This document shows, piece after piece, positions 1-64,000 of a stretch of DNA of 64,000 nt (its first letter is position 1; every line of letters starts with the position of its first letter). The position numbers were made by a program, and so were the translations under genes. Location: NCBI RefSeq assembly GCF_029392895.1, contig NZ_CP114200.1, positions 6,082,501 through 6,146,500 of the forward strand, in the 5' to 3' direction. The notes beneath the pieces were generated by a model. It was not told the origin of the DNA, made no database searches, and saw only the letters and a list, made by a program, of their open reading frames with translations. Source of the DNA: Streptomyces sp. 71268 (lineage in GTDB: Bacteria; Actinomycetota; Actinomycetes; Streptomycetales; Streptomycetaceae).

Positions 1-549
1 TCAGGCGATGATGCGGAACCTCTGGTTCGCGTTGGCGCCCGGCGCCTTGCACCGGTACTGGATGATCGGTGCGCCGTTCGCGGTGCTGGCGCCCTTCACG
101 TCGAAGCACTTGCCGGCGAAGGTCTTGATGAGGACCCGGTCGCCGCCGTCGGCGACGATGCGGAACCGCTGGTTGGCGTCGCTGCCTCCGGGCTTGCAGG
201 AGTACTGGATGATCGGGGCCTCGTCGCGCGTGCTCCTGTTGGCGACGTCGAGGCACTTGCCGCTGGTGTGGGTGGGGTGGATCTTGTGCAGGCCGCCGCC
301 GACCGGGATGAAGTCGAAGCGCTGGTTCGCCTTGCCGGCACCGCAGGTGTACTGGATGATCGGCGCGCCGTTCGCCTGGCTGCCGCGGTGGACGTCGAGA
401 CACTTGCTGGCGAACGTTCTGATCGTGCCCTCACGGGGCAGCATGGCCGAACTCTCGGCCGCCTGGACGCTGGCCGGCAGGGCGGTCGCCGCGGCGGCCG
501 TGACGGCGACGGTGGACAGACAGCGCAGAACTTTCGCGCGAACGCGCAT
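1..549 (-). CDS. secreted ricin-type beta-trefoil lectin
   Basis: A 182-residue protein that probably binds carbohydrate outside the cell. It opens with a basic stretch (MRVRAKVLRC) and a hydrophobic Ala-rich segment ending near ASVQAAES, a typical Sec signal peptide, so export is expected. The rest is three repeats of about 45 residues, each with the pattern GKCLDV or GKCFDV, then GAPIIQY-C, then NQRF. This is the threefold pattern of a ricin B / RICIN beta-trefoil, with NQRF in place of the common QxW. No catalytic domain is attached, so it is a stand-alone lectin. The stop codon sits exactly at the left edge of the window, so the gene is complete. The sugar ligand cannot be read from sequence. 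Confidence 0.88.
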   Translation of the reverse strand: MRVRAKVLRCLSTVAVTAAAATALPASVQAAESSAMLPREGTIRTFASKCLDVHRGSQANGAPIIQYTCGAGKANQRFDFIPVGGGLHKIHPTHTSGKCLDVANRSTRDEAPIIQYSCKPGGSDANQRFRIVADGGDRVLIKTFAGKCFDVKGASTANGAPIIQYRCKAPGANANQRFRIIA

Positions 550-754
550 GTTGGTGCTCCTTGTTCCGAAGTTGACCCCCTTAGCAGGATTGGCGCGGTA
601 TGAGTATGAGAAACGCCGAATAGTCGGCGTTCATCCGTTTGCTCCGCCGCCACTGAAGACCGGAGTGCTCAGCCGGTCGGCGACCCGCTCCGATGGGCGC
701 AGCACGGGGTCGGCGCAAGGGAGTTGCTCGGGAAGCGCACCCTTCGCGCCCGGC

Positions 755-908
755 TCTGGTCGAGCGAACGGTGGCCGGCCAGCGGCGGATGCGCCGCGCT
801 CGCCGTGAGGTAGGCCGGCGAGAAGGCGCCCAGGCCGTGGGCGTAGACGCGCGCCGGCTGCCGTCCGGGCAGCTCGACCCAGCGCATCCGGTCCCCCTCG
901 GGCGTCAC
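755..908 (-). pseudogene. remnant of an alpha/beta-hydrolase gene (N-terminal piece)
   Basis: The frame starting at 908 (or the ATG at 887) encodes MRWVELPGRQPARVYAHGLG followed by a stretch ending HPPLAGHRSLD. This looks like the start of actinobacterial alpha/beta hydrolases, where the HG near the front forms the oxyanion loop and the GHRSL strand leads into the nucleophile region. After about residue 51 the reading runs into unrelated sequence and stops at 669. Only about 50 of an expected 250 or more residues are present and the next gene starts 200 bases away. I read it as a truncated relic. The assignment is from pattern memory, not a search. Confidence 0.5.
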
Positions 909-1191
909 CGCTGCCTCACGCAGGGTCTACTCCTTCGCGGCGGTGGGCGAGGGACGAGACGACGGGGGAGCAGCGTGGACACCCGCGCTCAGCGCCTCCG
1001 CGCGGCCCCTTTCGCACGGCGCCACGGCGACCCGGGGCCCGTCCCGGAGCCGCCCCGCCGGCCGGGCGCGTACGCGGCGATCGGGCACACTGGCCCCACC
1101 CGCACCGTCCGGCGCGCCCGCGGTACGGCAGGGCACCCGGGGCTGGGTCGTGCGGGGGCAGTACAGCGAGGTACGGCAAGGGAGCGACACC

Positions 1192-2646
1192 GTGACACGG
1201 CGAGACGGAGACGGCGCCACCCGGGCGAACGGCGACGACCGGGCCCACCACGAGCCGCCGGAGCGGCCCGAGGAGGCCGGCGGGCCGGGCGCGGCCCTCC
1301 GCGCGCGGACCGGTGAGGCGCACGCCGAGTCGAGCCCCGGGGCGTGCGCCGGGCGGCCGGGAACCGCGCACGGGGAAACGTCCGCCGGCGCACACCCGGG
1401 GCCCCCGGGGGACGGACCAGGGACCGGCCCCGGGCCGGGAACCGGGGCCAGGCCAGGTGCCGGGCCCGGGCGTCGGGAAGGGAGGAGCCCGCTCGGCGCG
1501 CCGGTTCCCGGCGAGGGCGGAGTGCGCCCGGTGCTCGATCCGCTCGCCGCCGTCCGCCGCCCCGACGACCCGGCCTGCGACGTCTACCTGACCGGCCCCG
1601 TCTTCCTCGACATCGTCTTCACCGGCCTCGACTCGGCTCCCGTGCGCGGTACCGAGTCCTGGGCCCGCGGCATGGGCTCAAGCCCCGGTGGCGTGGCCAA
1701 CATGGCCACCGCGCTCGCCCGGCTCGGGCTGCGCACCTCACTCGCCGCCGCCTTCGGCGACGACATGTACGGCGACTACTGCCGGGACGCCCTCGACCGT
1801 GGCGAGGGCATCGACCTGTCGCTGTCGCGCACGGTGCCGGGCTGGCACTCGCCGGTCACCGTCTCCATGGCGTACGAGGGCGAGCGCACGATGGTCTCGC
1901 ACGGGCACGAAGCGCCGCCGACGCGGGCGGGGGCGGCGGAGGGGGCGTTTGACGGGGAGCCCGCCCCGGAGTGCCCGCCGCCGGCGCGCGCCTGCGTGGC
2001 CTCGCTGGTGCCCGGCAGCCGTGAGGAGTGGATCGCGCACGCCGCGCGCCGGGGCAGCCGGATCTTCGCCGACGTGGGCTGGGACGACACCGGCCGTTGG
2101 GACCCGGCCGACCTCGCCGACCTGGAGCACTGCGAGGCGTTCCTTCCCAACGCCGTCGAGGCGATGCGCTACACCCGCACCGACTGCCCGCGCGCCGCGG
2201 CCCGCGCGCTGACCGAGAAGGTGCCGGTGGCGGTCGTGACGCTGGGCGCCGAAGGCGCGTACGCCGTGGACGGCCGTACCGGCGAGAGCGCCGAGGTGCC
2301 CGCGATCGCGGTGGAGGCGCTGGACCCGACCGGCGCCGGGGACGTCTTCGTGGCCGGGTTCATCACCGGCAGCCTGGCCGGCTGGCCGCTCGCCGACCGG
2401 CTCGCCTTCGCCGGCCTGACCGCCGCCCTGTCGGTGCAGGAGTTCGGCGGATCGCTGTCCGCGCCGGGCTGGGTGGAGATCGCCGCCTGGTGGCAGCACG
2501 TGCGGACCTTCGACGACCAGAGCCTGGTCGCAGGGCAGGGCAGCGCGCTGCGCCGGTACGCGTTCCTGGACGGCCTGCTGCCCTCCGCGCCCCGCCCCTG
2601 GCCGCTGCGCCGTGCGGTACCCACCATCGGTTTCCGCCAGTCGTGA
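1192..2646 (+). CDS. PfkB-family carbohydrate kinase
   Basis: A ribokinase/PfkB-type kinase that should phosphorylate a sugar or nucleoside with ATP in the cytosol. The conserved body starts near residue 125 (CDVYLTGPVFLDIVFTGLDS), carries the glycine-rich PGGVANMATALARLG segment, and ends with the PfkB signature DPTGAGDVFVAGF around residue 380, whose Asp is the catalytic base. The GTG at 1192 is chosen because AAGGGAG lies 7 bases upstream; it gives a 110-residue Gly/Pro/Arg-rich N-terminal tail of low complexity. Starts at 1522 or 1531 (GGAG 8 bases before 1531) would remove this tail and give a protein of the usual family length. Substrate is not predictable. It is monocistronic by spacing. 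Confidence 0.8.
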   Translation: MTRRDGDGATRANGDDRAHHEPPERPEEAGGPGAALRARTGEAHAESSPGACAGRPGTAHGETSAGAHPGPPGDGPGTGPGPGTGARPGAGPGRREGRSPLGAPVPGEGGVRPVLDPLAAVRRPDDPACDVYLTGPVFLDIVFTGLDSAPVRGTESWARGMGSSPGGVANMATALARLGLRTSLAAAFGDDMYGDYCRDALDRGEGIDLSLSRTVPGWHSPVTVSMAYEGERTMVSHGHEAPPTRAGAAEGAFDGEPAPECPPPARACVASLVPGSREEWIAHAARRGSRIFADVGWDDTGRWDPADLADLEHCEAFLPNAVEAMRYTRTDCPRAAARALTEKVPVAVVTLGAEGAYAVDGRTGESAEVPAIAVEALDPTGAGDVFVAGFITGSLAGWPLADRLAFAGLTAALSVQEFGGSLSAPGWVEIAAWWQHVRTFDDQSLVAGQGSALRRYAFLDGLLPSAPRPWPLRRAVPTIGFRQS

Positions 2647-2651
2647 ACCGG

Positions 2652-2713
2652 CCCCCGAGCGCGCCCTGAACCGGCCCCGGTCCGTCCCCCGAGCGCGCTC
2701 TGAACCGGCCCCG
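2652..2713. repeat. two direct 28-bp repeats after the kinase gene
   Basis: CCCCCGAGCGCGCCCTGAAC plus CGGCCCCG occurs at 2652-2679 and, with one C-to-T change, at 2686-2713, a period of 34 bp. It lies in the 270-base gap before phoH. No hairpin or coding role is evident; it may be slipped-strand duplication in GC-rich spacer DNA. Confidence 0.7.
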
Positions 2714-2916
2714 ATCCGACCCCGGCCCGGCCCTGACGCTCACCCGGGGCGCGCCTGTCGGTGCTCCGCGTGGAAGCCGCCGGAGCGTCGGCGCGCGTTC
2801 ACGTCGTGGCAGGGCGCCGGGCACCGACCGGCCGCGGCCCTCGATAAAAGGCTCTGGTCTTGTCAGTGCGGCGTCGTACGCTGGGTATCCCAAGCCGCTG
2901 AACCACGGAAAGAGGG

Positions 2917-5043
<2,127 letters not shown>

Positions 5044-5146
5044 GCAGGCCCCCGGCCGTGCCCGCGCCCGCCGCGACCCGGTGGTCGCGGCGTGGTGCGG
5101 CACGGCGAGCTAACCGGCATCGGTAATCGGAGAGATCAACAGCCCC

Positions 5147-5644
5147 ATGGCGATCGACGTCAACAACGAATCCGGCACGGACATCGACGAACAGGCGGTG
5201 CTGGACGTCGCCCGGTACGCGCTGGCCCGGATGCGCATCCACCCGCTGTCCGAGCTGTCGATCATCGTCATCGACGCCGACGCCATGGAGCAGCTCCACA
5301 TCCAGTGGATGGACCTGTCAGGCCCCACCGACGTCATGTCCTTCCCGATGGACGAGCTGCGCCCACCGGGCAAGGACGACGACGAGCCGCCCCAGGGGTT
5401 GCTCGGCGACATCGTGCTCTGCCCCGAGGTGGCCAAGCAGCAGGGCGCCCAGGCCCCGACGCAGCACTCGATGGACGAGGAACTCCAGTTGCTCACCGTG
5501 CACGGCTGCCTGCACCTGCTCGGCTACGACCACGAGGAGCCGGACGAGCGGGCCGAGATGTTCGCCCTGCAGAAGGCCATCGTGGACGACTGGCGGGCCG
5601 AGCGCGGCATGACCGGCCCGTCCCCGGCCCCCACCACCAGGTGA
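5147..5644 (+). CDS. ybeY: rRNA maturation endoribonuclease YbeY
   Basis: Zinc-dependent single-strand endoribonuclease acting in 16S rRNA 3' end maturation and ribosome quality control in the cytosol. The family motif [11 protein letters not shown] lies at residues 119-129 and supplies the three zinc-binding histidines. The protein is 165 residues, normal for the family. The ATG at 5147 is chosen because the N-terminus [15 protein letters not shown] starts just before the conserved core. The gene lies between phoH and a CBS-domain membrane protein gene, with only 10 bases to the latter, the order typical of actinobacteria, and is likely one transcription unit with them. Confidence 0.95.
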
Positions 5645-5654
5645 GCGCCGCCTG

Positions 5655-6998
5655 ATGACCGCACAACTGATCACCTCGGCCGTCCTCCTGGTCGTCGTCG
5701 CCTGGCTGGCGGCCTGCGCGGAGGCCGGCCTGGCGCGCACGACGCGCTTCCGGGCGCAGGAGGCGGTGCGTTCGGGCCGGCGCGGCAGCGCCAAGCTGAT
5801 GGCCGTCGCCGAGGACCCCACCCGCTACCTCAACGTGGCGCTGCTGGTCCGGGTGGCCTGCGAGGTCGCGGCCGGCGCCGTCGTCACCTACGCGTGCGTG
5901 CGGGCGTACGACGAGACCTGGGAGGCGCTGGCCATCGCGATCGGCGTGATGGTCCTCGTCTCCTACGTCGCGGTCGGCGTCTCGCCCCGTACGATCGGCC
6001 GGCAGCACCCGCTCAACACGGCCACGGCCGCCGCCTACGTGCTGTTGCCGCTGGCCCGCGTGATGGGCCCCATCCCGCAACTCCTCATCCTCATCGGCAA
6101 CGCCCTCACCCCGGGCAAGGGCTTCCGCAAGGGCCCCTTCGCCTCCGAGGCCGAGCTGCGCGCCATGGTGGACCTCGCCGAGCAGGAGTCGCTGATCGAG
6201 GACGACGAGCGCCGCATGGTGCACTCCGTCTTCGAGCTGGGGGACACGTTGGTGCGCGAGGTGATGGTGCCGCGCACCGACCTGGTCGCCATCGAGCGGT
6301 TCAAGACCATCCGGCAGGCCCTGACCCTCGCGCTGCGCTCCGGGTTCTCCCGCATCCCGGTCACCGGGGACAGCGAGGACGACGTGGTGGGCATCGTCTA
6401 CCTCAAGGACCTCGCCCGTAAGACGCACGTCAACCGGGACTCCGAGAGCGACCTGGTCTCCACCGCCATGCGCCCGGCGACGTTCGTGCCCGACACGAAG
6501 AACGCGGGTGACCTGCTGCGCGAGATGCAGCAGGAGCGCAACCACGTGGCCGTCGTCATCGACGAGTACGGCGGCACGGCCGGCATCGTCACCATCGAGG
6601 ACATCCTGGAGGAGATCGTCGGCGAGATCACCGACGAGTACGACCGCGAGCTGCCGCCCGTCGAGAGCCTCGGCGAGGACCGCTACCGCGTCACGGCCCG
6701 CCTCGACATCGGCACCCTCGGCGAGCTGTACGGGCTGCGCCTGGACGACGAGGACGTGGAGACCGTCGGCGGGCTGCTGGCCAAGTCGCTCGGCCGGGTC
6801 CCGATCGCCGGCGCGGTGGCCGACGTCGACCTGAGCGAGGACGCCACCGACCCGGACCTGACGGCCCTGCGCCTGACCGCCGAGTCCTCGGCCGGCCGGC
6901 GCAACCGCATCCTGACGGTCCTGGTCGAGCCCGTACGCGAGACGGAAGACCCGGCACAGCCGGAGGCGGAGGCGCGGGGCGTGGAAGCGGAGCGCTAG
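5655..6998 (+). CDS. CNNM/CorC-type transmembrane protein with CBS domains (hemolysin family)
   Basis: A 447-residue membrane protein of the CNNM/HlyC family, often linked to magnesium or cobalt handling. The order is a DUF21 membrane domain with about four hydrophobic segments (residues 1-165), a CBS pair (roughly 200-330, including VPRTDLVAIERFKT and VVIDEYGGTAGIVTIEDILEEIVGEI) and a C-terminal CorC_HlyC transporter-associated domain from about 345. The protein ends in an acidic tail. It starts 10 bases after ybeY with a GAGCGCC leader and is probably translated from the same mRNA. The name hemolysin is historical; ion transport or sensing is more likely. The ligand of the CBS domains is unknown. 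Confidence 0.9.
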   Translation: MTAQLITSAVLLVVVAWLAACAEAGLARTTRFRAQEAVRSGRRGSAKLMAVAEDPTRYLNVALLVRVACEVAAGAVVTYACVRAYDETWEALAIAIGVMVLVSYVAVGVSPRTIGRQHPLNTATAAAYVLLPLARVMGPIPQLLILIGNALTPGKGFRKGPFASEAELRAMVDLAEQESLIEDDERRMVHSVFELGDTLVREVMVPRTDLVAIERFKTIRQALTLALRSGFSRIPVTGDSEDDVVGIVYLKDLARKTHVNRDSESDLVSTAMRPATFVPDTKNAGDLLREMQQERNHVAVVIDEYGGTAGIVTIEDILEEIVGEITDEYDRELPPVESLGEDRYRVTARLDIGTLGELYGLRLDDEDVETVGGLLAKSLGRVPIAGAVADVDLSEDATDPDLTALRLTAESSAGRRNRILTVLVEPVRETEDPAQPEAEARGVEAER

Positions 6999-7083
6999 CC
7001 GCGCGGGCCGCCGCCGCGCGCGGGCTGACGCGTGCTTCCGCCTGGGACCGGGCCCCCACCAGCGTCGCCGTATCCTCGTGCAC

Positions 7084-7437
7084 ATGAGCGATACGACGGC
7101 GTTGGCCCCGGAAGACCAGAAGATCATCACGCTCGCCCGTGCCACGCGGGCGCGCAACGGCGTGCCCGAGGGCGCGGCCGTCCGCGATGAGACCGGGCGC
7201 ACCTACGTCGCCGGCACCGTCGCCCTGGAGTCGCTCCACCTGAGCGCGCTGCGCACGGCCGTCGCGATGGCCGTGGCCAGCGGCGCCACCTCGCTGGAGG
7301 CCGCCGCAGTGGTCAGCGACGTCGCGGCCGTCTCCGACGAGGACCGGGCGGCGGTGCGAGACCTCGGCGGGCCGCTGACCCCGGTGATCCTCGCGGGCCC
7401 GGACGGCACGCCGCGCGCCACGGTGACCGCCGGGTGA
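7084..7437 (+). CDS. cytidine-deaminase-like protein without zinc ligands
   Basis: A 117-residue protein whose fold pattern matches small cytidine deaminases: an N-terminal helix, a strand with GRTYVAGTVALES, the helix LSALRTAVAMAVASGATSLEA, then VVSDV and LTPVILAGPDG. In active enzymes the helix begins with Cys-Ala-Glu and a later PCxxC supplies the other zinc ligands; here the first is replaced by LSAL and the second is absent. It is therefore probably not a deaminase and may have a structural or nucleotide-sensing role. The ATG at 7084 fits the conserved start MSDTTALAPEDQ. The stop overlaps the GTG start of the next gene by 4 bases, showing translational coupling upstream of era. Confidence 0.8.
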   Translation: MSDTTALAPEDQKIITLARATRARNGVPEGAAVRDETGRTYVAGTVALESLHLSALRTAVAMAVASGATSLEAAAVVSDVAAVSDEDRAAVRDLGGPLTPVILAGPDGTPRATVTAG

Positions 7438-7922
7438 GCGCGGGCGACCAGCCCGAGCGCGCCTCCCTGACCACTTCGGCCGACGTCACCCCCGACGCCG
7501 CCCCCGGCGCGGCCGGCGCCGACGAGCCCACCGGCGCCGCCGCCCACCAGGGGACCCCGGCCGCCGCGCCAACCGGCGGCTCGGCCATGGACTGGGCGCT
7601 GCTCGTGTGCGGCTCGTTGTTGCTGCTGGGCGTCGTGGTGGAGGGCGAGGGCCTGGCCTGGGTCACCCTCGCCTGGACGCTGATCCTGCTGCCGGAGGGC
7701 GTACGCCGGATCTACGCCGGCCGAGGTCACACGCGCCGGGCCGAACTGATGGGCCCCGTCGCCGCGCTCTGCACGGTCGCCGCCACCGCGATCTGCTGGG
7801 CCGGCCTGGCCTACGACTGGTCCCAGGGCAACGGCACGAGCTGGCTGGTGCTGATCGCGACCGTGCTGCTGACCGTGGGCGGCGTGGCCTGGCTGGCCCG
7901 CAGGCTGCTGGAGCGCCGGTAG
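7434..7922 (+). CDS. small integral membrane protein of unknown function
   Basis: A 162-residue protein with an N-terminal Ala/Pro/Thr-rich tail (about 55 residues) and a membrane part with four hydrophobic segments: MDWALLVCGSLLLLGVV, GLAWVTLAWTLILLPE, LMGPVAALCTVAATAICWAG and SWLVLIATVLLTVGGVAWLA. It ends in a basic RRLLERR. The GTG start overlaps the stop of the upstream gene (GTGA), so the two are translationally coupled. I do not recognise a named family. Its position between the deaminase-like gene and era suggests a conserved but uncharacterised member of this housekeeping run. Confidence 0.75.
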   Translation: MSAGDQPERASLTTSADVTPDAAPGAAGADEPTGAAAHQGTPAAAPTGGSAMDWALLVCGSLLLLGVVVEGEGLAWVTLAWTLILLPEGVRRIYAGRGHTRRAELMGPVAALCTVAATAICWAGLAYDWSQGNGTSWLVLIATVLLTVGGVAWLARRLLERR

Positions 7923-8166
7923 CCACCGCCGAGTCGAGGGGGCCCGTGGGCCGGCTGCCGCACCTGGACCGCACGCTCGACGAGTCGGCCCCGCCCCGCC
8001 GGCAGGGAACTGGCCCGCTGCGCCGCGCCACCCGTTCCGTCGAGCCGATCCGGTGGCGGGCCGACCCCGCCGACGGCCGCGCGGAACCGGTGGTGGCGGG
8101 CCCGGCCGGGCCCGTAGCGGGCCCGGTTGGTCGGGGCCGGTGCCCCGATCGGGGAGAATAGCCCGC

Positions 8167-9108
8167 ATGAGCGCTCGTACTCCCTCTTCGGAAGCTCCCC
8201 ATCGCGCGGGCTTCGCCTGTTTCGTCGGTCGCCCGAACGCGGGCAAGTCCACCCTGACGAACGCTCTGGTCGGTACCAAGGTGGCCATCACCTCCAACCG
8301 GCCGCAGACCACGCGGCACACCGTGCGCGGCATCGTGCACCGCCCCGAGGCGCAGCTCGTCCTCGTGGACACCCCCGGCCTGCACAAGCCGCGCACGCTG
8401 CTCGGCGAGCGCCTGAACGATGTCGTGCGGACCACCTGGGCCGAGGTCGACGTGATCGGGTTCTGCCTGCCCGCCGACCAGAAGCTCGGGCCCGGCGACC
8501 GTTACATCGCCACCGAACTGGCCGGCATCAAGAAGACGCCCAAGGTCGCGATCGTCACCAAGACCGACCTCGTGGACTCCCAGCAGCTCGCCGAGCAACT
8601 GATCGCCATCGACCAGCTCGGCCGCGACCTCGGCATCGAATGGGCCGAGATCGTGCCGGTCTCGGCCGTCGCGGACACCCAGGTCCACCTGCTCGCCGAC
8701 CTGCTCGTGCCGCTCCTGCCGGAGAGCCCGCCGCTCTACCCGGAGGGCGACCTGACCGACGAGCCGGAGCAGGTCATGGTCGCCGAGCTGATCCGCGAGG
8801 CCGCCCTGGAGGGGGTACGGGACGAGCTGCCGCACTCCATCGCGGTCGTGGTCGAGGAGATGATCCCGCGCGCGGACCGCCCCAAGGACAAGCCCCTCCT
8901 CGACGTGCACGCCAACGTCTACATCGAGCGGCCGAGCCAGAAGGGCATCATCATCGGCCCGAAGGGCGCCCGCCTGAAGGAGGTCGGCATGAAGTCCCGC
9001 AAGCACATCGAGGCCCTGCTCGGCACCCCGGTCTACCTCGACCTGCACGTCAAGGTCGCCAAGGACTGGCAGCGCGACCCCAAGCAGCTCCGCAAGCTCG
9101 GTTTCTGA
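8167..9108 (+). CDS. era: GTPase Era
   Basis: Essential-type GTPase that binds the 16S rRNA 3' end and 30S subunit during ribosome assembly. G1 is GRPNAGKST at residues 21-29, G3 is DTPG, and G4 is TKTD; the C-terminal KH domain includes IIIGPKGARLKEVGM from about residue 258. The 313-residue length is normal. The ATG at 8167 is used because MSARTPSSEAPHRAGF leads directly into G1; a GGGGAG lies 10 bases before it. The open frame extends upstream to 8053 but that sequence is Pro/Arg-rich spacer. Downstream the gene faces a GNAT gene across a hairpin. Confidence 0.95.
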   Translation: MSARTPSSEAPHRAGFACFVGRPNAGKSTLTNALVGTKVAITSNRPQTTRHTVRGIVHRPEAQLVLVDTPGLHKPRTLLGERLNDVVRTTWAEVDVIGFCLPADQKLGPGDRYIATELAGIKKTPKVAIVTKTDLVDSQQLAEQLIAIDQLGRDLGIEWAEIVPVSAVADTQVHLLADLLVPLLPESPPLYPEGDLTDEPEQVMVAELIREAALEGVRDELPHSIAVVVEEMIPRADRPKDKPLLDVHANVYIERPSQKGIIIGPKGARLKEVGMKSRKHIEALLGTPVYLDLHVKVAKDWQRDPKQLRKLGF

Positions 9109-9139
9109 GCAACAGCTCCGGGCCATCCCGGCAAGGTGA

Positions 9140-9160
9140 GCCGGGGCCCTGTGCCCCGGC
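9140..9160. terminator. hairpin between convergent era and GNAT genes
   Basis: GCCGGGGC and GCCCCGGC form an 8-bp perfect stem around a 5-base loop, 31 bases after the era stop and before the end of the opposing GNAT gene. There is no T run, as is usual for GC-rich actinobacterial terminators. It could serve both strands. Confidence 0.5.
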
Positions 9161-9228
9161 GTGCGCTCCGGCGCGGGCCCGCCCCGAGCGGTCCCGGCCG
9201 GTGCCGGGCGACCGCCCCGGGGCCGGCG

Positions 9229-10062
9229 TCACGCCGCCGGGCTCGCGACCATCGCCGTGCCCACCCGCACGAAGCCGATCTGCTCGTACAGCCGCTCCAC
9301 CTCCGCGTCGGACGCGGACAGGAAGACGGTGCGCACCCCGCGGGCGCGGGCGTCCGTCGCGAGCGCGGAGGTCACCGCGAGCGCCAGCCCGCGGCGGCGC
9401 GCCGCCGGTAGCGTGCCCACGCCGACGATCTCGCTCACGTCCGCGACCACGTGCCGCTGGCCCGCGCACAGCGCGAGCCCGCTCTCGTCGTCCACGGCCG
9501 CCGCGACCGCCGTCCGCCCGGCCCTGATCCCCTCCACGACGGTCCGCACCGCCGGCTGCCCGCCGTGCCGGGGCAGCGCCGCCTCCAACTCCGCGAGCCC
9601 CGTCGCGCCGACCCGCCCGCCGGGTTCCGCGAACGCGAGGTGCGGCACCGTCAGGGCGCTGGGCAGCGCGGGATCGGCGGGGGCCACCATGCGCACCGTG
9701 ACGCCGTCGGGCCGGTGGCGCACGACCGGCAGCAGCGCGCCGGCCCCCAGCACCAGCAGCGGGTGCTCGCGCACCACGAGGCCGGACCGCTGCGCGGCGG
9801 CGCGCAGCGTGGGCGTGGTCTCCGCCACCCACTCGAAGCTCTCCGGGAGGCCGAGCGCCCGCTGTCTGGCTCGCATCCGGTCCACGTCGTCCGCGCTCAC
9901 GCCCGCCGTCAGCCCGAGCGCAGGCCGCGCGTACAGCGGCCAGCCGGCCCCGTCGCGGACGAACAGGGTCAGCGGCCCGACATCCTCGGCCCGGGCGAGC
10001 GGGCGTAACACCGCGTCGTAGTACCGCTCCAGGCGATCCAGCGTGGGGTGGTGAGAGATCAT
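9229..10062 (-). CDS. GNAT-family N-acetyltransferase
   Basis: Acetyl-CoA-dependent acetyltransferase of unknown substrate, 277 residues. The N-terminal half (SHHPTLDRLERYYDAVLRPL) resembles a degenerate first GNAT-like domain; the C-terminal half holds the acetyl-CoA binding motif VSEIVGVGTLPAARRRGLAL followed by TSALATDARARGVRTVFLSA and the closing strand YEQIGFVRVGTAMVA. The ATG at 10062 (MISHHPTL) is preferred over a TTG four codons upstream. The gene stands alone, convergent with era and separated from the emfourin-like gene by about 70 bases. Confidence 0.85.
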   Translation of the reverse strand: MISHHPTLDRLERYYDAVLRPLARAEDVGPLTLFVRDGAGWPLYARPALGLTAGVSADDVDRMRARQRALGLPESFEWVAETTPTLRAAAQRSGLVVREHPLLVLGAGALLPVVRHRPDGVTVRMVAPADPALPSALTVPHLAFAEPGGRVGATGLAELEAALPRHGGQPAVRTVVEGIRAGRTAVAAAVDDESGLALCAGQRHVVADVSEIVGVGTLPAARRRGLALAVTSALATDARARGVRTVFLSASDAEVERLYEQIGFVRVGTAMVASPAA

Positions 10063-10135
10063 GTCGCGATCCAAGCAACACCCCGCTGCGCGGGCCAGTG
10101 GTTTGTACGCTCCGTAGTCGGCCGGGGTGCGCCGG

Positions 10136-10402
10136 TTACGCCCCCTCCCGCAGCACCGTCCTGATCAACTCCCGCTGCGCCGCGCTGAGTCGCGGGTCGG
10201 CGCAGTAGACCGTGGCGCCGTCCACCTCGATGCCGTACTGGAAGCCGTCGGGCACGCCCGCCGGCCGGTCCGGTGCCCCGTCGGCCAGCGCGGCGCGGGC
10301 CAGTTCCTCCAGGTGGGGGGCGTCGGCCCGGCCGGTGCTGTCGAGGCCCGCCCGGCGCGTGATGCCGGCGAAGCCGCCGGTTCTGGTGACGGTAATCCGC
10401 AT
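10136..10402 (-). CDS. emfourin-type inhibitor of the adjacent M4 protease
   Basis: An 88-residue soluble protein, MRITVTRTGGFAGITRRAGL at its start, with the sequence pattern of protealysin inhibitor (emfourin) family proteins: an opening strand, a conserved GGFAGI turn, a central DGFQYGIEV strand, and a closing helix LSAAQRELIRTVLREG. Members of this family bind and inhibit M4 metallopeptidases and are encoded next to them. Here the gene lies 95 bases downstream of an M4 protease on the same strand. The family call rests on size, pattern and context; inhibition of this particular protease is inferred. A strong hairpin separates the two genes, so the inhibitor may be expressed partly on its own. 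Confidence 0.75.
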   Translation of the reverse strand: MRITVTRTGGFAGITRRAGLDSTGRADAPHLEELARAALADGAPDRPAGVPDGFQYGIEVDGATVYCADPRLSAAQRELIRTVLREGA

Positions 10403-10456
10403 GGTCCCTCTCTACCGGGCCGAGGGGGTGCCCCGCTACCCGCCGTCCCCGCGGGT

Positions 10457-10487
10457 GTGCCCGGGCCGGCGCCACCGGCCCGGGCAC
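10457..10487 (-). terminator. strong hairpin between M4 protease and inhibitor genes
   Basis: GTGCCCGGGCCGG at 10457-10469 pairs perfectly with CCGGCCCGGGCAC at 10475-10487 around a 5-base loop. It lies just after the protease stop on the minus strand and before the inhibitor start, so it may end or attenuate transcription into the inhibitor gene. Confidence 0.7.
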
Positions 10488-10497
10488 GGCTCGGCGG

Positions 10498-11622
10498 CTA
10501 GGCCGTCTCCACCCCCACGCGGGACCACGCCTTCTGGAGCGCGCGCTGCTCGTCGCCGGCCCCGAACCTGCTCTCGGCCGCCGCGAGGGTCAGCCGGGCG
10601 AAGTCGGTGAAGTTGGCGTCGGCGGCCAGCTCGCCGCCGGTCAGCACGTCGTACCAGATCTGCCCGGCCCGCTCCCAGGCGTAGCCGCCGAGGTCCGTCG
10701 CGGCCAGGTAGAACGCGTGGTTGGGGATGCCCGAGTTGATGTGGACGCCGCCGTTGTCGTCGCTGGTGTCGACGTAGTCGTCCATCGTGGCGGGCTGCGG
10801 GTCCTTGCCGAGCACGTCGTCGTCGTACGCGGTGCCCGGGGCCTTCATCGAGCGCAGCGCCTCGCCGGTCACCCGGTCGGTCAGCAGCTCCGCGCCGATC
10901 AGCCAGTCGGCCTGGTCGGCGGTCTGGCCCAGGGAGTGCTGCTTGATCAGCGTGCCGAAGACGTCGGAGACCGACTCGTTGAGCGCGCCCGGCTGGCTGA
11001 AGTACTCCAGGTTGGCGGTGTACTGCGTGACGCCGTGGGTGAGTTCGTGGCCGATGACGTCGAGCGGCAGCGTGAAGTCCCGGAAGACCTCGCCGTCGCC
11101 GTCGCCGAAGACCATGCGCTCGCCGTCCCAGAACGCGTTGCCGTAGTCCTGGCCGTAGTGGACGGTCGCGTCCAGCGGCAGGCCGCCGCCGTCGATGGAG
11201 CGCCGGCCGTAGACCTTGAGGAACAGGTCGAAGGTGGCGCCGAGGCCGGCGTAGGCGCGGTTGACGCTCGCGTCCTGGCCCGGGTCCTCGCCCTCGCCGC
11301 GGACCTTCTCGCCGGGCAACTCCTCGCGGTTCCCGGCGTCGTAGATCGTCCGGCGCGGCTGGTCCGTGGCCTCGCGGTCGGCGGCGGTGGCGCGGATGCC
11401 GCGGACCGTGGTGATGCGCCGCCTGGTGCGCTGCAGGGCGTCCCGCTCCAGGGTGCGGCGGGCCGGCTCGTGCAGTGCCGGGTCGTCGGCGCGGGCCAGC
11501 CGGTCCAGGACGTGTGGGGGGACGATGGTGCAGAAGACACCGTGGTGGTGGGTGTGGTGGGAGAGGGGTCGGGCCGCGTTGGCGGCGGCGGGCGGGCGGT
11601 TGCGCGTGCGTGAGTCGTCCAT
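10498..11622 (-). CDS. protealysin-type M4 zinc metallopeptidase
   Basis: A 374-residue thermolysin-family endopeptidase. The zinc motif HELTH is at residues 192-196, the third ligand lies in ALNESVSD, and the catalytic histidine region is GGVHINSGIPNHAFYLAA. There is no signal peptide; instead there is a short N-terminal propeptide with HHHGVFCTIVPPHVLDRL, the pattern of protealysin-like enzymes, which are kept by a short propeptide and are not secreted by the usual Sec route. The ATG at 11622 (MDDSRTRNRPP) is chosen because upstream sequence is not protein-like and belongs to the leuA leader on the other strand. The neighbouring emfourin-like gene is its probable inhibitor. Confidence 0.92.
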   Translation of the reverse strand: MDDSRTRNRPPAAANAARPLSHHTHHHGVFCTIVPPHVLDRLARADDPALHEPARRTLERDALQRTRRRITTVRGIRATAADREATDQPRRTIYDAGNREELPGEKVRGEGEDPGQDASVNRAYAGLGATFDLFLKVYGRRSIDGGGLPLDATVHYGQDYGNAFWDGERMVFGDGDGEVFRDFTLPLDVIGHELTHGVTQYTANLEYFSQPGALNESVSDVFGTLIKQHSLGQTADQADWLIGAELLTDRVTGEALRSMKAPGTAYDDDVLGKDPQPATMDDYVDTSDDNGGVHINSGIPNHAFYLAATDLGGYAWERAGQIWYDVLTGGELAADANFTDFARLTLAAAESRFGAGDEQRALQKAWSRVGVETA

Positions 11623-11779
11623 GCGGGCAATGTGACACCGGCCGGTGGTCCTGTCATGACGTGGCGTCGCGATTACCGAAATTGAGTGGTTGCCCGCGCA
11701 CAGCGCGTGACAGCGCCCGTCCCGCATAGTGATACGTGATGCGGCATCCTCTCGCCGCTCGGTTACGCTGCCGCACATC

Positions 11780-11827
11780 ATGCGTTTCGGGCTGCTTCTC
11801 CTTAGCTGCCGCGGCGAGGGCCTGTAG
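11780..11827 (+). CDS. leucine leader peptide of leuA
   Basis: A 15-residue open frame, MRFGLLLLSCRGEGL, with four consecutive leucine codons (CTG CTT CTC CTT), two of which use rare third-base T. It lies about 240-290 bases before leuA. This is the classic arrangement for ribosome-mediated attenuation; a leader peptide of this kind before leuA is known in Streptomyces, although I recall that its regulatory effect there has been questioned. No strong ribosome-binding site is visible before the ATG. Confidence 0.85.
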   Translation: MRFGLLLLSCRGEGL

Positions 11828-11831
11828 TCGT

Positions 11832-13771
<1,940 letters not shown>

Positions 13772-13884
13772 CCCCGGGGCACCACACCCGCCCCGCCGGC
13801 CCCACCGGAATCCGCCGGCCGTCTCCCGGTCGCCGATTCCGGTCCGGCCCCGTCCCGCACGGAGCCCGGGCCCCGCACGCCGTT

Positions 13885-15360
13885 CTTGGGTTCTAACGGT
13901 CCTCGCAACACCCGCGATCTGTGGGAGTTGCGGGGACCGTGGGCGTTGAGCGTGATGATCTTGCTGGGTTGCGGGAGCGTTTCCTTGCACGTCTGGATGT
14001 CGTGGGGAACGTGACCGTCGTGGCGCGTGAGTTGGGGAGGAACCGGAACACCGCCTTCAGCTGGGCCCGGAAGGCCGGAGTGCGCTCGCAGCGTCGGCGG
14101 CACCCCGGGCGGGATGAGTACGAGCGGCTTCGGGCCGCCGGTGTCGCACGCCGGGTTGCAGCCCGGAAGGTCGGTGTGAACGAGCGCACGGCCAAGGACT
14201 GGGACTGGGGCGTCAAGAAGAGTGGCAGTACGCGCACTTACGCCGACGGCCGCCGTGTCGACTACACCACCGGGACCGTCACGATGTGCGGTGTGACCAC
14301 GCCACCGGTGAGCCTGAGCGCCCTGGAGAAACAGCTTCACCCGCGGTTCTTGACGCTCGCCGAGCGCGAACAGATCCGCGATCTGCGTGCGGCGGGGCAG
14401 TCGCTGCGGGCGATCGGACGTGGCCTGGGACGGCCGGCGAGCACGGTCAAGCGGGAGATCGACGCGAACTCGGGCACCGGAGGGCTACCAGCCCTACGCG
14501 GCCCACCGCGCTGCCGCAGCGCGCAGGCCCCGGCCCAAGGACCGCAAGCTCCTACGCGAGGGACGCCTGCGCCGTTTCGTCCAGGGCGGACTGCGCCAGC
14601 GGTGGTCACCGGAACAGATCTGCCACGCTCTACGCAAGGAGTGTCCCGACGATGAGAGCATGCGGGTGAGCGTGGAGACGGTCTACCAGACGCTGTATTT
14701 CCAGGCCCGCGGCGGCCTGAAACGGGAAGTGCAGGCAGCCATCCGCTCCGGCCGCACCCGCGGCAAACCACGCCGTGACCCCAGCAGCGCACGCCCCGGT
14801 TCACCGACCCGATGATCATGATCAGCGACCGTCCCGCCGACGTCGAGGACCGGGCCGTTCCCGGGCACTGGGAAGGCGACCTGATCATCGGCGCGGGCGG
14901 GCGCTCCGCGATCGCCACCCTGGTCGAACGCAGCACCCGCTACACGATGCTGGTCCACCTGCCCGGCGGAGCCCACGACGCCGAGACCGTCCGCGACGGC
15001 CTCACCACCACGATCCAGACCCTGCCCGCCCACCTGCGCGGCTCCCTCACCTGGGACCAGGGCAGCGAGATGGCACGCCACCAGCAATTCACCATGGCCA
15101 CCGACATGCCCGTCTACTTCTGCGACCCCGCCTCACCCTGGCAACGCGGCTCGAACGAGAACACGAACGGGCTGCTGCGCCAGTACTTCCCCAAAGGCAC
15201 CGACCTGAGCGTCCACAGCCCCGAAGACCTCGAACACGTCGCCCAGGAACTCAACGGCCGCCCACGCAAAACGCTCGGCTGGGATACCCCAGCCGAGCGT
15301 CTACGTGATCTACTCACCACCTAAAACCAAGTGGTGTTGCGACGACCCCTTGAACCCAAG
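13885..15360. mobile_element. IS30-family insertion sequence (degenerate)
   Basis: A 1476-bp element with imperfect terminal inverted repeats: CTTGGGTTCTAACGGTCC at the left and the complement of GACCCCTTGAACCCAAG at the right, both continuing into CGCAACACC. It is flanked by the 3-bp direct repeat GTT (13882-13884 and 15361-15363), the short target duplication expected for IS30 elements. The transposase frame fills it but is broken twice. The insertion lies between leuA and terB and interrupts no obvious gene. Confidence 0.88.
13921..15324 (+). pseudogene. IS30-family transposase, broken by two frameshifts
   Basis: Three overlapping frames together make one IS30 transposase. Frame one (to about 14480) carries an N-terminal helix-turn-helix part and the second HTH LTLAEREQIRDLRAAGQSLR. 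Frame two (about 14480-14800) continues with EGYQPYAAHRAAA, RWSPEQICHALRKE and SVETVYQTLY. Frame three (to 15324) has the DDE catalytic part: [22 protein letters not shown] and [19 protein letters not shown]. The first break needs one base skipped near the GGG at about 14478; the second needs one added near the CCCC at about 14792. All three acidic residues remain, so the inactivation is by indels only. GTG at 13921 or 13939 may be the original start. Confidence 0.85.
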
Positions 15361-15577
15361 GTTTCGGCAGGCGGGGCCCGGGCCCGTGGCGTTCGGGCCC
15401 GCGTACGCCCCTGGGAGCAACCACAGTTGTCTCCGCACGGGGTACTGACGCCGCGTCTCGGATGTGGCTAACATCACGTCAAGGCGGCGACTCTGCTCTC
15501 GGGTGCATAACAAATGCGCAGAGACGTGTTGAAGCAGCGCAACGGAGCGATGCGAAGCGTCAGGGAGGTGCCACGCG

Positions 15578-16300
15578 ATGTACGCGCGAGAGCCACGCGA
15601 ACGGAGCCTGTGCGTCATCGGCATCCGCACGAGCTGGCGCACGGTCGACGACGGGGAGTTCTTCTGCACCGCCTGCGGCGGCGACCGCAACTACCGTCGC
15701 CGTACGGGCCGCCGCAGAGTCGTCCTCCTCGGCCTGCCCCTGTTGCCGCGCGGCGCCGTGGCGCCCGTCGTCGAGTGCTCGGCCTGCCACGCCCGCTTCG
15801 GCGCCGAGGCCCTGGACCACCCCACCACCACGCGGCTGTCCGCCATGCTGCGGGACGCCGTGCACACGGTGGCCCTGGCCGTCCTCGCCGCGGGCGGCAC
15901 CGAGGCCCGCCCGGTGCGCCAGGCGGCCGTCGGCGCGGTGCGCGCGGCGGGGTACGCGGACTGCGACGAGGACCAGTTGCTCGACCTGATCGCGGCGCTG
16001 GCCGCCGACACCGGGCGGCTGCCCGGCATCGGCGCCGACGTGCCGACCATCGCCTTCGGCCTGGGCGACCCGAGCACGACGCTGGCCATCGAACTGCACG
16101 AGGCCCTGGAACCGTTAGCCCCGCACCTGGCCCCGGCCGGCCGCGAGAGCATCCTCCTGCGGGGCGCGCGCATCGCGCTGGCGGACGGCGCGTACTGCCC
16201 CGCCGAGCGCGCGGTGCTGGAAACGGTGGGCCGCGCCCTGTCGCTCGACGCCGACGACACGGCACGCCTGCTCCTCGCCGCCTCCCACGCCGCTCCCTGA
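15578..16300 (+). CDS. TerB-family (tellurite-resistance-like) protein
   Basis: A 240-residue soluble protein. The N-terminal 75 residues contain two CxxC pairs (FFCTACGGDRNY and VECSACHARFG) that likely bind zinc as a ribbon; the rest is an all-helical TerB-like domain with the acidic helix pattern RIALADGAYCPAERAVLETVGRAL. TerB-like domains bind metals and occur in stress and membrane-associated systems; a direct tellurite role is not implied. A strong ribosome-binding site, GGGAGGTG, precedes the ATG. It stands alone between the IS30 element and the MMPL gene. Confidence 0.82.
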   Translation: MYAREPRERSLCVIGIRTSWRTVDDGEFFCTACGGDRNYRRRTGRRRVVLLGLPLLPRGAVAPVVECSACHARFGAEALDHPTTTRLSAMLRDAVHTVALAVLAAGGTEARPVRQAAVGAVRAAGYADCDEDQLLDLIAALAADTGRLPGIGADVPTIAFGLGDPSTTLAIELHEALEPLAPHLAPAGRESILLRGARIALADGAYCPAERAVLETVGRALSLDADDTARLLLAASHAAP

Positions 16301-16516
16301 CCCCGCCCCTCGCTCCCCGTCACACCGAGACGCGGTACGCGGTACCCGTGCGACGCGGGGCGCGGGGCGCTGTCGGGTGTACTCCCCGGGGAGTAACGCC
16401 GAGGTGCGGCCCTCCGGCGAAGTACCGGACATCTCCCTCCCCATGGCGACGATCGCCGCCCCCCGACGCGGAACCCTTGACGTGTCAGCACATCAGGCAC
16501 AGGAGGGGAGGCCCGC

Positions 16517-18420
16517 ATGGCGGTCGCACGGACCACCGGGGGCAGCGGGTTGGCGGGGGAAGCGCCAGACCCGGACGGCGGGAGAGTGGACGCTGCGCCG
16601 GCCGGGGGCGGCGCGCGCGGCCACGGCGAGGCGGCGGCCCGGGGGAGCGGACCGGTACGGGAGCACGGCCCGACGGGCCCCGCCGCGAGCAAGCGCCAGC
16701 GGCGGGGGGTGCCCTGGGCCGTGGTGGCCCTGTGGATCGCCATCATCGCCGTGGCCATGCCCTTCGCCGGCAAGCTCGGCGGCGTCCAGGACGACACGGC
16801 GGTCAACTACCTCCCGGCGAGCGCCGATTCGACCCGGGTGGCCGAGCTCCAGGAGAGCATGCCGGGCGGTGACACCACCGACCTGATCCTCGTCTACCAC
16901 CGCGACGGCGGGCTGACCGAAGCCGACCGGGCGAGCGCCCGCGAGCACATAGCCGGGCTGGCCGACGCGTACCAGTTCAGCGGCGGCCAGCAGCCACGGG
17001 CGGTGGACTCCAAGGACGGCGCCACGGTGATGTACGGGGTGTCGCTCGCCGGGATGCCGGACGAGGAGGACCAGAACAAGGCGGTCGACGACATCCGCGA
17101 GGCCGTCGACGACCATCCCGAGGGGCTGAGCGTGGAGGTCGGCGGCTCCGGTGGCCTCGGCGCCGACGCGAACAAGGTCTTCGAGACCGTCGACGGCACG
17201 CTGATGTTCGCCACCGCGGCCGTCGTCGCCCTGCTGCTGGTCCTCACCTACCGCAGCCCCTTCCTGTGGCTGGTGCCGCTGCTCGTCGTCGGCGCCGCCA
17301 CGGTGTCCGCGATGGCCGTGGTCTACGGACTCTCGCAGGGGTTCGACGTGACCGTCACCGGCATGAGTTCGGCCGTGATGACGGTGCTGGTCTTCGGCGC
17401 TGGCACCGACTACGCCCTGTTGCTCACCGCCAGGTACCGGGAGGAGCTGCGCCGCTACCCGCACCCGTACGACGCGATGGTGGCCGCCCTGCGCGGCTGC
17501 GGCGCCGCCGTGCTCGCCTCGTCCGGGACGGTGGCCGCCGGCCTGATGTGCCTGCTCGCCGCCGACCTGAGCAGCAGCAAGGGGCTCGGGCCGGTCGGCG
17601 CGGCGGGCGTGGTGTGCGCGCTGGCCGCCATGCTGACGCTGCTGCCCGCCATCCTGGTGCTGCTCGGGCGCCGGGTCTTCTGGCCGCTGATCCCCGCGTA
17701 CGGCAGCACGCCCGCCAAGCGGCGCAACGTGTTCGCGGCCATGGGCGGTTCGGTCAGCCGGCGCCCGGTCACGTTCCTGGTGGGCGGCGTGGCGCTGCTT
17801 GGGGCGCTCGCCCTCGGCGCGCTGGCCGCGCCCGGCGACCTCAAGCAGGAGGACACCTTCACCAACAAGCCCGAGTCGGTCTCGGCCATGCAGACGCTGG
17901 CCAGGGCCTATCCCGAGCAGGGCAGTCAACCGATCACCATCATGGCCCGCACCACCAACGCGGACGCCGTGCTGCGCGTGACCCAGGACCACGACGGGAT
18001 CGTCAGGGCCGAGCGCGGTCGCAGCGGCGAGGGGTGGACCGAGATCAGCGCGTTCGCCAAGGACGCCCCGGAGTCGGCGGGCGAGGTCAGCACCATCAAG
18101 CGACTCCGCTCCGAACTCGCCACCATCGACGGGGGCAAGGCCCTGGTCGGCGGCGCCAGCGCGGAACAGATCGACCTGGAGAAGACCAACGCGGACGACC
18201 GCAAGGTGGTCATTCCGCTGGTGATGCTCGCGGTGTTGCTGATCCTGATAGCCCTGCTGCGCAGCCTGATCGCGTCGGTGATGCTGGTGGCCGCCGTGGT
18301 CGCGGTCTGGGGTGCGGCGACGGGGCTCGGCGGGCTGCTCTTCGAGCCGGTCTTCGACCTGAAGGGCATCGATCCCGGACTCCCGCTGATCACCTTCGTC
18401 TTCCTGGTGGCCCTGGGTGT
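16517..18420 (+). pseudogene. MMPL/RND-family transporter, 5' part (split by an integrated island)
   Basis: The first 635 residues of an MMPL-type membrane transporter, a proton-driven lipid or drug exporter of the RND superfamily. After a Gly/Arg-rich tail come a first membrane helix (WAVVALWIAIIAVAMPFAG), a periplasmic loop, the helix block YRSPFLWLVPLLVVG with the proton-relay AGTDYALLLTARYREEL, and a second loop. It runs into the attL site in FVFLVALG and then continues 23 foreign codons before a stop at 18490. The missing C-terminal part lies at 24661-25038 in the compatible frame. A good ribosome-binding site (AGGAGGGGAGG) precedes the ATG. In the integrated state the transporter is truncated. 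Confidence 0.9.
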
Positions 18421-18433
18421 TGCGACACCACGC
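18416..18433. repeat. attL junction of the island
   Basis: GGTGTTGCGACACC (18416-18429) is a near-perfect palindrome centred on the junction. Its first five bases are shared with attR at 24661-24665 and lie in the MMPL frame. Serine integrases recombine at a two-base crossover inside such a short core; GT within GGTGT is the likely dinucleotide. Confidence 0.75.
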
Positions 18434-18491
18434 CATACTAGTCTGGTGTCGTCGGGTAGCGGCCCGTCGCCGCTGTTCAGGGGTGGTTAGC

Positions 18492-20021
18492 GTGAGAGAA
18501 GTTGATCTCTACCTTCGTAAGAGCAAGCGCGACCGACGTGGAGTCAAGGCGCTGTCTTTCAAGGCGCAGGAGACTAGGGGGCGCAAGTGGGCCGACGATC
18601 ACGGCTACAGCGTGCGGAAGATCTGGAAAGACAACCTCAGCGCGTGGACCGATACGAAGCGTCCGGGTTTCGACCGGGCGCTGTCGGCGTTGCGGGCCGA
18701 GGAAGTACCGACCCTGTGGTGCTATGCGGGTGACCGTCTGACACGGGCAGGCTCAGACCTGATTGCCCCGCTGTTGACAGCGGGGCGTCGCCTGATCTTC
18801 GACTATGAGCGGTTGGACAGCGACGATCCGCGCGACCGTCGACGGATCATCGACCGTGCGGAGGAGGCGCGCGAGTTCAGCGATCTACTGTCGTACAGAG
18901 TCCGCGATACGAAGACGACGCAGCGGCGCGAGGGGGCATGGCTGGGGGGTGCGCCGTACGGCTTCCGCATAGCCGACAAGGACACGCGAAAGCTTGAGCA
19001 GGACTCAACACGTGTGGCCCCTGGGGTCACGGCGTGGGATGTGGTAATACGCATCTTCCGTGAAGTGAGTGAGGGCCGGTCGGCTCGACAGGTGGCTAGG
19101 CGGCTCAACGCCGACGGTATCCCCTCGGCACGTGGTGCGGCGTGGGGCTTCGGCGCCATACACCGACTGATCTCCAGCCCTGTCTATGAGGGGTGGCAAG
19201 TGGTTGTCGGTGGTCCGGGTGGTCGGTCGCTGGTGTGGCGAGACGAGAAGGGGAAGCGCGTCTCTGTGTTGGCGGAAGGCACCGATCCTGTCCCCGGCGA
19301 GTTGGTGTCCCTAGCACGCCAAGTGATTGCCGGACATGCGCCGGTCGCGGACGCCACGGACAACCGGGGGCGCGTCAAGCACCCGTTGTCGGGCCTATTG
19401 CGGTGCAGTAACTGCGGTAGCGGCATGGTCCTACACGGCAACTCGTATCGATGCAACCGCCACACATCGGGCGGGTCATGTCTCAACCCGGCAACCGTCA
19501 TGCAAGCGCGCATCGAAGAGTACGTCTTCGGTCGATGGGCCGCTGAGGTAAGCCGAGCCAGCATCGACGCTGGTGATCCGCTGATGCTTGCTGTTGCCGA
19601 GCGCTGGCAGGCGCTCACGCAGCCGGAGCAGACCGAGGAGGCACGAGCCGCCATAGCTGCCGTGAAAGCGGCTGAGGCGGCTATCGAGCAGCTTGCCAAC
19701 GACCGTGCGGCGGGGCTCTACCGGGGCGCCATGGGGAAGCACTTTCCGCGCCTAGTGGCTGAGGCTGAGACCACGCTCTCCGACGCGCAGGAACACGCTT
19801 CGACGTTCAGCGTCAAGGGGCTGGACGTGACCATGTTCGATGAGACGAGCATGCTCCACGCCCGATGGGAAGCCGCTGACGACGCGTTGCGGCGCGACTT
19901 GCTGCGGTTGGCCATCGACAAGGTGACCGTCTCGCGTGGCACGCGTGGCGCCCGCTTCGATGGTGACGATCGCTGTGTCATCACTTGGGCCCACCCCGCC
20001 GATGCGGCTGGAGAGGCGTAG
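18492..20021 (+). CDS. int: large serine recombinase (phage-type integrase)
   Basis: A 509-residue site-specific integrase that joins attP and attB through a 5'-phosphoserine link. The resolvase domain opens with VDLYLRKSKRDRRG, the catalytic Ser at residue 11; it is followed by a recombinase domain (WLGGAPYGFRIADKD, then SEGRSARQVARRLNADGIPSARG) and a zinc ribbon (LLRCSNCGSGMVLHGNSYRCNRH, then GGSC). The C-terminal third has a coiled-coil-like helix. GTG at 18492 is chosen since AGGGG lies 8 bases upstream; the gene starts only about 70 bases from attL, as is usual. A hairpin terminator follows the stop. Confidence 0.92.
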   Translation: MREVDLYLRKSKRDRRGVKALSFKAQETRGRKWADDHGYSVRKIWKDNLSAWTDTKRPGFDRALSALRAEEVPTLWCYAGDRLTRAGSDLIAPLLTAGRRLIFDYERLDSDDPRDRRRIIDRAEEAREFSDLLSYRVRDTKTTQRREGAWLGGAPYGFRIADKDTRKLEQDSTRVAPGVTAWDVVIRIFREVSEGRSARQVARRLNADGIPSARGAAWGFGAIHRLISSPVYEGWQVVVGGPGGRSLVWRDEKGKRVSVLAEGTDPVPGELVSLARQVIAGHAPVADATDNRGRVKHPLSGLLRCSNCGSGMVLHGNSYRCNRHTSGGSCLNPATVMQARIEEYVFGRWAAEVSRASIDAGDPLMLAVAERWQALTQPEQTEEARAAIAAVKAAEAAIEQLANDRAAGLYRGAMGKHFPRLVAEAETTLSDAQEHASTFSVKGLDVTMFDETSMLHARWEAADDALRRDLLRLAIDKVTVSRGTRGARFDGDDRCVITWAHPADAAGEA

Positions 20022-20042
20022 GCGACGCGCTGAGCGCCGTTC

Positions 20043-20078
20043 ACGGCCCGCTGCTGGGAGCGCCCAGTGGCGGGCCGT
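20043..20078 (+). terminator. hairpin terminator after the integrase
   Basis: ACGGCCCGC and GCGGGCCGT flank an inner CTGGG/CCCAG pair with AGCG loop, giving a long interrupted stem 22 bases after the integrase stop, followed by TGGGCGTTC. Likely Rho-independent end of the integrase transcript. Confidence 0.65.
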
Positions 20079-20344
20079 TGGGCGTTCTCGCGGGAGCGTG
20101 CGGCTATGCGTTGACGACGGGGTGTCGAAGTGTCGTATTACAGCATCGAGCGAACTTCCCCTTACGTCAGAGTTGTTTGTTTTTGCTCTCTCTATACACC
20201 TAAACAGGGTCTGAGCTGTAGGTTCAATGGTTCGTCCGTTCACCTACCGAGCCACCTTCTTGTCACCTTGTCCACCTATTCGGGTCCGGGAGCGGCAAGA
20301 CAGCGGGGTGAAGTGTCTTGAATGGATATCTATGGGAGGTTTGA
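20079..20344. other. AT-richer intergenic region of the island
   Basis: This 266-base stretch is clearly lower in GC than the flanks, with TTGTTTGTTTTTGC and CTCTCTATACACC segments, and probably holds the promoter for the 237-residue gene. A single near-consensus DnaA-type 9-mer TTGTCCACC sits at 20268-20276. No convincing gene is seen in it. Confidence 0.4.
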
Positions 20345-21058
20345 ATGAGTAAGTACATAGCCGATGCGTCTGCACGCGATGCGCTGGAAGTGGCGGCAAT
20401 GCATGCCAGTAGGGCAGACGTTCCCGTGCCGTTCGTCTGGAACGGGGCGCAGTGGGCCACCCAGGGGGGAGAGTGGCGCGACTGGCCGCTGATCCGTCGA
20501 GAGGTGGGCGGGTGGCTGCGAGGGCTGGCAGACGCTCTGTCGGGCGACGGGGCGTTGACCGAGCGCCGACGCCGTGCACGGCGACAGTTGGACGCTGCGC
20601 GAGAAGCGTTGGAGGACGCTGGGGTGAGTGAGGAGGAGGAAGAACGTCAGACGCAGATCATCGGCGTGGCGTACAAGGAGTTGGAGGCCACCCGGGGCGC
20701 CGTGACTGTTCAGCCAGCATTGGTCCGTGACATGCGTGTGGTGGCGTCGGAGATCGAGTCCGCATCCGATGCGCGCGCCACACAATTGCTCTCGCTGGCA
20801 TCGCAGTTCGACGCGTTCCGCGCTTCGCTGTCCGATCCGGCATCGTGGGTCCGGAGCCTGGGTACCGCGCCGCGTGGTGTCCACGTGCGGACGGCTGCGG
20901 TGTGGGAGGCATTCAGTGCGGCCGAGCCTGTACTAGCTCGCTCGTTGGGCATGACGACAGGCAAGCGGGCGTTGTTCGCGGCCATGGACAAGAGGTTCGG
21001 TGCGCGCCGCAAGCTTGCGGGGTATGAGGGCTGGCGCGGGGTGGCCTTGCCAGAGTGA
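20345..21058 (+). CDS. hypothetical island protein with basic and acidic helices
   Basis: A 237-residue protein that I do not recognise. It has a strong ribosome-binding site (GGGAGGT) four bases before the ATG. Residues 60-80 are very basic (TERRRRARRQLDAAREAL), followed by an acidic run EEEEER near 98-102 and long predicted helices to about 165. The last 55 residues (VWEAFSAAEPVLARSLGMTT to GYEGWRGVALPE) resemble the small winged-helix tail found at the ends of some phage primases and replication proteins, with the closing GWRGV pattern. A DNA-binding accessory role in the island is possible but unproven. A G6/C6 hairpin follows its stop. Confidence 0.7.
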   Translation: MSKYIADASARDALEVAAMHASRADVPVPFVWNGAQWATQGGEWRDWPLIRREVGGWLRGLADALSGDGALTERRRRARRQLDAAREALEDAGVSEEEEERQTQIIGVAYKELEATRGAVTVQPALVRDMRVVASEIESASDARATQLLSLASQFDAFRASLSDPASWVRSLGTAPRGVHVRTAAVWEAFSAAEPVLARSLGMTTGKRALFAAMDKRFGARRKLAGYEGWRGVALPE

Positions 21059-21063
21059 GACCC

Positions 21064-21081
21064 AGGGGGGTACTCCCCCCT
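21064..21081 (+). terminator. AGGGGGG/CCCCCCT hairpin
   Basis: A 7-bp perfect stem with TACT loop, six bases after the stop of the 237-residue gene. Probable terminator or mRNA 3' stabiliser. Confidence 0.5.
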
Positions 21082-21101
21082 CTCGCCATGCCTGAGCGGG
21101 A

Positions 21102-21380
21102 GTGAGGCGAAACTTCCGCATGGCTGATTGGGGCGTTTGCGCGGAGGAGGGGCAGGGGGGTGACCTGTGTCGCGCTTGTCGGCGGACCGTTGAGGTGCTC
21201 ACCCGCTCCCCGAGTACGGGTCTGGGGACGGAGCGTCACCGGCTCGGACCGTCTCATAAACGATGGTTTATGAGACGGTCCGCCGCCTGCCGGGCGGGTG
21301 TCCGTTTCGACCCGTCTACCCGTCTCAAAACCCGTCGCAAAACATCTGCCGAACCCGTGGATTATGAGACGCCTTTATGA
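21102..21380 (+). CDS. doubtful small open frame
   Basis: An open frame of 92 codons (GTG start) or 86 (ATG at 21120, MADWGVCAEEGQGGDLCRAC). The front has three cysteines in a CxxC-like array that could bind zinc, but the second half reads through the perfect inverted repeat at 21245-21282 and the operator-like motifs before the resolvase, which argues against it being a full-length gene. No convincing ribosome-binding site. Listed as possible only. Confidence 0.2.
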   Translation: MRRNFRMADWGVCAEEGQGGDLCRACRRTVEVLTRSPSTGLGTERHRLGPSHKRWFMRRSAACRAGVRFDPSTRLKTRRKTSAEPVDYETPL

Positions 21381-21383
21381 GAC
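21245..21383. promoter_or_regulatory. resolvase res/operator region with five TTTATGAGAC motifs
   Basis: A perfect 17-bp inverted repeat with a GATG centre (21245-21261 and 21266-21282) contains GTCTCATAAA and TTTATGAGAC head to head. Further copies are GTCTCAAAAC (21322-21331), ATTATGAGAC (21361-21370) and TTTATGAGAC (21374-21383), the last ending 9 bases before the resolvase ATG. Spaced motifs in both orientations in front of a serine resolvase gene are what a res site or autoregulatory operator looks like. Confidence 0.75.
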
Positions 21384-21392
21384 AGTCATGGC

Positions 21393-22232
21393 ATGACGAC
21401 GAAGACGAACTCCCCGGCCGAACTGATCGAGCGCCACGACTGCCCGAAGTGCGACGCTCCCGCCGGTAGCCCCTGCCGCACTGGCAAGGGCAAGACAGCC
21501 GCGAACTATCACACCGGCCGGTTCGCCTTGGTGCCCTCGCTCAAGGCAGAGTTGTCCGTCAAGACACCGGCCGACCGTCGCCCGGGGAAGACGTGGGTGG
21601 CTCTAGCGGCTCCCGTGGCGGACGCCGACGCTACCCCCGGCGCCCCGATCCGCATCGGTTACGCGCGCTGCTCCACGGCCAACCAGGAGCTACAGAGCCA
21701 GTTGGACGCGCTGGCCCGTGCTCAGTGCACCCGAGTGTTCTCGGAGAAGATCAGCACGCGAGTCAAGACCCGCCCGGAGTTCGAAGCCGCCTTGACGTTG
21801 GCGCGTGAGATCAAGTCCGCTGCTCCGCAACAGCCGGTGATCTTGGCGGTGCACGAGATGAAGCGTCTAGCGCGCAATGCCGCTGAGCTGATGGCGCTGG
21901 GGCCAGACCTCCAGGCCAGCGGCATTCAGCTTGAGATTCTGTCCGGCCCCCTCCAGGGCGTGCACGACCCCCATGGCCCCGGAGCCATCGTGTTCGCCGT
22001 GATGGCGGTCGGTGCGGAGGTGGAGCGCGACTACATCCGGGATAGGACCATGGAGGGGCTGGACGCAGCGGCAAGCAAGGGCAACTACGGCGGGCGCCCG
22101 ACCGTCATGGATGCCGACAAGCTGGCCGTGGCACGGGCACGGCGGGAGAAGGGCGAGAGTGTGACCGACGTTGCCAAGGCGCTCGGTGTGTCTCGCGCGA
22201 CGCTCTACCGGGCGCTGTCTGACGCCCAGTGA
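21393..22232 (+). CDS. resolvase/invertase-type serine recombinase with N-terminal zinc motif
   Basis: A 279-residue recombinase. Residues 1-60 form a separate front domain with CPKCDAPAGSPCRTGKGKTA and a later His, the phage-type treble-clef zinc pattern seen in many actinophage small proteins. The resolvase domain starts at IGYARCSTANQELQSQLDAL near residue 90, where the Ser in CSTANQ is the nucleophile; RLARNAAEL and AEVERDYIRDRT follow. The C-terminus has a helix-turn-helix (SVTDVAKALGVSRATLYRAL) for DNA binding. It is preceded by the repeated TTTATGAGAC motif. It is smaller than and distinct from the integrase at 18492; it may resolve dimers or control gene expression in the island. Confidence 0.9.
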   Translation: MTTKTNSPAELIERHDCPKCDAPAGSPCRTGKGKTAANYHTGRFALVPSLKAELSVKTPADRRPGKTWVALAAPVADADATPGAPIRIGYARCSTANQELQSQLDALARAQCTRVFSEKISTRVKTRPEFEAALTLAREIKSAAPQQPVILAVHEMKRLARNAAELMALGPDLQASGIQLEILSGPLQGVHDPHGPGAIVFAVMAVGAEVERDYIRDRTMEGLDAAASKGNYGGRPTVMDADKLAVARARREKGESVTDVAKALGVSRATLYRALSDAQ

Positions 22233-22245
22233 GCCCCACACAGCA

Positions 22246-22280
22246 AGCGAGCCCCTGCCGACGACTGGCAGGGGCTCGCT
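22246..22280. terminator. bidirectional terminator between resolvase and DUF397 genes
   Basis: AGCGAGCCCCTGCC (22246-22259) and GGCAGGGGCTCGCT (22267-22280) form a perfect 14-bp stem with a 7-base loop, followed by GTCCTTT. It lies between two convergent genes and can end both transcripts. Confidence 0.85.
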
Positions 22281-22291
22281 GTCCTTTGGGA

Positions 22292-22522
22292 TCAGGGGGC
22301 CGGGAACTCTCCAGCCTTGACACCTGTCACGAACGTTGACCACGCCGACGGGGTGAAGGCGAGCGTAGGGCCGTGCGGGTCCTTCGAGTCGCGAACCGGG
22401 ACGACGCCCAGCGAACTCGCGGCGTCAGGTGACCACTCCACGCACTCCCCCGCCTGCCCGTTGCTGTAGCTGCTCTTTACCCAGGTCAGGTCATGTGCGT
22501 TGGCGTCAAGAGTCAATGTCAT
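22292..22522 (-). CDS. DUF397 domain protein
   Basis: A 76-residue small protein, MTLTLDANAHDLTWVKSSYS then CVEWSPD and VPVRDSKDPHGPTLAFTPSA, the diagnostic pattern of DUF397 proteins. These occur almost only in actinobacteria next to XRE-DUF5753 regulators (WhiJ/AbaA-type loci) and are thought to modulate them; in some systems the pair behaves like a toxin-antitoxin. The ATG at 22522 has GGAAGAG 7 bases upstream and the start overlaps the 3' end of the regulator gene by 17 bases, so the pair is co-translated. Confidence 0.9.
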   Translation of the reverse strand: MTLTLDANAHDLTWVKSSYSNGQAGECVEWSPDAASSLGVVPVRDSKDPHGPTLAFTPSAWSTFVTGVKAGEFPAP

Positions 22523-23351
22523 TCTCATACTCTTCCAGGTATCTGCGGAGAAGAACCACGCTCTCCTTGCTGTCAAGGGCCTTGGATCGGGCGATATCGA
22601 GAAGAGTCGTCAGTTCCAGAACGTCGGCAGGGGTGTCAACCGACGTGCCGGTTGCGAACGACTCGACATACGCGAAGGTCAGACCGTTCCGAAGGGTGAG
22701 CAGACTCAAGCTACCGCCCAACAGGGGGTGGACTCCACGCGAGAACGGGAGCACCTGAACCCGCACGGTGCTGTTGTGCTGAACCACGTCGAGTATGTGA
22801 CGAACTTGCTCCGCCATGATGGCCGAGTTGCCGACGGGACGACGTAGCGCCGCTTCGTCCATGATTGCCCAGTAGAGCGGGGGCGCTGGCGACTCCAACA
22901 CCGCGCGGCGATGCATCCGGGAAGCCACTTGCAGTGCAACCTTCTCGGCATCCTTGCCGGGCATCGACTCCACGAACAGCGCGGACGTGTACGGCTCAAC
23001 CTGCAAGAGCCCGGGGACGACGCTGCTGTTGAACGTCTGGATGCGGGCGGCGCGCTTCTCCTCCTCCAGCACCTTGCGGCCGTACACAGGGCCTTCCGCT
23101 GCAACGGCCACCGTTAGTAACTCGGTGATCAGTCCGTCCGTCCCGTAGAAGTCGTCCAGGGCTTCCGCCAGTGCGACGGAGGGCAGTTGCTCCCCCCGCT
23201 CAACGCGGCTCAAGTACGTGTGCGGGTATCCGACCTTCTCGGCGAGTGCGCGCAGCGACAGGCCGACCTTTGCCCGTGCTCGGGCGGCTCGATGGGCAAG
23301 CATCTCCGCTGGTGAGGCGGGTATTGCGTCGGCTTCCGAATCTAGCTCCAT
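22506..23351 (-). CDS. XRE-family regulator with DUF5753
   Basis: A 281-residue DNA-binding regulator. The N-terminal helix-turn-helix is GLSLRALAEKVGYPHTYLSRVERGEQLPS (residues about 31-58); from about 95 onward is DUF5753, with FNSSVVPGLLQVEPYTSALF and the later VRVQVLPFSRGVHP. It belongs to the WhiJ-like group common in Streptomyces. It overlaps the DUF397 gene, forming an operon. A divergent set of small genes starts about 130 bases away; the space between contains ACCTGGGG (23413-23420) and CCCCAGGT (23447-23454) as an inverted pair, a candidate operator for this regulator. Confidence 0.92.
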   Translation of the reverse strand: MELDSEADAIPASPAEMLAHRAARARAKVGLSLRALAEKVGYPHTYLSRVERGEQLPSVALAEALDDFYGTDGLITELLTVAVAAEGPVYGRKVLEEEKRAARIQTFNSSVVPGLLQVEPYTSALFVESMPGKDAEKVALQVASRMHRRAVLESPAPPLYWAIMDEAALRRPVGNSAIMAEQVRHILDVVQHNSTVRVQVLPFSRGVHPLLGGSLSLLTLRNGLTFAYVESFATGTSVDTPADVLELTTLLDIARSKALDSKESVVLLRRYLEEYENDIDS

Positions 23352-23499
23352 GCGGCTGACTCCCTCTCAAGCGCCTGTCCACTGAGGGTAGTTGGTGACG
23401 TGCTGTCCGTATACCTGGGGCGCTCCGACGGCGATGCTTGAGAAGTCCCCAGGTGACCAATCACCGGGATGTAAGCCGACCATGGAAGGCGGTGAAACG

Positions 23500-23778
23500 G
23501 TGAGCGCACAGACCAGAGCGGCGGGCGTTCCGGAACTCGAACCCGTGGCTTTCCCTGAGTGTCGGGTGTGCTTCGTGGCAGACAGGGACCGGACGGACGC
23601 CAGGGAGCGGCAGGCGTCCAACCGGGTCCGTGACTGCAACCAGATCATCTCGGAGCACCCCCGCCACCAGCGGAGCGAAGCGAGGCGTACCGCTCTCAGC
23701 GTCGCTGCGCTGGCGGGGGAAGTGGCCGAGGTGTCGGCGGGTGTGTACCTCGCCCACATCGCGACCAAGGCCGACTAG
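23500..23778 (+). CDS. small hypothetical protein of the island
   Basis: A 92-residue soluble protein, MSAQTRAAGVPELEPVAFPE onward, with a conserved-looking core ADRDRTDARERQASNRVRDCNQIISEHP and a C-terminal Ala-rich helix. I do not recognise a characterised family, but proteins of this look recur near XRE/DUF397 loci and phage-like islands of streptomycetes. The GTG at 23500 is chosen; an ATG at 23482 in the same frame is an alternative. Its TAG stop overlaps no base of, but directly abuts, the ATG of the next small gene (TAGATG), so the two are coupled. Confidence 0.65.
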   Translation: MSAQTRAAGVPELEPVAFPECRVCFVADRDRTDARERQASNRVRDCNQIISEHPRHQRSEARRTALSVAALAGEVAEVSAGVYLAHIATKAD

Positions 23779-23874
23779 ATGCCGCCCGACTGGAAGGTGG
23801 GCGCGTTCTTCGTCCTCCAAGCCGCCGCATGGATCGTCTTGGCCATTGTCGCCACCGGGCCCCGGCCCTGGTGA
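23779..23874 (+). CDS. 31-residue single-helix membrane peptide
   Basis: MPPDWKVGAFFVLQAAAWIV continues LAIVATGPRPW: one hydrophobic helix of about 20 residues with a short charged front and a Gly-Pro-Arg-Pro-Trp end. The ATG immediately follows the stop of the upstream gene, so translation is probably by reinitiation. It may be a small membrane anchor, regulator or toxin-like peptide. Nothing further can be said from sequence. Confidence 0.55.
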   Translation: MPPDWKVGAFFVLQAAAWIVLAIVATGPRPW

Positions 23875-23941
23875 CTGCTGGCCCCACCTACCCCCTGCCT
23901 GGCGCCGTGCACACACCGCCAGGCAGGGACGCAAGGCACGA

Positions 23942-23966
23942 CAGTTCGGGGACCGTCCCCGAACTG
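23942..23966. promoter_or_regulatory. 12-bp perfect inverted repeat, candidate operator
   Basis: CAGTTCGGGGAC and GTCCCCGAACTG face each other around a single C. A one-base centre cannot form a stable loop without opening inner pairs, so a dimer-binding operator is as likely as a hairpin. It lies 27 bases before the small acidic peptide gene at 23993. Confidence 0.6.
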
Positions 23967-23992
23967 GCACGGTGACACGAGGAGAAACCGAC

Positions 23993-24097
23993 ATGTTGCA
24001 CGCCGCATCGTGGCAACTCGCTGTGGACCCGGACGACGACGACGGGGGCGAGCCGAACCCGCCGACGGGCGACTCTGACGACGGACGCCCGTACTAG
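23993..24097 (+). CDS. 34-residue acidic peptide
   Basis: MLHAASWQLAVDPDDDDGGE continues PNPPTGDSDDGRPY. It has a perfect ribosome-binding site, GAGGAG, 8 bases upstream, so it is probably translated. The front third is hydrophobic and the rest is Asp/Pro/Gly-rich and disordered. Possible roles are a regulatory peptide or signal precursor; no family is recognised. A palindromic candidate operator precedes it. Confidence 0.6.
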   Translation: MLHAASWQLAVDPDDDDGGEPNPPTGDSDDGRPY

Positions 24098-24188
24098 ATC
24101 GCGTCGTCAAGTAGCCTGCCCTAACCGGTAACTCACGTGCCCGGCGCCCCCATTGCGGGGCGTCGGGTTCGGCGCGAGAGGGGTATCC

Positions 24189-24575
24189 ATGAGCGGAAAC
24201 ACTGGGGTGCACTGGCACGCCTTTGCGTGGACCGGACATGAGCGGCCCCCGGACAGCGAACGAGTGATTCCCACCAATCCGACGCCACCGTTGGAGGTGG
24301 CGCACTGGCTCCGCAAGCAGCGCAAGCACGTGGCGGCCACGTTCACGGACGCTGACGCCGCAGTTGAGTGGATGCGGGAGGAACTAGCCGCATGGCCCAT
24401 GGCTGACCAGACGCTGAGCACGGTTGAGTCGAAGATCGAGTTCACACGGGAGTGTCTGAGCCGACCCGACGCCGACGTGGTGTTCGGCTTCTACCCCGCC
24501 GTTCAGCGGTACGTGTCTCGGTGCCTGATCTACTGCCCCCGGCCCGGGGAGAAGTGCCCGGACCCTCCTGCCTAG
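24189..24575 (+). CDS. hypothetical island protein (128 residues)
   Basis: A soluble alpha/beta-looking protein, MSGNTGVHWHAFAWTGHERP at its front, a central helix WLRKQRKHVAATFTDADAAVEWMREELA, and a tail with three cysteines (RCLIYCPRPGEKCPDPPA). The ATG at 24189 follows GAGAGGGG. It is the last gene of the island, ending about 85 bases before attR. I do not recognise its family; the His/Trp-rich front and Cys tail could bind metal. No antiphage signature is visible. Confidence 0.65.
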   Translation: MSGNTGVHWHAFAWTGHERPPDSERVIPTNPTPPLEVAHWLRKQRKHVAATFTDADAAVEWMREELAAWPMADQTLSTVESKIEFTRECLSRPDADVVFGFYPAVQRYVSRCLIYCPRPGEKCPDPPA

Positions 24576-24660
24576 CCAACGTGGGTGGCGCGCCCCCATC
24601 TGAAAACAGTCCCGCTCACCTCGTCGTACCGGACGAGTGGGCGGGACTGTTGCATTGCGG

Positions 24661-25038
24661 GGTGTCGCGTTTACCCTCGGCGTCGACTACGGCATCTTCC
24701 TGATGCACCGCATGCGCGAAGAGGCGATCAAGGGCGCGAGCACGCCGCAGGCGGCCCTCACCGCGCTGCACACCACGGGCGGCGTGATCGCCTCGGCCGG
24801 GTTGGTGCTGGCCGCGACCTTCGCGGTGCTGGCGACCATGCCGATGGCGATGATGCTGGAACTCGGCTTCATCATCGCGGTCGGCGTACTCCTCGACACC
24901 TTCCTGGTCCGCACCTACCTGGTCACCTCGGCGAGCCTGCTGCTCGACCGGTGGATCTGGTGGCCCGGCAAGCTCTTCCGCCGCCAGGCGCCGCAGCCCG
25001 CCCCGGCACCGGAGCGGACGGCAGAGCCGGTCGGCTGA
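24661..25038 (+). pseudogene. MMPL/RND-family transporter, 3' part
   Basis: The last 125 residues of the MMPL transporter whose front lies at 16517-18420. It starts inside attR and carries the second proton-relay motif LGVDYGIFLMHRMREEA followed by three membrane helices (GGVIASAGLVLAATFAVLAT, MMLELGFIIAVGVLLDTF, RTYLVTSASLLL) and a Pro-rich tail. It has no credible start of its own, so it is presumably silent unless the island leaves. The GGT-GTC codons at the junction are in phase with the 5' part. Confidence 0.9.
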
Positions 25039-25150
25039 CGGTCCGACGGGCCGCCCCGGGCGGGAGTCGGCCGAGGGACTGATCGCTTGCCCGGTGCCGG
25101 CCGGCCGCCGCGACCGCGTGACGGCCCGCCGGCGACCGGCGAGCCCCGCA

Positions 25151-25189
25151 CGCCTCCGCGCACGCCCCTCCCGGGCGTGCGCGGAGGCG
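25151..25189 (+). terminator. 17-bp-stem terminator after the MMPL gene
   Basis: CGCCTCCGCGCACGCCC (25151-25167) pairs without mismatch with its complement at 25173-25189 around CTCCC. It lies 113 bases beyond the MMPL stop and should insulate the following two-component operon. Confidence 0.8.
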
Positions 25190-25270
25190 CGACCACGGCC
25201 GGGCCCGTACGGGCCTGGCCGCGCCGCGCTCACCAGGTCAACGGCCCGATCCAGCAGGCGTGATCGAGAG

Positions 25271-25279
25271 TTATCCACA
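25271..25279. other. isolated consensus DnaA box
   Basis: TTATCCACA is an exact match to the E. coli DnaA box; streptomycete boxes favour TTGTCCACA. It stands alone 33 bases before the histidine kinase start and could be chance or a DnaA titration/regulatory site. It is not an origin. Confidence 0.35.
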
Positions 25280-25311
25280 GGCATGGACGGGTCGGAGCGA
25301 AAGTCGGCGCC

Positions 25312-27204
25312 GTGCCGCACGATGGGACCGTGCAGATGACCGAATTCACCGCCGCCTTGCGAGGCGACCGGCGCCCGCCCGCCAGGACGAGGGCCCGGCC
25401 GTCGGCGTGGGACGTGGCACTCGCGCTGGCGGTGCTCGTCGTCCAGAGCCTGCTGGCGCTCAGCGTGCGCAACGACGGCAGCCGCCCCGACGCCCTCGGC
25501 TGGGCACTGCTCATCGTGAGCGCGCTGGCGCTGGTGTCCCGCAGGACCGCCCCGACGGCCACCACGGTGGTGGTCGTGCTGGCGGTCGGCCCTTACCACT
25601 CGCTGGACTACGCCCACTTCGCCACGGTGCCGGCGGGTGTGGTCGCGCTGTACGCGCTGGCGGTCGGCGCGCCGGCGTACAGGTCGTTGGTGGCGCTCAG
25701 CGCGATAGTCGGCGTCATGGCGGTGTTGATGTCCAACTCGCCTGACGAGCAGGCGCTGCCGGAGATGATGCGCAGCTCCGGGTGGCTGTTGGCCGTGGTG
25801 GTGATCGGCATAGCGGTCAGGACGCACCGCAACTACGTGGCCGCCATCGTGGAGCGGGCCGAGCGCGCCGAGCGCACCCGTGAGGAGGAGGCCGCGCGAC
25901 GGGTCGCCGAGGAACGCCTGCGGATCGCCCGTGACCTGCACGACCTGTTGGCCCACAGCATCACGCTGATCGGCGTGCAGACATCGGTGGCGGCGCACGT
26001 GCTGGTCGCCGATCCGGACCGGCTCGACCGGGACGCGGTCGCCAAGGCGCTGGACTCGATAGCCGACACCTGCCGGGACGCCCGGGCAGAACTCCGCACC
26101 ACGCTGCGGGTGCTGCGGGCCGGGGAGGCGGAGCCGGCGACCGACTCCACCCGCCCGCCACCGGGCCTCGCGGGCCTGCCCGACCTGGCGAACTCGGCCG
26201 AGGCGGCGGGGGCCCGCGTCACGCTGGACTTCCCGCTGACCCCGTCCGCCGCGTCCGCGGTCCCGCCGGCGGTGGGGGCGGCGGCGTACCGCATCGTCCA
26301 GGAGGCGCTCACCAACGCGGTGCGGCACGCGGGCCCCGATGTCCGCACGGTGGCCACCGTGCGGAAGGTTCCCCACCCCTGGGCGGAAGGCGAGGCGTTG
26401 AGCGTCACGGTGACCGACGACGGGCCGCCCTCGGTCCGCCTCCCGGCCCAGCGTCGCGGTGGCGCCCCGGCCGACCCCTCCGCGCCCACGCGCGAGTTCG
26501 CGCCCAGCGGGCGCCGCGCCGTCGGTGCGGTCGGTGCGGCCGGCGCCACGGGCCGGCCGGGCGCGAGCGGAGCGGCCCAGGACCGCGGGGTCTCGGCTGG
26601 CGCCGGCCCGGGGCCTGGCGGCGGTACGAGCGCCGCCAGGCCCGGCACGGACGGCCAGGGCTCCGGGAGTTCGGGCGGTCCCGGCGGTTCCGGTAGTCCG
26701 GGCGGGCCTGCCGGAGACGGCTCGGTCGGGGCCGAGGGGTTTGGCATCGCCGGCATGCGCGAGCGGGCGCGCAGCGTCGGGGGTTCGGTCACGGCCGGCT
26801 GGCGGGCGGACGGCCCGGGGTTCGTCGTCCGGGCGATCCTGCCGCTGACCAGTACGCCGCGTGGCGGCCCGGCCGCACCGCGCGGCGAGTCGACGGCCTT
26901 CGGCTGGAAGGGCGCCAGGAGCGCGAGTGCGGGTGGGAAGGCCGCGGCCAGGGACCAGGCGTGCCCCGACGCGGAACCCGTGGACCGCGCCGCGCCCCGG
27001 CCCGATCCGCAGCCGGCCCGGCCAGGTCCGCAGCCGGCCTGGTCCCCCGAGCCGCGGTTGGCACCGCTGCCCGAAACGTCCCCCGAGTCGGATGCGGTGC
27101 GGCGTGACGAGCCACGGGCCGGGCCACGGTTCCCCGGGGCACAGGTGGCGGCGCGGTCCGAGATATCCGAGGCAAGAGGACAGACAGAGGAGGACGCGTC
27201 GTGA
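25312..27204 (+). CDS. NarL/DesK-type sensor histidine kinase with an enlarged ATP-lid
   Basis: A 630-residue membrane histidine kinase that pairs with the response regulator it overlaps. Five hydrophobic helices span about residues 35-165 (from WDVALALAVLVVQSLLALSV to SGWLLAVVVIGIAVRTHR), then the HisKA_3 dimer domain with phospho-acceptor His in RIARDLHDLLAHSITLIGVQ, N-box YRIVQEALTNAVRHAG and D-box VTVTDDGPPS near 364. The final G-box GFGIAGMRERARSVGG appears only near 476, after about 100 residues of Gly/Ala/Ser-rich sequence in the lid, and a further 120-residue Pro-rich tail follows. GTG 25312 or ATG 25336 may be the start; neither has a good ribosome-binding site. Confidence 0.88.
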   Translation: MPHDGTVQMTEFTAALRGDRRPPARTRARPSAWDVALALAVLVVQSLLALSVRNDGSRPDALGWALLIVSALALVSRRTAPTATTVVVVLAVGPYHSLDYAHFATVPAGVVALYALAVGAPAYRSLVALSAIVGVMAVLMSNSPDEQALPEMMRSSGWLLAVVVIGIAVRTHRNYVAAIVERAERAERTREEEAARRVAEERLRIARDLHDLLAHSITLIGVQTSVAAHVLVADPDRLDRDAVAKALDSIADTCRDARAELRTTLRVLRAGEAEPATDSTRPPPGLAGLPDLANSAEAAGARVTLDFPLTPSAASAVPPAVGAAAYRIVQEALTNAVRHAGPDVRTVATVRKVPHPWAEGEALSVTVTDDGPPSVRLPAQRRGGAPADPSAPTREFAPSGRRAVGAVGAAGATGRPGASGAAQDRGVSAGAGPGPGGGTSAARPGTDGQGSGSSGGPGGSGSPGGPAGDGSVGAEGFGIAGMRERARSVGGSVTAGWRADGPGFVVRAILPLTSTPRGGPAAPRGESTAFGWKGARSASAGGKAAARDQACPDAEPVDRAAPRPDPQPARPGPQPAWSPEPRLAPLPETSPESDAVRRDEPRAGPRFPGAQVAARSEISEARGQTEEDAS

Positions 27205-27902
27205 GTGCGTCGCAGCCCATTCGGGTACTGCTCGCCGACGATCAGACGCTGGTGCGGGCCGCCTTCGCGATGCTCGTCGAGTCGGCCCGCGACATGCGGG
27301 TGGTCGGCCAGGCGGGCAACGGCAGGGAAGCGGTCGAGCTGGCCCGCGCGGTCGACGTCGACCTCGTCGTGATGGACATCCGCATGCCGGAACTGGACGG
27401 GATCGAGGCGACGCGACGCATCGCGGCTGACGCGGAGTTGGCCGACGTGAAGGTGCTGGTCCTCACGACGTACGACACCGACGAGTACATCGTGGACGCC
27501 CTGCGCGCGGGTGCCTCGGGGTTCCTGGTCAAGGACACCAAGCCGGCGGAGCTGCTGGACGCGATCCGTACCGTGGCGGCGGGGGAGGCCCTCCTGTCGC
27601 CGGGCCCCACGGCCCGCCTCATCGCCCGCGTCCTCCGCCTGCCCGCCCCGCTGCCACCGGCCCCCGCCGTCCCCGACACGCTGGCCGCGCTCTCCGACCG
27701 GGAGCGCCAGGTGCTCACCCTGGTGGGGCGCGGGCTGAACAACGCGGAGATAGCCGAGGCGTTGGGCCTGAGCCCGTTGACGGCCAAGACGCACGTCAGC
27801 CGGATCATGGGCAAGCTGATGGCGCGCGACCGGGCCCAGCTCGTGATCGCCGCGTACGAATCGGGGCTGGTGTCCCCGGCGGCCCGGACGGACGCGGGGT
27901 AG
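27201..27902 (+). CDS. NarL/LuxR-type response regulator
   Basis: A 233-residue cytosolic response regulator, partner of the kinase whose stop it overlaps by 4 bases (GTGA). The receiver domain has the acidic pair LLADDQ, phospho-acceptor Asp in DLVVMDIRMPELDG, and the Lys in FLVKDTKPAEL. The LuxR-type helix-turn-helix is LSDRERQVLTLVGRGLNNAEIAEALGLSPLTAKTHVSRIMGKL near the C-terminus. The regulon is unknown; the pair follows an MMPL transporter gene, a common arrangement, but a terminator lies between. A ribosome-binding site AGAGGAGGACG lies in the end of the kinase gene. Confidence 0.95.
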   Translation: MSASQPIRVLLADDQTLVRAAFAMLVESARDMRVVGQAGNGREAVELARAVDVDLVVMDIRMPELDGIEATRRIAADAELADVKVLVLTTYDTDEYIVDALRAGASGFLVKDTKPAELLDAIRTVAAGEALLSPGPTARLIARVLRLPAPLPPAPAVPDTLAALSDRERQVLTLVGRGLNNAEIAEALGLSPLTAKTHVSRIMGKLMARDRAQLVIAAYESGLVSPAARTDAG

Positions 27903-28091
27903 CGGTCGGCCGGCGCCCGAGCGGCCGGGAGGTTCGCCCCGGAGTGGGGGAGGCCGTGCCGTGGACGGGTGCCCGGAGGCCAGCCGGGCGGGGGAGGGGC
28001 GGGGGAGGGGGAGGGGGGAGGGGCCCGGGAGACGTAAGGAAGGCGACCGGCGGTTGGCATGGCGGGTCGGGGCGTCGGCTACCGTGGCCGC

Positions 28092-28631
28092 ATGCCGACG
28101 CACGCCCGAGACCGACTGCTGAAGGCCGCCGCGGAGTTGTTCTACGTGGAAGGCATCCAGGCGGTCGGGGTCGAACGGTTGCTGGCCGTCTCGGGGGTGG
28201 GCCGGGCGTCCTTCTACCGACACTTCGCCGGCAAGGACGCGCTGGTCGCGGCCGTGCTCCAGCGCCAGGGCGAACAGTGGCTGGCGTGGCTTGGGGCGGC
28301 TGTCGCCGAGCACGGCGGTGGGCCGCTGGCCGTCTTCGACGCGCTGGCCGACCGCGCGCGGAGCCGCGGGTTCCACGGGTGTGCGTTCGTCAACGCGATG
28401 GCGGAGACGGCCGACCCGAGCAGCGAGGTGTATTGGTTGGCGCAGGCGCACAAGCGCCGGGTCACGGCGTACGTCGAGCAGTTGCTCAAGGCGGCGGGGT
28501 ACGAGCGGCACGAGGCGCTGGCCGAGCAGTTCGTCCTGCTGATGGACGGGGCGACGGTGACCGCGATGCGGGAGCGCACCGGCGCGCCGGCGCTGCGGGC
28601 CCGCGAGATGGCCAAGCACCTGCTCGGCTGA
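28092..28631 (+). CDS. TetR/AcrR-family regulator
   Basis: A 179-residue repressor-type protein. The TetR helix-turn-helix is at residues about 8-48: RDRLLKAAAELFYVEGIQAV, then GVERLLAVSGVGRASFYRHFAGKDALVAA. The C-terminal part is a helical ligand-binding domain with a conserved-looking FHGCAFVNAMAE. The ATG at 28092 has no ribosome-binding site, and TACCGT lies 9-14 bases upstream, so the mRNA is probably leaderless. No adjacent transporter or enzyme gene makes an obvious target; autoregulation is likely. Confidence 0.9.
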   Translation: MPTHARDRLLKAAAELFYVEGIQAVGVERLLAVSGVGRASFYRHFAGKDALVAAVLQRQGEQWLAWLGAAVAEHGGGPLAVFDALADRARSRGFHGCAFVNAMAETADPSSEVYWLAQAHKRRVTAYVEQLLKAAGYERHEALAEQFVLLMDGATVTAMRERTGAPALRAREMAKHLLG

Positions 28632-28742
28632 GCGGAGCGACGCGCGGGGAGGGGCCCGACCGCCGGGTGACGCCGCATCCGTCCGCGCCAAACCGCCCGC
28701 GTCCAGCCGGCCGCACTCGACCGCGCCCAACCGGCACACCAG

Positions 28743-28846
28743 GCCGCCCGCGTCCAGGCTTCCGCACCCAACCGGGGCCGGCCCGCACCCACCCGACCGA
28801 ACCCAGCCGCCCGCGTCCGGGCTTCCGCACCCAACCGGGGTCGGCC
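28743..28846. repeat. two 41-bp direct repeats in a proline-codon-like spacer
   Basis: The 41-bp unit starting GCCGCCCGCGTCC occurs at 28743-28783 and 28806-28846 with two mismatches, period 63. It sits in the 380-base gap 28632-29008, which is full of CGCACCC/CAACCG variants and contains no credible gene. The region looks like expanding GC-rich spacer. Confidence 0.7.
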
Positions 28847-29008
28847 GCACCCAGCCGCCCGCAGCCGGCCGCCCCCCCAACCGCTCGAACCCAGCCGCAC
28901 CCGGCCGCCTCCAGCCAACCGCGCCTACCTGACCGCACCCGACCGCCCGCGCCCGCCCGAGTCCTCACCCCTCACGCTCGTCCTCGGCCCCACCCCTCCC
29001 GCGCGCGT

Positions 29009-29728
29009 TCAACCACCCGTGGCCACGCGTGCTCGCAGTGCCTTGACCTCCTCGTCGAGGGCGGCGTTCCGCTGCTCCAACGCGGCGTTGCGCCGGGCCA
29101 GTTCGGCTTGTGCGGCCAGCAAGCGCTCGTTCTCGTCCTCCACCTCGGCGATGTGGGCGCGTACCGTCGGAAGTGCGCTGACCAGCTCGGACTGGGTGAA
29201 GCGCGGGGTGATGTGCTGGGGGCAGTTCCAGTTGAACCCCTCGACCCGGATGGTCACCAGCCGCTCCACCCGCCCGTCGGTCCGAACCTGACCAAGCCGC
29301 TCGGCCAGCGCGGGGTGCTCGTCCAGCGCCCTGATCTCGGCCCGGCCGAAGATCTTGAGCCGGGCCTGTCGCGCGTAGTCCATGAGGAAGAGGGCGACGC
29401 GCCCGTCGGCCCGTACGTTTCCGGTGGAGATGTACTGCCGATTGCCCCGCACGTCCGCGTAGCCCAGGGTTCCTTCGTCCAGTACGTGCAGGAATCCGGG
29501 TGGGCCGCCGCGGTACTGCACGTACGGCCATCCCGTCTCGCTGACGGAGCCCAGGTAGAAGCCGTCGCGGGAGGCGATGAACGCGGCCTCCTGCGCGCCG
29601 AGGGGATCGGTCGCGCCCTCCTCGGCGTCCGACCGGTCCAGCGCGCGGGCCGCCGCTGACGCGCTGCCCTGCTCCCGCTGCACGCGCCGGACGCTGTCGG
29701 TGTAGGCCAGATGGGCATAGCGGCTCAT
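29009..29728 (-). CDS. pyridoxamine 5'-phosphate oxidase-family protein with C-terminal coiled coil
   Basis: A 239-residue protein with a split-barrel flavin-binding fold: EAAFIASRDGFYLGSVSETGWPYVQYRGGPPGFLHVLD, then LGYADVRGNRQYISTGNVRADGRVALFLMDYARQARLKIFGRAE, the order typical of PNPOx-like FMN or F420 proteins. The segment FNWNCPQHITPRF is characteristic of the large group often annotated as pyridoxamine oxidase-like. The last 55 residues are a heptad-rich coiled coil (HIAEVEDENERLLAAQAELA onward), implying oligomerisation. True substrate is unknown. The upstream 570-base gap probably holds its promoter. Confidence 0.85.
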   Translation of the reverse strand: MSRYAHLAYTDSVRRVQREQGSASAAARALDRSDAEEGATDPLGAQEAAFIASRDGFYLGSVSETGWPYVQYRGGPPGFLHVLDEGTLGYADVRGNRQYISTGNVRADGRVALFLMDYARQARLKIFGRAEIRALDEHPALAERLGQVRTDGRVERLVTIRVEGFNWNCPQHITPRFTQSELVSALPTVRAHIAEVEDENERLLAAQAELARRNAALEQRNAALDEEVKALRARVATGG

Positions 29729-30297
29729 CGCGGATCCCCCTCGTGTCGGGCGCGAGTTGGCGCCTCCCGATGCTGAGATGGTACCAATCGGTTCCGTCTT
29801 GGGCGACGGAGATCGCGAGCGGGTGGGCGAACGGCGGCACGACCGGGCGGCGACACGGTCGAGCCACGGCGCTGGCGGAACGGCGTGCCCGACCCGGCGG
29901 GCGGCGCCCCCGGCGGCTTAGGCACCCTCAGCGCCCGCTGCGCCTGCGGCACCCGCGGCACCCGCGGCACCCGCAGCGCCCTCGACGGCTTCGAAGGCTC
30001 CGGCGGCTCCCGTGCGAGAGGTGGCGAGGTGGTCGACGCGTGGAAAGTGGGGAGGATGCCAGGGCGGTGCGGCACGCCGCGTGTGCCGGAGGCGGTGGGC
30101 GCTCAGGTGGTCGGTCGGCGACCCGCGACGGCTTCCGTACCCTCGTACGCCAACGTAAGGAACGTGATGCTGAACAACATATGTCCCCCATCGCCACGCT
30201 TCGGTCAGTCGGCGACAGGTATGGCCAACGACGCGACCGCACCGACGCGGACGGGCGCCGCGGCGCACGCCGGCGCACCGGATGGGCTGGGGCACGC
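29729..30297. other. intergenic region between divergent genes
   Basis: No convincing gene is seen. It contains three tandem 9-bp units GGCACCCGC (29948-29974) followed by a degenerate fourth, and a slightly AT-richer patch near 30150-30190 (GTAAGGAACGTGATGCTGAA) that may hold promoters. Open frames through it are Arg/Gly-rich and not protein-like. Confidence 0.45.
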
Positions 30298-31236
30298 ATG
30301 ACGGCGATCGTGACGTACGACGACGTCCAGGCCGCCGCCGAGCGGATCGCCGGGCACACCCGGCCCGTCGCGCTCGCGCGGGCGGACACCGACGTGTGGT
30401 TCGCCCTTGAGTACCTCCAGCACACCGGGAGTTTCAAGGCGCGCGGCGCGGCCAACTTTGTCGCGGCGCACGTCCTGGCCGGGACCATGCCGGAGGCCGG
30501 GGTCGTCATCGCCTCCGGTGGCAACGCGGGCCTCGCCATCGCCTGGGCCGCCGCCCGGCACGGCGTGCCCGCCACCGTCTTCACGCCCGCCACGTCGCCC
30601 GCCGTCAAGGTGGACCGGATTCGCGCGCTGGGCGCGGACACGCGGCTGGTCGGCACGGAGTACGACCAGGCGCTGGCCGCGTCCCGCGAGCACGCCGCCG
30701 CGACCGGCGCGCTGCTGTCACACGCGTACGACCACCCGCTGGTGGCGGCCGGTGCGGGCACCCTCTTCGAGGAGATCCACCGGGCCCGGCCGGGGCTCGA
30801 CACGGTGCTCGTCGCCTGTGGTGGCGGCGGGCTTTTCGCCGGGGTGGCCGCCGCCGCGCACGCGCGCGGCGTACGGGTCGTCGCCGTCGAGCCCGTCGGC
30901 TGTCCGACGCTGCACGCCGCGATCGAGGCGGGCGAGCCGGTCGAGGTCGGCGTGGACTCGATCGCGGCCGACGCGCTCGGCGCCCGCTTCGTCACCCCCG
31001 CCGCGCTGCACTGGGCCCGCGAGAGCGACGCGTCGGTACTGCTCGTGCCGGACGCGGCGATCACCGCGGCCCGCCGCGCACTCTGGGAGGAGCGTCGCAT
31101 CGTGGTGGAGAACGCCGCCGCCGCCGGGTACGCCGCCCTGCACAGCGGGGCCTACCGACCCGCGCCGGGCGAGCGGGTCTGCGCGGTGCTGTGCGGGGCC
31201 AACACCGACCCCGCCGACCTGGTGGCCCGCGCGTAA
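30298..31236 (+). CDS. PLP-dependent threonine/serine dehydratase
   Basis: A 312-residue fold-type II PLP enzyme of the threonine dehydratase/serine racemase group that deaminates a hydroxy-amino acid to a keto acid and ammonia. The PLP lysine is in HTGSFKARGAANF near residue 50, the substrate loop is ASGGNAGLAIAWAA, and the phosphate-binding glycine loop is LVACGGGGLFAGVA. There is no ACT domain, so it resembles catabolic or racemase-like forms rather than feedback-controlled IlvA. The ATG at 30298 starts MTAIVTYDDVQAAAERI, the usual family opening; the frame stays open far upstream but that sequence is spacer. recO follows 151 bases later. Confidence 0.9.
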   Translation: MTAIVTYDDVQAAAERIAGHTRPVALARADTDVWFALEYLQHTGSFKARGAANFVAAHVLAGTMPEAGVVIASGGNAGLAIAWAAARHGVPATVFTPATSPAVKVDRIRALGADTRLVGTEYDQALAASREHAAATGALLSHAYDHPLVAAGAGTLFEEIHRARPGLDTVLVACGGGGLFAGVAAAAHARGVRVVAVEPVGCPTLHAAIEAGEPVEVGVDSIAADALGARFVTPAALHWARESDASVLLVPDAAITAARRALWEERRIVVENAAAAGYAALHSGAYRPAPGERVCAVLCGANTDPADLVARA

Positions 31237-31387
31237 CCCCGCCCGCCCGACGCGCTCCCCGCCGCCTACTGGACGCGCTCGCCGTCGGCCGTCCGACGCG
31301 TTCCCCGACGCACTCCCCGCCGGCCGCGCGGAAGCGGGCCCGCCGACCCCGGCTCGGTGGGCCCGCCGCGTACGGGACAATGAACGC

Positions 31388-32134
31388 ATGAGTCTGTTCC
31401 GCGACGACGGCATCGTGCTGCGCACCCAGAAGCTGGGGGAGGCGGACCGGATCATCACGCTGCTGACCCGGGGCCACGGCCGAGTGCGGGCGGTGGCCCG
31501 AGGGGTGCGGCGGACGAAGTCGAAGTTCGGGGCGCGCCTGGAGCCGTTCTCCCACGTGGACGTGCAGTTCTTCGCGCGCGGCAGCGAACTCGTCGGCCGC
31601 GGGCTCCCGCTGTGCACGCAGAGCGAGACCATCGCCCCCTACGGCAGCGGCATCGTCACCGACTACGCGCGGTACACGGCCGGCACCGCGATGCTGGAGA
31701 CCGCGGAGCGGTTCACCGACCACGAGGGCGAGCCCGCCGTCCAGCAGTACCTGCTGCTCGTCGGCGGCCTGCGCACGCTCGCCGCCGGCGAGCACGAGCC
31801 GCACCTGGTGCTCGACGCGTTCCTGCTGCGCTCGCTCGCCGTCAACGGATACGCGCCCAGCTTCGAGAACTGCGCCAGGTGCGGCATGCCCGGGCCGAAC
31901 CGGTTCTTCTCGGTCGGCGCGGGCGGCGTGGTCTGCACGGAATGCCGCGTTCCCGGCAGCGTCGTACCCTCTGCGGAGTCGCTGGCGCTCCTCGGCGCGC
32001 TGCTGACCGGGGACTGGGCGACCGCCGACGCGTGCGAGGCGCGCCACGTGCGGGAGGGCAGCGGCCTGGTCGCCGCCTACCTGCACTGGCACCTGGAGCG
32101 GGGCCTGCGTTCGCTGCGGTACGTGGAGAAGTGA
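31388..32134 (+). CDS. recO: DNA repair protein RecO
   Basis: A 248-residue recombination mediator that anneals strands and loads RecA in the RecFOR pathway. The N-terminal OB-fold starts MSLFRDDGIVLRTQKLGEADRIITLLTRGHG; the helical C-terminal part holds a four-cysteine zinc site (FENCARCGMPGP and VVCTECR). The ATG at 31388 matches the family start. uppS follows, a gene order conserved in actinobacteria, though the 150-base gap allows a separate promoter. Confidence 0.95.
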   Translation: MSLFRDDGIVLRTQKLGEADRIITLLTRGHGRVRAVARGVRRTKSKFGARLEPFSHVDVQFFARGSELVGRGLPLCTQSETIAPYGSGIVTDYARYTAGTAMLETAERFTDHEGEPAVQQYLLLVGGLRTLAAGEHEPHLVLDAFLLRSLAVNGYAPSFENCARCGMPGPNRFFSVGAGGVVCTECRVPGSVVPSAESLALLGALLTGDWATADACEARHVREGSGLVAAYLHWHLERGLRSLRYVEK

Positions 32135-32286
32135 GCCGCGGCACGTGGGAGCGGGGGGTACCGCGCCGTACGGCGTAGCGCGCGCCGCGCGGGGCGGCAC
32201 GGAAGATGACGGCGTACGGCAACCGTACGCGCGAGGCTGACGGCGCACAGGCGTCGCACGAGCGAGATGTGGGAGACGTGGCAGGC

Positions 32287-33132
32287 ATGGCAGGACGCGG
32301 TTTCATGGGCCGGGGACGACGTGAATACCGGGCTCCGGACCCGCATCCGTCCGGTGCGCGGCCGCCGAAGATCCCCGGCGAGCTGGTGCCCAAGCACGTG
32401 GCGATCGTGATGGACGGCAACGGCCGCTGGGCCAAGGACCGCGGCCTGCCGCGCACCGAGGGCCACAAGGTCGGCGAAGGCGTCGTGCTCGACGTGCTCA
32501 AGGGCTGCCTGGAGATGGGCGTCAAGAACCTTTCCCTGTACGCCTTCTCGACCGAGAACTGGAAGCGCTCGCCGGACGAGGTGCGCTTCCTGATGAACTT
32601 CAACCGCGAGGTCATCCGCCGCCGCCGGGACGAGATGGACGAACTGGGTATCCGCGTCCGCTGGGCGGGGCGGATGCCCAAGCTGTGGAAGTCGGTGGCC
32701 AAGGAGCTCCAGGTGGCGCAGGAGCAGACCAAGGACAACGACGCCATGACCATGTACTTCTGCCTGAACTACGGCGGCCGGGCGGAGATCGCCGACGCCG
32801 CCGCCGCACTGGCGGCCGACGTGGCGGCGGGCCGGCTCGATCCGTCGAAGGTCAACGAGAAGACGTTCGCGAAGTACCTCTACTACCCAGACATGCCGGA
32901 CGTGGACCTCTTCGTCCGCCCCTCCGGCGAGCAGCGGACGTCCAACTACCTGATCTGGCAGAGCGCTTACGCGGAAATGGTCTTCCAGGACGTGCTGTGG
33001 CCGGACTTCGACCGCCGTGACCTGTGGCGCGCCTGCCTGGAGTTCGCCCAGCGCGACCGGCGCTTCGGGGGCGCGCTGCCGAACCTGCCCGCGAACGGGG
33101 CGCCCTCGACGGAGGGTGGCGCGGGGGCCTGA
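32287..33132 (+). CDS. uppS: isoprenyl transferase (undecaprenyl diphosphate synthase type)
   Basis: A cis-prenyltransferase of 281 residues that elongates farnesyl diphosphate with isopentenyl diphosphate to the long-chain lipid carrier for peptidoglycan. The signature [14 protein letters not shown] is near residue 38-51 with the catalytic Asp in [19 protein letters not shown] and the C-terminal [26 protein letters not shown] complete the family motifs. The ATG at 32287 ([14 protein letters not shown]) matches streptomycete homologues as I recall them; the frame extends to 32206. A hairpin follows the stop. Confidence 0.94.
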
Positions 33133-33153
33133 CGCCCGAGTCCGGGCCCGGGT

Positions 33154-33175
33154 CCGGGCCGAGCCGTCGGCCCGG
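33154..33175 (+). terminator. hairpin after uppS
   Basis: CCGGGCCG (33154-33161) pairs with CGGCCCGG (33168-33175) around AGCCGT, 22 bases after the uppS stop. The remaining gap to zur (33176-33515) is GC-rich spacer in which I see no gene. Confidence 0.5.
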
Positions 33176-33515
33176 GCCTGGTTGCCCCGTCCTGCCCCCG
33201 GGGCCTGACCTTGGCCTGGCCTGGGTCCGGGCCTTGAGGGCGGCGGCCGCCGCCTCGCCCGCTCAGTCCTCGGCCGTCGCGTCCGGTTCCGGCCCGGCGG
33301 TGTGGGTGTCGCGGCGCCAGCCCTGGGTGGGGACCACTCCGGCGTGATCCGGTCGGCGGCCAGCCGGGCGGCCACGGTCCCCGGGGGAGGAGCTGGGCCG
33401 GCGCGGGGCCGCGCACGCCTGAAGCCGGCCTGCGAGCCGGGCGTGGCGTGCCGGAGGTGGACGGGGGGCCGGGCAGTTCGGGCGCCGCCCGTGCGCCGCG
33501 TTCGGCGCGGTTCGG

Positions 33516-33932
33516 TCAGCCCTTGGCCGCGGCGCACTCGCCGCAGGTGCCGAAGATCTCGATGGTGTGCGCCACGTCCACGAAGCCGTGCTCGGTGGCG
33601 ATCGAGTCGGCCCACTTCTCCACGGCCGGGCCCTCGACCTCGACGGCCTTACCGCACGAGCGGCAGACGAGGTGGTGATGGTGGTCGTCGGTGCTGCATC
33701 GCCGGTAGACGGACTCGCCCTCGTCCGTACGCAACACGTCCACCTCGCCCGCGTCGGCGAGGGACTGGAGGGTGCGGTAGACCGTGGTCAGGCCGACCGA
33801 GTCGCCGCGGTGCTTGAGCATGTCGTGGAGTTCCTGCGCACTGCGGAACTCGTCCACCTCGTCCAACGCCGCCGCCACCGCGGCGCGCTGCCTGGTGGCC
33901 CGGCCGCGTACTGGGGGACCCGCGGTCGCCAC
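33516..33932 (-). CDS. zur: zinc uptake regulator Zur (Fur family)
   Basis: A 138-residue metal-dependent repressor. The N-terminal winged helix is RQRAAVAAALDEVDEFRSAQELHDML and VGLTTVYRTLQSLADAGEVDVL; the metal and dimer domain has DDHHHHLVCRSCGKAVEVEG and the closing FGTCGECAAAKG with two CxxC pairs for structural zinc. Adjacent znu genes make Zur, not Fur, the likely identity. The GTG at 33932 has GAGGAGG upstream (complement of 33935-33944), a better start than upstream codons. It is co-directional with znuBC and may be read with them. With zinc bound it should repress znuA through the boxes at 37054-37090. Confidence 0.92.
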   Translation of the reverse strand: MATAGPPVRGRATRQRAAVAAALDEVDEFRSAQELHDMLKHRGDSVGLTTVYRTLQSLADAGEVDVLRTDEGESVYRRCSTDDHHHHLVCRSCGKAVEVEGPAVEKWADSIATEHGFVDVAHTIEIFGTCGECAAAKG

Positions 33933-34040
33933 AGCTTCCTCCTCAGTTGCCTGCTCGTCGCCTGTCCGGCATCCGGCTGGACATTGTGCCAGTCTGCCAG
34001 GTGACGCGGCCGGCACGAGAGTTCCTTCCCATCCCGCCCG

Positions 34041-34937
34041 TCACACCCGCGCGTCGCCGGTGGCCGATACGCAATGGGTCGCCACCTCCAGCGCGCACCG
34101 TTCCTCCTCCAACGCGGCCCGCCGCGCTCGTCGTCGGGTGAGGGGTGCGGCCAGCGCGGTGATCACGGCGAAGACGGCGATGGCCAGGACGACGATGCTG
34201 GCGCCGGGCGGCACGTCCTCGTAGTACGAGTAGCTCGTGCCGGACAGGGTGACCAGCACGCCGATCGTGACCGAGAGCGCCATGGTCATCCCGAAGCTGC
34301 GGGTGGCCTGCTGCGCCGCGGCGACCGGCACCACCATCAGCGCGCTCACCAGGAGCAGCCCCACCACGCGCATGGCCACGGTCACGGTGACCGCCGCGGT
34401 GACGGCCAGCAGCAGGTTCAGGAACCGCACCGGAAGCCCGGTCACGCGCGCGAACTCCTCGTCCTGGCAAATGGCGAAAAGCTGCCGCCGCAGGCCCAGT
34501 GTGATCAGCATCACGAAGGCGGCTAGCGCGCAAATGGTCCGTACATCTCCCTCGGAGACCGTCGTGATCGAGCCGAACAGGTACGAGGTGAGGTTGGCGT
34601 TGGAGCCGGTGTCCGACATGTTGATCAGCAGCACGCCGCCGGCCATGCCGCCGTAGAAGAGCATCGCCAGCGCGAGGTCGCCGCGGGCCTTCCCGTACCA
34701 GCGGATCAGCTCCATCAGCACCGCGCCCAGCGAGGCCACCGCGACGGCGGTCCACACCGGGTTGTTGCCGGTGAGGAAGCCGAGCGCGACGCCGGTGAGG
34801 GCGACGTGCCCGATGCCGTCGCCCATGATCGCCTGGCGGCGCTGGACCAGGTAGATGCCGACCGCCGGGGCCGTGACGCCGACTAGGACGGCGGCGAGCA
34901 GGGCCCGCTGCATGAAGGCGTAGTCGAGCATTTCCAT
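34041..34937 (-). CDS. znuB: zinc ABC transporter permease ZnuB
   Basis: A 298-residue integral membrane permease of the ABC-3 (metal) family with about eight helices, from ALLAAVLVGVTAPAVGIYLVQRR through GHVALTGVALGFLTG, MRVVGLLLVSALMVVPVAAAQQ to ASIVVLAIAVFAVITALAAP. It carries zinc across the membrane, driven by ZnuC with ZnuA delivering the ion. Its ATG shares a base with the stop of znuC (TGATG), so the two are translationally coupled. The C-terminal cytoplasmic tail is Arg-rich then acidic. Confidence 0.94.
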   Translation of the reverse strand: MEMLDYAFMQRALLAAVLVGVTAPAVGIYLVQRRQAIMGDGIGHVALTGVALGFLTGNNPVWTAVAVASLGAVLMELIRWYGKARGDLALAMLFYGGMAGGVLLINMSDTGSNANLTSYLFGSITTVSEGDVRTICALAAFVMLITLGLRRQLFAICQDEEFARVTGLPVRFLNLLLAVTAAVTVTVAMRVVGLLLVSALMVVPVAAAQQATRSFGMTMALSVTIGVLVTLSGTSYSYYEDVPPGASIVVLAIAVFAVITALAAPLTRRRARRAALEEERCALEVATHCVSATGDARV

Positions 34938-35875
34938 CAGATCAGCAGCCCTGTCCGGATCGGCTCCGCGGCGTCCGCGGCGTGCGGGTGGATGTGGTCG
35001 TGGCCGGGCAACGCGTGCTGGCCGACCGCCTTGGGCGGCGGCCCGTCGTGCACCACGCAGCCGTCGCGCAGCACCACGGCCCGGTCGATCAGGGGCTCGA
35101 GCGGCCCCAGCTCGTGCAGGACGAGGAGCACCGTGGTGCCCCGCGCCACCTGCTGACGCAGCGCGTCCGCCAGCACCTGCTGGCTGGCCAGGTCGACGCC
35201 GGCCATCGGCTCGTCCATGATCAGCAGCTCCGGCTCGCCGGCCAGCGCGCGGGCGATCAGGACCCGCTGGTGCTGGCCGCCGGAGAGCGCGTTGACCGAG
35301 TCCCTGGCCCGGTCGGCCATGCCGACCAGTTCCAGGGCGCGGTCCACCGCGGCCCGGTCGCCCCGGCCGGGCCAGCGCAGCTTCGTACGGGCCAGCCGGC
35401 CGGCGGAGACCACCTCGCGCACGGTGGCCGGAACGCCGCTGGCGGCCGTGGTGCGCTGCGGCATGTAGCCGACGCGCGCCCACTGCCGAAAGCGCCGCCG
35501 CGGGGTGCCGAACAGCTCCAACTCGCCACCGGTGAGCGGCACCTGTCCGACCAGGGCGCGCACCATCGTGGACTTGCCCGAACCGTTGGCGCCGAGCAGC
35601 GCGACCACCTCGCCGCGCCGGACGGTCAGGTCCACGCCGCGCAGCACCGGCCGCGAGCCGAGCGAGGCACGCGCCTGGCGCACCACCACGACCGGTTCCT
35701 CGCGCTCCGGCGCGGCCGGTTCCGCGTCGCCCGACGCGGGGCCGGGGCCGTCGCCCGGGCTCGCGGCTCCGGAGTCCGTGGCCGGTGGCCTGGTCGGGTC
35801 CGGCCGCTGTGTCGTGGACCGTCCGGCCGCGCCGGGTATGTCCCCGGCGGGCCCTTCGCTTCGCTCGCTCGCCAC
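34937..35875 (-). CDS. znuC: zinc ABC transporter ATP-binding protein ZnuC
   Basis: A 312-residue ATPase. After a 60-residue Pro/Gly/Ala-rich tail, the ABC domain has Walker A LLGANGSGKSTMVRAL, signature NALSGGQHQRVLIARAL, Walker B LLIMDEPMAGVD and the switch His in LVLHELG. The C-terminus is His-rich (HALPGHDHIHPHAAD), in keeping with a zinc system. The GTG at 35875 begins MASERSEGPAG; a shorter start nearer the ABC core cannot be excluded. It lies 180 bases after znuA and overlaps znuB, so znuABC is probably one operon. Confidence 0.93.
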   Translation of the reverse strand: MASERSEGPAGDIPGAAGRSTTQRPDPTRPPATDSGAASPGDGPGPASGDAEPAAPEREEPVVVVRQARASLGSRPVLRGVDLTVRRGEVVALLGANGSGKSTMVRALVGQVPLTGGELELFGTPRRRFRQWARVGYMPQRTTAASGVPATVREVVSAGRLARTKLRWPGRGDRAAVDRALELVGMADRARDSVNALSGGQHQRVLIARALAGEPELLIMDEPMAGVDLASQQVLADALRQQVARGTTVLLVLHELGPLEPLIDRAVVLRDGCVVHDGPPPKAVGQHALPGHDHIHPHAADAAEPIRTGLLI

Positions 35876-36055
35876 GCCTGCCTCCGCTGTTACTCGCTCG
35901 TCGTACTGGTCGCCGTAGGGGTGCGCGCCGGGCGGCGCGCCTGGGTGCGCGGGACGCGCCTCACGCGGCCTCGCGGGCGCCGGCGGCGCCCGGTGCGCCG
36001 GGCGCGTGCGGGACGCTCCGGGGCGCCACCTCGCCGGGACGGCGGCCCGGGGCGC

Positions 36056-37054
36056 TCATCGCGCGCCGAGCGCCTGCTTGAGGGCGGCGAGGTTGGCCCG
36101 CATCACCTCGAAGTAGTCGTCGCCCTTGGACTTGTCGTTGATGCCCTCGATGGGGTCGAGGACGCCGGTCTTGAGGCCGGTGTCCTCGGCGACGGTCTCG
36201 GCGCCCTTGTTGCTGGCGAGCGTCTCGAAGAAGACCGTGCTGACCTTCTCCTTCTTGGCGATCTCCTGGATCTCCTTGATGCGGGCCGGGCTGGCCTCGG
36301 CCTCGGGGGAGACGCCGGAGATGCCCTCCTGGTCCAGACCGTAGCGCTCGGCGAGGTAGCCGAACGCCGCGTGGGTGGTGATGAAGGTGTCGGTGGTGCG
36401 GTTCTTGAGGCCGGCGGTGAACTCCTTGTCGAGCGCGGTCAGCTTCGTGACCAGCGCGTCGGTGTTCTTCTGGAAGTCGGCCTTGTGGTCGGGGTACGCC
36501 TCAGCGAGCTTCTTGTTCAGACCCTTGGCGACCTCGGCGTACTTGGTGGGGTCGAGCCAGATGTGCGGGTCGCCGCCGGCCTCGCCGCCGTGGTCGTGGT
36601 CGTGCTCGCCTTCGTGCGCGTGCTCGCCTTCGGCGTGGTCGTGGCCCTCGGCGTCGTGGTCGTGGCCGTGCTCACTGGCGCCGTGCTTCTCCAGCGAGGT
36701 GAGCGTGGTGGCGTCCACCTTGTGCTTGGCCTCGGACTGGCCGACCGCCTCGTCCACGGCGGGCTGGAGCCCCTTGAGGTAGACGACGACGTCGGCCTCG
36801 CTCAGGTCGCCGACCTGGCGGGGCTTGAGCTCCAGGTCGTGCGGCTCGACGCCGGGCTTGGTGAGGGTGCCGACGCGGATGTCCGCGTCGCCGATGATCT
36901 GCTTGGCCAGGAACTCCATCGGATAGAACGACGCCACGACCTGCGGCTTTCCGTCCTTGTCGGAATCGCCCGAGCAGGCGGAGAGCGTGACCAGCGAGAG
37001 CGCGGTGGCGCCGGCTATCGCGGTACCGGTGAGGAGGCGTCGTCGTACGTTCAT
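36056..37054 (-). CDS. znuA: zinc ABC transporter substrate-binding lipoprotein ZnuA
   Basis: A 332-residue cluster A-I solute-binding protein anchored outside the membrane. The signal peptide is a lipoprotein type: RRRLLTG, then a hydrophobic core and lipobox LSACSG. Zinc-binding positions include the His in PGVEPHDLEL and DPHIWLDPTKYA; between them is a long His/Asp/Glu loop (residues about 120-160, repeats of GHDHDAEGHDHAEGEHAHE), typical of zinc rather than manganese binders. The ATG at 37054 starts MNVRRRLLTG; in-frame ATG 37063 or TTG 37069 are alternatives. Two Zur boxes overlap its promoter and start. Confidence 0.93.
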   Translation of the reverse strand: MNVRRRLLTGTAIAGATALSLVTLSACSGDSDKDGKPQVVASFYPMEFLAKQIIGDADIRVGTLTKPGVEPHDLELKPRQVGDLSEADVVVYLKGLQPAVDEAVGQSEAKHKVDATTLTSLEKHGASEHGHDHDAEGHDHAEGEHAHEGEHDHDHGGEAGGDPHIWLDPTKYAEVAKGLNKKLAEAYPDHKADFQKNTDALVTKLTALDKEFTAGLKNRTTDTFITTHAAFGYLAERYGLDQEGISGVSPEAEASPARIKEIQEIAKKEKVSTVFFETLASNKGAETVAEDTGLKTGVLDPIEGINDKSKGDDYFEVMRANLAALKQALGAR

Positions 37055-37090
37055 GACAGTCATTTTCAACTAAACTGGAAACGATTGTCA
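37054..37090 (-). promoter_or_regulatory. tandem Zur boxes at the znuA promoter
   Basis: TGGAAACGATTGTCA (37076-37090) and TGACAGTCATTTTCA (37054-37068) both fit the 15-bp actinobacterial Zur consensus TGRnAAnnATTnTCA-like pattern, with centres 22 bp apart, about two helical turns. On the znuA strand a perfect -35 hexamer TTGACA lies inside the distal box (37092-37087). Zur bound here would block znuA transcription. Confidence 0.85.
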
Positions 37091-37238
37091 ACAAGACTGG
37101 TTGAAGGTTGTCAGACCCGGAACCGATTTGATCCCAGGGGTGTCGCCGCCGGTAATCTGGGGCTTTCGCTGGGGCGCGCGGGCGAGTACCCGGCGGACCC
37201 CGCACTGACCGCTTCGTCGTCGTAATGAAGAGAGCACC

Positions 37239-38621
<1,383 letters not shown>

Positions 38622-38653
38622 GCCCCGCACGTACCCTCATTCCGGTCGTGTGA

Positions 38654-38686
38654 CGCCGGGCCGACGTTTTCGTCGGCCCGGCGTTT
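38654..38686 (+). terminator. strong intrinsic terminator of glyS
   Basis: CGCCGGGCCGACG (38654-38666) and CGTCGGCCCGGCG (38671-38683) form a 13-bp perfect stem with TTTT loop, followed by TTT, 33 bases after the stop. Confidence 0.9.
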
Positions 38687-38832
38687 CGCGTGCGGGCGCG
38701 CGGTGGCCCGGCCGGCACCTTCGCAGCCGACAGGTTTCCCCGCCCCTCACGGGCAGCTCGGCCAACGACCCGCGTGGCCCCCACCCGTGGGGCACCGCCA
38801 ACCCATCCGTGGGGCGGGCGGGTTGGCACCCC

Positions 38833-40329
38833 TCACCGCACCACCCGCGGCAACCGCAGGCTCAGCACCGCGGTGACCGCGATCGTCGCGAGCTGGACCA
38901 GCAGCGTGGTGGTCAGGGCGTCGCGCATGCCCACCGAGGCCGCGCGGGAGAGGAAGAGGGTGCCGAGGGTGGCCACGCCCAGGGCCAGGGCGGACTGTTG
39001 GGTGGTCACCATGACGCCGCTGCCCACGCCGGCCCGGTCGCTCGGCACGTCCGCGAGGACGATCCGGAAGAGCACCGGCAACTGGAGCGCCTGGCCGACG
39101 CCGGCCAGGACGAGGCCGGGGGCGAGGGCCGGGATGCCGGTGTCCGGCCAGCCACGGGCGACGGTCAGCAGGAAGATGCCGATGCCAAGGCCCTGGATCA
39201 GCGCGCCGACCGTGACCACCCGGCTGCCGTACCGGCCCACCAGACGCGGGCCGGCCAGCGAGACCACGAAGAACGCCACCGCCATCGGCACGAGGGCGAG
39301 CCCGGCGGCCACCGGGCCGTAGTCCATGCCCTGCTGGAGGGCGACCGCGATGACGAACATGAAGCCACCGAAGCCGATCGAGAACGGCACCACCAGCACG
39401 AGGCCGCGGCTGAGGCCGGGCAGCGCGAACAGGCTCGGCGGCACCAGCGGCACCCTGCCGGCCCGGTCGGCCCGGCGCTCGACGACGTAGAAGACGGCGG
39501 CGACCACGGGGAACGAGCCGAGCAGCAGCCACGTCCACAGCGGCCAGCCCGCCGCCCGGCCCTCGGTCAGCGGCAGCAGCAGGGTGATCAGGGAGAGCGC
39601 GAGCAGCAGGGTGCCGGGGATGTCCACGGTGGTGGGCCGGTCCGAGCGGGTCTCGGGCACCGTACGCACGGCCAGGGCCAGGCCGATCAGCGCGACCGGC
39701 ACGTTCACCAGGAAGACCATGCGCCAGCCGGTGCCCCAGAGGTCGGCGGCGACCAGGACGCCGCCCAGGATCTGCCCGGCGACCATGGAAAGGCCCGCCG
39801 TCGCTCCGTACAGGCCGATCGCGCGGGCGCGCCGACCGCCGGCGGTGGTGGCGTGGATGGTGGCGAGCACCTGCGGCAGCATGAACGCGGCGGCGGCGCC
39901 CTGCGCCACCCGGGCCGCCACCAGGCTCCACGCGTTCGGGGCGAGGCCGCAGGCCAGCGAGGTGATGCCGAAGGCCGCCATGCCCGCGATGAAGAGCCGG
40001 CGGCGGCCGAACATGTCACCGAGGCGCCCGCCGAGTACCAGGAGCACCGCGTAGGCGACGCCGTATCCGGCGACGACCAGTTCGAGTACGGCGGGGCCGG
40101 CGTGCAGGTCGTGGTCCATCGCCGGCAGGGCGACGTTGACGATGAAGAAGTCGATCAGCGGCAGGGCCGCACCGAGCAACACGGTGAACAGCCCGAGCCC
40201 GCTGAGCGTGGCCGGGCCAGCGCCGGGGCCCGTGCCGGCCGGCCGTGGCGGGTCGGCCGTGGCGGACGCGGACGCGGAGGCGGGAACGGGGGAGATGAGG
40301 TTGGCGGATCGCACTCGGGTCAGGTTCAC
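38833..40329 (-). CDS. MFS multidrug-type efflux transporter (EmrB/QacA group)
   Basis: A 498-residue proton-driven exporter with about 14 hydrophobic helices. The first helix ends LPLIDFFIVNVALPAMDHDL (motif D1-like), then motif A GGRLGDMFGRRRLFIAGMAAFG, motif B-like AARVAQGAAAAFMLPQVLA and motif C in GATAGLSMVAGQILGGVL. The N-terminal 40 residues are Ala/Pro-rich. It likely exports drugs or endogenous metabolites. It is divergent from an MmyB-like regulator across a 104-base gap with nested inverted repeats, so that regulator probably controls it. Confidence 0.92.
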   Translation of the reverse strand: MNLTRVRSANLISPVPASASASATADPPRPAGTGPGAGPATLSGLGLFTVLLGAALPLIDFFIVNVALPAMDHDLHAGPAVLELVVAGYGVAYAVLLVLGGRLGDMFGRRRLFIAGMAAFGITSLACGLAPNAWSLVAARVAQGAAAAFMLPQVLATIHATTAGGRRARAIGLYGATAGLSMVAGQILGGVLVAADLWGTGWRMVFLVNVPVALIGLALAVRTVPETRSDRPTTVDIPGTLLLALSLITLLLPLTEGRAAGWPLWTWLLLGSFPVVAAVFYVVERRADRAGRVPLVPPSLFALPGLSRGLVLVVPFSIGFGGFMFVIAVALQQGMDYGPVAAGLALVPMAVAFFVVSLAGPRLVGRYGSRVVTVGALIQGLGIGIFLLTVARGWPDTGIPALAPGLVLAGVGQALQLPVLFRIVLADVPSDRAGVGSGVMVTTQQSALALGVATLGTLFLSRAASVGMRDALTTTLLVQLATIAVTAVLSLRLPRVVR

Positions 40330-40355
40330 GGGTACGACGATCGCGCGGTCCGTAG

Positions 40356-40398
40356 CCAGGTACCAGAGTGTCCTTATCCTGGTATCGACACTACCTGG
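40356..40398. promoter_or_regulatory. nested dyad in the MFS/regulator gap
   Basis: CCAGGTA (40356-40362) pairs with TACCTGG (40392-40398), with GTGTC (40368-40372) and GACAC (40386-40390) as an inner pair, and TACCAG/CTGGTA between. These overlapping inverted repeats are the likely operator for the divergent regulator. Confidence 0.65.
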
Positions 40399-40433
40399 AA
40401 AGTGGATCTCCCATCCCGCACCCTGGAGACATG

Positions 40434-41306
40434 ATGACGACCGGGCAGGCCGCGGGCCACGACGTACGGCGCAGCGAACTCGCGGCCTTCCTGCGGAGCA
40501 GGCGCGAGCGCGTCGTGCCCGAGCAGGTGGGGCTGCCGCGCGGCCGGCGGCGGCGCACGCCCGGGCTGCGCCGCGAGGAGGTGGCGCAGCTCTCGGCGGT
40601 GGGCGTGACCTGGTACACGTGGCTTGAGCAGGGGCGCGACATCCACGTCTCGGCGCAGGTGCTCGACGCCATCGCGCGGGCGCTGTTGCTCGACCCCAAC
40701 GAGCGCGAGCACCTGTTCACGCTCGCCGGGGTGGCCGACCCGGCGCCGGGGACCGAGTGCGCCACCGTCTCCGACCCGATCCGGACGTTGCTGCGGCAGC
40801 TCGAACCCATCCCGGCGTGCGTGCAGAACAGCCGCTACGACCTGCTGGCGTACAACCGCACGTACGGCAACCTGCTCTGTGACCTGGACTCGCTGGCCCC
40901 GCAGGAGCGCAACTGCATGTGGTTGGCCTTCACGCACCCGGGCTGGGAGCAGGGGCTGGTGGACCGGCAGGAGGTGATCCGGGCGATGGCGGCCAAGTTC
41001 CGTTCGGCGATGGCCGAGCACATCGCGGAGCCGGCCTGGAAGCACATGCTGGGGCGGCTCCAGGAGGCGTCGTCCGAGTTCCGGGAGATCTGGGAGCGGC
41101 ACGAGGTGATGCGCACGACGCCGGGCCGCACCAAGCGCTTCCTCAACACCCATGTGGGGCTGCTGCACCTCGACTACCAGATCATGTGGCTCGGCCCACG
41201 CCAGGGGCCGCGCATGATCACGTACGTGCCGGCCGACGCGGAGTCCCGGGCGCGGCTGGAGCGGCTCCACGAGCTGACGCTCGCGCGACAGGTCGCGGCG
41301 GCCTGA
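40434..41306 (+). CDS. XRE-type regulator with MmyB-like ligand domain
   Basis: A 290-residue transcription factor. The N-terminal helix-turn-helix has RSELAAFLRSRRERVVPEQV, then RRRRTPGLRREEVAQLSAVGVTWYTWLEQGRDIHVSAQVLDAIARAL, the pattern of the large streptomycete MmyB/XRE group; the C-terminal PAS-like MmyB domain follows with YDLLAYNRTYGNLLCDL and DYQIMWLGPRQGPRMITYVPAD. These proteins often sit divergent from a pump or oxidoreductase and respond to a small ligand, reported in related proteins to be a fatty acid. ATG 40434 has GGAG 5 bases before it; ATG 40431 is one codon earlier. Confidence 0.92.
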   Translation: MTTGQAAGHDVRRSELAAFLRSRRERVVPEQVGLPRGRRRRTPGLRREEVAQLSAVGVTWYTWLEQGRDIHVSAQVLDAIARALLLDPNEREHLFTLAGVADPAPGTECATVSDPIRTLLRQLEPIPACVQNSRYDLLAYNRTYGNLLCDLDSLAPQERNCMWLAFTHPGWEQGLVDRQEVIRAMAAKFRSAMAEHIAEPAWKHMLGRLQEASSEFREIWERHEVMRTTPGRTKRFLNTHVGLLHLDYQIMWLGPRQGPRMITYVPADAESRARLERLHELTLARQVAAA

Positions 41307-41578
41307 CCGGATTGACCGGCCCGCTCGCCCTAGGCGACCCGGGTACCCGGTCGGCGGCGGTGCGGGGCAGCCCGCGCGGCGGCCCGGCGTACGCACCAGA
41401 GCCGGTGCCGGCGGGCTGGGTGGCCGCGCGCCCCGGTGCCGCGCGCCGATGGGGGACAATAAGAGGTCTGCCACCCGCTGCCCGAGCACCCGCGGCATGC
41501 GCGGTGCCCCCGGCACCCGCGGCGGAGGCGACGCCCCAGCACCCCGAGCACCACGAGAACCGGAAGGACGCGTCCTAG

Positions 41579-42814
41579 ATGACCGCCGAGACCCAGCCGC
41601 TGTACGTCGGTACGCACGCGGTGGTGCCCCCGGTGATCCTCGCCCCCATGGCGGGAATCACCAACGCGCCCTTCCGCACCCTGTGCCGGGAGTTCTCCGG
41701 CGGCAAGGGCCTGTTCGTCAGCGAGATGATCACCACGCGGGCGCTGGTCGAGCGGGACGCGAAGACCATGCGGCTGATCCACTTCGACGGCACCGAGAAG
41801 CCGCGGTCCATCCAGTTGTACGGCGTGGACCCGGCGACCGTCGGCAAGGCGGTCCGCATGATCGTGGACGAGGGCCTGGCCGACCACATCGACCTGAACT
41901 TCGGCTGCCCGGTACCGAAGGTGACCCGCAAGGGCGGCGGCTCGGCGCTGCCGTACAAGCGCCACCTGCTGCGGGCCATCCTGCGCGAGGCGGTCGCCGG
42001 CGCCGGCGAGCTGCCGGTGACCATGAAGATGCGCAAGGGCATCGACGACGACCACCTGACCTACCTGGACGCCGGGCGGATCGCGGTGCAGGAGGGCGTA
42101 CGGGCCATCGCGCTGCACGGTCGCACCGCCGCACAGCACTACGGCGGCGAGGCGGACTGGTCGGCGATCGCGCGGCTCAAGGAGGCGGTGCCGGAGATCC
42201 CGGTGCTGGGCAACGGGGACATCTGGTCGGCACAGGACGCGCTGCGGATGATGCGCGAGACCGGCTGCGACGGGGTCGTGGTGGGGCGCGGCTGCCTGGG
42301 GCGGCCGTGGCTGTTCGGCGACCTGGTGGCCGCCTTCGCCGAGCCGGCGACACCCGGTGCCACCCCGGGCGGCGCGAGCGCCGCGCAGGCGCCCTCCGAG
42401 GCCGTCGGCGGCGCCGCGTGGGCGGCCCTGACGCGGGGCCCGCAGGGGTCGGCCGCGCCCACGTTGCGCGAGGTCACGCGGGTGATGCTGCGCCATGCGG
42501 AGCTGTTGGGGCAGTGGCTTGAGGACGAGTCGCGCGGCGTCATCGACTTCCGTAAGCACGTGGCCTGGTACACCAAGGGCTTCTCGATCGGTTCGGAGCT
42601 GCGTAGGCGGCTCGCCGTCGCCTCCTCGCTGGCCGAGTTGGCCGCTCTGATGAGCGAAATGGACCTCGACCAGCCCTGGCCCGCGGGTGCGGACGGTCCC
42701 CGGGGCCGTACGTCTGGCCGAAACCGCGTGGTTCTGCCAGACGGGTGGCTCAATGATCCCTACGACCGGGCCGAAATCGGAGCCGAGGCCGAATTGGACA
42801 CCTCCGGTGGCTGA
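41579..42814 (+). CDS. dusB: tRNA-dihydrouridine synthase
   Basis: A 411-residue FMN enzyme that reduces uridine to dihydrouridine in tRNA with NADPH. FMN-binding starts LAPMAGITNAPFRTLCREF; the catalytic Cys is in HIDLNFGCPVPKVTRKGGGSAL; ALHGRTAAQHYGGEADW and LGNGDIWSAQDALRMM complete the barrel. The protein is longer than E. coli DusB (about 320), with a roughly 35-residue Ala/Gly-rich insert near residue 255-290 and an extra C-terminal tail, both usual in actinobacteria as I recall. The ATG at 41579 follows GGAAGGACG. Confidence 0.93.
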   Translation: MTAETQPLYVGTHAVVPPVILAPMAGITNAPFRTLCREFSGGKGLFVSEMITTRALVERDAKTMRLIHFDGTEKPRSIQLYGVDPATVGKAVRMIVDEGLADHIDLNFGCPVPKVTRKGGGSALPYKRHLLRAILREAVAGAGELPVTMKMRKGIDDDHLTYLDAGRIAVQEGVRAIALHGRTAAQHYGGEADWSAIARLKEAVPEIPVLGNGDIWSAQDALRMMRETGCDGVVVGRGCLGRPWLFGDLVAAFAEPATPGATPGGASAAQAPSEAVGGAAWAALTRGPQGSAAPTLREVTRVMLRHAELLGQWLEDESRGVIDFRKHVAWYTKGFSIGSELRRRLAVASSLAELAALMSEMDLDQPWPAGADGPRGRTSGRNRVVLPDGWLNDPYDRAEIGAEAELDTSGG

Positions 42815-43258
42815 CGGGCCCCGGTTTGACGGCGTGATTCTCGCCACGTGTGATCGGTAGTTTGCTCAGATGAGCATGCTCATTTGAAGATCCATTTACC
42901 CTTCTGAGCGCACACACCTCTCCAATGCGTGGCACTGAGTGCCACCCCTGCCGCCTTCGACAGTCATACGGATGGCCGCTCTCCGCTTGTGGCTCATCGC
43001 TGCCCGTGTCCAGAATCGAGCTGTCCGCAAGTCCCGCGTTCGGAACCTGAACGCGGTTCCGCGCCCGTCGGCTTCCCGATGGATCACAGGTCTCGTGGTG
43101 TGGATCACTTTCGATCTCGTGGCGGCCGGCCAGTTACGGCCGAATGTCCGCCGAGTGGACGTACCCATGCACCTTCGATCTGGGTACGCTCCCCGCCGTC
43201 AGGGCAGCCGTCCTCCGGGCCCACATCCCGGGGGTACCTCAGCGAGGTGTCGAGAACC
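42815..43258. promoter_or_regulatory. intergenic region before ppdK with a central palindrome
   Basis: This 444-base gap contains a perfect 14-bp palindrome ATGAGCATGCTCAT (42870-42883) that extends as CAG...TTG on the flanks with one wobble, preceded by a half copy TTTGCTCA. It is a candidate operator. The rest is less GC-rich near 42890-43130. Open frames here are not protein-like, so the region is probably the regulatory leader of ppdK. Confidence 0.55.
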
Positions 43259-45991
<2,733 letters not shown>

Positions 45992-46001
45992 CCCCCTGAG
46001 C

Positions 46002-46054
46002 GGGCCCGTTCCGCGGGCCCACGCCGTCGGCGGCCGGTGCACGAACACCGGCCG
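46002..46054 (+). terminator. two hairpins after ppdK
   Basis: GGGCCCG-TTCCG-CGGGCCC lies 11 bases after the stop, and CGGCCGGTG (46031-46039) with CACCGGCCG (46046-46054) forms a second perfect 9-bp stem. Together they probably end the ppdK transcript. Confidence 0.65.
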
Positions 46055-46245
46055 TCGACGGTCACCAGCAGACGAGCACGCGCACCACAACGTCCTCGCG
46101 GGCCAGGCCAGGCGAGGGCCGCATACCACCGGAAGTCGTCCCCTTCGTAGCGGGGACCGCGTCGGGGACACCCACCCTCACCCCCCGGCACCCGGTCTCC
46201 TCGCCGTAGGCGGACTACGGCGGGAGCACGGCTCCGGCATACGAA

Positions 46246-46278
46246 AGGGGGCGGCGCCTGTGCGAGGCGCCGCCCCCT
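46246..46278. terminator. 14-bp-stem hairpin upstream of the winged-helix gene
   Basis: AGGGGGCGGCGCCT (46246-46259) and AGGCGCCGCCCCCT (46265-46278) are exact complements around GTGCG. On the minus strand it is followed by TTTCG, so it looks like a terminator on that strand, though no minus-strand gene precedes it here. The rest of 46055-46556 is spacer and promoter sequence; a GGGGG ribosome-binding site ends it. Confidence 0.55.
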
Positions 46279-46556
46279 ACTACTCCCCCCACGGGAGCCG
46301 TTGCCGCCGACCAGATGTGCGGCGGCAACTGATGCTCAACGGCCTTGCGGCGCCCGTTACCCCCCACGGGAACGAGCAATCCGGCCTGAGCACCCACCGG
46401 GAAAATGCCCCTGCCTTTTCCCACGTCCAAGCATTCCGGTTGGACATGTTGGAGCGCGACCCGTTTCAACTCTGGCCAAAAGGGCGTGGTAACTGCTCGT
46501 GTTGGGGTGCATACTCAGGGATTGGGGGAACTACGGATGCCACATGTGGGGGTTTA

Positions 46557-47663
46557 GTGCTGCGCGTCCATTTCACAAGCGTGGACCTGGCACGGCTGCG
46601 GATGGCCGCTCGCCCGGACGCACTCTGGGAAACTATTTTAAGTTTCCATCGACTTCGCGAGAAACAAGCGGAGAACATCTTCGGCGAATGGCGCTCGCAA
46701 ACGCGGGCGCGACTGCATTCCGAGCCCCGGTTGCTGGCACCCCTGGTGCCGCAACGGGGCTATTTTCCCGACTTCCTGACGCCGTCCGAGGGCGTCATCG
46801 GCGTCGAGGAGGCGATGGAGGCGGTGCGGGCCACGCCGGCCGAGAGGTTACGCACCGAGATATCCCACCTCCCGGCGGGACGCGCCCTGCCGGCGTGGAT
46901 GCGCCCGATGGCCGACGGCGAGGGCGCCGACCGGGCCCTGGCCCGCCTCGTGGACACGCTCCGGGACTACCACCGGGCCGCCATCGCACCGTACTGGCCG
47001 CACCTGCACGCCCGCATCGAGGCCGACCGCGCCGCCCGTGGCCGGGCCCTGCTGGACGGCGGCGTGGACGGGCTGCTGACCTCGCTGCCGGCCACCATGC
47101 GCTGGCGCCCGCCGGTCCTCGAAGTGGACTACCCCGTGGACCGGGACCTGTACCTGGACGGGCGCGGACTGCTGTTGCTGCCCTCGTTCTTCTGCCGGCG
47201 CACGCCGGTCACCTTCCACAACCCGGCGCTCACCCCGGTGCTCGTCTACCCGCTCGACCACGCCGCGGGCCCCGCCCTGGTCACGCCCGCGCGCTCGCTG
47301 GTCAAGCTCGTCGGCTCCACCAGGTCGGCCGTGCTCCAGGGGATAGGCGCGGGCTGCACCACCAGCGAACTCGCCCGCCGGGTCGGCGTGTCGCTCGCCT
47401 CAGCCAGCCAGCACGCCACCGTGCTGCGCGACGCCGGGCTGCTGGTCACGCTGCGGCAGGGCAGCGCCGTGTTGCACACCCTGACCCCGCTGGGCATCGC
47501 CCTGCTGCGCGGCGGCAGCCCGGGGGAGCGGCCACCGGGGCCGGAGGCCGCCGGGCCCGGAGGTGGCGGATCGTGGGCCGGCCGGCCCGCCGCGCACGCG
47601 ACGGACCGACCCGAGCCCAGACCGGTGGCTACGAGCGGAACGGCCCCGTCACCTCGTACGTGA
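46557..47663 (+). CDS. ArsR-like winged-helix transcriptional regulator
   Basis: A 368-residue protein starting MLRVHFTSVDLARLRMAARP, with a long N-terminal domain (about 240 residues) rich in Arg and His, and a C-terminal ArsR-type winged helix: TRSAVLQGIGAGCTTSELARRVGVSLASASQHATVLRDAGLLVTLRQGSAVLHTLTPLGIALL. This family is abundant in streptomycetes, with the helix-turn-helix at the end, and targets are mostly unknown. GTG 46557 follows GTGGGGG. The 60-residue tail after the winged helix is Pro/Gly-rich and its end overlaps the 3' end of the opposing PhoX-like gene by 35 bases. Confidence 0.85.
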   Translation: MLRVHFTSVDLARLRMAARPDALWETILSFHRLREKQAENIFGEWRSQTRARLHSEPRLLAPLVPQRGYFPDFLTPSEGVIGVEEAMEAVRATPAERLRTEISHLPAGRALPAWMRPMADGEGADRALARLVDTLRDYHRAAIAPYWPHLHARIEADRAARGRALLDGGVDGLLTSLPATMRWRPPVLEVDYPVDRDLYLDGRGLLLLPSFFCRRTPVTFHNPALTPVLVYPLDHAAGPALVTPARSLVKLVGSTRSAVLQGIGAGCTTSELARRVGVSLASASQHATVLRDAGLLVTLRQGSAVLHTLTPLGIALLRGGSPGERPPGPEAAGPGGGGSWAGRPAAHATDRPEPRPVATSGTAPSPRT

Positions 47664-48786
47664 TGCCGCCCGACGAACTGCCCGTCGTGCCGCGCTGGCT
47701 GGAGAAGTAGAGCCGCTGCCCGTTGGGCGAGAAGGCCGGGCCGGTGATCTCCGAGCCCGACTGGCCGTTGATCCGCAGGAACGGCGCCACCACGTCGTCC
47801 GGCGTGATGATGCAGATCTCCATGTTGCCGCCGTCCTCGGCGATGAACAGGTCACCGGACGAGGAACCGGTGACGTTGTCCACGCCGGAGAGCGGGGCGG
47901 AGCCGCTGACCAGCGAGTCGTCGTAGGCCAACTCGTAGGTGTTGTTGGTCAGGTTGAGCTGCCACACGCGGTTGTCGCCCTTGGTGGTGAACCAGACGGT
48001 GTCGTTCGCGTAGTGGCAACCCTCGCCGCCGTTGAACCGCTTGGCGCCCGAGACCTGGTCGCGCGTCACGGTCGGCGCCCCGTCCGGGTCGGGCACGTTG
48101 GCCCAGGTGAAGGAGCCCGAGGAGGACGTGCCCGCCTTCAGCACCTGGAGCGTGCCGGAGGACAGGTTGCCCCAGGTGGTGGGGACGAAGCGGTAGAAGC
48201 AGCCGTTGGACACGTCCTCGGTCAGGTAGATCACCTTGCGCACCGGGTCGGCCGCCGCGGCCTCGTGCTTGAAGCGGCCCATCGCGTCGCGCCGGGTCGC
48301 CGCGTTCACGCCCCACGGGTCGGTCTCGTACACGTACCCCAGGCTGACCTCCTCACAGGAGAGCCAGGTGTTCCACGGGGTCTTGCCGCCGGCGCAGTTC
48401 TGCCGGGTGTTGGAGAGCACGCGGTGCGCGCCGGTGATGGTGCCGGAGGAGTTGAACTTCACGGCGCCCACGCCACCGTTCGGGCTTACCTCCGAGTTGG
48501 AGACGTAGATCCAGCCGGTGCCGTCCGCGAAGCAGGCGCCGCCGTCGGGGGCGTTGTGCCAGGTGTACGAGGTGCCGGCGACGGTCTGGCCGGAGCGGGC
48601 GATGATCCGGCTGGTGAAGCCGCTGGGCAACTGGATGCCTCTGGCGTCGGCGGAGCCGAGCGGGCCGTACGGGCCGGAGCCCGGCTGCGCCGGGGCGGCG
48701 TATGCGGCCCCGCGCATCAGGGTGCCGCCGAAGGTCGCTACCGAGGTGCCGATGACTGCGCCGCGCAGGAAGGTGCGTCGTTCCAC
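47629..48786 (-). CDS. Tat-exported PhoX-like (DUF839) protein
   Basis: A 385-residue exported protein. The Tat signal is ERRTFLRGAVIGTSVATFGG with the twin Arg at residues 3-4, ending at AAYAAPAQ. The mature part is a DUF839/PhoX-type beta-propeller: WHNAPDGGACFADGTGWIYVSNSE, TWLSCEEVSLGYVYETDPWG, RFKHEAAAADPVRKVIYLTEDVSNGCFYRFVP and NGGEGCHYANDTVWFTTKGD. The ETD and CEE acidic clusters resemble the calcium/iron ligands of PhoX alkaline phosphatase, but the protein is shorter than classic PhoX, so activity on phosphate esters is unproven. GTG 48786 has GGAG 6 bases upstream. No clear PHO box was seen in front of it. Confidence 0.87.
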   Translation of the reverse strand: MERRTFLRGAVIGTSVATFGGTLMRGAAYAAPAQPGSGPYGPLGSADARGIQLPSGFTSRIIARSGQTVAGTSYTWHNAPDGGACFADGTGWIYVSNSEVSPNGGVGAVKFNSSGTITGAHRVLSNTRQNCAGGKTPWNTWLSCEEVSLGYVYETDPWGVNAATRRDAMGRFKHEAAAADPVRKVIYLTEDVSNGCFYRFVPTTWGNLSSGTLQVLKAGTSSSGSFTWANVPDPDGAPTVTRDQVSGAKRFNGGEGCHYANDTVWFTTKGDNRVWQLNLTNNTYELAYDDSLVSGSAPLSGVDNVTGSSSGDLFIAEDGGNMEICIITPDDVVAPFLRINGQSGSEITGPAFSPNGQRLYFSSQRGTTGSSSGGITYEVTGPFRS

Positions 48787-49216
48787 GGTCCACTCCAGAA
48801 AGGGGAAGACAACCGACGGCCGGGCGGCCTGCCGGGCGGACTCCGCCCAGGTCACAGGGCGTCGCATCGGGCGGTGCCCGCAAGCCGCGGAGACTATAGG
48901 TCGGGTTTTGACGGGGCAGCAACAACTGGTGGCGTGGGGTGGGTACCGCGATGGCTGAAGTTCGCCCGCCCTTTTCCGTCCCACCCCTTCCGGTAGCGGC
49001 ACTACGCCTCCACCCGCTCACGGCCCGCGATAGGCCCTGGTCAGAGCGGTGCGCCGAAGCCGATCCGCAGCGCGCGGCCCGCGCCCGGCGGCGCCGGAGG
49101 CCGGGCCGTGCCCTGTCCCACCGGCGCCGTGACCGGCCGGCACGGCCCCATGTCGCGGGGGCGCGGCGCCTCTTCGAGGGGGCGCGCGGGCGACCGCCAC
49201 GCTCCGCGCGGGCTGA
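48787..49216. other. intergenic region upstream of the PhoX-like gene
   Basis: The 430 bases between the APC permease stop and the PhoX-like start contain a less GC-rich patch near 48895-48930 that may be the promoter. No gene, direct GTTCACC-type PHO box or strong hairpin is seen. Confidence 0.4.
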
Positions 49217-51226
49217 CTATCGCCCCTCGCGCTGGCCGAACCGCACCACCCCCGGCCGGCCGAACCACCCCGCGCCCGAAGCCGCCGCCGACGCGGGGGG
49301 TGGGCTGGTGAGGCGGGTGCGGAGCCGGCAGATGACGGCGTCGGTCTCGCGGCGCACCGCGTGGGCCACCACGCCACCGCGCCGGTTGTGCAGCAGCCGG
49401 TGCCACGGCCGGGCGGGCTCCACCTCGGGGATCAGCACGGTGATCCGCCAGTGTGGCCGGTCGGCGGTCACCTCCCGTACGTAGGCGGCGACCGGCCGGC
49501 CCACCTCGCGCCGGGCCCAGTCCAGGGCGACCAGCGGTACGCCGGGACGCCACAACTCCCAGTCGCGGCGCAGCGCCTCGACCGCCCGCCGGTCCTCGGC
49601 GTCGCCGTGGTGGACGGTCACCGCGACCACCTCGTCGCCCAGCGAGACGGCCGCGGCCAGCGCCTCGCTGGTCACCGCGGACAGGCCCGAGACCGGCACC
49701 ACGACCAGCGAGGGGGCACGGTGCGGCGGATCGGGAATCCGCCCGAGGCCGAGCTGTCGCCCGATCCGCTCGTACGCCCGGCGCACCGCCTCGAAGGCGA
49801 GCACGATCAGCGGCAGCGCGACCACGATGAACCAGGCGCCGTCCGTGAACTTGGTCGCGGTGACCACGACCGCGCTCACGCCGGTCAACAGCGCGCCGAA
49901 GCCGTTCAGGACCATCCGCGCCCGGCGCCCGCGCATCCCGGGCCGGCGGTGCCAGTGCAGCACCATCCCGGTCTGCGCGAGGGTGAAGCCCACGAAGACG
50001 CCGATGGCGAACAGCGGCACCAACGTGTTGGTGTCCCCGCCCGAGCCGACCAACAACAGCGCGGCGACGGCGGCCAGGGCCAGCACCCCGTACCGGTGCA
50101 CCTGACGGTCGGCCCGCAGGCCGAAGACGTGCGGCAGGTAGTTGTCCCTGGCCAGCAGCTTGAGCAGGACCGGGAGGCCGCCGAAGGAGGTGTTGGCGGA
50201 GAGCGCCAGCAGGGCCATGGTGGCGAACTGCACGACGTAGAAGCCGAGTCCGTGGCCCAGCGAGGCGTCCGTGAGCTGGGCGAGCACGGTCACGCCCGCC
50301 ACCGGTCGCAGCTCGAACCGGGCGATCAGCACCGACAGGCCGATCAGCATCACCCCGAGCACCACCCCGAGCACGACCTCGGCCCGCTGGGCCCGCCGCG
50401 CGGCGGGCGCGCGGAAGGACGGTACGGCGTTGGCGATGGCCTCGACGCCGGTCAGCGCGGAGCAGCCGGACGCGAACGCCTTGAGCAACAGCAGGGCGCC
50501 GACGGTGGTCGCGTCGTCGGCGAGCACCGCCGCGTGCCCGGCGGACGCCTCCGTGGACAGCGGGGCGTCCCGGCAGAGACCGACGGTGATCACGGTGAGC
50601 ACGGCGCACACGAAGACCGCCGTCGGCACCAGGAAGGCGCGCGCCGAGTCCACGACGCCGCGCAGGTTCACGCCGGTGACCAGCGCCAACACCCCGAGGC
50701 ACAGCCACAGCCGGTCGTCGTGCAACCCGGGGTAGGCCGAGGTCAGCGCGGCGACACCGGCGGTCACGGCGACCGCGGCGTTCAGCACGTAGTCCAGGAC
50801 CAGCGAGGCGGCGGCCACCAGCGAGGCGCGCCGGCCCAGATGCCGCCCCGCCACCGCGTACGCCCCGCCACCGTCCGGGAAGGCCGCGATGACCTGCCGG
50901 TAGGAGGCGACGAGCACGGCCAGCAGGGCCGCGATGGCCAGGGTGACGGGCACGGTGTACCCCAGCCCGCGCGCCCCCGCGGCGGCCAGCACCAGGACGA
51001 TGGCCTCCGGCCCGTAGGCCACCGAGGCCATGGCGTCCAGCGACAGGGCGGCCAGGCCGGTCAGCGCGGTGAGGCGATGCCGGTCCGCGGGGTCGCCCGC
51101 GCCGCTCCCGGCGTCGCACTCGGCCCGGGGGGCTTCGGCGGCCGGTGGGGGCGCGGTGGTACCCGGGGAGGCGTCGGCGGCGCGGGCCGCGCCGGACGCC
51201 CCCGCCCTTTCGGCGTCGCTGAACAT
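49217..51226 (-). CDS. APC-superfamily permease
   Basis: A 669-residue transporter with about 12 helices from LAALSLDAMASVAYGPEAIVLVLAAAG to WFIVVALPLIVLAFEAV, followed by a roughly 150-residue cytosolic C-terminal part with a Rossmann-like strand start (APSLVVVPVSGLSAVTSEALAAAVSLGDEVVAVTV), of the kind seen in potassium or amino acid APC transporters with UspA-like tails. The Ser-Val-Ala-Tyr-Gly-Pro-Glu motif in helix 1 is the substrate loop of the KUP/APC group. ATG 51226 has GGAGG 9 bases upstream. Substrate cannot be fixed from sequence. Confidence 0.9.
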   Translation of the reverse strand: MFSDAERAGASGAARAADASPGTTAPPPAAEAPRAECDAGSGAGDPADRHRLTALTGLAALSLDAMASVAYGPEAIVLVLAAAGARGLGYTVPVTLAIAALLAVLVASYRQVIAAFPDGGGAYAVAGRHLGRRASLVAAASLVLDYVLNAAVAVTAGVAALTSAYPGLHDDRLWLCLGVLALVTGVNLRGVVDSARAFLVPTAVFVCAVLTVITVGLCRDAPLSTEASAGHAAVLADDATTVGALLLLKAFASGCSALTGVEAIANAVPSFRAPAARRAQRAEVVLGVVLGVMLIGLSVLIARFELRPVAGVTVLAQLTDASLGHGLGFYVVQFATMALLALSANTSFGGLPVLLKLLARDNYLPHVFGLRADRQVHRYGVLALAAVAALLLVGSGGDTNTLVPLFAIGVFVGFTLAQTGMVLHWHRRPGMRGRRARMVLNGFGALLTGVSAVVVTATKFTDGAWFIVVALPLIVLAFEAVRRAYERIGRQLGLGRIPDPPHRAPSLVVVPVSGLSAVTSEALAAAVSLGDEVVAVTVHHGDAEDRRAVEALRRDWELWRPGVPLVALDWARREVGRPVAAYVREVTADRPHWRITVLIPEVEPARPWHRLLHNRRGGVVAHAVRRETDAVICRLRTRLTSPPPASAAASGAGWFGRPGVVRFGQREGR

Positions 51227-51492
51227 GGCTGGTCTACCTCCGCTGGTGCCGTCGATGGGCGGGCACCAGCGTGAGTGCGGACTTTCCCGTGCGCGCCCCG
51301 TCTTGGCACGCCCTTGTCGCCGCGCGCCCCGATCCTCACGCACCCCTGACGCCCGCGCTGACCAGGCACGACGCGAGGCGTGACGGCGCCCAGCGCGGCC
51401 GGTGTCAGCGGTGCGTCAAGGTGCGTCGCGCCTGCGTCAGCGCCCCGTCAACGCCCCGCGCCGGCCACCCGCCACCGGCCTACGGTCGCCGT

Positions 51493-52266
51493 ATGCGAAG
51501 GCGAGGAGAAGGCGACGGGCCGCCCGGCGAGGCGCCCGCCGCGCGCCGAGAGCGGCGCCCGGGGGCGGGGGTGGCGCGACGGCGCGCCGCGAACCGGGCG
51601 AGCCCGCGCCCGCGCGCGCCGGTGGCCTTCGAAGCGGCTGCCCCGGCGACGCCCGCGCCGGCCCCGGGCCGCCAGGGCGCGCCTCGTGGAGGGCGCGGCG
51701 GGCAACGGCTAACCGCCGTACCGCGCCCGGCCGCCGCGCCCCGCGCGGTCGGGACGCCGCCCGCCCGGCCCGTGGTCCGGGGCGCGCACTGGCGCGGCGA
51801 ACTGCGGTTCGCGGTGGGCCTGGCGGCCGCGCTCCTCGCCGGGCTGCTGCTGGTCGACCTCGCCAACGGGACGCTGGGCCTGACCCGCGGCCTGTGCTGG
51901 ACGGGCCTGGCCCTGTTGCTCCTGGCCGTCCTGACGCCGCCTCGGGTGACGGCGGGCGATGACTGGTTGGCCACGCGCGGGCTGTGGCGCACCCGGTCGG
52001 TCCGTACCGACCTGCTGGTGACGGTGCGGCTGGTGGGCGGGGTGACGCCGCGTCTGCTGCTGCGCGACGCGCGCGGGGCGACGGTCTGGATCGACCCGCG
52101 CGTGCTGGTCACCGACCCGCCGCTGTGGCGCCGGGTGGAGCGCGGCACGCGCACGGCACAGCGCCGGCGCGTGCTGCGCGGCGGCGCCTGGCTGCTGGCC
52201 GAGTTGGGGCGGCGCGCCGCCGAGCACCGGCCGCGCGCGCCCAGGCCGGGGAGCGCGCGGCCCTGA
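51493..52266 (+). CDS. membrane protein of unknown function
   Basis: A 257-residue protein with a 100-residue Arg/Pro/Ala-rich N-terminal tail, two adjacent hydrophobic helices (LRFAVGLAAALLAGLLLVDLANG and LCWTGLALLLLAVLTPP), and a soluble C-terminal part with RSVRTDLLVTVRLVGGVTPRLLLRDARGATVWIDPRVLVTDPPLWRRVERG. This two-helix plus bPH-like pattern is common in actinobacterial membrane proteins. ATG 51493 has no ribosome-binding site, and TACGGT lies 7-12 bases upstream, so the mRNA is probably leaderless. Function unknown. Confidence 0.75.
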   Translation: MRRRGEGDGPPGEAPAARRERRPGAGVARRRAANRASPRPRAPVAFEAAAPATPAPAPGRQGAPRGGRGGQRLTAVPRPAAAPRAVGTPPARPVVRGAHWRGELRFAVGLAAALLAGLLLVDLANGTLGLTRGLCWTGLALLLLAVLTPPRVTAGDDWLATRGLWRTRSVRTDLLVTVRLVGGVTPRLLLRDARGATVWIDPRVLVTDPPLWRRVERGTRTAQRRRVLRGGAWLLAELGRRAAEHRPRAPRPGSARP

Positions 52267-52332
52267 CACCGCGCCGCCGCCGGGGCGCGGTGCCGGGCGC
52301 GTACGGGGTGGGCCGGGCCGGTGGACGGGGCG

Positions 52333-53154
52333 TCAGTCGCGGTCGACGTGTTCGCCGACGACCTTCCCGGTCACCGCGTCCACGGCGAAGGTGGTCTTGT
52401 TCCAGTCGCGTGGCGTGACGACGTCCACGGACCAGACGAGGGCCCCGGCGTCGTCGTCCCCGAGTTCGACGGAGGTGACCGTGCCCCGCTTGGTGTCGGT
52501 GGCGGCCTTGGCCGCCTGTTCGGGGGTGCGCCGGGCCTTGCTGAGCTGGGCCGCCAACTCCCGCTTGTCGTCGCCGTCCTGGTCGGTCTCGGCCTCGGCG
52601 CCCAGCACCTTGCCGGAGCCGGCGTCGACGCGTACCCGGTGCGCGGTGCCGTCCTTGGCGGCGACCTTGGCGACCCACTCGGCGCGCCGCGTCCGTGGGC
52701 TCGCCGTCCCGCTCGGGCCCGCAGCGCCGGCGTCGGCCGCGCCCGCGTCGCCCGGGGCGTCGTCGCCCGTCCCCTTGTCGCCACGGTCGCCGCCCGTGCC
52801 CTTCAGCTCCAACTCGACCAGGCGCCCGCCGGGCACCTCGCCCACCGCCGTCTCGGCCGCCTTGGCGTGGTCGACCCTGGCGAGCGGGAGCAGCGCCTTG
52901 CGTTCGGCCTGGTCGTCGGTGAGCCGGCCGGAGGCCGACGGGCTGTCGCCCGGCTGGCTCGGGCTCGACGGGGCCTTGGACGCCTTCGTGGCGCTGGCCG
53001 TCGGGGACGCCTGGTCGCCGTCCCCGTCGCCGCCGTCGTCCCCGCAGCCGGCCAGCAGCGCGAGGCAGGCCGCCAGACAGGTCGCGGTCAGGGCGAGGCG
53101 GGCGGTCCGGGGGCGCCGGTCCGAGGTGGGCACGGGACTGTACGCACGACTCAT
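52333..53154 (-). CDS. PepSY-domain lipoprotein
   Basis: A 273-residue exported lipoprotein. The signal peptide ends in lipobox LALLAGC (Cys near residue 37), followed by an acidic Asp/Gly linker. Two PepSY domains follow: DDQAERKALLPLARVDHAKAAETAVGEVPGG to VRVDAGSGKVLGAEAE, and ELAAQLSKARRTPEQAAKAATDTKRG to FAVDAVTGKVVGEHVD, interrupted in the first by a 50-residue Gly/Asp/Ala insert. PepSY domains are thought to inhibit proteases or sense the envelope; a large secreted M4-M28 protease is encoded just upstream on the same strand, a suggestive pairing. ATG 53154 follows GAGGGGTG. Confidence 0.88.
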   Translation of the reverse strand: MSRAYSPVPTSDRRPRTARLALTATCLAACLALLAGCGDDGGDGDGDQASPTASATKASKAPSSPSQPGDSPSASGRLTDDQAERKALLPLARVDHAKAAETAVGEVPGGRLVELELKGTGGDRGDKGTGDDAPGDAGAADAGAAGPSGTASPRTRRAEWVAKVAAKDGTAHRVRVDAGSGKVLGAEAETDQDGDDKRELAAQLSKARRTPEQAAKAATDTKRGTVTSVELGDDDAGALVWSVDVVTPRDWNKTTFAVDAVTGKVVGEHVDRD

Positions 53155-53320
53155 GTGTTCACCCCTCACCCGTCGCCGGCCCGAACACTCGGCCCGGGCG
53201 CGGATTCGCCCGATCGGACGCCGGCGAGACCCGTCGCGCGCCGGCGCGCACACGTTCGCGGCGCCGCCCTGGTCCCGGGCGGCGCCGCTCGCCGTGCTGG
53301 CTGTGCTCCTGGTGTCACCC

Positions 53321-53366
53321 GTGCGGCGGGCCGGTCACCGGTCGGCCCTCAGCCGGCCCGCCGCAC
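53321..53366 (-). terminator. 14-bp-stem hairpin after the M4-M28 gene
   Basis: GTGCGGCGGGCCGG (53321-53334) and CCGGCCCGCCGCAC (53353-53366) are exact complements, 10 bases beyond the protease stop on the minus strand. It should stop transcription before the PepSY gene. Confidence 0.75.
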
Positions 53367-53376
53367 GGTGGGGGCC

Positions 53377-56300
53377 TCACTTCACGTTCAGCGTCACGTC
53401 GTCCACGACGAAGCTGGTCTGCAGGTAGGCGTCCTCCACCGAGGTGAAGGTCACCGTGATCCGCTGACCCGCGTACTGGCTCAGGTCCACCGAACGCTCC
53501 TGGTAGCCGCTGGCCGCGTCGGTGTTGTCCAGCGTCTCCACGGTGGTGCCGTTGACCTTGATGGTGAACTGGTCGTACGGCGTGTTCTCCGTCTCGTCGG
53601 TGTCCACGTGCAGCCAGTAGCCCAGCGTCGCCGAGGCGCAGCCGGTGGGCACGGTCACCGTCTGGCTGATGGTGTCGCTGGTGGCGTTGCCGTAGCCGCC
53701 GAGCCAGGCGTACCGGGTGCCGGTGTGCGCGGTCTGGCCGGCCTGCGAGCCGATCGCCCCGGTGGAGCCGGTCCACGGCGCGCTGCCGTTCTCGAAGCCG
53801 CCGTTGACGATGAGCTGCTCGTCGCAGCCCGGGGTGCCGCTACCGACGGTCAGCGTGTAGGTGGCGCTGTGGGTCGCCGTGCCGGTGCCCGTGATGGTGA
53901 TCGGGTAGGTGCCGGCCGGGGACTGCGCCGACGTGGCGATCCGCACCGCGGCCTTGCCGCCGGAGGTGACGGTCTCCGGGTCGAACGTGGCCTGCGCCCC
54001 GCTCGGCAGCCCGGTGGCCGACAGGCGCACCGACTGGGCCGAGCCGTTCGTGGTGGCGGTGATGACGGTGGCGCTGGCGGTGGCACCCGGCTCCACGGTG
54101 CCCGAACCGGGCTCGACCGACAGCGAGAAGTCGTCGGCCGGGGCGGTCTCGGAGACGGCCTGCTTCCACAGCGTGTAGGCGATGCCGTCCACGCTACGGT
54201 TGAGCGCCGTGGCGTTGATGTTGTTCGTGGTGTCGCAGGACGAGTGGTAGCAGGGGTCGTACGCGCCACCCGAGGTGCCGCCCCACTTCGCGGCCTGGGC
54301 CGCGGTCTTGCGGTAGCTGGCGCCGGTCGCGTAGCCCGAGCTCGCGATGCCCGCCTGCTCGAAGGAGTAGTCGTCCGAGCGGCCCGCGCCCTCGGTGTTC
54401 TCCTCCGGCTGGAGCTGGAGCGAGTCCCAGTACTCCTTCATCGGCTTGGCGGCGGCGGAGGTGATGTGGTTGATGAAGTAGCCGCCGTTGACCGAGCCGA
54501 TCATGTCGAAGTTGTAGTACGCCTTGATCTGCGACCGCTGCGTCGAGGAGAGCGAGCGCACGTAGAAGTCCGAGCCGTTCAGGCCCTGCTCCTCGTCGGT
54601 CCACCAGCCGAAGCGGACCCGGTTCTTCATGTTCGGGTTCTTCTCGGCCAGCGTCAGGGCCGTCTCAAGCAGCGCGGCCGAGCCCGAGGCGTTGTCGTTG
54701 ATGCCGGGGCCGGCGCTCACGCCGTCCAGGTGCGCGCCGAACATGTAGGTGTTGGCCGCGTCGCCCTTGGGCCACTCGGCGATCAGGTTCGGACCCGCGC
54801 CGGAGGTGCACCCGGAGGTGCAGGCCTGCTCGGTGACGGTGTAACCCGCCGCCTGGAGCTTGCCTTTCACGTACGCGACGGAGTCCCGGTAGCCCTGGCT
54901 GGTCGAGCGGCGGTTGCCGCCGTTGCGGCTGGCGATGGACTGGAACTCGGTCAGGTGCGCCCGGACCTTGTTCACGTCGATGTCCGGGGCGCCGGTGCCG
55001 GGGCCGCTGCCGCCGACGGTCAGCGTGTACTGCGCGGTGTGCGTCGCGGTGCCCTTGGCCGTGATGGTGATCGGGTACGTGCCCGGGGCGGTGCTGGTGG
55101 ACGTCGTCACCTTCATGGTGGAGCTGGCGCCGGAGGTCACCGTGGCCGGGGTGAAGGTCACGCTCGCGCCGGCCGGGGCGCCGGTCGCCGACAGGGTGAC
55201 GGACTGGGCCTCACCGCTGGTGGTCGAGGTGCCGATGGTCGCCGTGGCGGCCGAACCCGGGTCCACGCTGCCCGCCGACGGGCTCACGGACACCGCGAAG
55301 TCGCCGCCCTGGCTGGTGCAGGTCGGGTCGCCGGGCTGGGCCGGGATGCTGATCGCGTCCCAGGCGGCCTGGGTCTTGCGGAACAGGTCGCAGGACGCGT
55401 CGAGGCCCTTGGCCGCGGTCAGCGTCGCGGTGCGGTAGCGCTTGTGGGTCATGCCGCTGGTCTTGAGCAGCATGCCGCCGTAGAAGATCTTGCCGGCGGT
55501 CTGGATGCCGACGCCGGTGACCGTGGAGTTGTTGCAGGTCGGGCTGGTCGGCTTGGAGCCACCGGGGTTGGAGCCCTCGGAGAGCAGGTAGAACCAGTGG
55601 TTGAGCGGGCCGGCCGCCGCGTGCACCTCGGTGTTGGGGATGGCCGAGGTGTAACACCGCGGGTGGTTGCTCACCTTCTGCGGGTCGTACATGTTGCGGA
55701 TCGGGCCGCTGCCGCTGAGGTTGATCATCTCGCCGACGAGGTAGTCGCCGGGCGTGTCGTACGGGGCGGGCTCGTTGGCGTACGCCTCGGTCAGGGCGCC
55801 GAAGATGTCGCCGGTGGCCTCGCCGAGGCCGTTCTCGTTGTTGGCGCCGCCCGGCGTGAACTGGTCGATGCCGTGGCCGTACTCGTGGCCGATGACGTCC
55901 ATCGCCGAGATCCACTCGTTGGCCCGGTTGTGGCCGATGGTGATCCGCGAACCGTCCCAGTACGCGTTCATCTCGTTGAGCCCCACGCGCACCGGCCAGC
56001 TTCCGCCGTTGCCGTTGTGCCCGTTACGGCCCAACCAGTCCTTCAGCATGTCCCACTCTTTTTGCGCCCCCCACATCGCGTCGACGCAGCCGGTCTCCTT
56101 GCTGGTGGGGTTCCCGTTGCCCCAGTTGTCGCTGGACTTGGTCATGACGCTGCCGCCGCTGTAGTCGGCGCAGCTCAGACCGGGCCGCTTCGGGTCCTTG
56201 AGCTGGAACTGGCTGCCGCTGGCGGTGGTGTCGATGGTCAGCGGGTTGGGGCCGTTCCACTTGCTGTTGCCGGTGCCGGCGCGCACGTCGTCGTACGAGT

Positions 56301-56886
56301 CGACGACCTTGCCGTTGATCGCGTCGACGAACACGTGCAGCCGGCTGGGCGCGTTCGCGGTCGCGCCGCTGAGCACGGTCTCCCAGGCCAGGTGCGCCTT
56401 GTTGTCCTTGACCCGGACCACGAGCCGGCGCGACTCGCGCTTGTCCACCTTCTTGAGCAGCGCGCGGCTGGTCTTCTCCGCGGCCGCCGCGGTGATCTTC
56501 GCCGTGGTGGAGACGTTGATCCGCGCCTTGGTGGCCGACTGGGTGCCGCGCACCTTGCCCTGCGCGTCGGCGAGTACGACGGCGTCCCCGCCGACGACGG
56601 GCAGCCCGTGGTAGGTGCGCTCGTACGCGACCGAGTACAGGCCGCGCAGCCACGGCGTGACGCCGCGCCGCTGGTACTCCTCGTCCGGGCCCTTGGCCAG
56701 CGCGTCCAGGCCGCTGGCGGTGGCCTGGTCGGCGGCGGCGACGGCCCGGTCGGCCGGCTTGGGCTTGGCGGTGGCGGTCCGCGGGTTCTCCGCGGGCGCC
56801 GCCGACGCCGTGGTGACGGCGGGCAGCGCGGCTATGCCGAGTGTGACGGCCAAAGACACGCCGACCACCGTGATTCTTCGTAGCAC
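53377..56886 (-). CDS. secreted M4-M28 double metallopeptidase
   Basis: A 1169-residue exported protein with two peptidases in one chain. Order: Sec signal (residues 1-30, ending TTASA); FTP/PepSY propeptide (about 60-200); M4 thermolysin-like domain with HEYGH at 334-338 and [11 protein letters not shown] for the third ligand; a 95-residue beta domain from about 527; an M28 aminopeptidase domain (about 620-905) with [20 protein letters not shown] (first His near 719), [15 protein letters not shown] and YNFDMIGS; a second beta domain very similar to the first (from about 918); and a jelly-roll-like C-terminus from 1018. GTG 56886 has AAGGAG 5 bases upstream. It should act as an extracellular endo- plus aminopeptidase. 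Both zinc sites look intact. Confidence 0.92.
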
Positions 56887-57173
56887 GTTGGCTCCTTGGG
56901 GATCGCGAGCTGCACGATTCGTGGGGTTCGGTTGAGCTGCCCGGCCAGGGCCACGTGCGTGGCGTACGCCGACCGCCAGGGGCCCGGCCGCACCGCGTCG
57001 CACACAGCATGTCCATGACTAAGCCGCCGCACCGTCACATCCGGGGGCGGGCGGCGTCAACGGATCGCCGGGCCGGCTGGGCTTCTGGCAACAACCGGAA
57101 AGGGCCGCCCGATAACCGGACGCGGCAGGTCGGGGCGTCAGCCGTGGCTGGACGGGCCGAGCGGCGGGCGACC

Positions 57174-57224
57174 CTGGCCGACAGGCGACCCCGGCCGACA
57201 GGCAGCCCCCGCCAACAGGCAGCT
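57174..57224. repeat. three tandem 17-bp repeats
   Basis: Units CTGGCCGACAGGCGACC, CCGGCCGACAGGCAGCC and CCCGCCAACAGGCAGCT follow without gaps, just downstream of the regulator gene on the minus strand. They may be slippage products; no protein or hairpin explains them. Confidence 0.7.
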
Positions 57225-57274
57225 CGCGTCAGCAGACAACCCCGCCAGGCAGCCCCGCGCTCGGCGCCGGGTGG

Positions 57275-58690
57275 TCAGCCCTCCAGGGCGCGCAGCCGGT
57301 CGCCGAAGTCGCGTACCGCGTGCAGGTCGCCCCAGCGCCCGACGAGGCGCGCCGCCAGGCCACGCAGCTCCCGGGAGATGGTCATCTGCCGGGCGTGGCC
57401 CGCCTGTTCGAGCACCGGGCCGACCAGCGCGAGGGCCCCGTCCGGGTCGCCGGCGCACGCGTGGCAGTCGGCCAGCCGCACCGTCAGCAGCAGGTGGGCC
57501 AGAGCCATCCGGGGCGGGAGGTGCGCCAGCGAACTAGCCGTCGCCAGCGCCGCGTCCCGGGCGGTGGCCGGGTCGTCGGTGGCGGCCGCCAGGTCCCGCA
57601 GCGCCCCACCCACCGCCGACTCGACCCGTAGCAGCCCCTCCGCGCCGCACAGCCACGGAGCCTCGGCCTCGTCCCGCGCGTCCAGCGCGGCGAGCCTGCG
57701 GCGGGCGAGCGCCGCCTGCCGCCTGGTCTCCGCGCCGTCGCCGAGGACGGCGTACGCCCGCGCCTGGTAGGCGTGGGTCAGCGTCATCACCCAGCCCCGA
57801 CCGGAGTCGACCGCGGCGATGTCCTGGGCGTAACCCAGGGCCGCCGTAGGATCGCCGTCGACCCGGGCCAGGGTGCTCAGGTCGCTGGGCAGGATGCCCC
57901 GGGCCACGATGTCGTCGGTGCTCTGCGCCCAGCGGAGGCCGTGGCAGAACCAGGCCATGGCGATGGCGCTCTGCCCGCGCTCCATCCGCAGCCGGCCCGC
58001 CAACTGCGCGTAGTCGGCGGCCAGTCGGAGTTGCGCGGTGGGGAAGGTGCCCGTGACGTGCACCGCCTCCGCCCAGGCCACCACCGAGCGCAGCACCCGC
58101 TCCACGGTGCTCACCTGGGCCGCCGTCGGCGTCGCGGCCGTGCTCAGCCGTACCTGCGCGCTGAGCAGGCCCGCCAGGCCGTGCACGGTGTCCGGGTCGG
58201 AGGCCACCGGCAGCCGGTCCTCGGCGGCCCGGTGCACCCGCGCGAGCAGCGCGTGGGTCTCGCCGAGCGCGGGCACCGCGCAGTCCACGCGCTCGTGCAG
58301 CGGACAGCGCGGCCCCTGTACGGAGAGCCTGGTCGGCCAGTCGTCCACGGCCAGCGGCCCCAGCAGGCGCGGCTGCCGCCCGCCGGGCACCGGCCGAAAC
58401 AGCGACGCCGCGTCCCAGGGCGAGCCGCCCGGCCAGCTCATCGGCGAGCCGTGCGCGCCGGCCGCGATCGCCGACAGCTCGCCCCCGGCGCCGAGCACCG
58501 CGTCGACCCGGCGCACCAGGCTCGCCGGCAGCTCCCGCTTCCCGCTCTCCCACTTGCTGACCACGCTGTGGTGGTAACCCAGGCGCAGCCCGAGCTGGTG
58601 CTGGGTCAGCCCCGCGCGCCGCCGGCAGTGCCGAAGCTGTCGTCCGAACTCGGTCCACACTCCCGACACCGGGGCGTCCTTGACGGGCAT
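57275..58690 (-). CDS. XRE regulator with a TPR-like C-terminal domain
   Basis: A 471-residue regulator. The helix-turn-helix is FGRQLRHCRRRAGLTQHQLGLRLGYHHSVVSKWESGKRELPASLVRRVDAVL (residues about 15-66). The rest is an all-helical repeat region with several Ala/Leu-rich 34-residue-like units (ARDAALATASSLAHLPPRMALAHLLLTVRLADCHA), like TPR-bearing streptomycete regulators that sense peptides or cluster signals. ATG 58690 (MPVKDAPVSG) has AGGAG 6 bases upstream. It lies upstream of and reads away from the secreted protease gene; a link to the P450/dioxygenase pair on its other side is possible. Confidence 0.87.
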   Translation of the reverse strand: MPVKDAPVSGVWTEFGRQLRHCRRRAGLTQHQLGLRLGYHHSVVSKWESGKRELPASLVRRVDAVLGAGGELSAIAAGAHGSPMSWPGGSPWDAASLFRPVPGGRQPRLLGPLAVDDWPTRLSVQGPRCPLHERVDCAVPALGETHALLARVHRAAEDRLPVASDPDTVHGLAGLLSAQVRLSTAATPTAAQVSTVERVLRSVVAWAEAVHVTGTFPTAQLRLAADYAQLAGRLRMERGQSAIAMAWFCHGLRWAQSTDDIVARGILPSDLSTLARVDGDPTAALGYAQDIAAVDSGRGWVMTLTHAYQARAYAVLGDGAETRRQAALARRRLAALDARDEAEAPWLCGAEGLLRVESAVGGALRDLAAATDDPATARDAALATASSLAHLPPRMALAHLLLTVRLADCHACAGDPDGALALVGPVLEQAGHARQMTISRELRGLAARLVGRWGDLHAVRDFGDRLRALEG

Positions 58691-58874
58691 GGCCAACTCC
58701 TGTCCGTGACTGCGCGCCCATCGCCCGCTGGCGACGGCGGCTTTCGCAGGGCCCACCTACCGGATGCTGCTGCGTCGGCTGAGCCCGGAGATTAACGGTT
58801 CAGGGAATGCGGCGTATATGAGCTTTACCCAAAGCTGACGTGTTGCCCCGAGCTTGACCCGCGGGTGACCCCGC

Positions 58875-58895
58875 GACGGCCGGTATCCGGCCGTC
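58875..58895 (-). terminator. hairpin at the end of the P450 gene
   Basis: GACGGCCGG (58875-58883) and CCGGCCGTC (58887-58895) form a 9-bp stem with TAT loop overlapping the P450 stop codon on the minus strand. Confidence 0.65.
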
Positions 58896-60156
58896 AGCCC
58901 GTCCCGCCGGCGGTGAGCCGGACCGGCAGGGTGTGCGTGCTGTTGCCGATGAAGCTGGGGTGCGGCGGCAACTCGGCCTCCGGCACCGCGAGGTCGAGAT
59001 CCGGGAACCGCTCGTAGAGCATGCCCAGCGCGAGGGTCGCCTCCATCCGGGCCAGCGGGGCGCCCAGGCAGTAGTGCGGGCCGTGGCTGAACGCCAGGTT
59101 CCGCACGTCGGTCTCGCGCGTGACGTCGAACCGGTCGGCGCCCGGCCCGTACGCCAGCGAATCGCGCCCCGCCGCCGTGTACGAGGCGAGCACCGGGGCG
59201 CCGCGCGGGATGACCGTGTCGCCGACGGCCAGGTCGGTGGTCGGGTAGCGGAACGGGAAGTAGCTGACCGGGCTGTCGTAGCGCAGCGTCTCCTCGACCA
59301 CCGCGTCCCACCCGACCTCGCCGGCGAGCACGCGGGCCAACTGGTCACGGTGGGCGCACAGCGCGCGCACCGCGTTGGTGATCAGGTGCAGGTTGGTCTC
59401 GTGCCCGGCGATGACGACCAGCAACAGCGTGGCGGCCAGCTCCTCCTCGCTCAGCCGGTCGCCGTCCTCCTCCCGGGCCGCGATCAGGGCGCTGGTCAGG
59501 TCGTCCCCGGGGGCGGCCCGCCGGTCGGCGGCGACCTGGGACAGGACCGCGTACATCTCCTCGGTGGCGGCGCGCGCCCGCCGCGGGGCGGTGGCGGTAC
59601 TGACGATGTCGTGCGACAGCTCGTGCAGCCGCCGTTCGTACGCCGGGGCCACGCCGAGCAGTTCGCAGATCACGCCGAGCGGCAGCGGCAGGGCGAAGCG
59701 CTCGCGCAGGTCCACCACGCCGTCCGGGGCCTGGGCCGCCGCGTCGGCCACCTGGTCGAGCAGCGCCCGGGTCCGCTCCCGCACGCGCGGGCGCAGCGCC
59801 TCCACCCGGCGCGGCGTGAACGCCCTGCTGACCAGGGCGCGCAGCCGCCGGTGCTCGTCACCGTCCGCGGTGGTCATGCCCCGGACGGTGGCGAACGCGG
59901 TCAGCGGCCAGCCCGCGGGCAACTCGCCGGCGTGCAGCGCGGCGAAGTGGCGGGCGTCCTTGGCGACGGCGGGGTCCTGGAGGAACTCCGTCAGCTCAGC
60001 GTGGCGTACGACGGCGTACGCGGGAACCTCGCCCGGCAGCACGAGCGGCACCGCCGCGCCGAGCTCGCGCAGGGCGGCGTTGACGGCGTGCTGGTCGACC
60101 CCGCGCGGGTCGAGCCGGTGTGGGAGGGTGACAGGGCAGCGCTGGGGGTCGCTCAT
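58894..60156 (-). CDS. cytochrome P450
   Basis: A 420-residue soluble bacterial P450 monooxygenase. The heme-ligand loop is FSHGPHYCLGAPLARME with Cys at residue 363; the I-helix oxygen motif is VIAGHETNLHLI; the ExxR pair is EETLRY. It needs ferredoxin and reductase, not encoded here. ATG 60156 (MSDPQRCPVTL) follows GGAGA by 6 bases. It is divergent from a 2-oxoglutarate dioxygenase gene across 156 bases, and the two oxygenases may act on the same metabolite. No core biosynthetic enzyme lies next to them, so the product is unknown. Confidence 0.95.
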   Translation of the reverse strand: MSDPQRCPVTLPHRLDPRGVDQHAVNAALRELGAAVPLVLPGEVPAYAVVRHAELTEFLQDPAVAKDARHFAALHAGELPAGWPLTAFATVRGMTTADGDEHRRLRALVSRAFTPRRVEALRPRVRERTRALLDQVADAAAQAPDGVVDLRERFALPLPLGVICELLGVAPAYERRLHELSHDIVSTATAPRRARAATEEMYAVLSQVAADRRAAPGDDLTSALIAAREEDGDRLSEEELAATLLLVVIAGHETNLHLITNAVRALCAHRDQLARVLAGEVGWDAVVEETLRYDSPVSYFPFRYPTTDLAVGDTVIPRGAPVLASYTAAGRDSLAYGPGADRFDVTRETDVRNLAFSHGPHYCLGAPLARMEATLALGMLYERFPDLDLAVPEAELPPHPSFIGNSTHTLPVRLTAGGTG

Positions 60157-60312
60157 CGACCATCTCCCCGTGGAGGGCGGACCGTTGCCGGTCAGGGTAG
60201 CCACGGAACGGCGGATTCCCCCCGGGGGCGGGAAGGCGCCGAAGCTCAGAACTACCTCAATAATCGGCCAGTTCGCGGACGCGCCCGGGTTCGGTTTCCT
60301 AGGCTCGTGATC

Positions 60313-61386
60313 ATGACCGCCACACCGGCGCCCGGGCCCCTCCGCAAGCGACGCCCTGCCGCGACCCCCCACCCGCCGGCGGGCGCACCGGAGCCGGCCC
60401 ACCCCGACGCGCCGGCCGGGCCCCGCGCCGCCGCGCCCGCCCCGCCCTCGCCCGAACCGACCTCGCCGGCCCCGCCGCCGTCGCGCGCCGCCGCCCCGCT
60501 GCCCGACGAGGACCCGCGGCACTACCTGGAGCACGGCGCCCGACTGCTCCGCGATTGCCTGCCCGCCGCCACGTTGCAGCGCGTGGCGCGCTGGCGGAGC
60601 GCCCCCACGCCGTGGCTGGAACTGACGGGGTTGCCCCGGCCGGAGACCGAGGTGCCGACCCCGCGCACCGGCTTCTGCGACGAGTCGCTGCTGACCGTCC
60701 CCAACCTGGTCCACTTCGGACTGCTGCGCCTGCTCGGCCTGGAGCCGGTCGCCTACCGCTGGGAGAACCGGGGCCGCCTGGTCCGCAACGTCGCCCCGAG
60801 CCCCGACGCCGCCCGGAGCCAGACCTCCTGGGGGTACGCCACCGGTCTGGACTGGCACACCGACGACTCGGTGCTCGACCACCGCGCGGACGGCACGCCC
60901 GAAGAATCCATTCCGCACTTCCTCTCCTTCTACGGCATGCGCAACACCGAGCGCGTCCCGACCTGGCTGCTGTCCGTCGACGAGGTCCTCGCCGGCCTGC
61001 CCGCCACCACCGCCGACGCGCTGCGCCAACCGGACTTCGACGTCACCGCCCCCGAGTCGTACGCCCCCACCGGCGCCGACACCGCCGGCAGGCCGCCGCT
61101 GCGCACCGGCGTACCCCTGCTGTGGACGCTGCCGAGCGGAGAGGTCGGCCTGCGGTACGGGCCGGGGCGGGTCACCGGGCGCACGCCGGCGGCGCGCGCG
61201 GCGCTGGCGCGGTTCGAGGCCCGGATCTCCGCCTGCGAGGGCGAGCCGGTCACGGTGGAGGCGGGCGGCTTCCAGATCTTCGACAACCGTAGGGTGATGC
61301 ACCGGCGGCTCCCGTTCGAGCCCGCCGCCGCGGACCGCGCACGCTGGCTTCGCCGCTGCTACGCGCGGAGCACCGCGGCGGCCTGA
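60313..61386 (+). CDS. Fe(II)/2-oxoglutarate-dependent dioxygenase (TauD/TfdA-like)
   Basis: A 357-residue oxygenase with an N-terminal 65-residue Pro/Ala-rich tail. The iron triad is His182 and Asp184 in LDWHTDDSVLD and His330 in NRRVMHRR, with the following Arg in the usual place for 2-oxoglutarate. The TESLL-like YGMRNTERVPTWLLSVDEVL and the late GGFQIFDNRRVMHRRLPFEP are typical of the TauD/clavaminate synthase-like amino acid hydroxylase group. ATG 60313 lies about 8 bases after TAGGCT, so the mRNA is probably leaderless; a GTG two codons upstream is an alternative. Substrate unknown, possibly shared with the divergent P450. Confidence 0.88.
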   Translation: MTATPAPGPLRKRRPAATPHPPAGAPEPAHPDAPAGPRAAAPAPPSPEPTSPAPPPSRAAAPLPDEDPRHYLEHGARLLRDCLPAATLQRVARWRSAPTPWLELTGLPRPETEVPTPRTGFCDESLLTVPNLVHFGLLRLLGLEPVAYRWENRGRLVRNVAPSPDAARSQTSWGYATGLDWHTDDSVLDHRADGTPEESIPHFLSFYGMRNTERVPTWLLSVDEVLAGLPATTADALRQPDFDVTAPESYAPTGADTAGRPPLRTGVPLLWTLPSGEVGLRYGPGRVTGRTPAARAALARFEARISACEGEPVTVEAGGFQIFDNRRVMHRRLPFEPAAADRARWLRRCYARSTAAA

Positions 61387-61480
61387 CCCCGGCACCGCCG
61401 GGGGCCACGCCGCGCGGGCCGGCGCCCGCGGGTCAGGAAGGGTACGGCCGCGGCCCGACGCGACGGCCTGAGAGGCGACG

Positions 61481-62260
61481 ATGCACGACATATCCCTGCT
61501 GACGCTGGCCCTGCTGTGCCTGGCGGCGGCCATGGCGGGCTGGATCGACGCGGTGGTCGGCGGCGGCGGGCTGCTCCAACTCCCGGCCCTGCTGGTCGGC
61601 CTGCCCCACGTGCCCGCGGCGCACGTCCTCGGCACGAACAAGGCGGTCGCGGTCGTCGGCACGTCGGCCGCCGCCATCACCTACACCCGCAAGGCCCCGG
61701 TGGACGTGCCCACCGCCATCCGCATCGGCCTCGCCGCGGTCGCCGGCTCCTTCGGCGGCGCGTTCTTCGCCGCCGGCATCAACAGCGCCGTCCTGCGCCC
61801 GCTGATCATGGTGGTGCTGCTGGCGGTGCTGGCCTTCGTGCTGCTGCGCCCCACGTTCGGCGCGAGCCCCGGCACGGGCCCGGTGACCCGTAACCGCGTG
61901 CTGGCCGCCATCCTCGTCGCGGGCCTCGGCATCGGCTTCTACGACGGCCTGATCGGCCCCGGCACCGGCACGTTCCTGGTCATCGCCTTCGCCGCGATCC
62001 TGCACATGGACCTGGTCACGGCGTCGGCCACCACGAAGGTCGTCAACACCTGCACCAACCTGGGCGCGTTGGCCATGTTCACCGCCCAGGGCGCCGTCCT
62101 GTGGTCCATCGCCGCCCCCATGGCCCTGTTCAACCTGGCCGGCGGCATGCTGGGCGCCCGCATGGCCCTCAAGCGGGGGAGCGGCTTCGTGCGCGTGGTG
62201 CTGGTCGTGGTCGTGGTCACCCTGGTCTGCAAGCTGGGCTACGACCAGTGGGTGGCCTGA
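61481..62260 (+). CDS. TauE/SafE-family (TSUP) anion exporter
   Basis: A 259-residue permease with eight or so hydrophobic helices. It opens LLTLALLCLAAAMAGWIDAVVGGGGLLQLPALLVG, with the family GWIDAVVGGGG turn, and repeats the pattern in GFYDGLIGPGTGTFLVIAFAA; the inverted two-half architecture is typical of TSUP proteins, which export sulfite, sulfonates or similar organic acids. ATG 61481 follows GAGAGGCG. It starts 94 bases after the dioxygenase gene on the same strand, so it could export a product or by-product of that enzyme, but this is only context. Confidence 0.9.
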   Translation: MHDISLLTLALLCLAAAMAGWIDAVVGGGGLLQLPALLVGLPHVPAAHVLGTNKAVAVVGTSAAAITYTRKAPVDVPTAIRIGLAAVAGSFGGAFFAAGINSAVLRPLIMVVLLAVLAFVLLRPTFGASPGTGPVTRNRVLAAILVAGLGIGFYDGLIGPGTGTFLVIAFAAILHMDLVTASATTKVVNTCTNLGALAMFTAQGAVLWSIAAPMALFNLAGGMLGARMALKRGSGFVRVVLVVVVVTLVCKLGYDQWVA

Positions 62261-62401
62261 CTCGCGGGCTTGCGGACTCGCGCCAGCGGGGACGATTCTT
62301 CGCGATCTTGGCGTGCGAGTTTTCGCAAGTCGGTGGCTGTGACGCTGTGTTGTCGGCAAGTGTGGTCTCGGTAATCGCCGATCGAGCGGGAGGCTTGCGC
62401 G

Positions 62402-62925
62402 ATGACTGACGTTCCCACCTTCCAGGAGCTGTTCACCGCCTGCCGGGAATCCGCACTTCACCTGGAGATGCGTGATGGCTACATGCGCAGTGAGGCGAAC
62501 TTCCGGGCCTGGCAGAAGGGAGAGTACGGAGCGAAGGAGGCCGCCGACCCCACGCGTCCCTGGTTGAACCTCATGCGTGAGGTGACGGGACGTGGCGTGG
62601 CGGGCGCCGGGCGCGCATCGTGTCGGAGCCGCTGAGCGAATACGTGCGCTACGAGTACGACGTGACGGCGGGCAACGTGGCGGGCGGCGAACAGGTCCGC
62701 TGGCTGCCCCGGCGCCGGGCCACTGACCTGGCGCTGCCCGGGAACGACTTCTGGTTGTTCGACGGGGAGACGCTGCTGATCAACCACTTCGACGGGGAGG
62801 GCGAGCTGACTCCGCAGGATGACAAGGAATTGATTACCGATCCCGCTGTGCTCAAGCTGTGCGCGACGGCGTTCGAAGCTGTGTGGGATCGGGCTACGCC
62901 ACATGAAGATTACCGGCCAGCCTGA
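62402..62925 (+). pseudogene. DUF6879-family gene with a frameshift
   Basis: The first frame (62402-62635) gives MTDVPTFQELFTACRESALH, LEMRDGYMRSEANFRAWQKG and TRPWLNLMREVTGRGVAG; the second (62620-62925) continues IVSEPLSEYVRYEYDVTAGN, WLPRRRATDLALPGNDFWLF to RATPHEDYRPA, the family's end. The two halves are one DUF6879 protein of about 174 residues; one base appears to be missing near 62602-62604, where adding one base would give GVAVRRARIVSEPL. Either a true frameshift or a sequencing error. DUF6879 proteins pair with XRE-DUF5753 regulators, and one follows 29 bases later. Confidence 0.85.
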
Positions 62926-62954
62926 TCCCTGTGCTCGTCCGGGAAACTGATGCC

Positions 62955-63800
62955 GTGCCTTCGCCGTCATCCAGTGCCCAGGAAGCCAGGAGAGCCCTTG
63001 GCCAGCGCCTCCGGGAGATCCGGAAGGAAACTTCGCTCACGGCGAGAGCGCTGGCCAAGCGTGCCGGTTGGCACGAGTCGAAATGTTCCCGCCTTGAGAA
63101 CGGGAAGACCCGGCCCTCCGAGGAAGATCTGCGCGTATGGACACTGCACTGCGGAGCGCTGGACCAGCTCGATGGTCTCATTGCCTTTGTTCGCAACATG
63201 GAAGGCATGTACGTCGAGTGGCATCGCGCCATGCGCGGTGGTCTGCGCAGACTGCAGGAGAGTGACGTATCGCTCTACGAGGCGACCCGGAGATTCCGGA
63301 TCTACGAGCCGGGCGTCATCCCGGGGCTGCTGCAGACTCCTGGTTATGCTGCCGCGCTGATGGGCGACATCATAGATTTCCATCAACTGCCGGATGACTC
63401 CCGGGCCGCGGTCGCCGTTCGGATGGAGCGTCAACGCGTCCTTTGCCGCGGTGACCGCACCTTCGCGATGGTGCTTGAAGAGTCAGCGTTGCGGACCCGC
63501 ATCGGTGGAGCCGAAGTCATGGCGGCGCAGCTTGGCCACCTGTTGGTCGCAGCGTCGTTGCCGCGCGTCAGTTTGGGGATTATCCCGGCGAGCGTCGAAC
63601 GACGTATGTGTCCGGCAGAAGGGTTCTGGGTCTTTGACGATGACCGCGTGAAGGTTGAGCTTGTATCGGCTGAAGTGACAGTCACGCAACCTCAGGAAAT
63701 CGAGCTCTACGCCAGGACTTTCGCAGGGATGAGCGCACTGGCGGTTTACGGCGAGCAGGCCCGTGCGCTGATCGAGGACGCCCGCGCCGCGCTCGGGTGA
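62955..63800 (+). CDS. XRE-family regulator with DUF5753
   Basis: A 281-residue WhiJ-type DNA-binding protein. The helix-turn-helix is LGQRLREIRKETSLTARALAKRAGWHESKCSRLENGKTRPSEEDL (residues about 14-58); DUF5753 follows with IYEPGVIPGLLQTPGYAAALM and ASLPRVSLGIIPASVERRMCP. It is a second such regulator in the window, alongside 22506-23351. GTG 62955 (MPSPSSSAQEARRALG) is the family-like start; the frame is open from GTG 62931. It is co-directional with the DUF6879 pseudogene and with the small peptide gene that follows. Confidence 0.92.
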   Translation: MPSPSSSAQEARRALGQRLREIRKETSLTARALAKRAGWHESKCSRLENGKTRPSEEDLRVWTLHCGALDQLDGLIAFVRNMEGMYVEWHRAMRGGLRRLQESDVSLYEATRRFRIYEPGVIPGLLQTPGYAAALMGDIIDFHQLPDDSRAAVAVRMERQRVLCRGDRTFAMVLEESALRTRIGGAEVMAAQLGHLLVAASLPRVSLGIIPASVERRMCPAEGFWVFDDDRVKVELVSAEVTVTQPQEIELYARTFAGMSALAVYGEQARALIEDARAALG

Positions 63801-63853
63801 AGCGGGCGCAAGTTCGCGCACATCCGTGGAGGCCCGCTGGTCCCGCTTCGTAG

Positions 63854-63897
63854 CTTCCTGCTCAGCGCGGCGCTGCCGAGCGTCGCCGAGCAGGAAG
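63854..63897 (+). promoter_or_regulatory. hairpin that covers the ribosome-binding site of the last gene
   Basis: CTTCCTGCTC (63854-63863) pairs perfectly with GAGCAGGAAG (63888-63897). The right arm includes most of AGGAAGGA (63892-63899), the Shine-Dalgarno sequence for the ATG at 63908. Folding would hide it, so translation of the small peptide may be switched. Confidence 0.6.
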
Positions 63898-63907
63898 GAC
63901 GAAGCCG

Positions 63908-64000
63908 ATGACCTCAATCGACCTTTACGAACTCGACCTCTACGAACTCGACCTCCGCGACGCGCGGTTCAGCCCGCCCGCCGGCTGCGGCGGCAACCCG
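63908..64000 (+). CDS. small peptide gene with tandem Asp-Leu-Tyr-Glu-Leu repeats, cut by the window end
   Basis: The visible 31 residues are MTSIDLYELDLYELDLRDAR then FSPPAGCGGNP. A strong ribosome-binding site (AGGAAGGA, 8-base spacing) shows that it is translated. The front is acidic with a repeated DLYEL unit, and the tail begins a Gly/Cys-rich segment. That layout, acidic leader with a xLD-type motif before a Cys-rich core, resembles precursors of FxLD-type lanthipeptides, which in actinobacteria also lie near XRE-type regulators. The gene continues beyond 64000, so this is an inference to be tested. Confidence 0.6.
   Translation, partial: MTSIDLYELDLYELDLRDARFSPPAGCGGNP

Follow-up and report, generated by a model that had tools for sequence, protein, structure and literature searches.

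Why is an MMPL transporter gene of Streptomyces sp. 71268 cut in two by a small island that carries a large serine integrase, and does the island have anything to do with the transporter? We approached this from a window of 64,000 nucleotides, the whole stretch of DNA analysed, which occupies positions 6082501-6146500 of a contig of 8.38 Mb. The split of the gene is, as such, ordinary. It very probably reflects a compact integrative element of 6,263 bp that inserted in the MMPL gene fairly recently and incidentally. The features of the locus are collected in Table 1.

Table 1. Features of the interrupted MMPL locus, with positions in the window
Feature	Position	Strand	Evidence
5' part of MMPL transporter gene	16517..18414	+	PF03176, TIGR00833; 16266-18420 is 95.1% identical to the DNA of G047
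attL core CCCT, with CT at 18413-18414 as the likely crossover	18411..18414	+	empty site in G047; attP register
Predicted attP right arm, element end beside integrase	18415..18437	+	dyad; register with tuf-type attP
Large serine integrase, 509 aa	18492..20021	+	PF00239, PF07508, PF13408; phrog_95; invariant S11 and zinc-ribbon Cys
orf237, no known domain	20345..21058	+	unmatched in Pfam, NCBIfam and PHROGs; relatives at 50-70% identity in six further genomes
Res-like site of three parts, preceding the small resolvase gene	21250..21387	+	17-nt perfect inverted repeat at 21245-21282; sub-sites kept in 6/6 elements compared
Small serine resolvase, 279 aa, N-terminal phage-type zinc finger, C-terminal HTH	21393..22232	+	PF24623, PF00239, PF02796
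DUF397 protein	22292..22522	-	PF04149 (scanned from 22519)
XRE-type regulator with DUF5753	22506..23351	-	PF13560, PF19054
Small protein, start uncertain, possibly 23483	23392..23778	+	no match in phages
128-aa protein	24189..24575	+	no Pfam, NCBIfam or PHROG family, no match in phages
Predicted attP left arm, far end of element	24653..24675	+	dyad; register with tuf-type attP
attR core CCCT, with CT at 24676-24677 as the likely crossover	24674..24677	+	attP register; empty site in G047
3' part of MMPL gene	24674..25038	+	PF03176, TIGR00833 815-910
Histidine kinase adjoining MMPL, host context only	25312..27204	+	beside MMPL in 9/9 closest loci (L002-L010)

The interrupted transporter gene

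The original prediction of an MMPL gene split by a serine-integrase island holds. PF03176 and TIGR00833 match both parts, the best stretch of TIGR00833 in the profile scan covering its positions 3-424 in the first part and 815-910 in the second, and the integrase lies between them. The frame of the 5' part continues into the element and runs to a stop ending at 18490. A histidine kinase gene follows the MMPL gene in all nine of the closest loci.

In intervals of 500 bases lying wholly inside the island the GC content is 0.60-0.69; it is 0.70-0.77 in the 5' MMPL part (16500-18249) and 0.71-0.82 downstream (24750-28999). GC alone is no marker of the island, because a second dip, to 0.66, lies outside it at 15000-15749. 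A stretch of about 1.5 kb at 13884-15361 is missing at the same place from G047, a close relative, and an ORF at 15070-15324 resembles what we take to be the end of an IS30-type transposase.

A search of 121 genomes of the genus at E <= 1e-30 used the 165 residues that precede the break, and 58 genomes, including the element's own, have a match. The best match, at 98% identity, is in G047 and belongs to an open frame of 794 aa. The site is empty in G047 and reads GGTGGCC-CT-CGGCGTCGAC (also given as GGTGGCC-CT-CGGCGTCGACTAC). On each side of the site 194/200 bases are identical, with 20/20 next to the core, and identity drops to 6/20 and 7/20 on entering the element. Over longer distances the flanks are collinear with the window, at 95.1% identity for 16266-18420 and 88.3% for 24674-28867. 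No copy of the island is present in G047; there are weak matches only, the best of which lies in the DUF397 region and has 71% identity along about 240 bases. The states seen are therefore integrated in the window and empty in its relative. Because the empty site of G047 lies in an open frame, precise excision would rebuild a full transporter, as had been proposed.

The crossover site

The original prediction placed both junctions in GGTGT, in the same codon phase. The two copies of this motif (18416-18420 and 24661-24665) both lie on the element side of the crossover, and joining them yields ...FLVALGV-AFTLGV-DYGIFLM (FLVALGVAFTLGVDYGIFLM), with six additional residues, AFTLGV. These are absent in 18/18 homologues aligned over the junction (19 loci of other genomes were given, of which L017 was unaligned). 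MMPL loci from 32 of the 57 other genomes with a match were read at the same point. The six residues are missing from 29/29 further homologues (L096-L124), each of which reads FVFLVALGVDYGIF within an open frame that spans 691-789 residues of the stretch compared. Three homologues whose frames are shorter (G098, G135 and G049) likewise have the usual motif and no insertion at this place. GGTGT is not the junction, because the join adds six residues absent in every homologue read there. The uninterrupted homologue that the original prediction had proposed to look for thus exists: the gene is intact in G047 and unbroken at this place in the 32 other genomes.

The homologues of G098 (L129) and G135 (L130) have frames broken elsewhere in the MMPL gene by frameshift-like changes, hinting that the transporter may be dispensable. 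That of G049 begins at a contig end.

The core common to both ends is CCCT, at 18411-18414 and 24674-24677. These copies are 6,263 bp apart, which is the size of the element; the island is small, as predicted. Within the core the crossover dinucleotide is most likely CT, judged from the symmetry and register of the predicted attP. Of the 91 registers whose two dinucleotides are equal, the one with CT at 18413/24676 has the strongest attP dyad, at 15/23, a level reached by 0.015% of 20,000 random pairs, although the CT register is itself the best of 91. The tuf-type attP sites described below belong to integrases 55-56% identical to this one. With CT aligned to their TA, CACC is equidistant in both arms and CAT in one, and the arms agree with the tuf-type arms at 13/23 and 10/23 positions (random mean 5.9, sd 2.05); the left-arm match is moderate, since 4.1% of random stretches reach 10/23.

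It could still be argued that the host gene truly had six extra codons and that the crossover lies in GGTGT or in a GGGTGTYGCG stretch, given that near-identical stretches occur at both ends and that the runner-up register, GC at 18422/24667, has a dyad of 14/23. That second register also counts against our own placement, but it fails the homologue test and matches the tuf-type arms at only 6/23 and 3/23. The four GGTGT registers score 2-8/23 on symmetry and agree with the tuf-type arms in no more than 10/23 and 7/23 positions, and the extra codons are missing in G047 and in all the homologues counted above. We regard six lost codons as scarcely credible. GGTGT as the crossover is ruled out by the homologues, the G047 empty site and the attP register together, and an attractive junction is replaced by a predicted one that a natural empty site backs.

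The integrase and its relatives

The integrase looks intact from its sequence. Its domains PF00239, PF07508 and PF13408, all above cut-off, are those of resolvase, recombinase and zinc ribbon. S11, R9, R82, R85 and Cys 305, 308, 321 and 330, residues of the catalytic domain and the zinc ribbon, are invariant in 8/8 aligned sequences (its own and seven relatives), so the catalytic site, on whose state the original prediction partly hung, looks unbroken. The protein does not belong to XisF, the fdxN element recombinase, scoring 59.6 bits with NF041201 against a cut-off of 375.

The closest named phage integrases are those of Streptomyces phages Shaeky and phiK38-1 (35.7% and 35.9% identity), and the closest solved structure is that of phiC31 integrase (E 1.4e-16). 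The likeness to these is that of a large serine integrase over nearly its whole length; the island differs in having no recognised virion genes, and its att sites are unlike any compared. The predicted attP/attB pair, with core CT, would serve an integrase without a close named phage relative and is a candidate cloning tool.

Integrase matches at E <= 1e-60 occur in 22 of 392 genus genomes, its own included, and all 18 named contigs that carry a related integrase come from Streptomyces or Kitasatospora. Its closest relatives are those of L021 and L040. Together the related integrases make up 45 loci, 37 of them distinct (18 named-contig loci, 23 genus loci without its own and 4 further). Their flanks were compared as far as the contig permits, over 10 kb or else about 1.5 kb. 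None has an MMPL gene in these flanks, although L036 and L076 extend less than 0.5 kb on the integrase side and an MMPL gene there could escape. Weak histidine kinase matches occur in the flanks at L021 and L052.

At nine of the 45 loci (eight distinct) the integrase lies at an EF-Tu-like gene, which we take to be tuf3-like; L028 has one unrelated weak EF-Tu match, 36% and about 5 kb away. Related integrases at such a gene were noted in L042-L044 and L063-L071 (G005, G378 and G380), and in L022-L025 and L038; in L025 the second half of the gene is also within the flank. Both ends are present in three of these tuf-type elements, of 11,368 bp (G378), 15,798 bp (G005) and 13,901 bp (G380). The G378 attP is a near-perfect palindrome, 22/23, centred on TA. 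The G380 element has the opposite orientation, and in our reading TA is common to the shared stretches of both orientations; a palindromic dinucleotide would permit insertion in either orientation. The tuf-type elements encode, by reading, a tape-measure-like protein, and G005 has a capsid protein that shares 55% identity with its counterpart in phage Samy.

In a separate set of related loci (L026, L027, L029, L031, L032, L033 and L036), ACACCCTGGGATC, ACACCCTGGGACC or ACACCCTTGGACC precedes the integrase by no more than about 200 bases; these stretches probably mark a further common target.

Other genes of the element

Among the seven island proteins, scanned with Pfam, NCBIfam and PHROGs, there were no transfer, replication or virion families, although a novel type would escape such a scan. 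Specifically, nothing in them was recognised as a relaxase, a TraB/FtsK-type translocase, a known Rep, the product of a virion gene or a directionality factor. The view of a small island without recognisable transfer or structural genes is thereby upheld. As both translocase and replication initiator are absent among these seven proteins, the element is not classed as an AICE. Rfam gave no RNA element match in 16000-28000. A defence role was considered and rejected, PADLOC matches falling only in helix-turn-helix stretches.

The AlphaFold model of orf237, made from the single sequence, has a mean pLDDT of 48.5; the C-terminus of the protein may resemble primase-type winged helices. The protein at 23392-23778 has weak relatives near the far end of the G005 and G341 elements. 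The DUF397 stretch, in the pair of genes at 22292-23351, has many DNA relatives at 69-78% in its own genome and in G047, so the DUF397/XRE regulator pair is of a common chromosomal type.

A proposed family of compact elements

We propose a compact family defined by the combination of orf237 with a neighbouring large serine integrase and with a small resolvase preceded by a three-part res-like site. The element in the window and those of G374, G341, G435, G496 and G568 have all of these. Relatives of orf237 were found in 3 of 392 genus genomes and, with a three-row alignment, in 6 of 394 family genomes, its own included in each count. The six other genomes with relatives, 50-70% identical, are the five just named and G618. 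Each of the six carries a large serine integrase, with 24.6-31.9% identity to that of the window where matched, and five have the small resolvase, at 47.9-50.3% identity over the resolvase part. In G618 there was no resolvase match in the 9 kb examined; its integrase is 63% identical to that of G341, and foreign genes lie between integrase and orf237. Without G618, the res-like region keeps its three sub-sites in 6/6 elements compared, and the spacer is not conserved. In G374 and G435 the first sub-site is weaker in its left half. We take this layout to resemble Tn3-type res sites.

Gene calls in relatives, here and above, came from a simple script. The G374 element splits a DUF2252 gene, both halves of which are recognised by Pfam, and measures about 5.9 kb from where the halves stop and resume; a dyad search for its ends gave no clear winner. 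Pfam recognises an ABM gene at whose start the G341 element is inserted, with 6,457 bp between two ACGCT copies, and by reading the G618 element is at an ABM gene too. Also by reading, the G568 element, of about 7.9 kb, interrupts a YifB-like gene at the Walker A motif, and that of G496 (L093) is at an NHL/thioredoxin-like gene, the 5' end of which occurs on both sides, as if the element carried a replacement gene start. The G435 element is beside a helicase-like gene. With apparent lengths of about 5.9, 6.5 and 7.9 kb in its relatives, small size is normal for the orf237 family and not a mark of decay.

No relative of orf237 was found in 50,697 phage records, nor in viral contigs in two pattern scans. 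Among the open-licence PMC papers surveyed on MMPL and tuf/EF-Tu attB sites, actinobacterial integrative elements, Streptomyces satellites and gene-gating elements, none was seen to describe the element or the family, and within that survey the family looks undescribed.

Discussion

With the domains of a large integrase, two ends that share a short core and an empty site in G047, the island is a serine-integrase element. We infer that its integrase is active. It would recombine attP, with the dyad GGTGTCGCGTTTACC-CT-GGGTGTTGCGACACC, with an attB in the conserved MMPL stretch VALG-VDYGIF. This exchange would leave attL and attR sharing CCCT, and the break in the transporter would be a by-product. 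Excision would release a circle and restore the MMPL gene, either with an unrecognised factor or with none, as for Faln2929, whose excision is reported without an identifiable directionality factor in the part of PMC3218068 consulted. AICEs such as Faln2929 share with the island a serine recombinase and insertion in a protein-coding gene. They carry a translocase and a replication initiator, however, and neither was recognised here. The resolvase would act on the res-like site, most simply resolving multimers of a replicating circle, and the XRE/DUF397 pair may control the element. Spread from cell to cell would need a helper plasmid or phage. Bearing different large integrases, members of the orf237 family would reach different targets.

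The original prediction saw in the island a possible developmental or stress switch, in which a host programme excises the element to turn the transporter on, as with the skin element in sigK. There is a precedent in skinCd of Clostridioides difficile, an element with a large serine recombinase whose excision restores a split gene. According to the portion of PMC5025042 available, most strains carry skinCd, and its directionality factor is staged. The island has an XRE regulator aboard, an integrase that looks intact and a target frame that precise excision would restore. That restoration is no evidence of gating, because any precise excision of a site-specific element restores its target, and the agreement in codon phase carries no weight for the same reason. 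Unlike skinCd, the element was seen in one genome and has no recognised directionality factor; G047 has the empty site and lacks the island, and at 33 loci of other genomes (29, 3 and L003), one genome per species, there is no insertion, so that the conservation of a skin-type gated gene is not seen. None of the 45 related-integrase loci has MMPL in the flanks compared, and nothing ties the element to the transporter, because the same core module is found elsewhere with other integrases. The regulatory-switch reading finds no support, and we consider it very improbable, although occasional gating may occur.

The incidental insertion that we prefer has weaknesses of its own. The dating of the insertion as fairly recent draws on one relative, with longer flanks at the identities given above, and an element lacking recognised relaxase, translocase, Rep, virion gene and directionality factor could be an immobile remnant. 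Such a remnant would be a larger element or prophage that has lost its transfer or virion genes and is unable to leave the gene; the larger tuf-type elements, of 11.4-15.8 kb and with a capsid gene in one, lend this some colour. Yet the integrase appears preserved, as do the two attP arms, the resolvase and the res-like site, and elements of similar size recur with the same core and other integrases, which makes a dead remnant unlikely. A phage satellite, packaged and moved by a helper phage, would account for the small size, the integrase, the regulator and the phage-type zinc finger on the resolvase, and small capsid-less satellites exist, namely the PICMIs, going by the section of PMC10803314 consulted. 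The absence of orf237 relatives from the phage records and viral contigs searched, and of any recognised packaging gene, again leaves this an improbable explanation.

A compact integrative element that entered the gene by chance is thus our preferred reading, and a bolder one, to which we give less than even odds, extends it to the whole family. It supposes an undescribed family of very small integrative elements that are replicating circles when excised, with orf237 as a new kind of replication protein, the resolvase and res site resolving multimers, and exchange of integrases moving the core among target genes, each of which would be reversibly silenced. Whichever way they work, orf237 and the res-like site offer a handle on the persistence of 6-kb elements without recognised transfer genes. 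The pairing of a small serine resolvase with a three-part dyad array just ahead of its gene is, we presume, akin to Tn3-type resolvase/res modules; it differs in the zinc finger on the resolvase and in the lack of a recognised transposase in the island, and the res role is putative.

A parallel in position is the mutS element of Vibrio splendidus, which also lies inside a conserved motif and whose relatives were found via their integrases, as given in the part of PMC5296598 consulted. There the most similar integrases are mostly at the same gene, whereas those related to the integrase in the window are at other genes.
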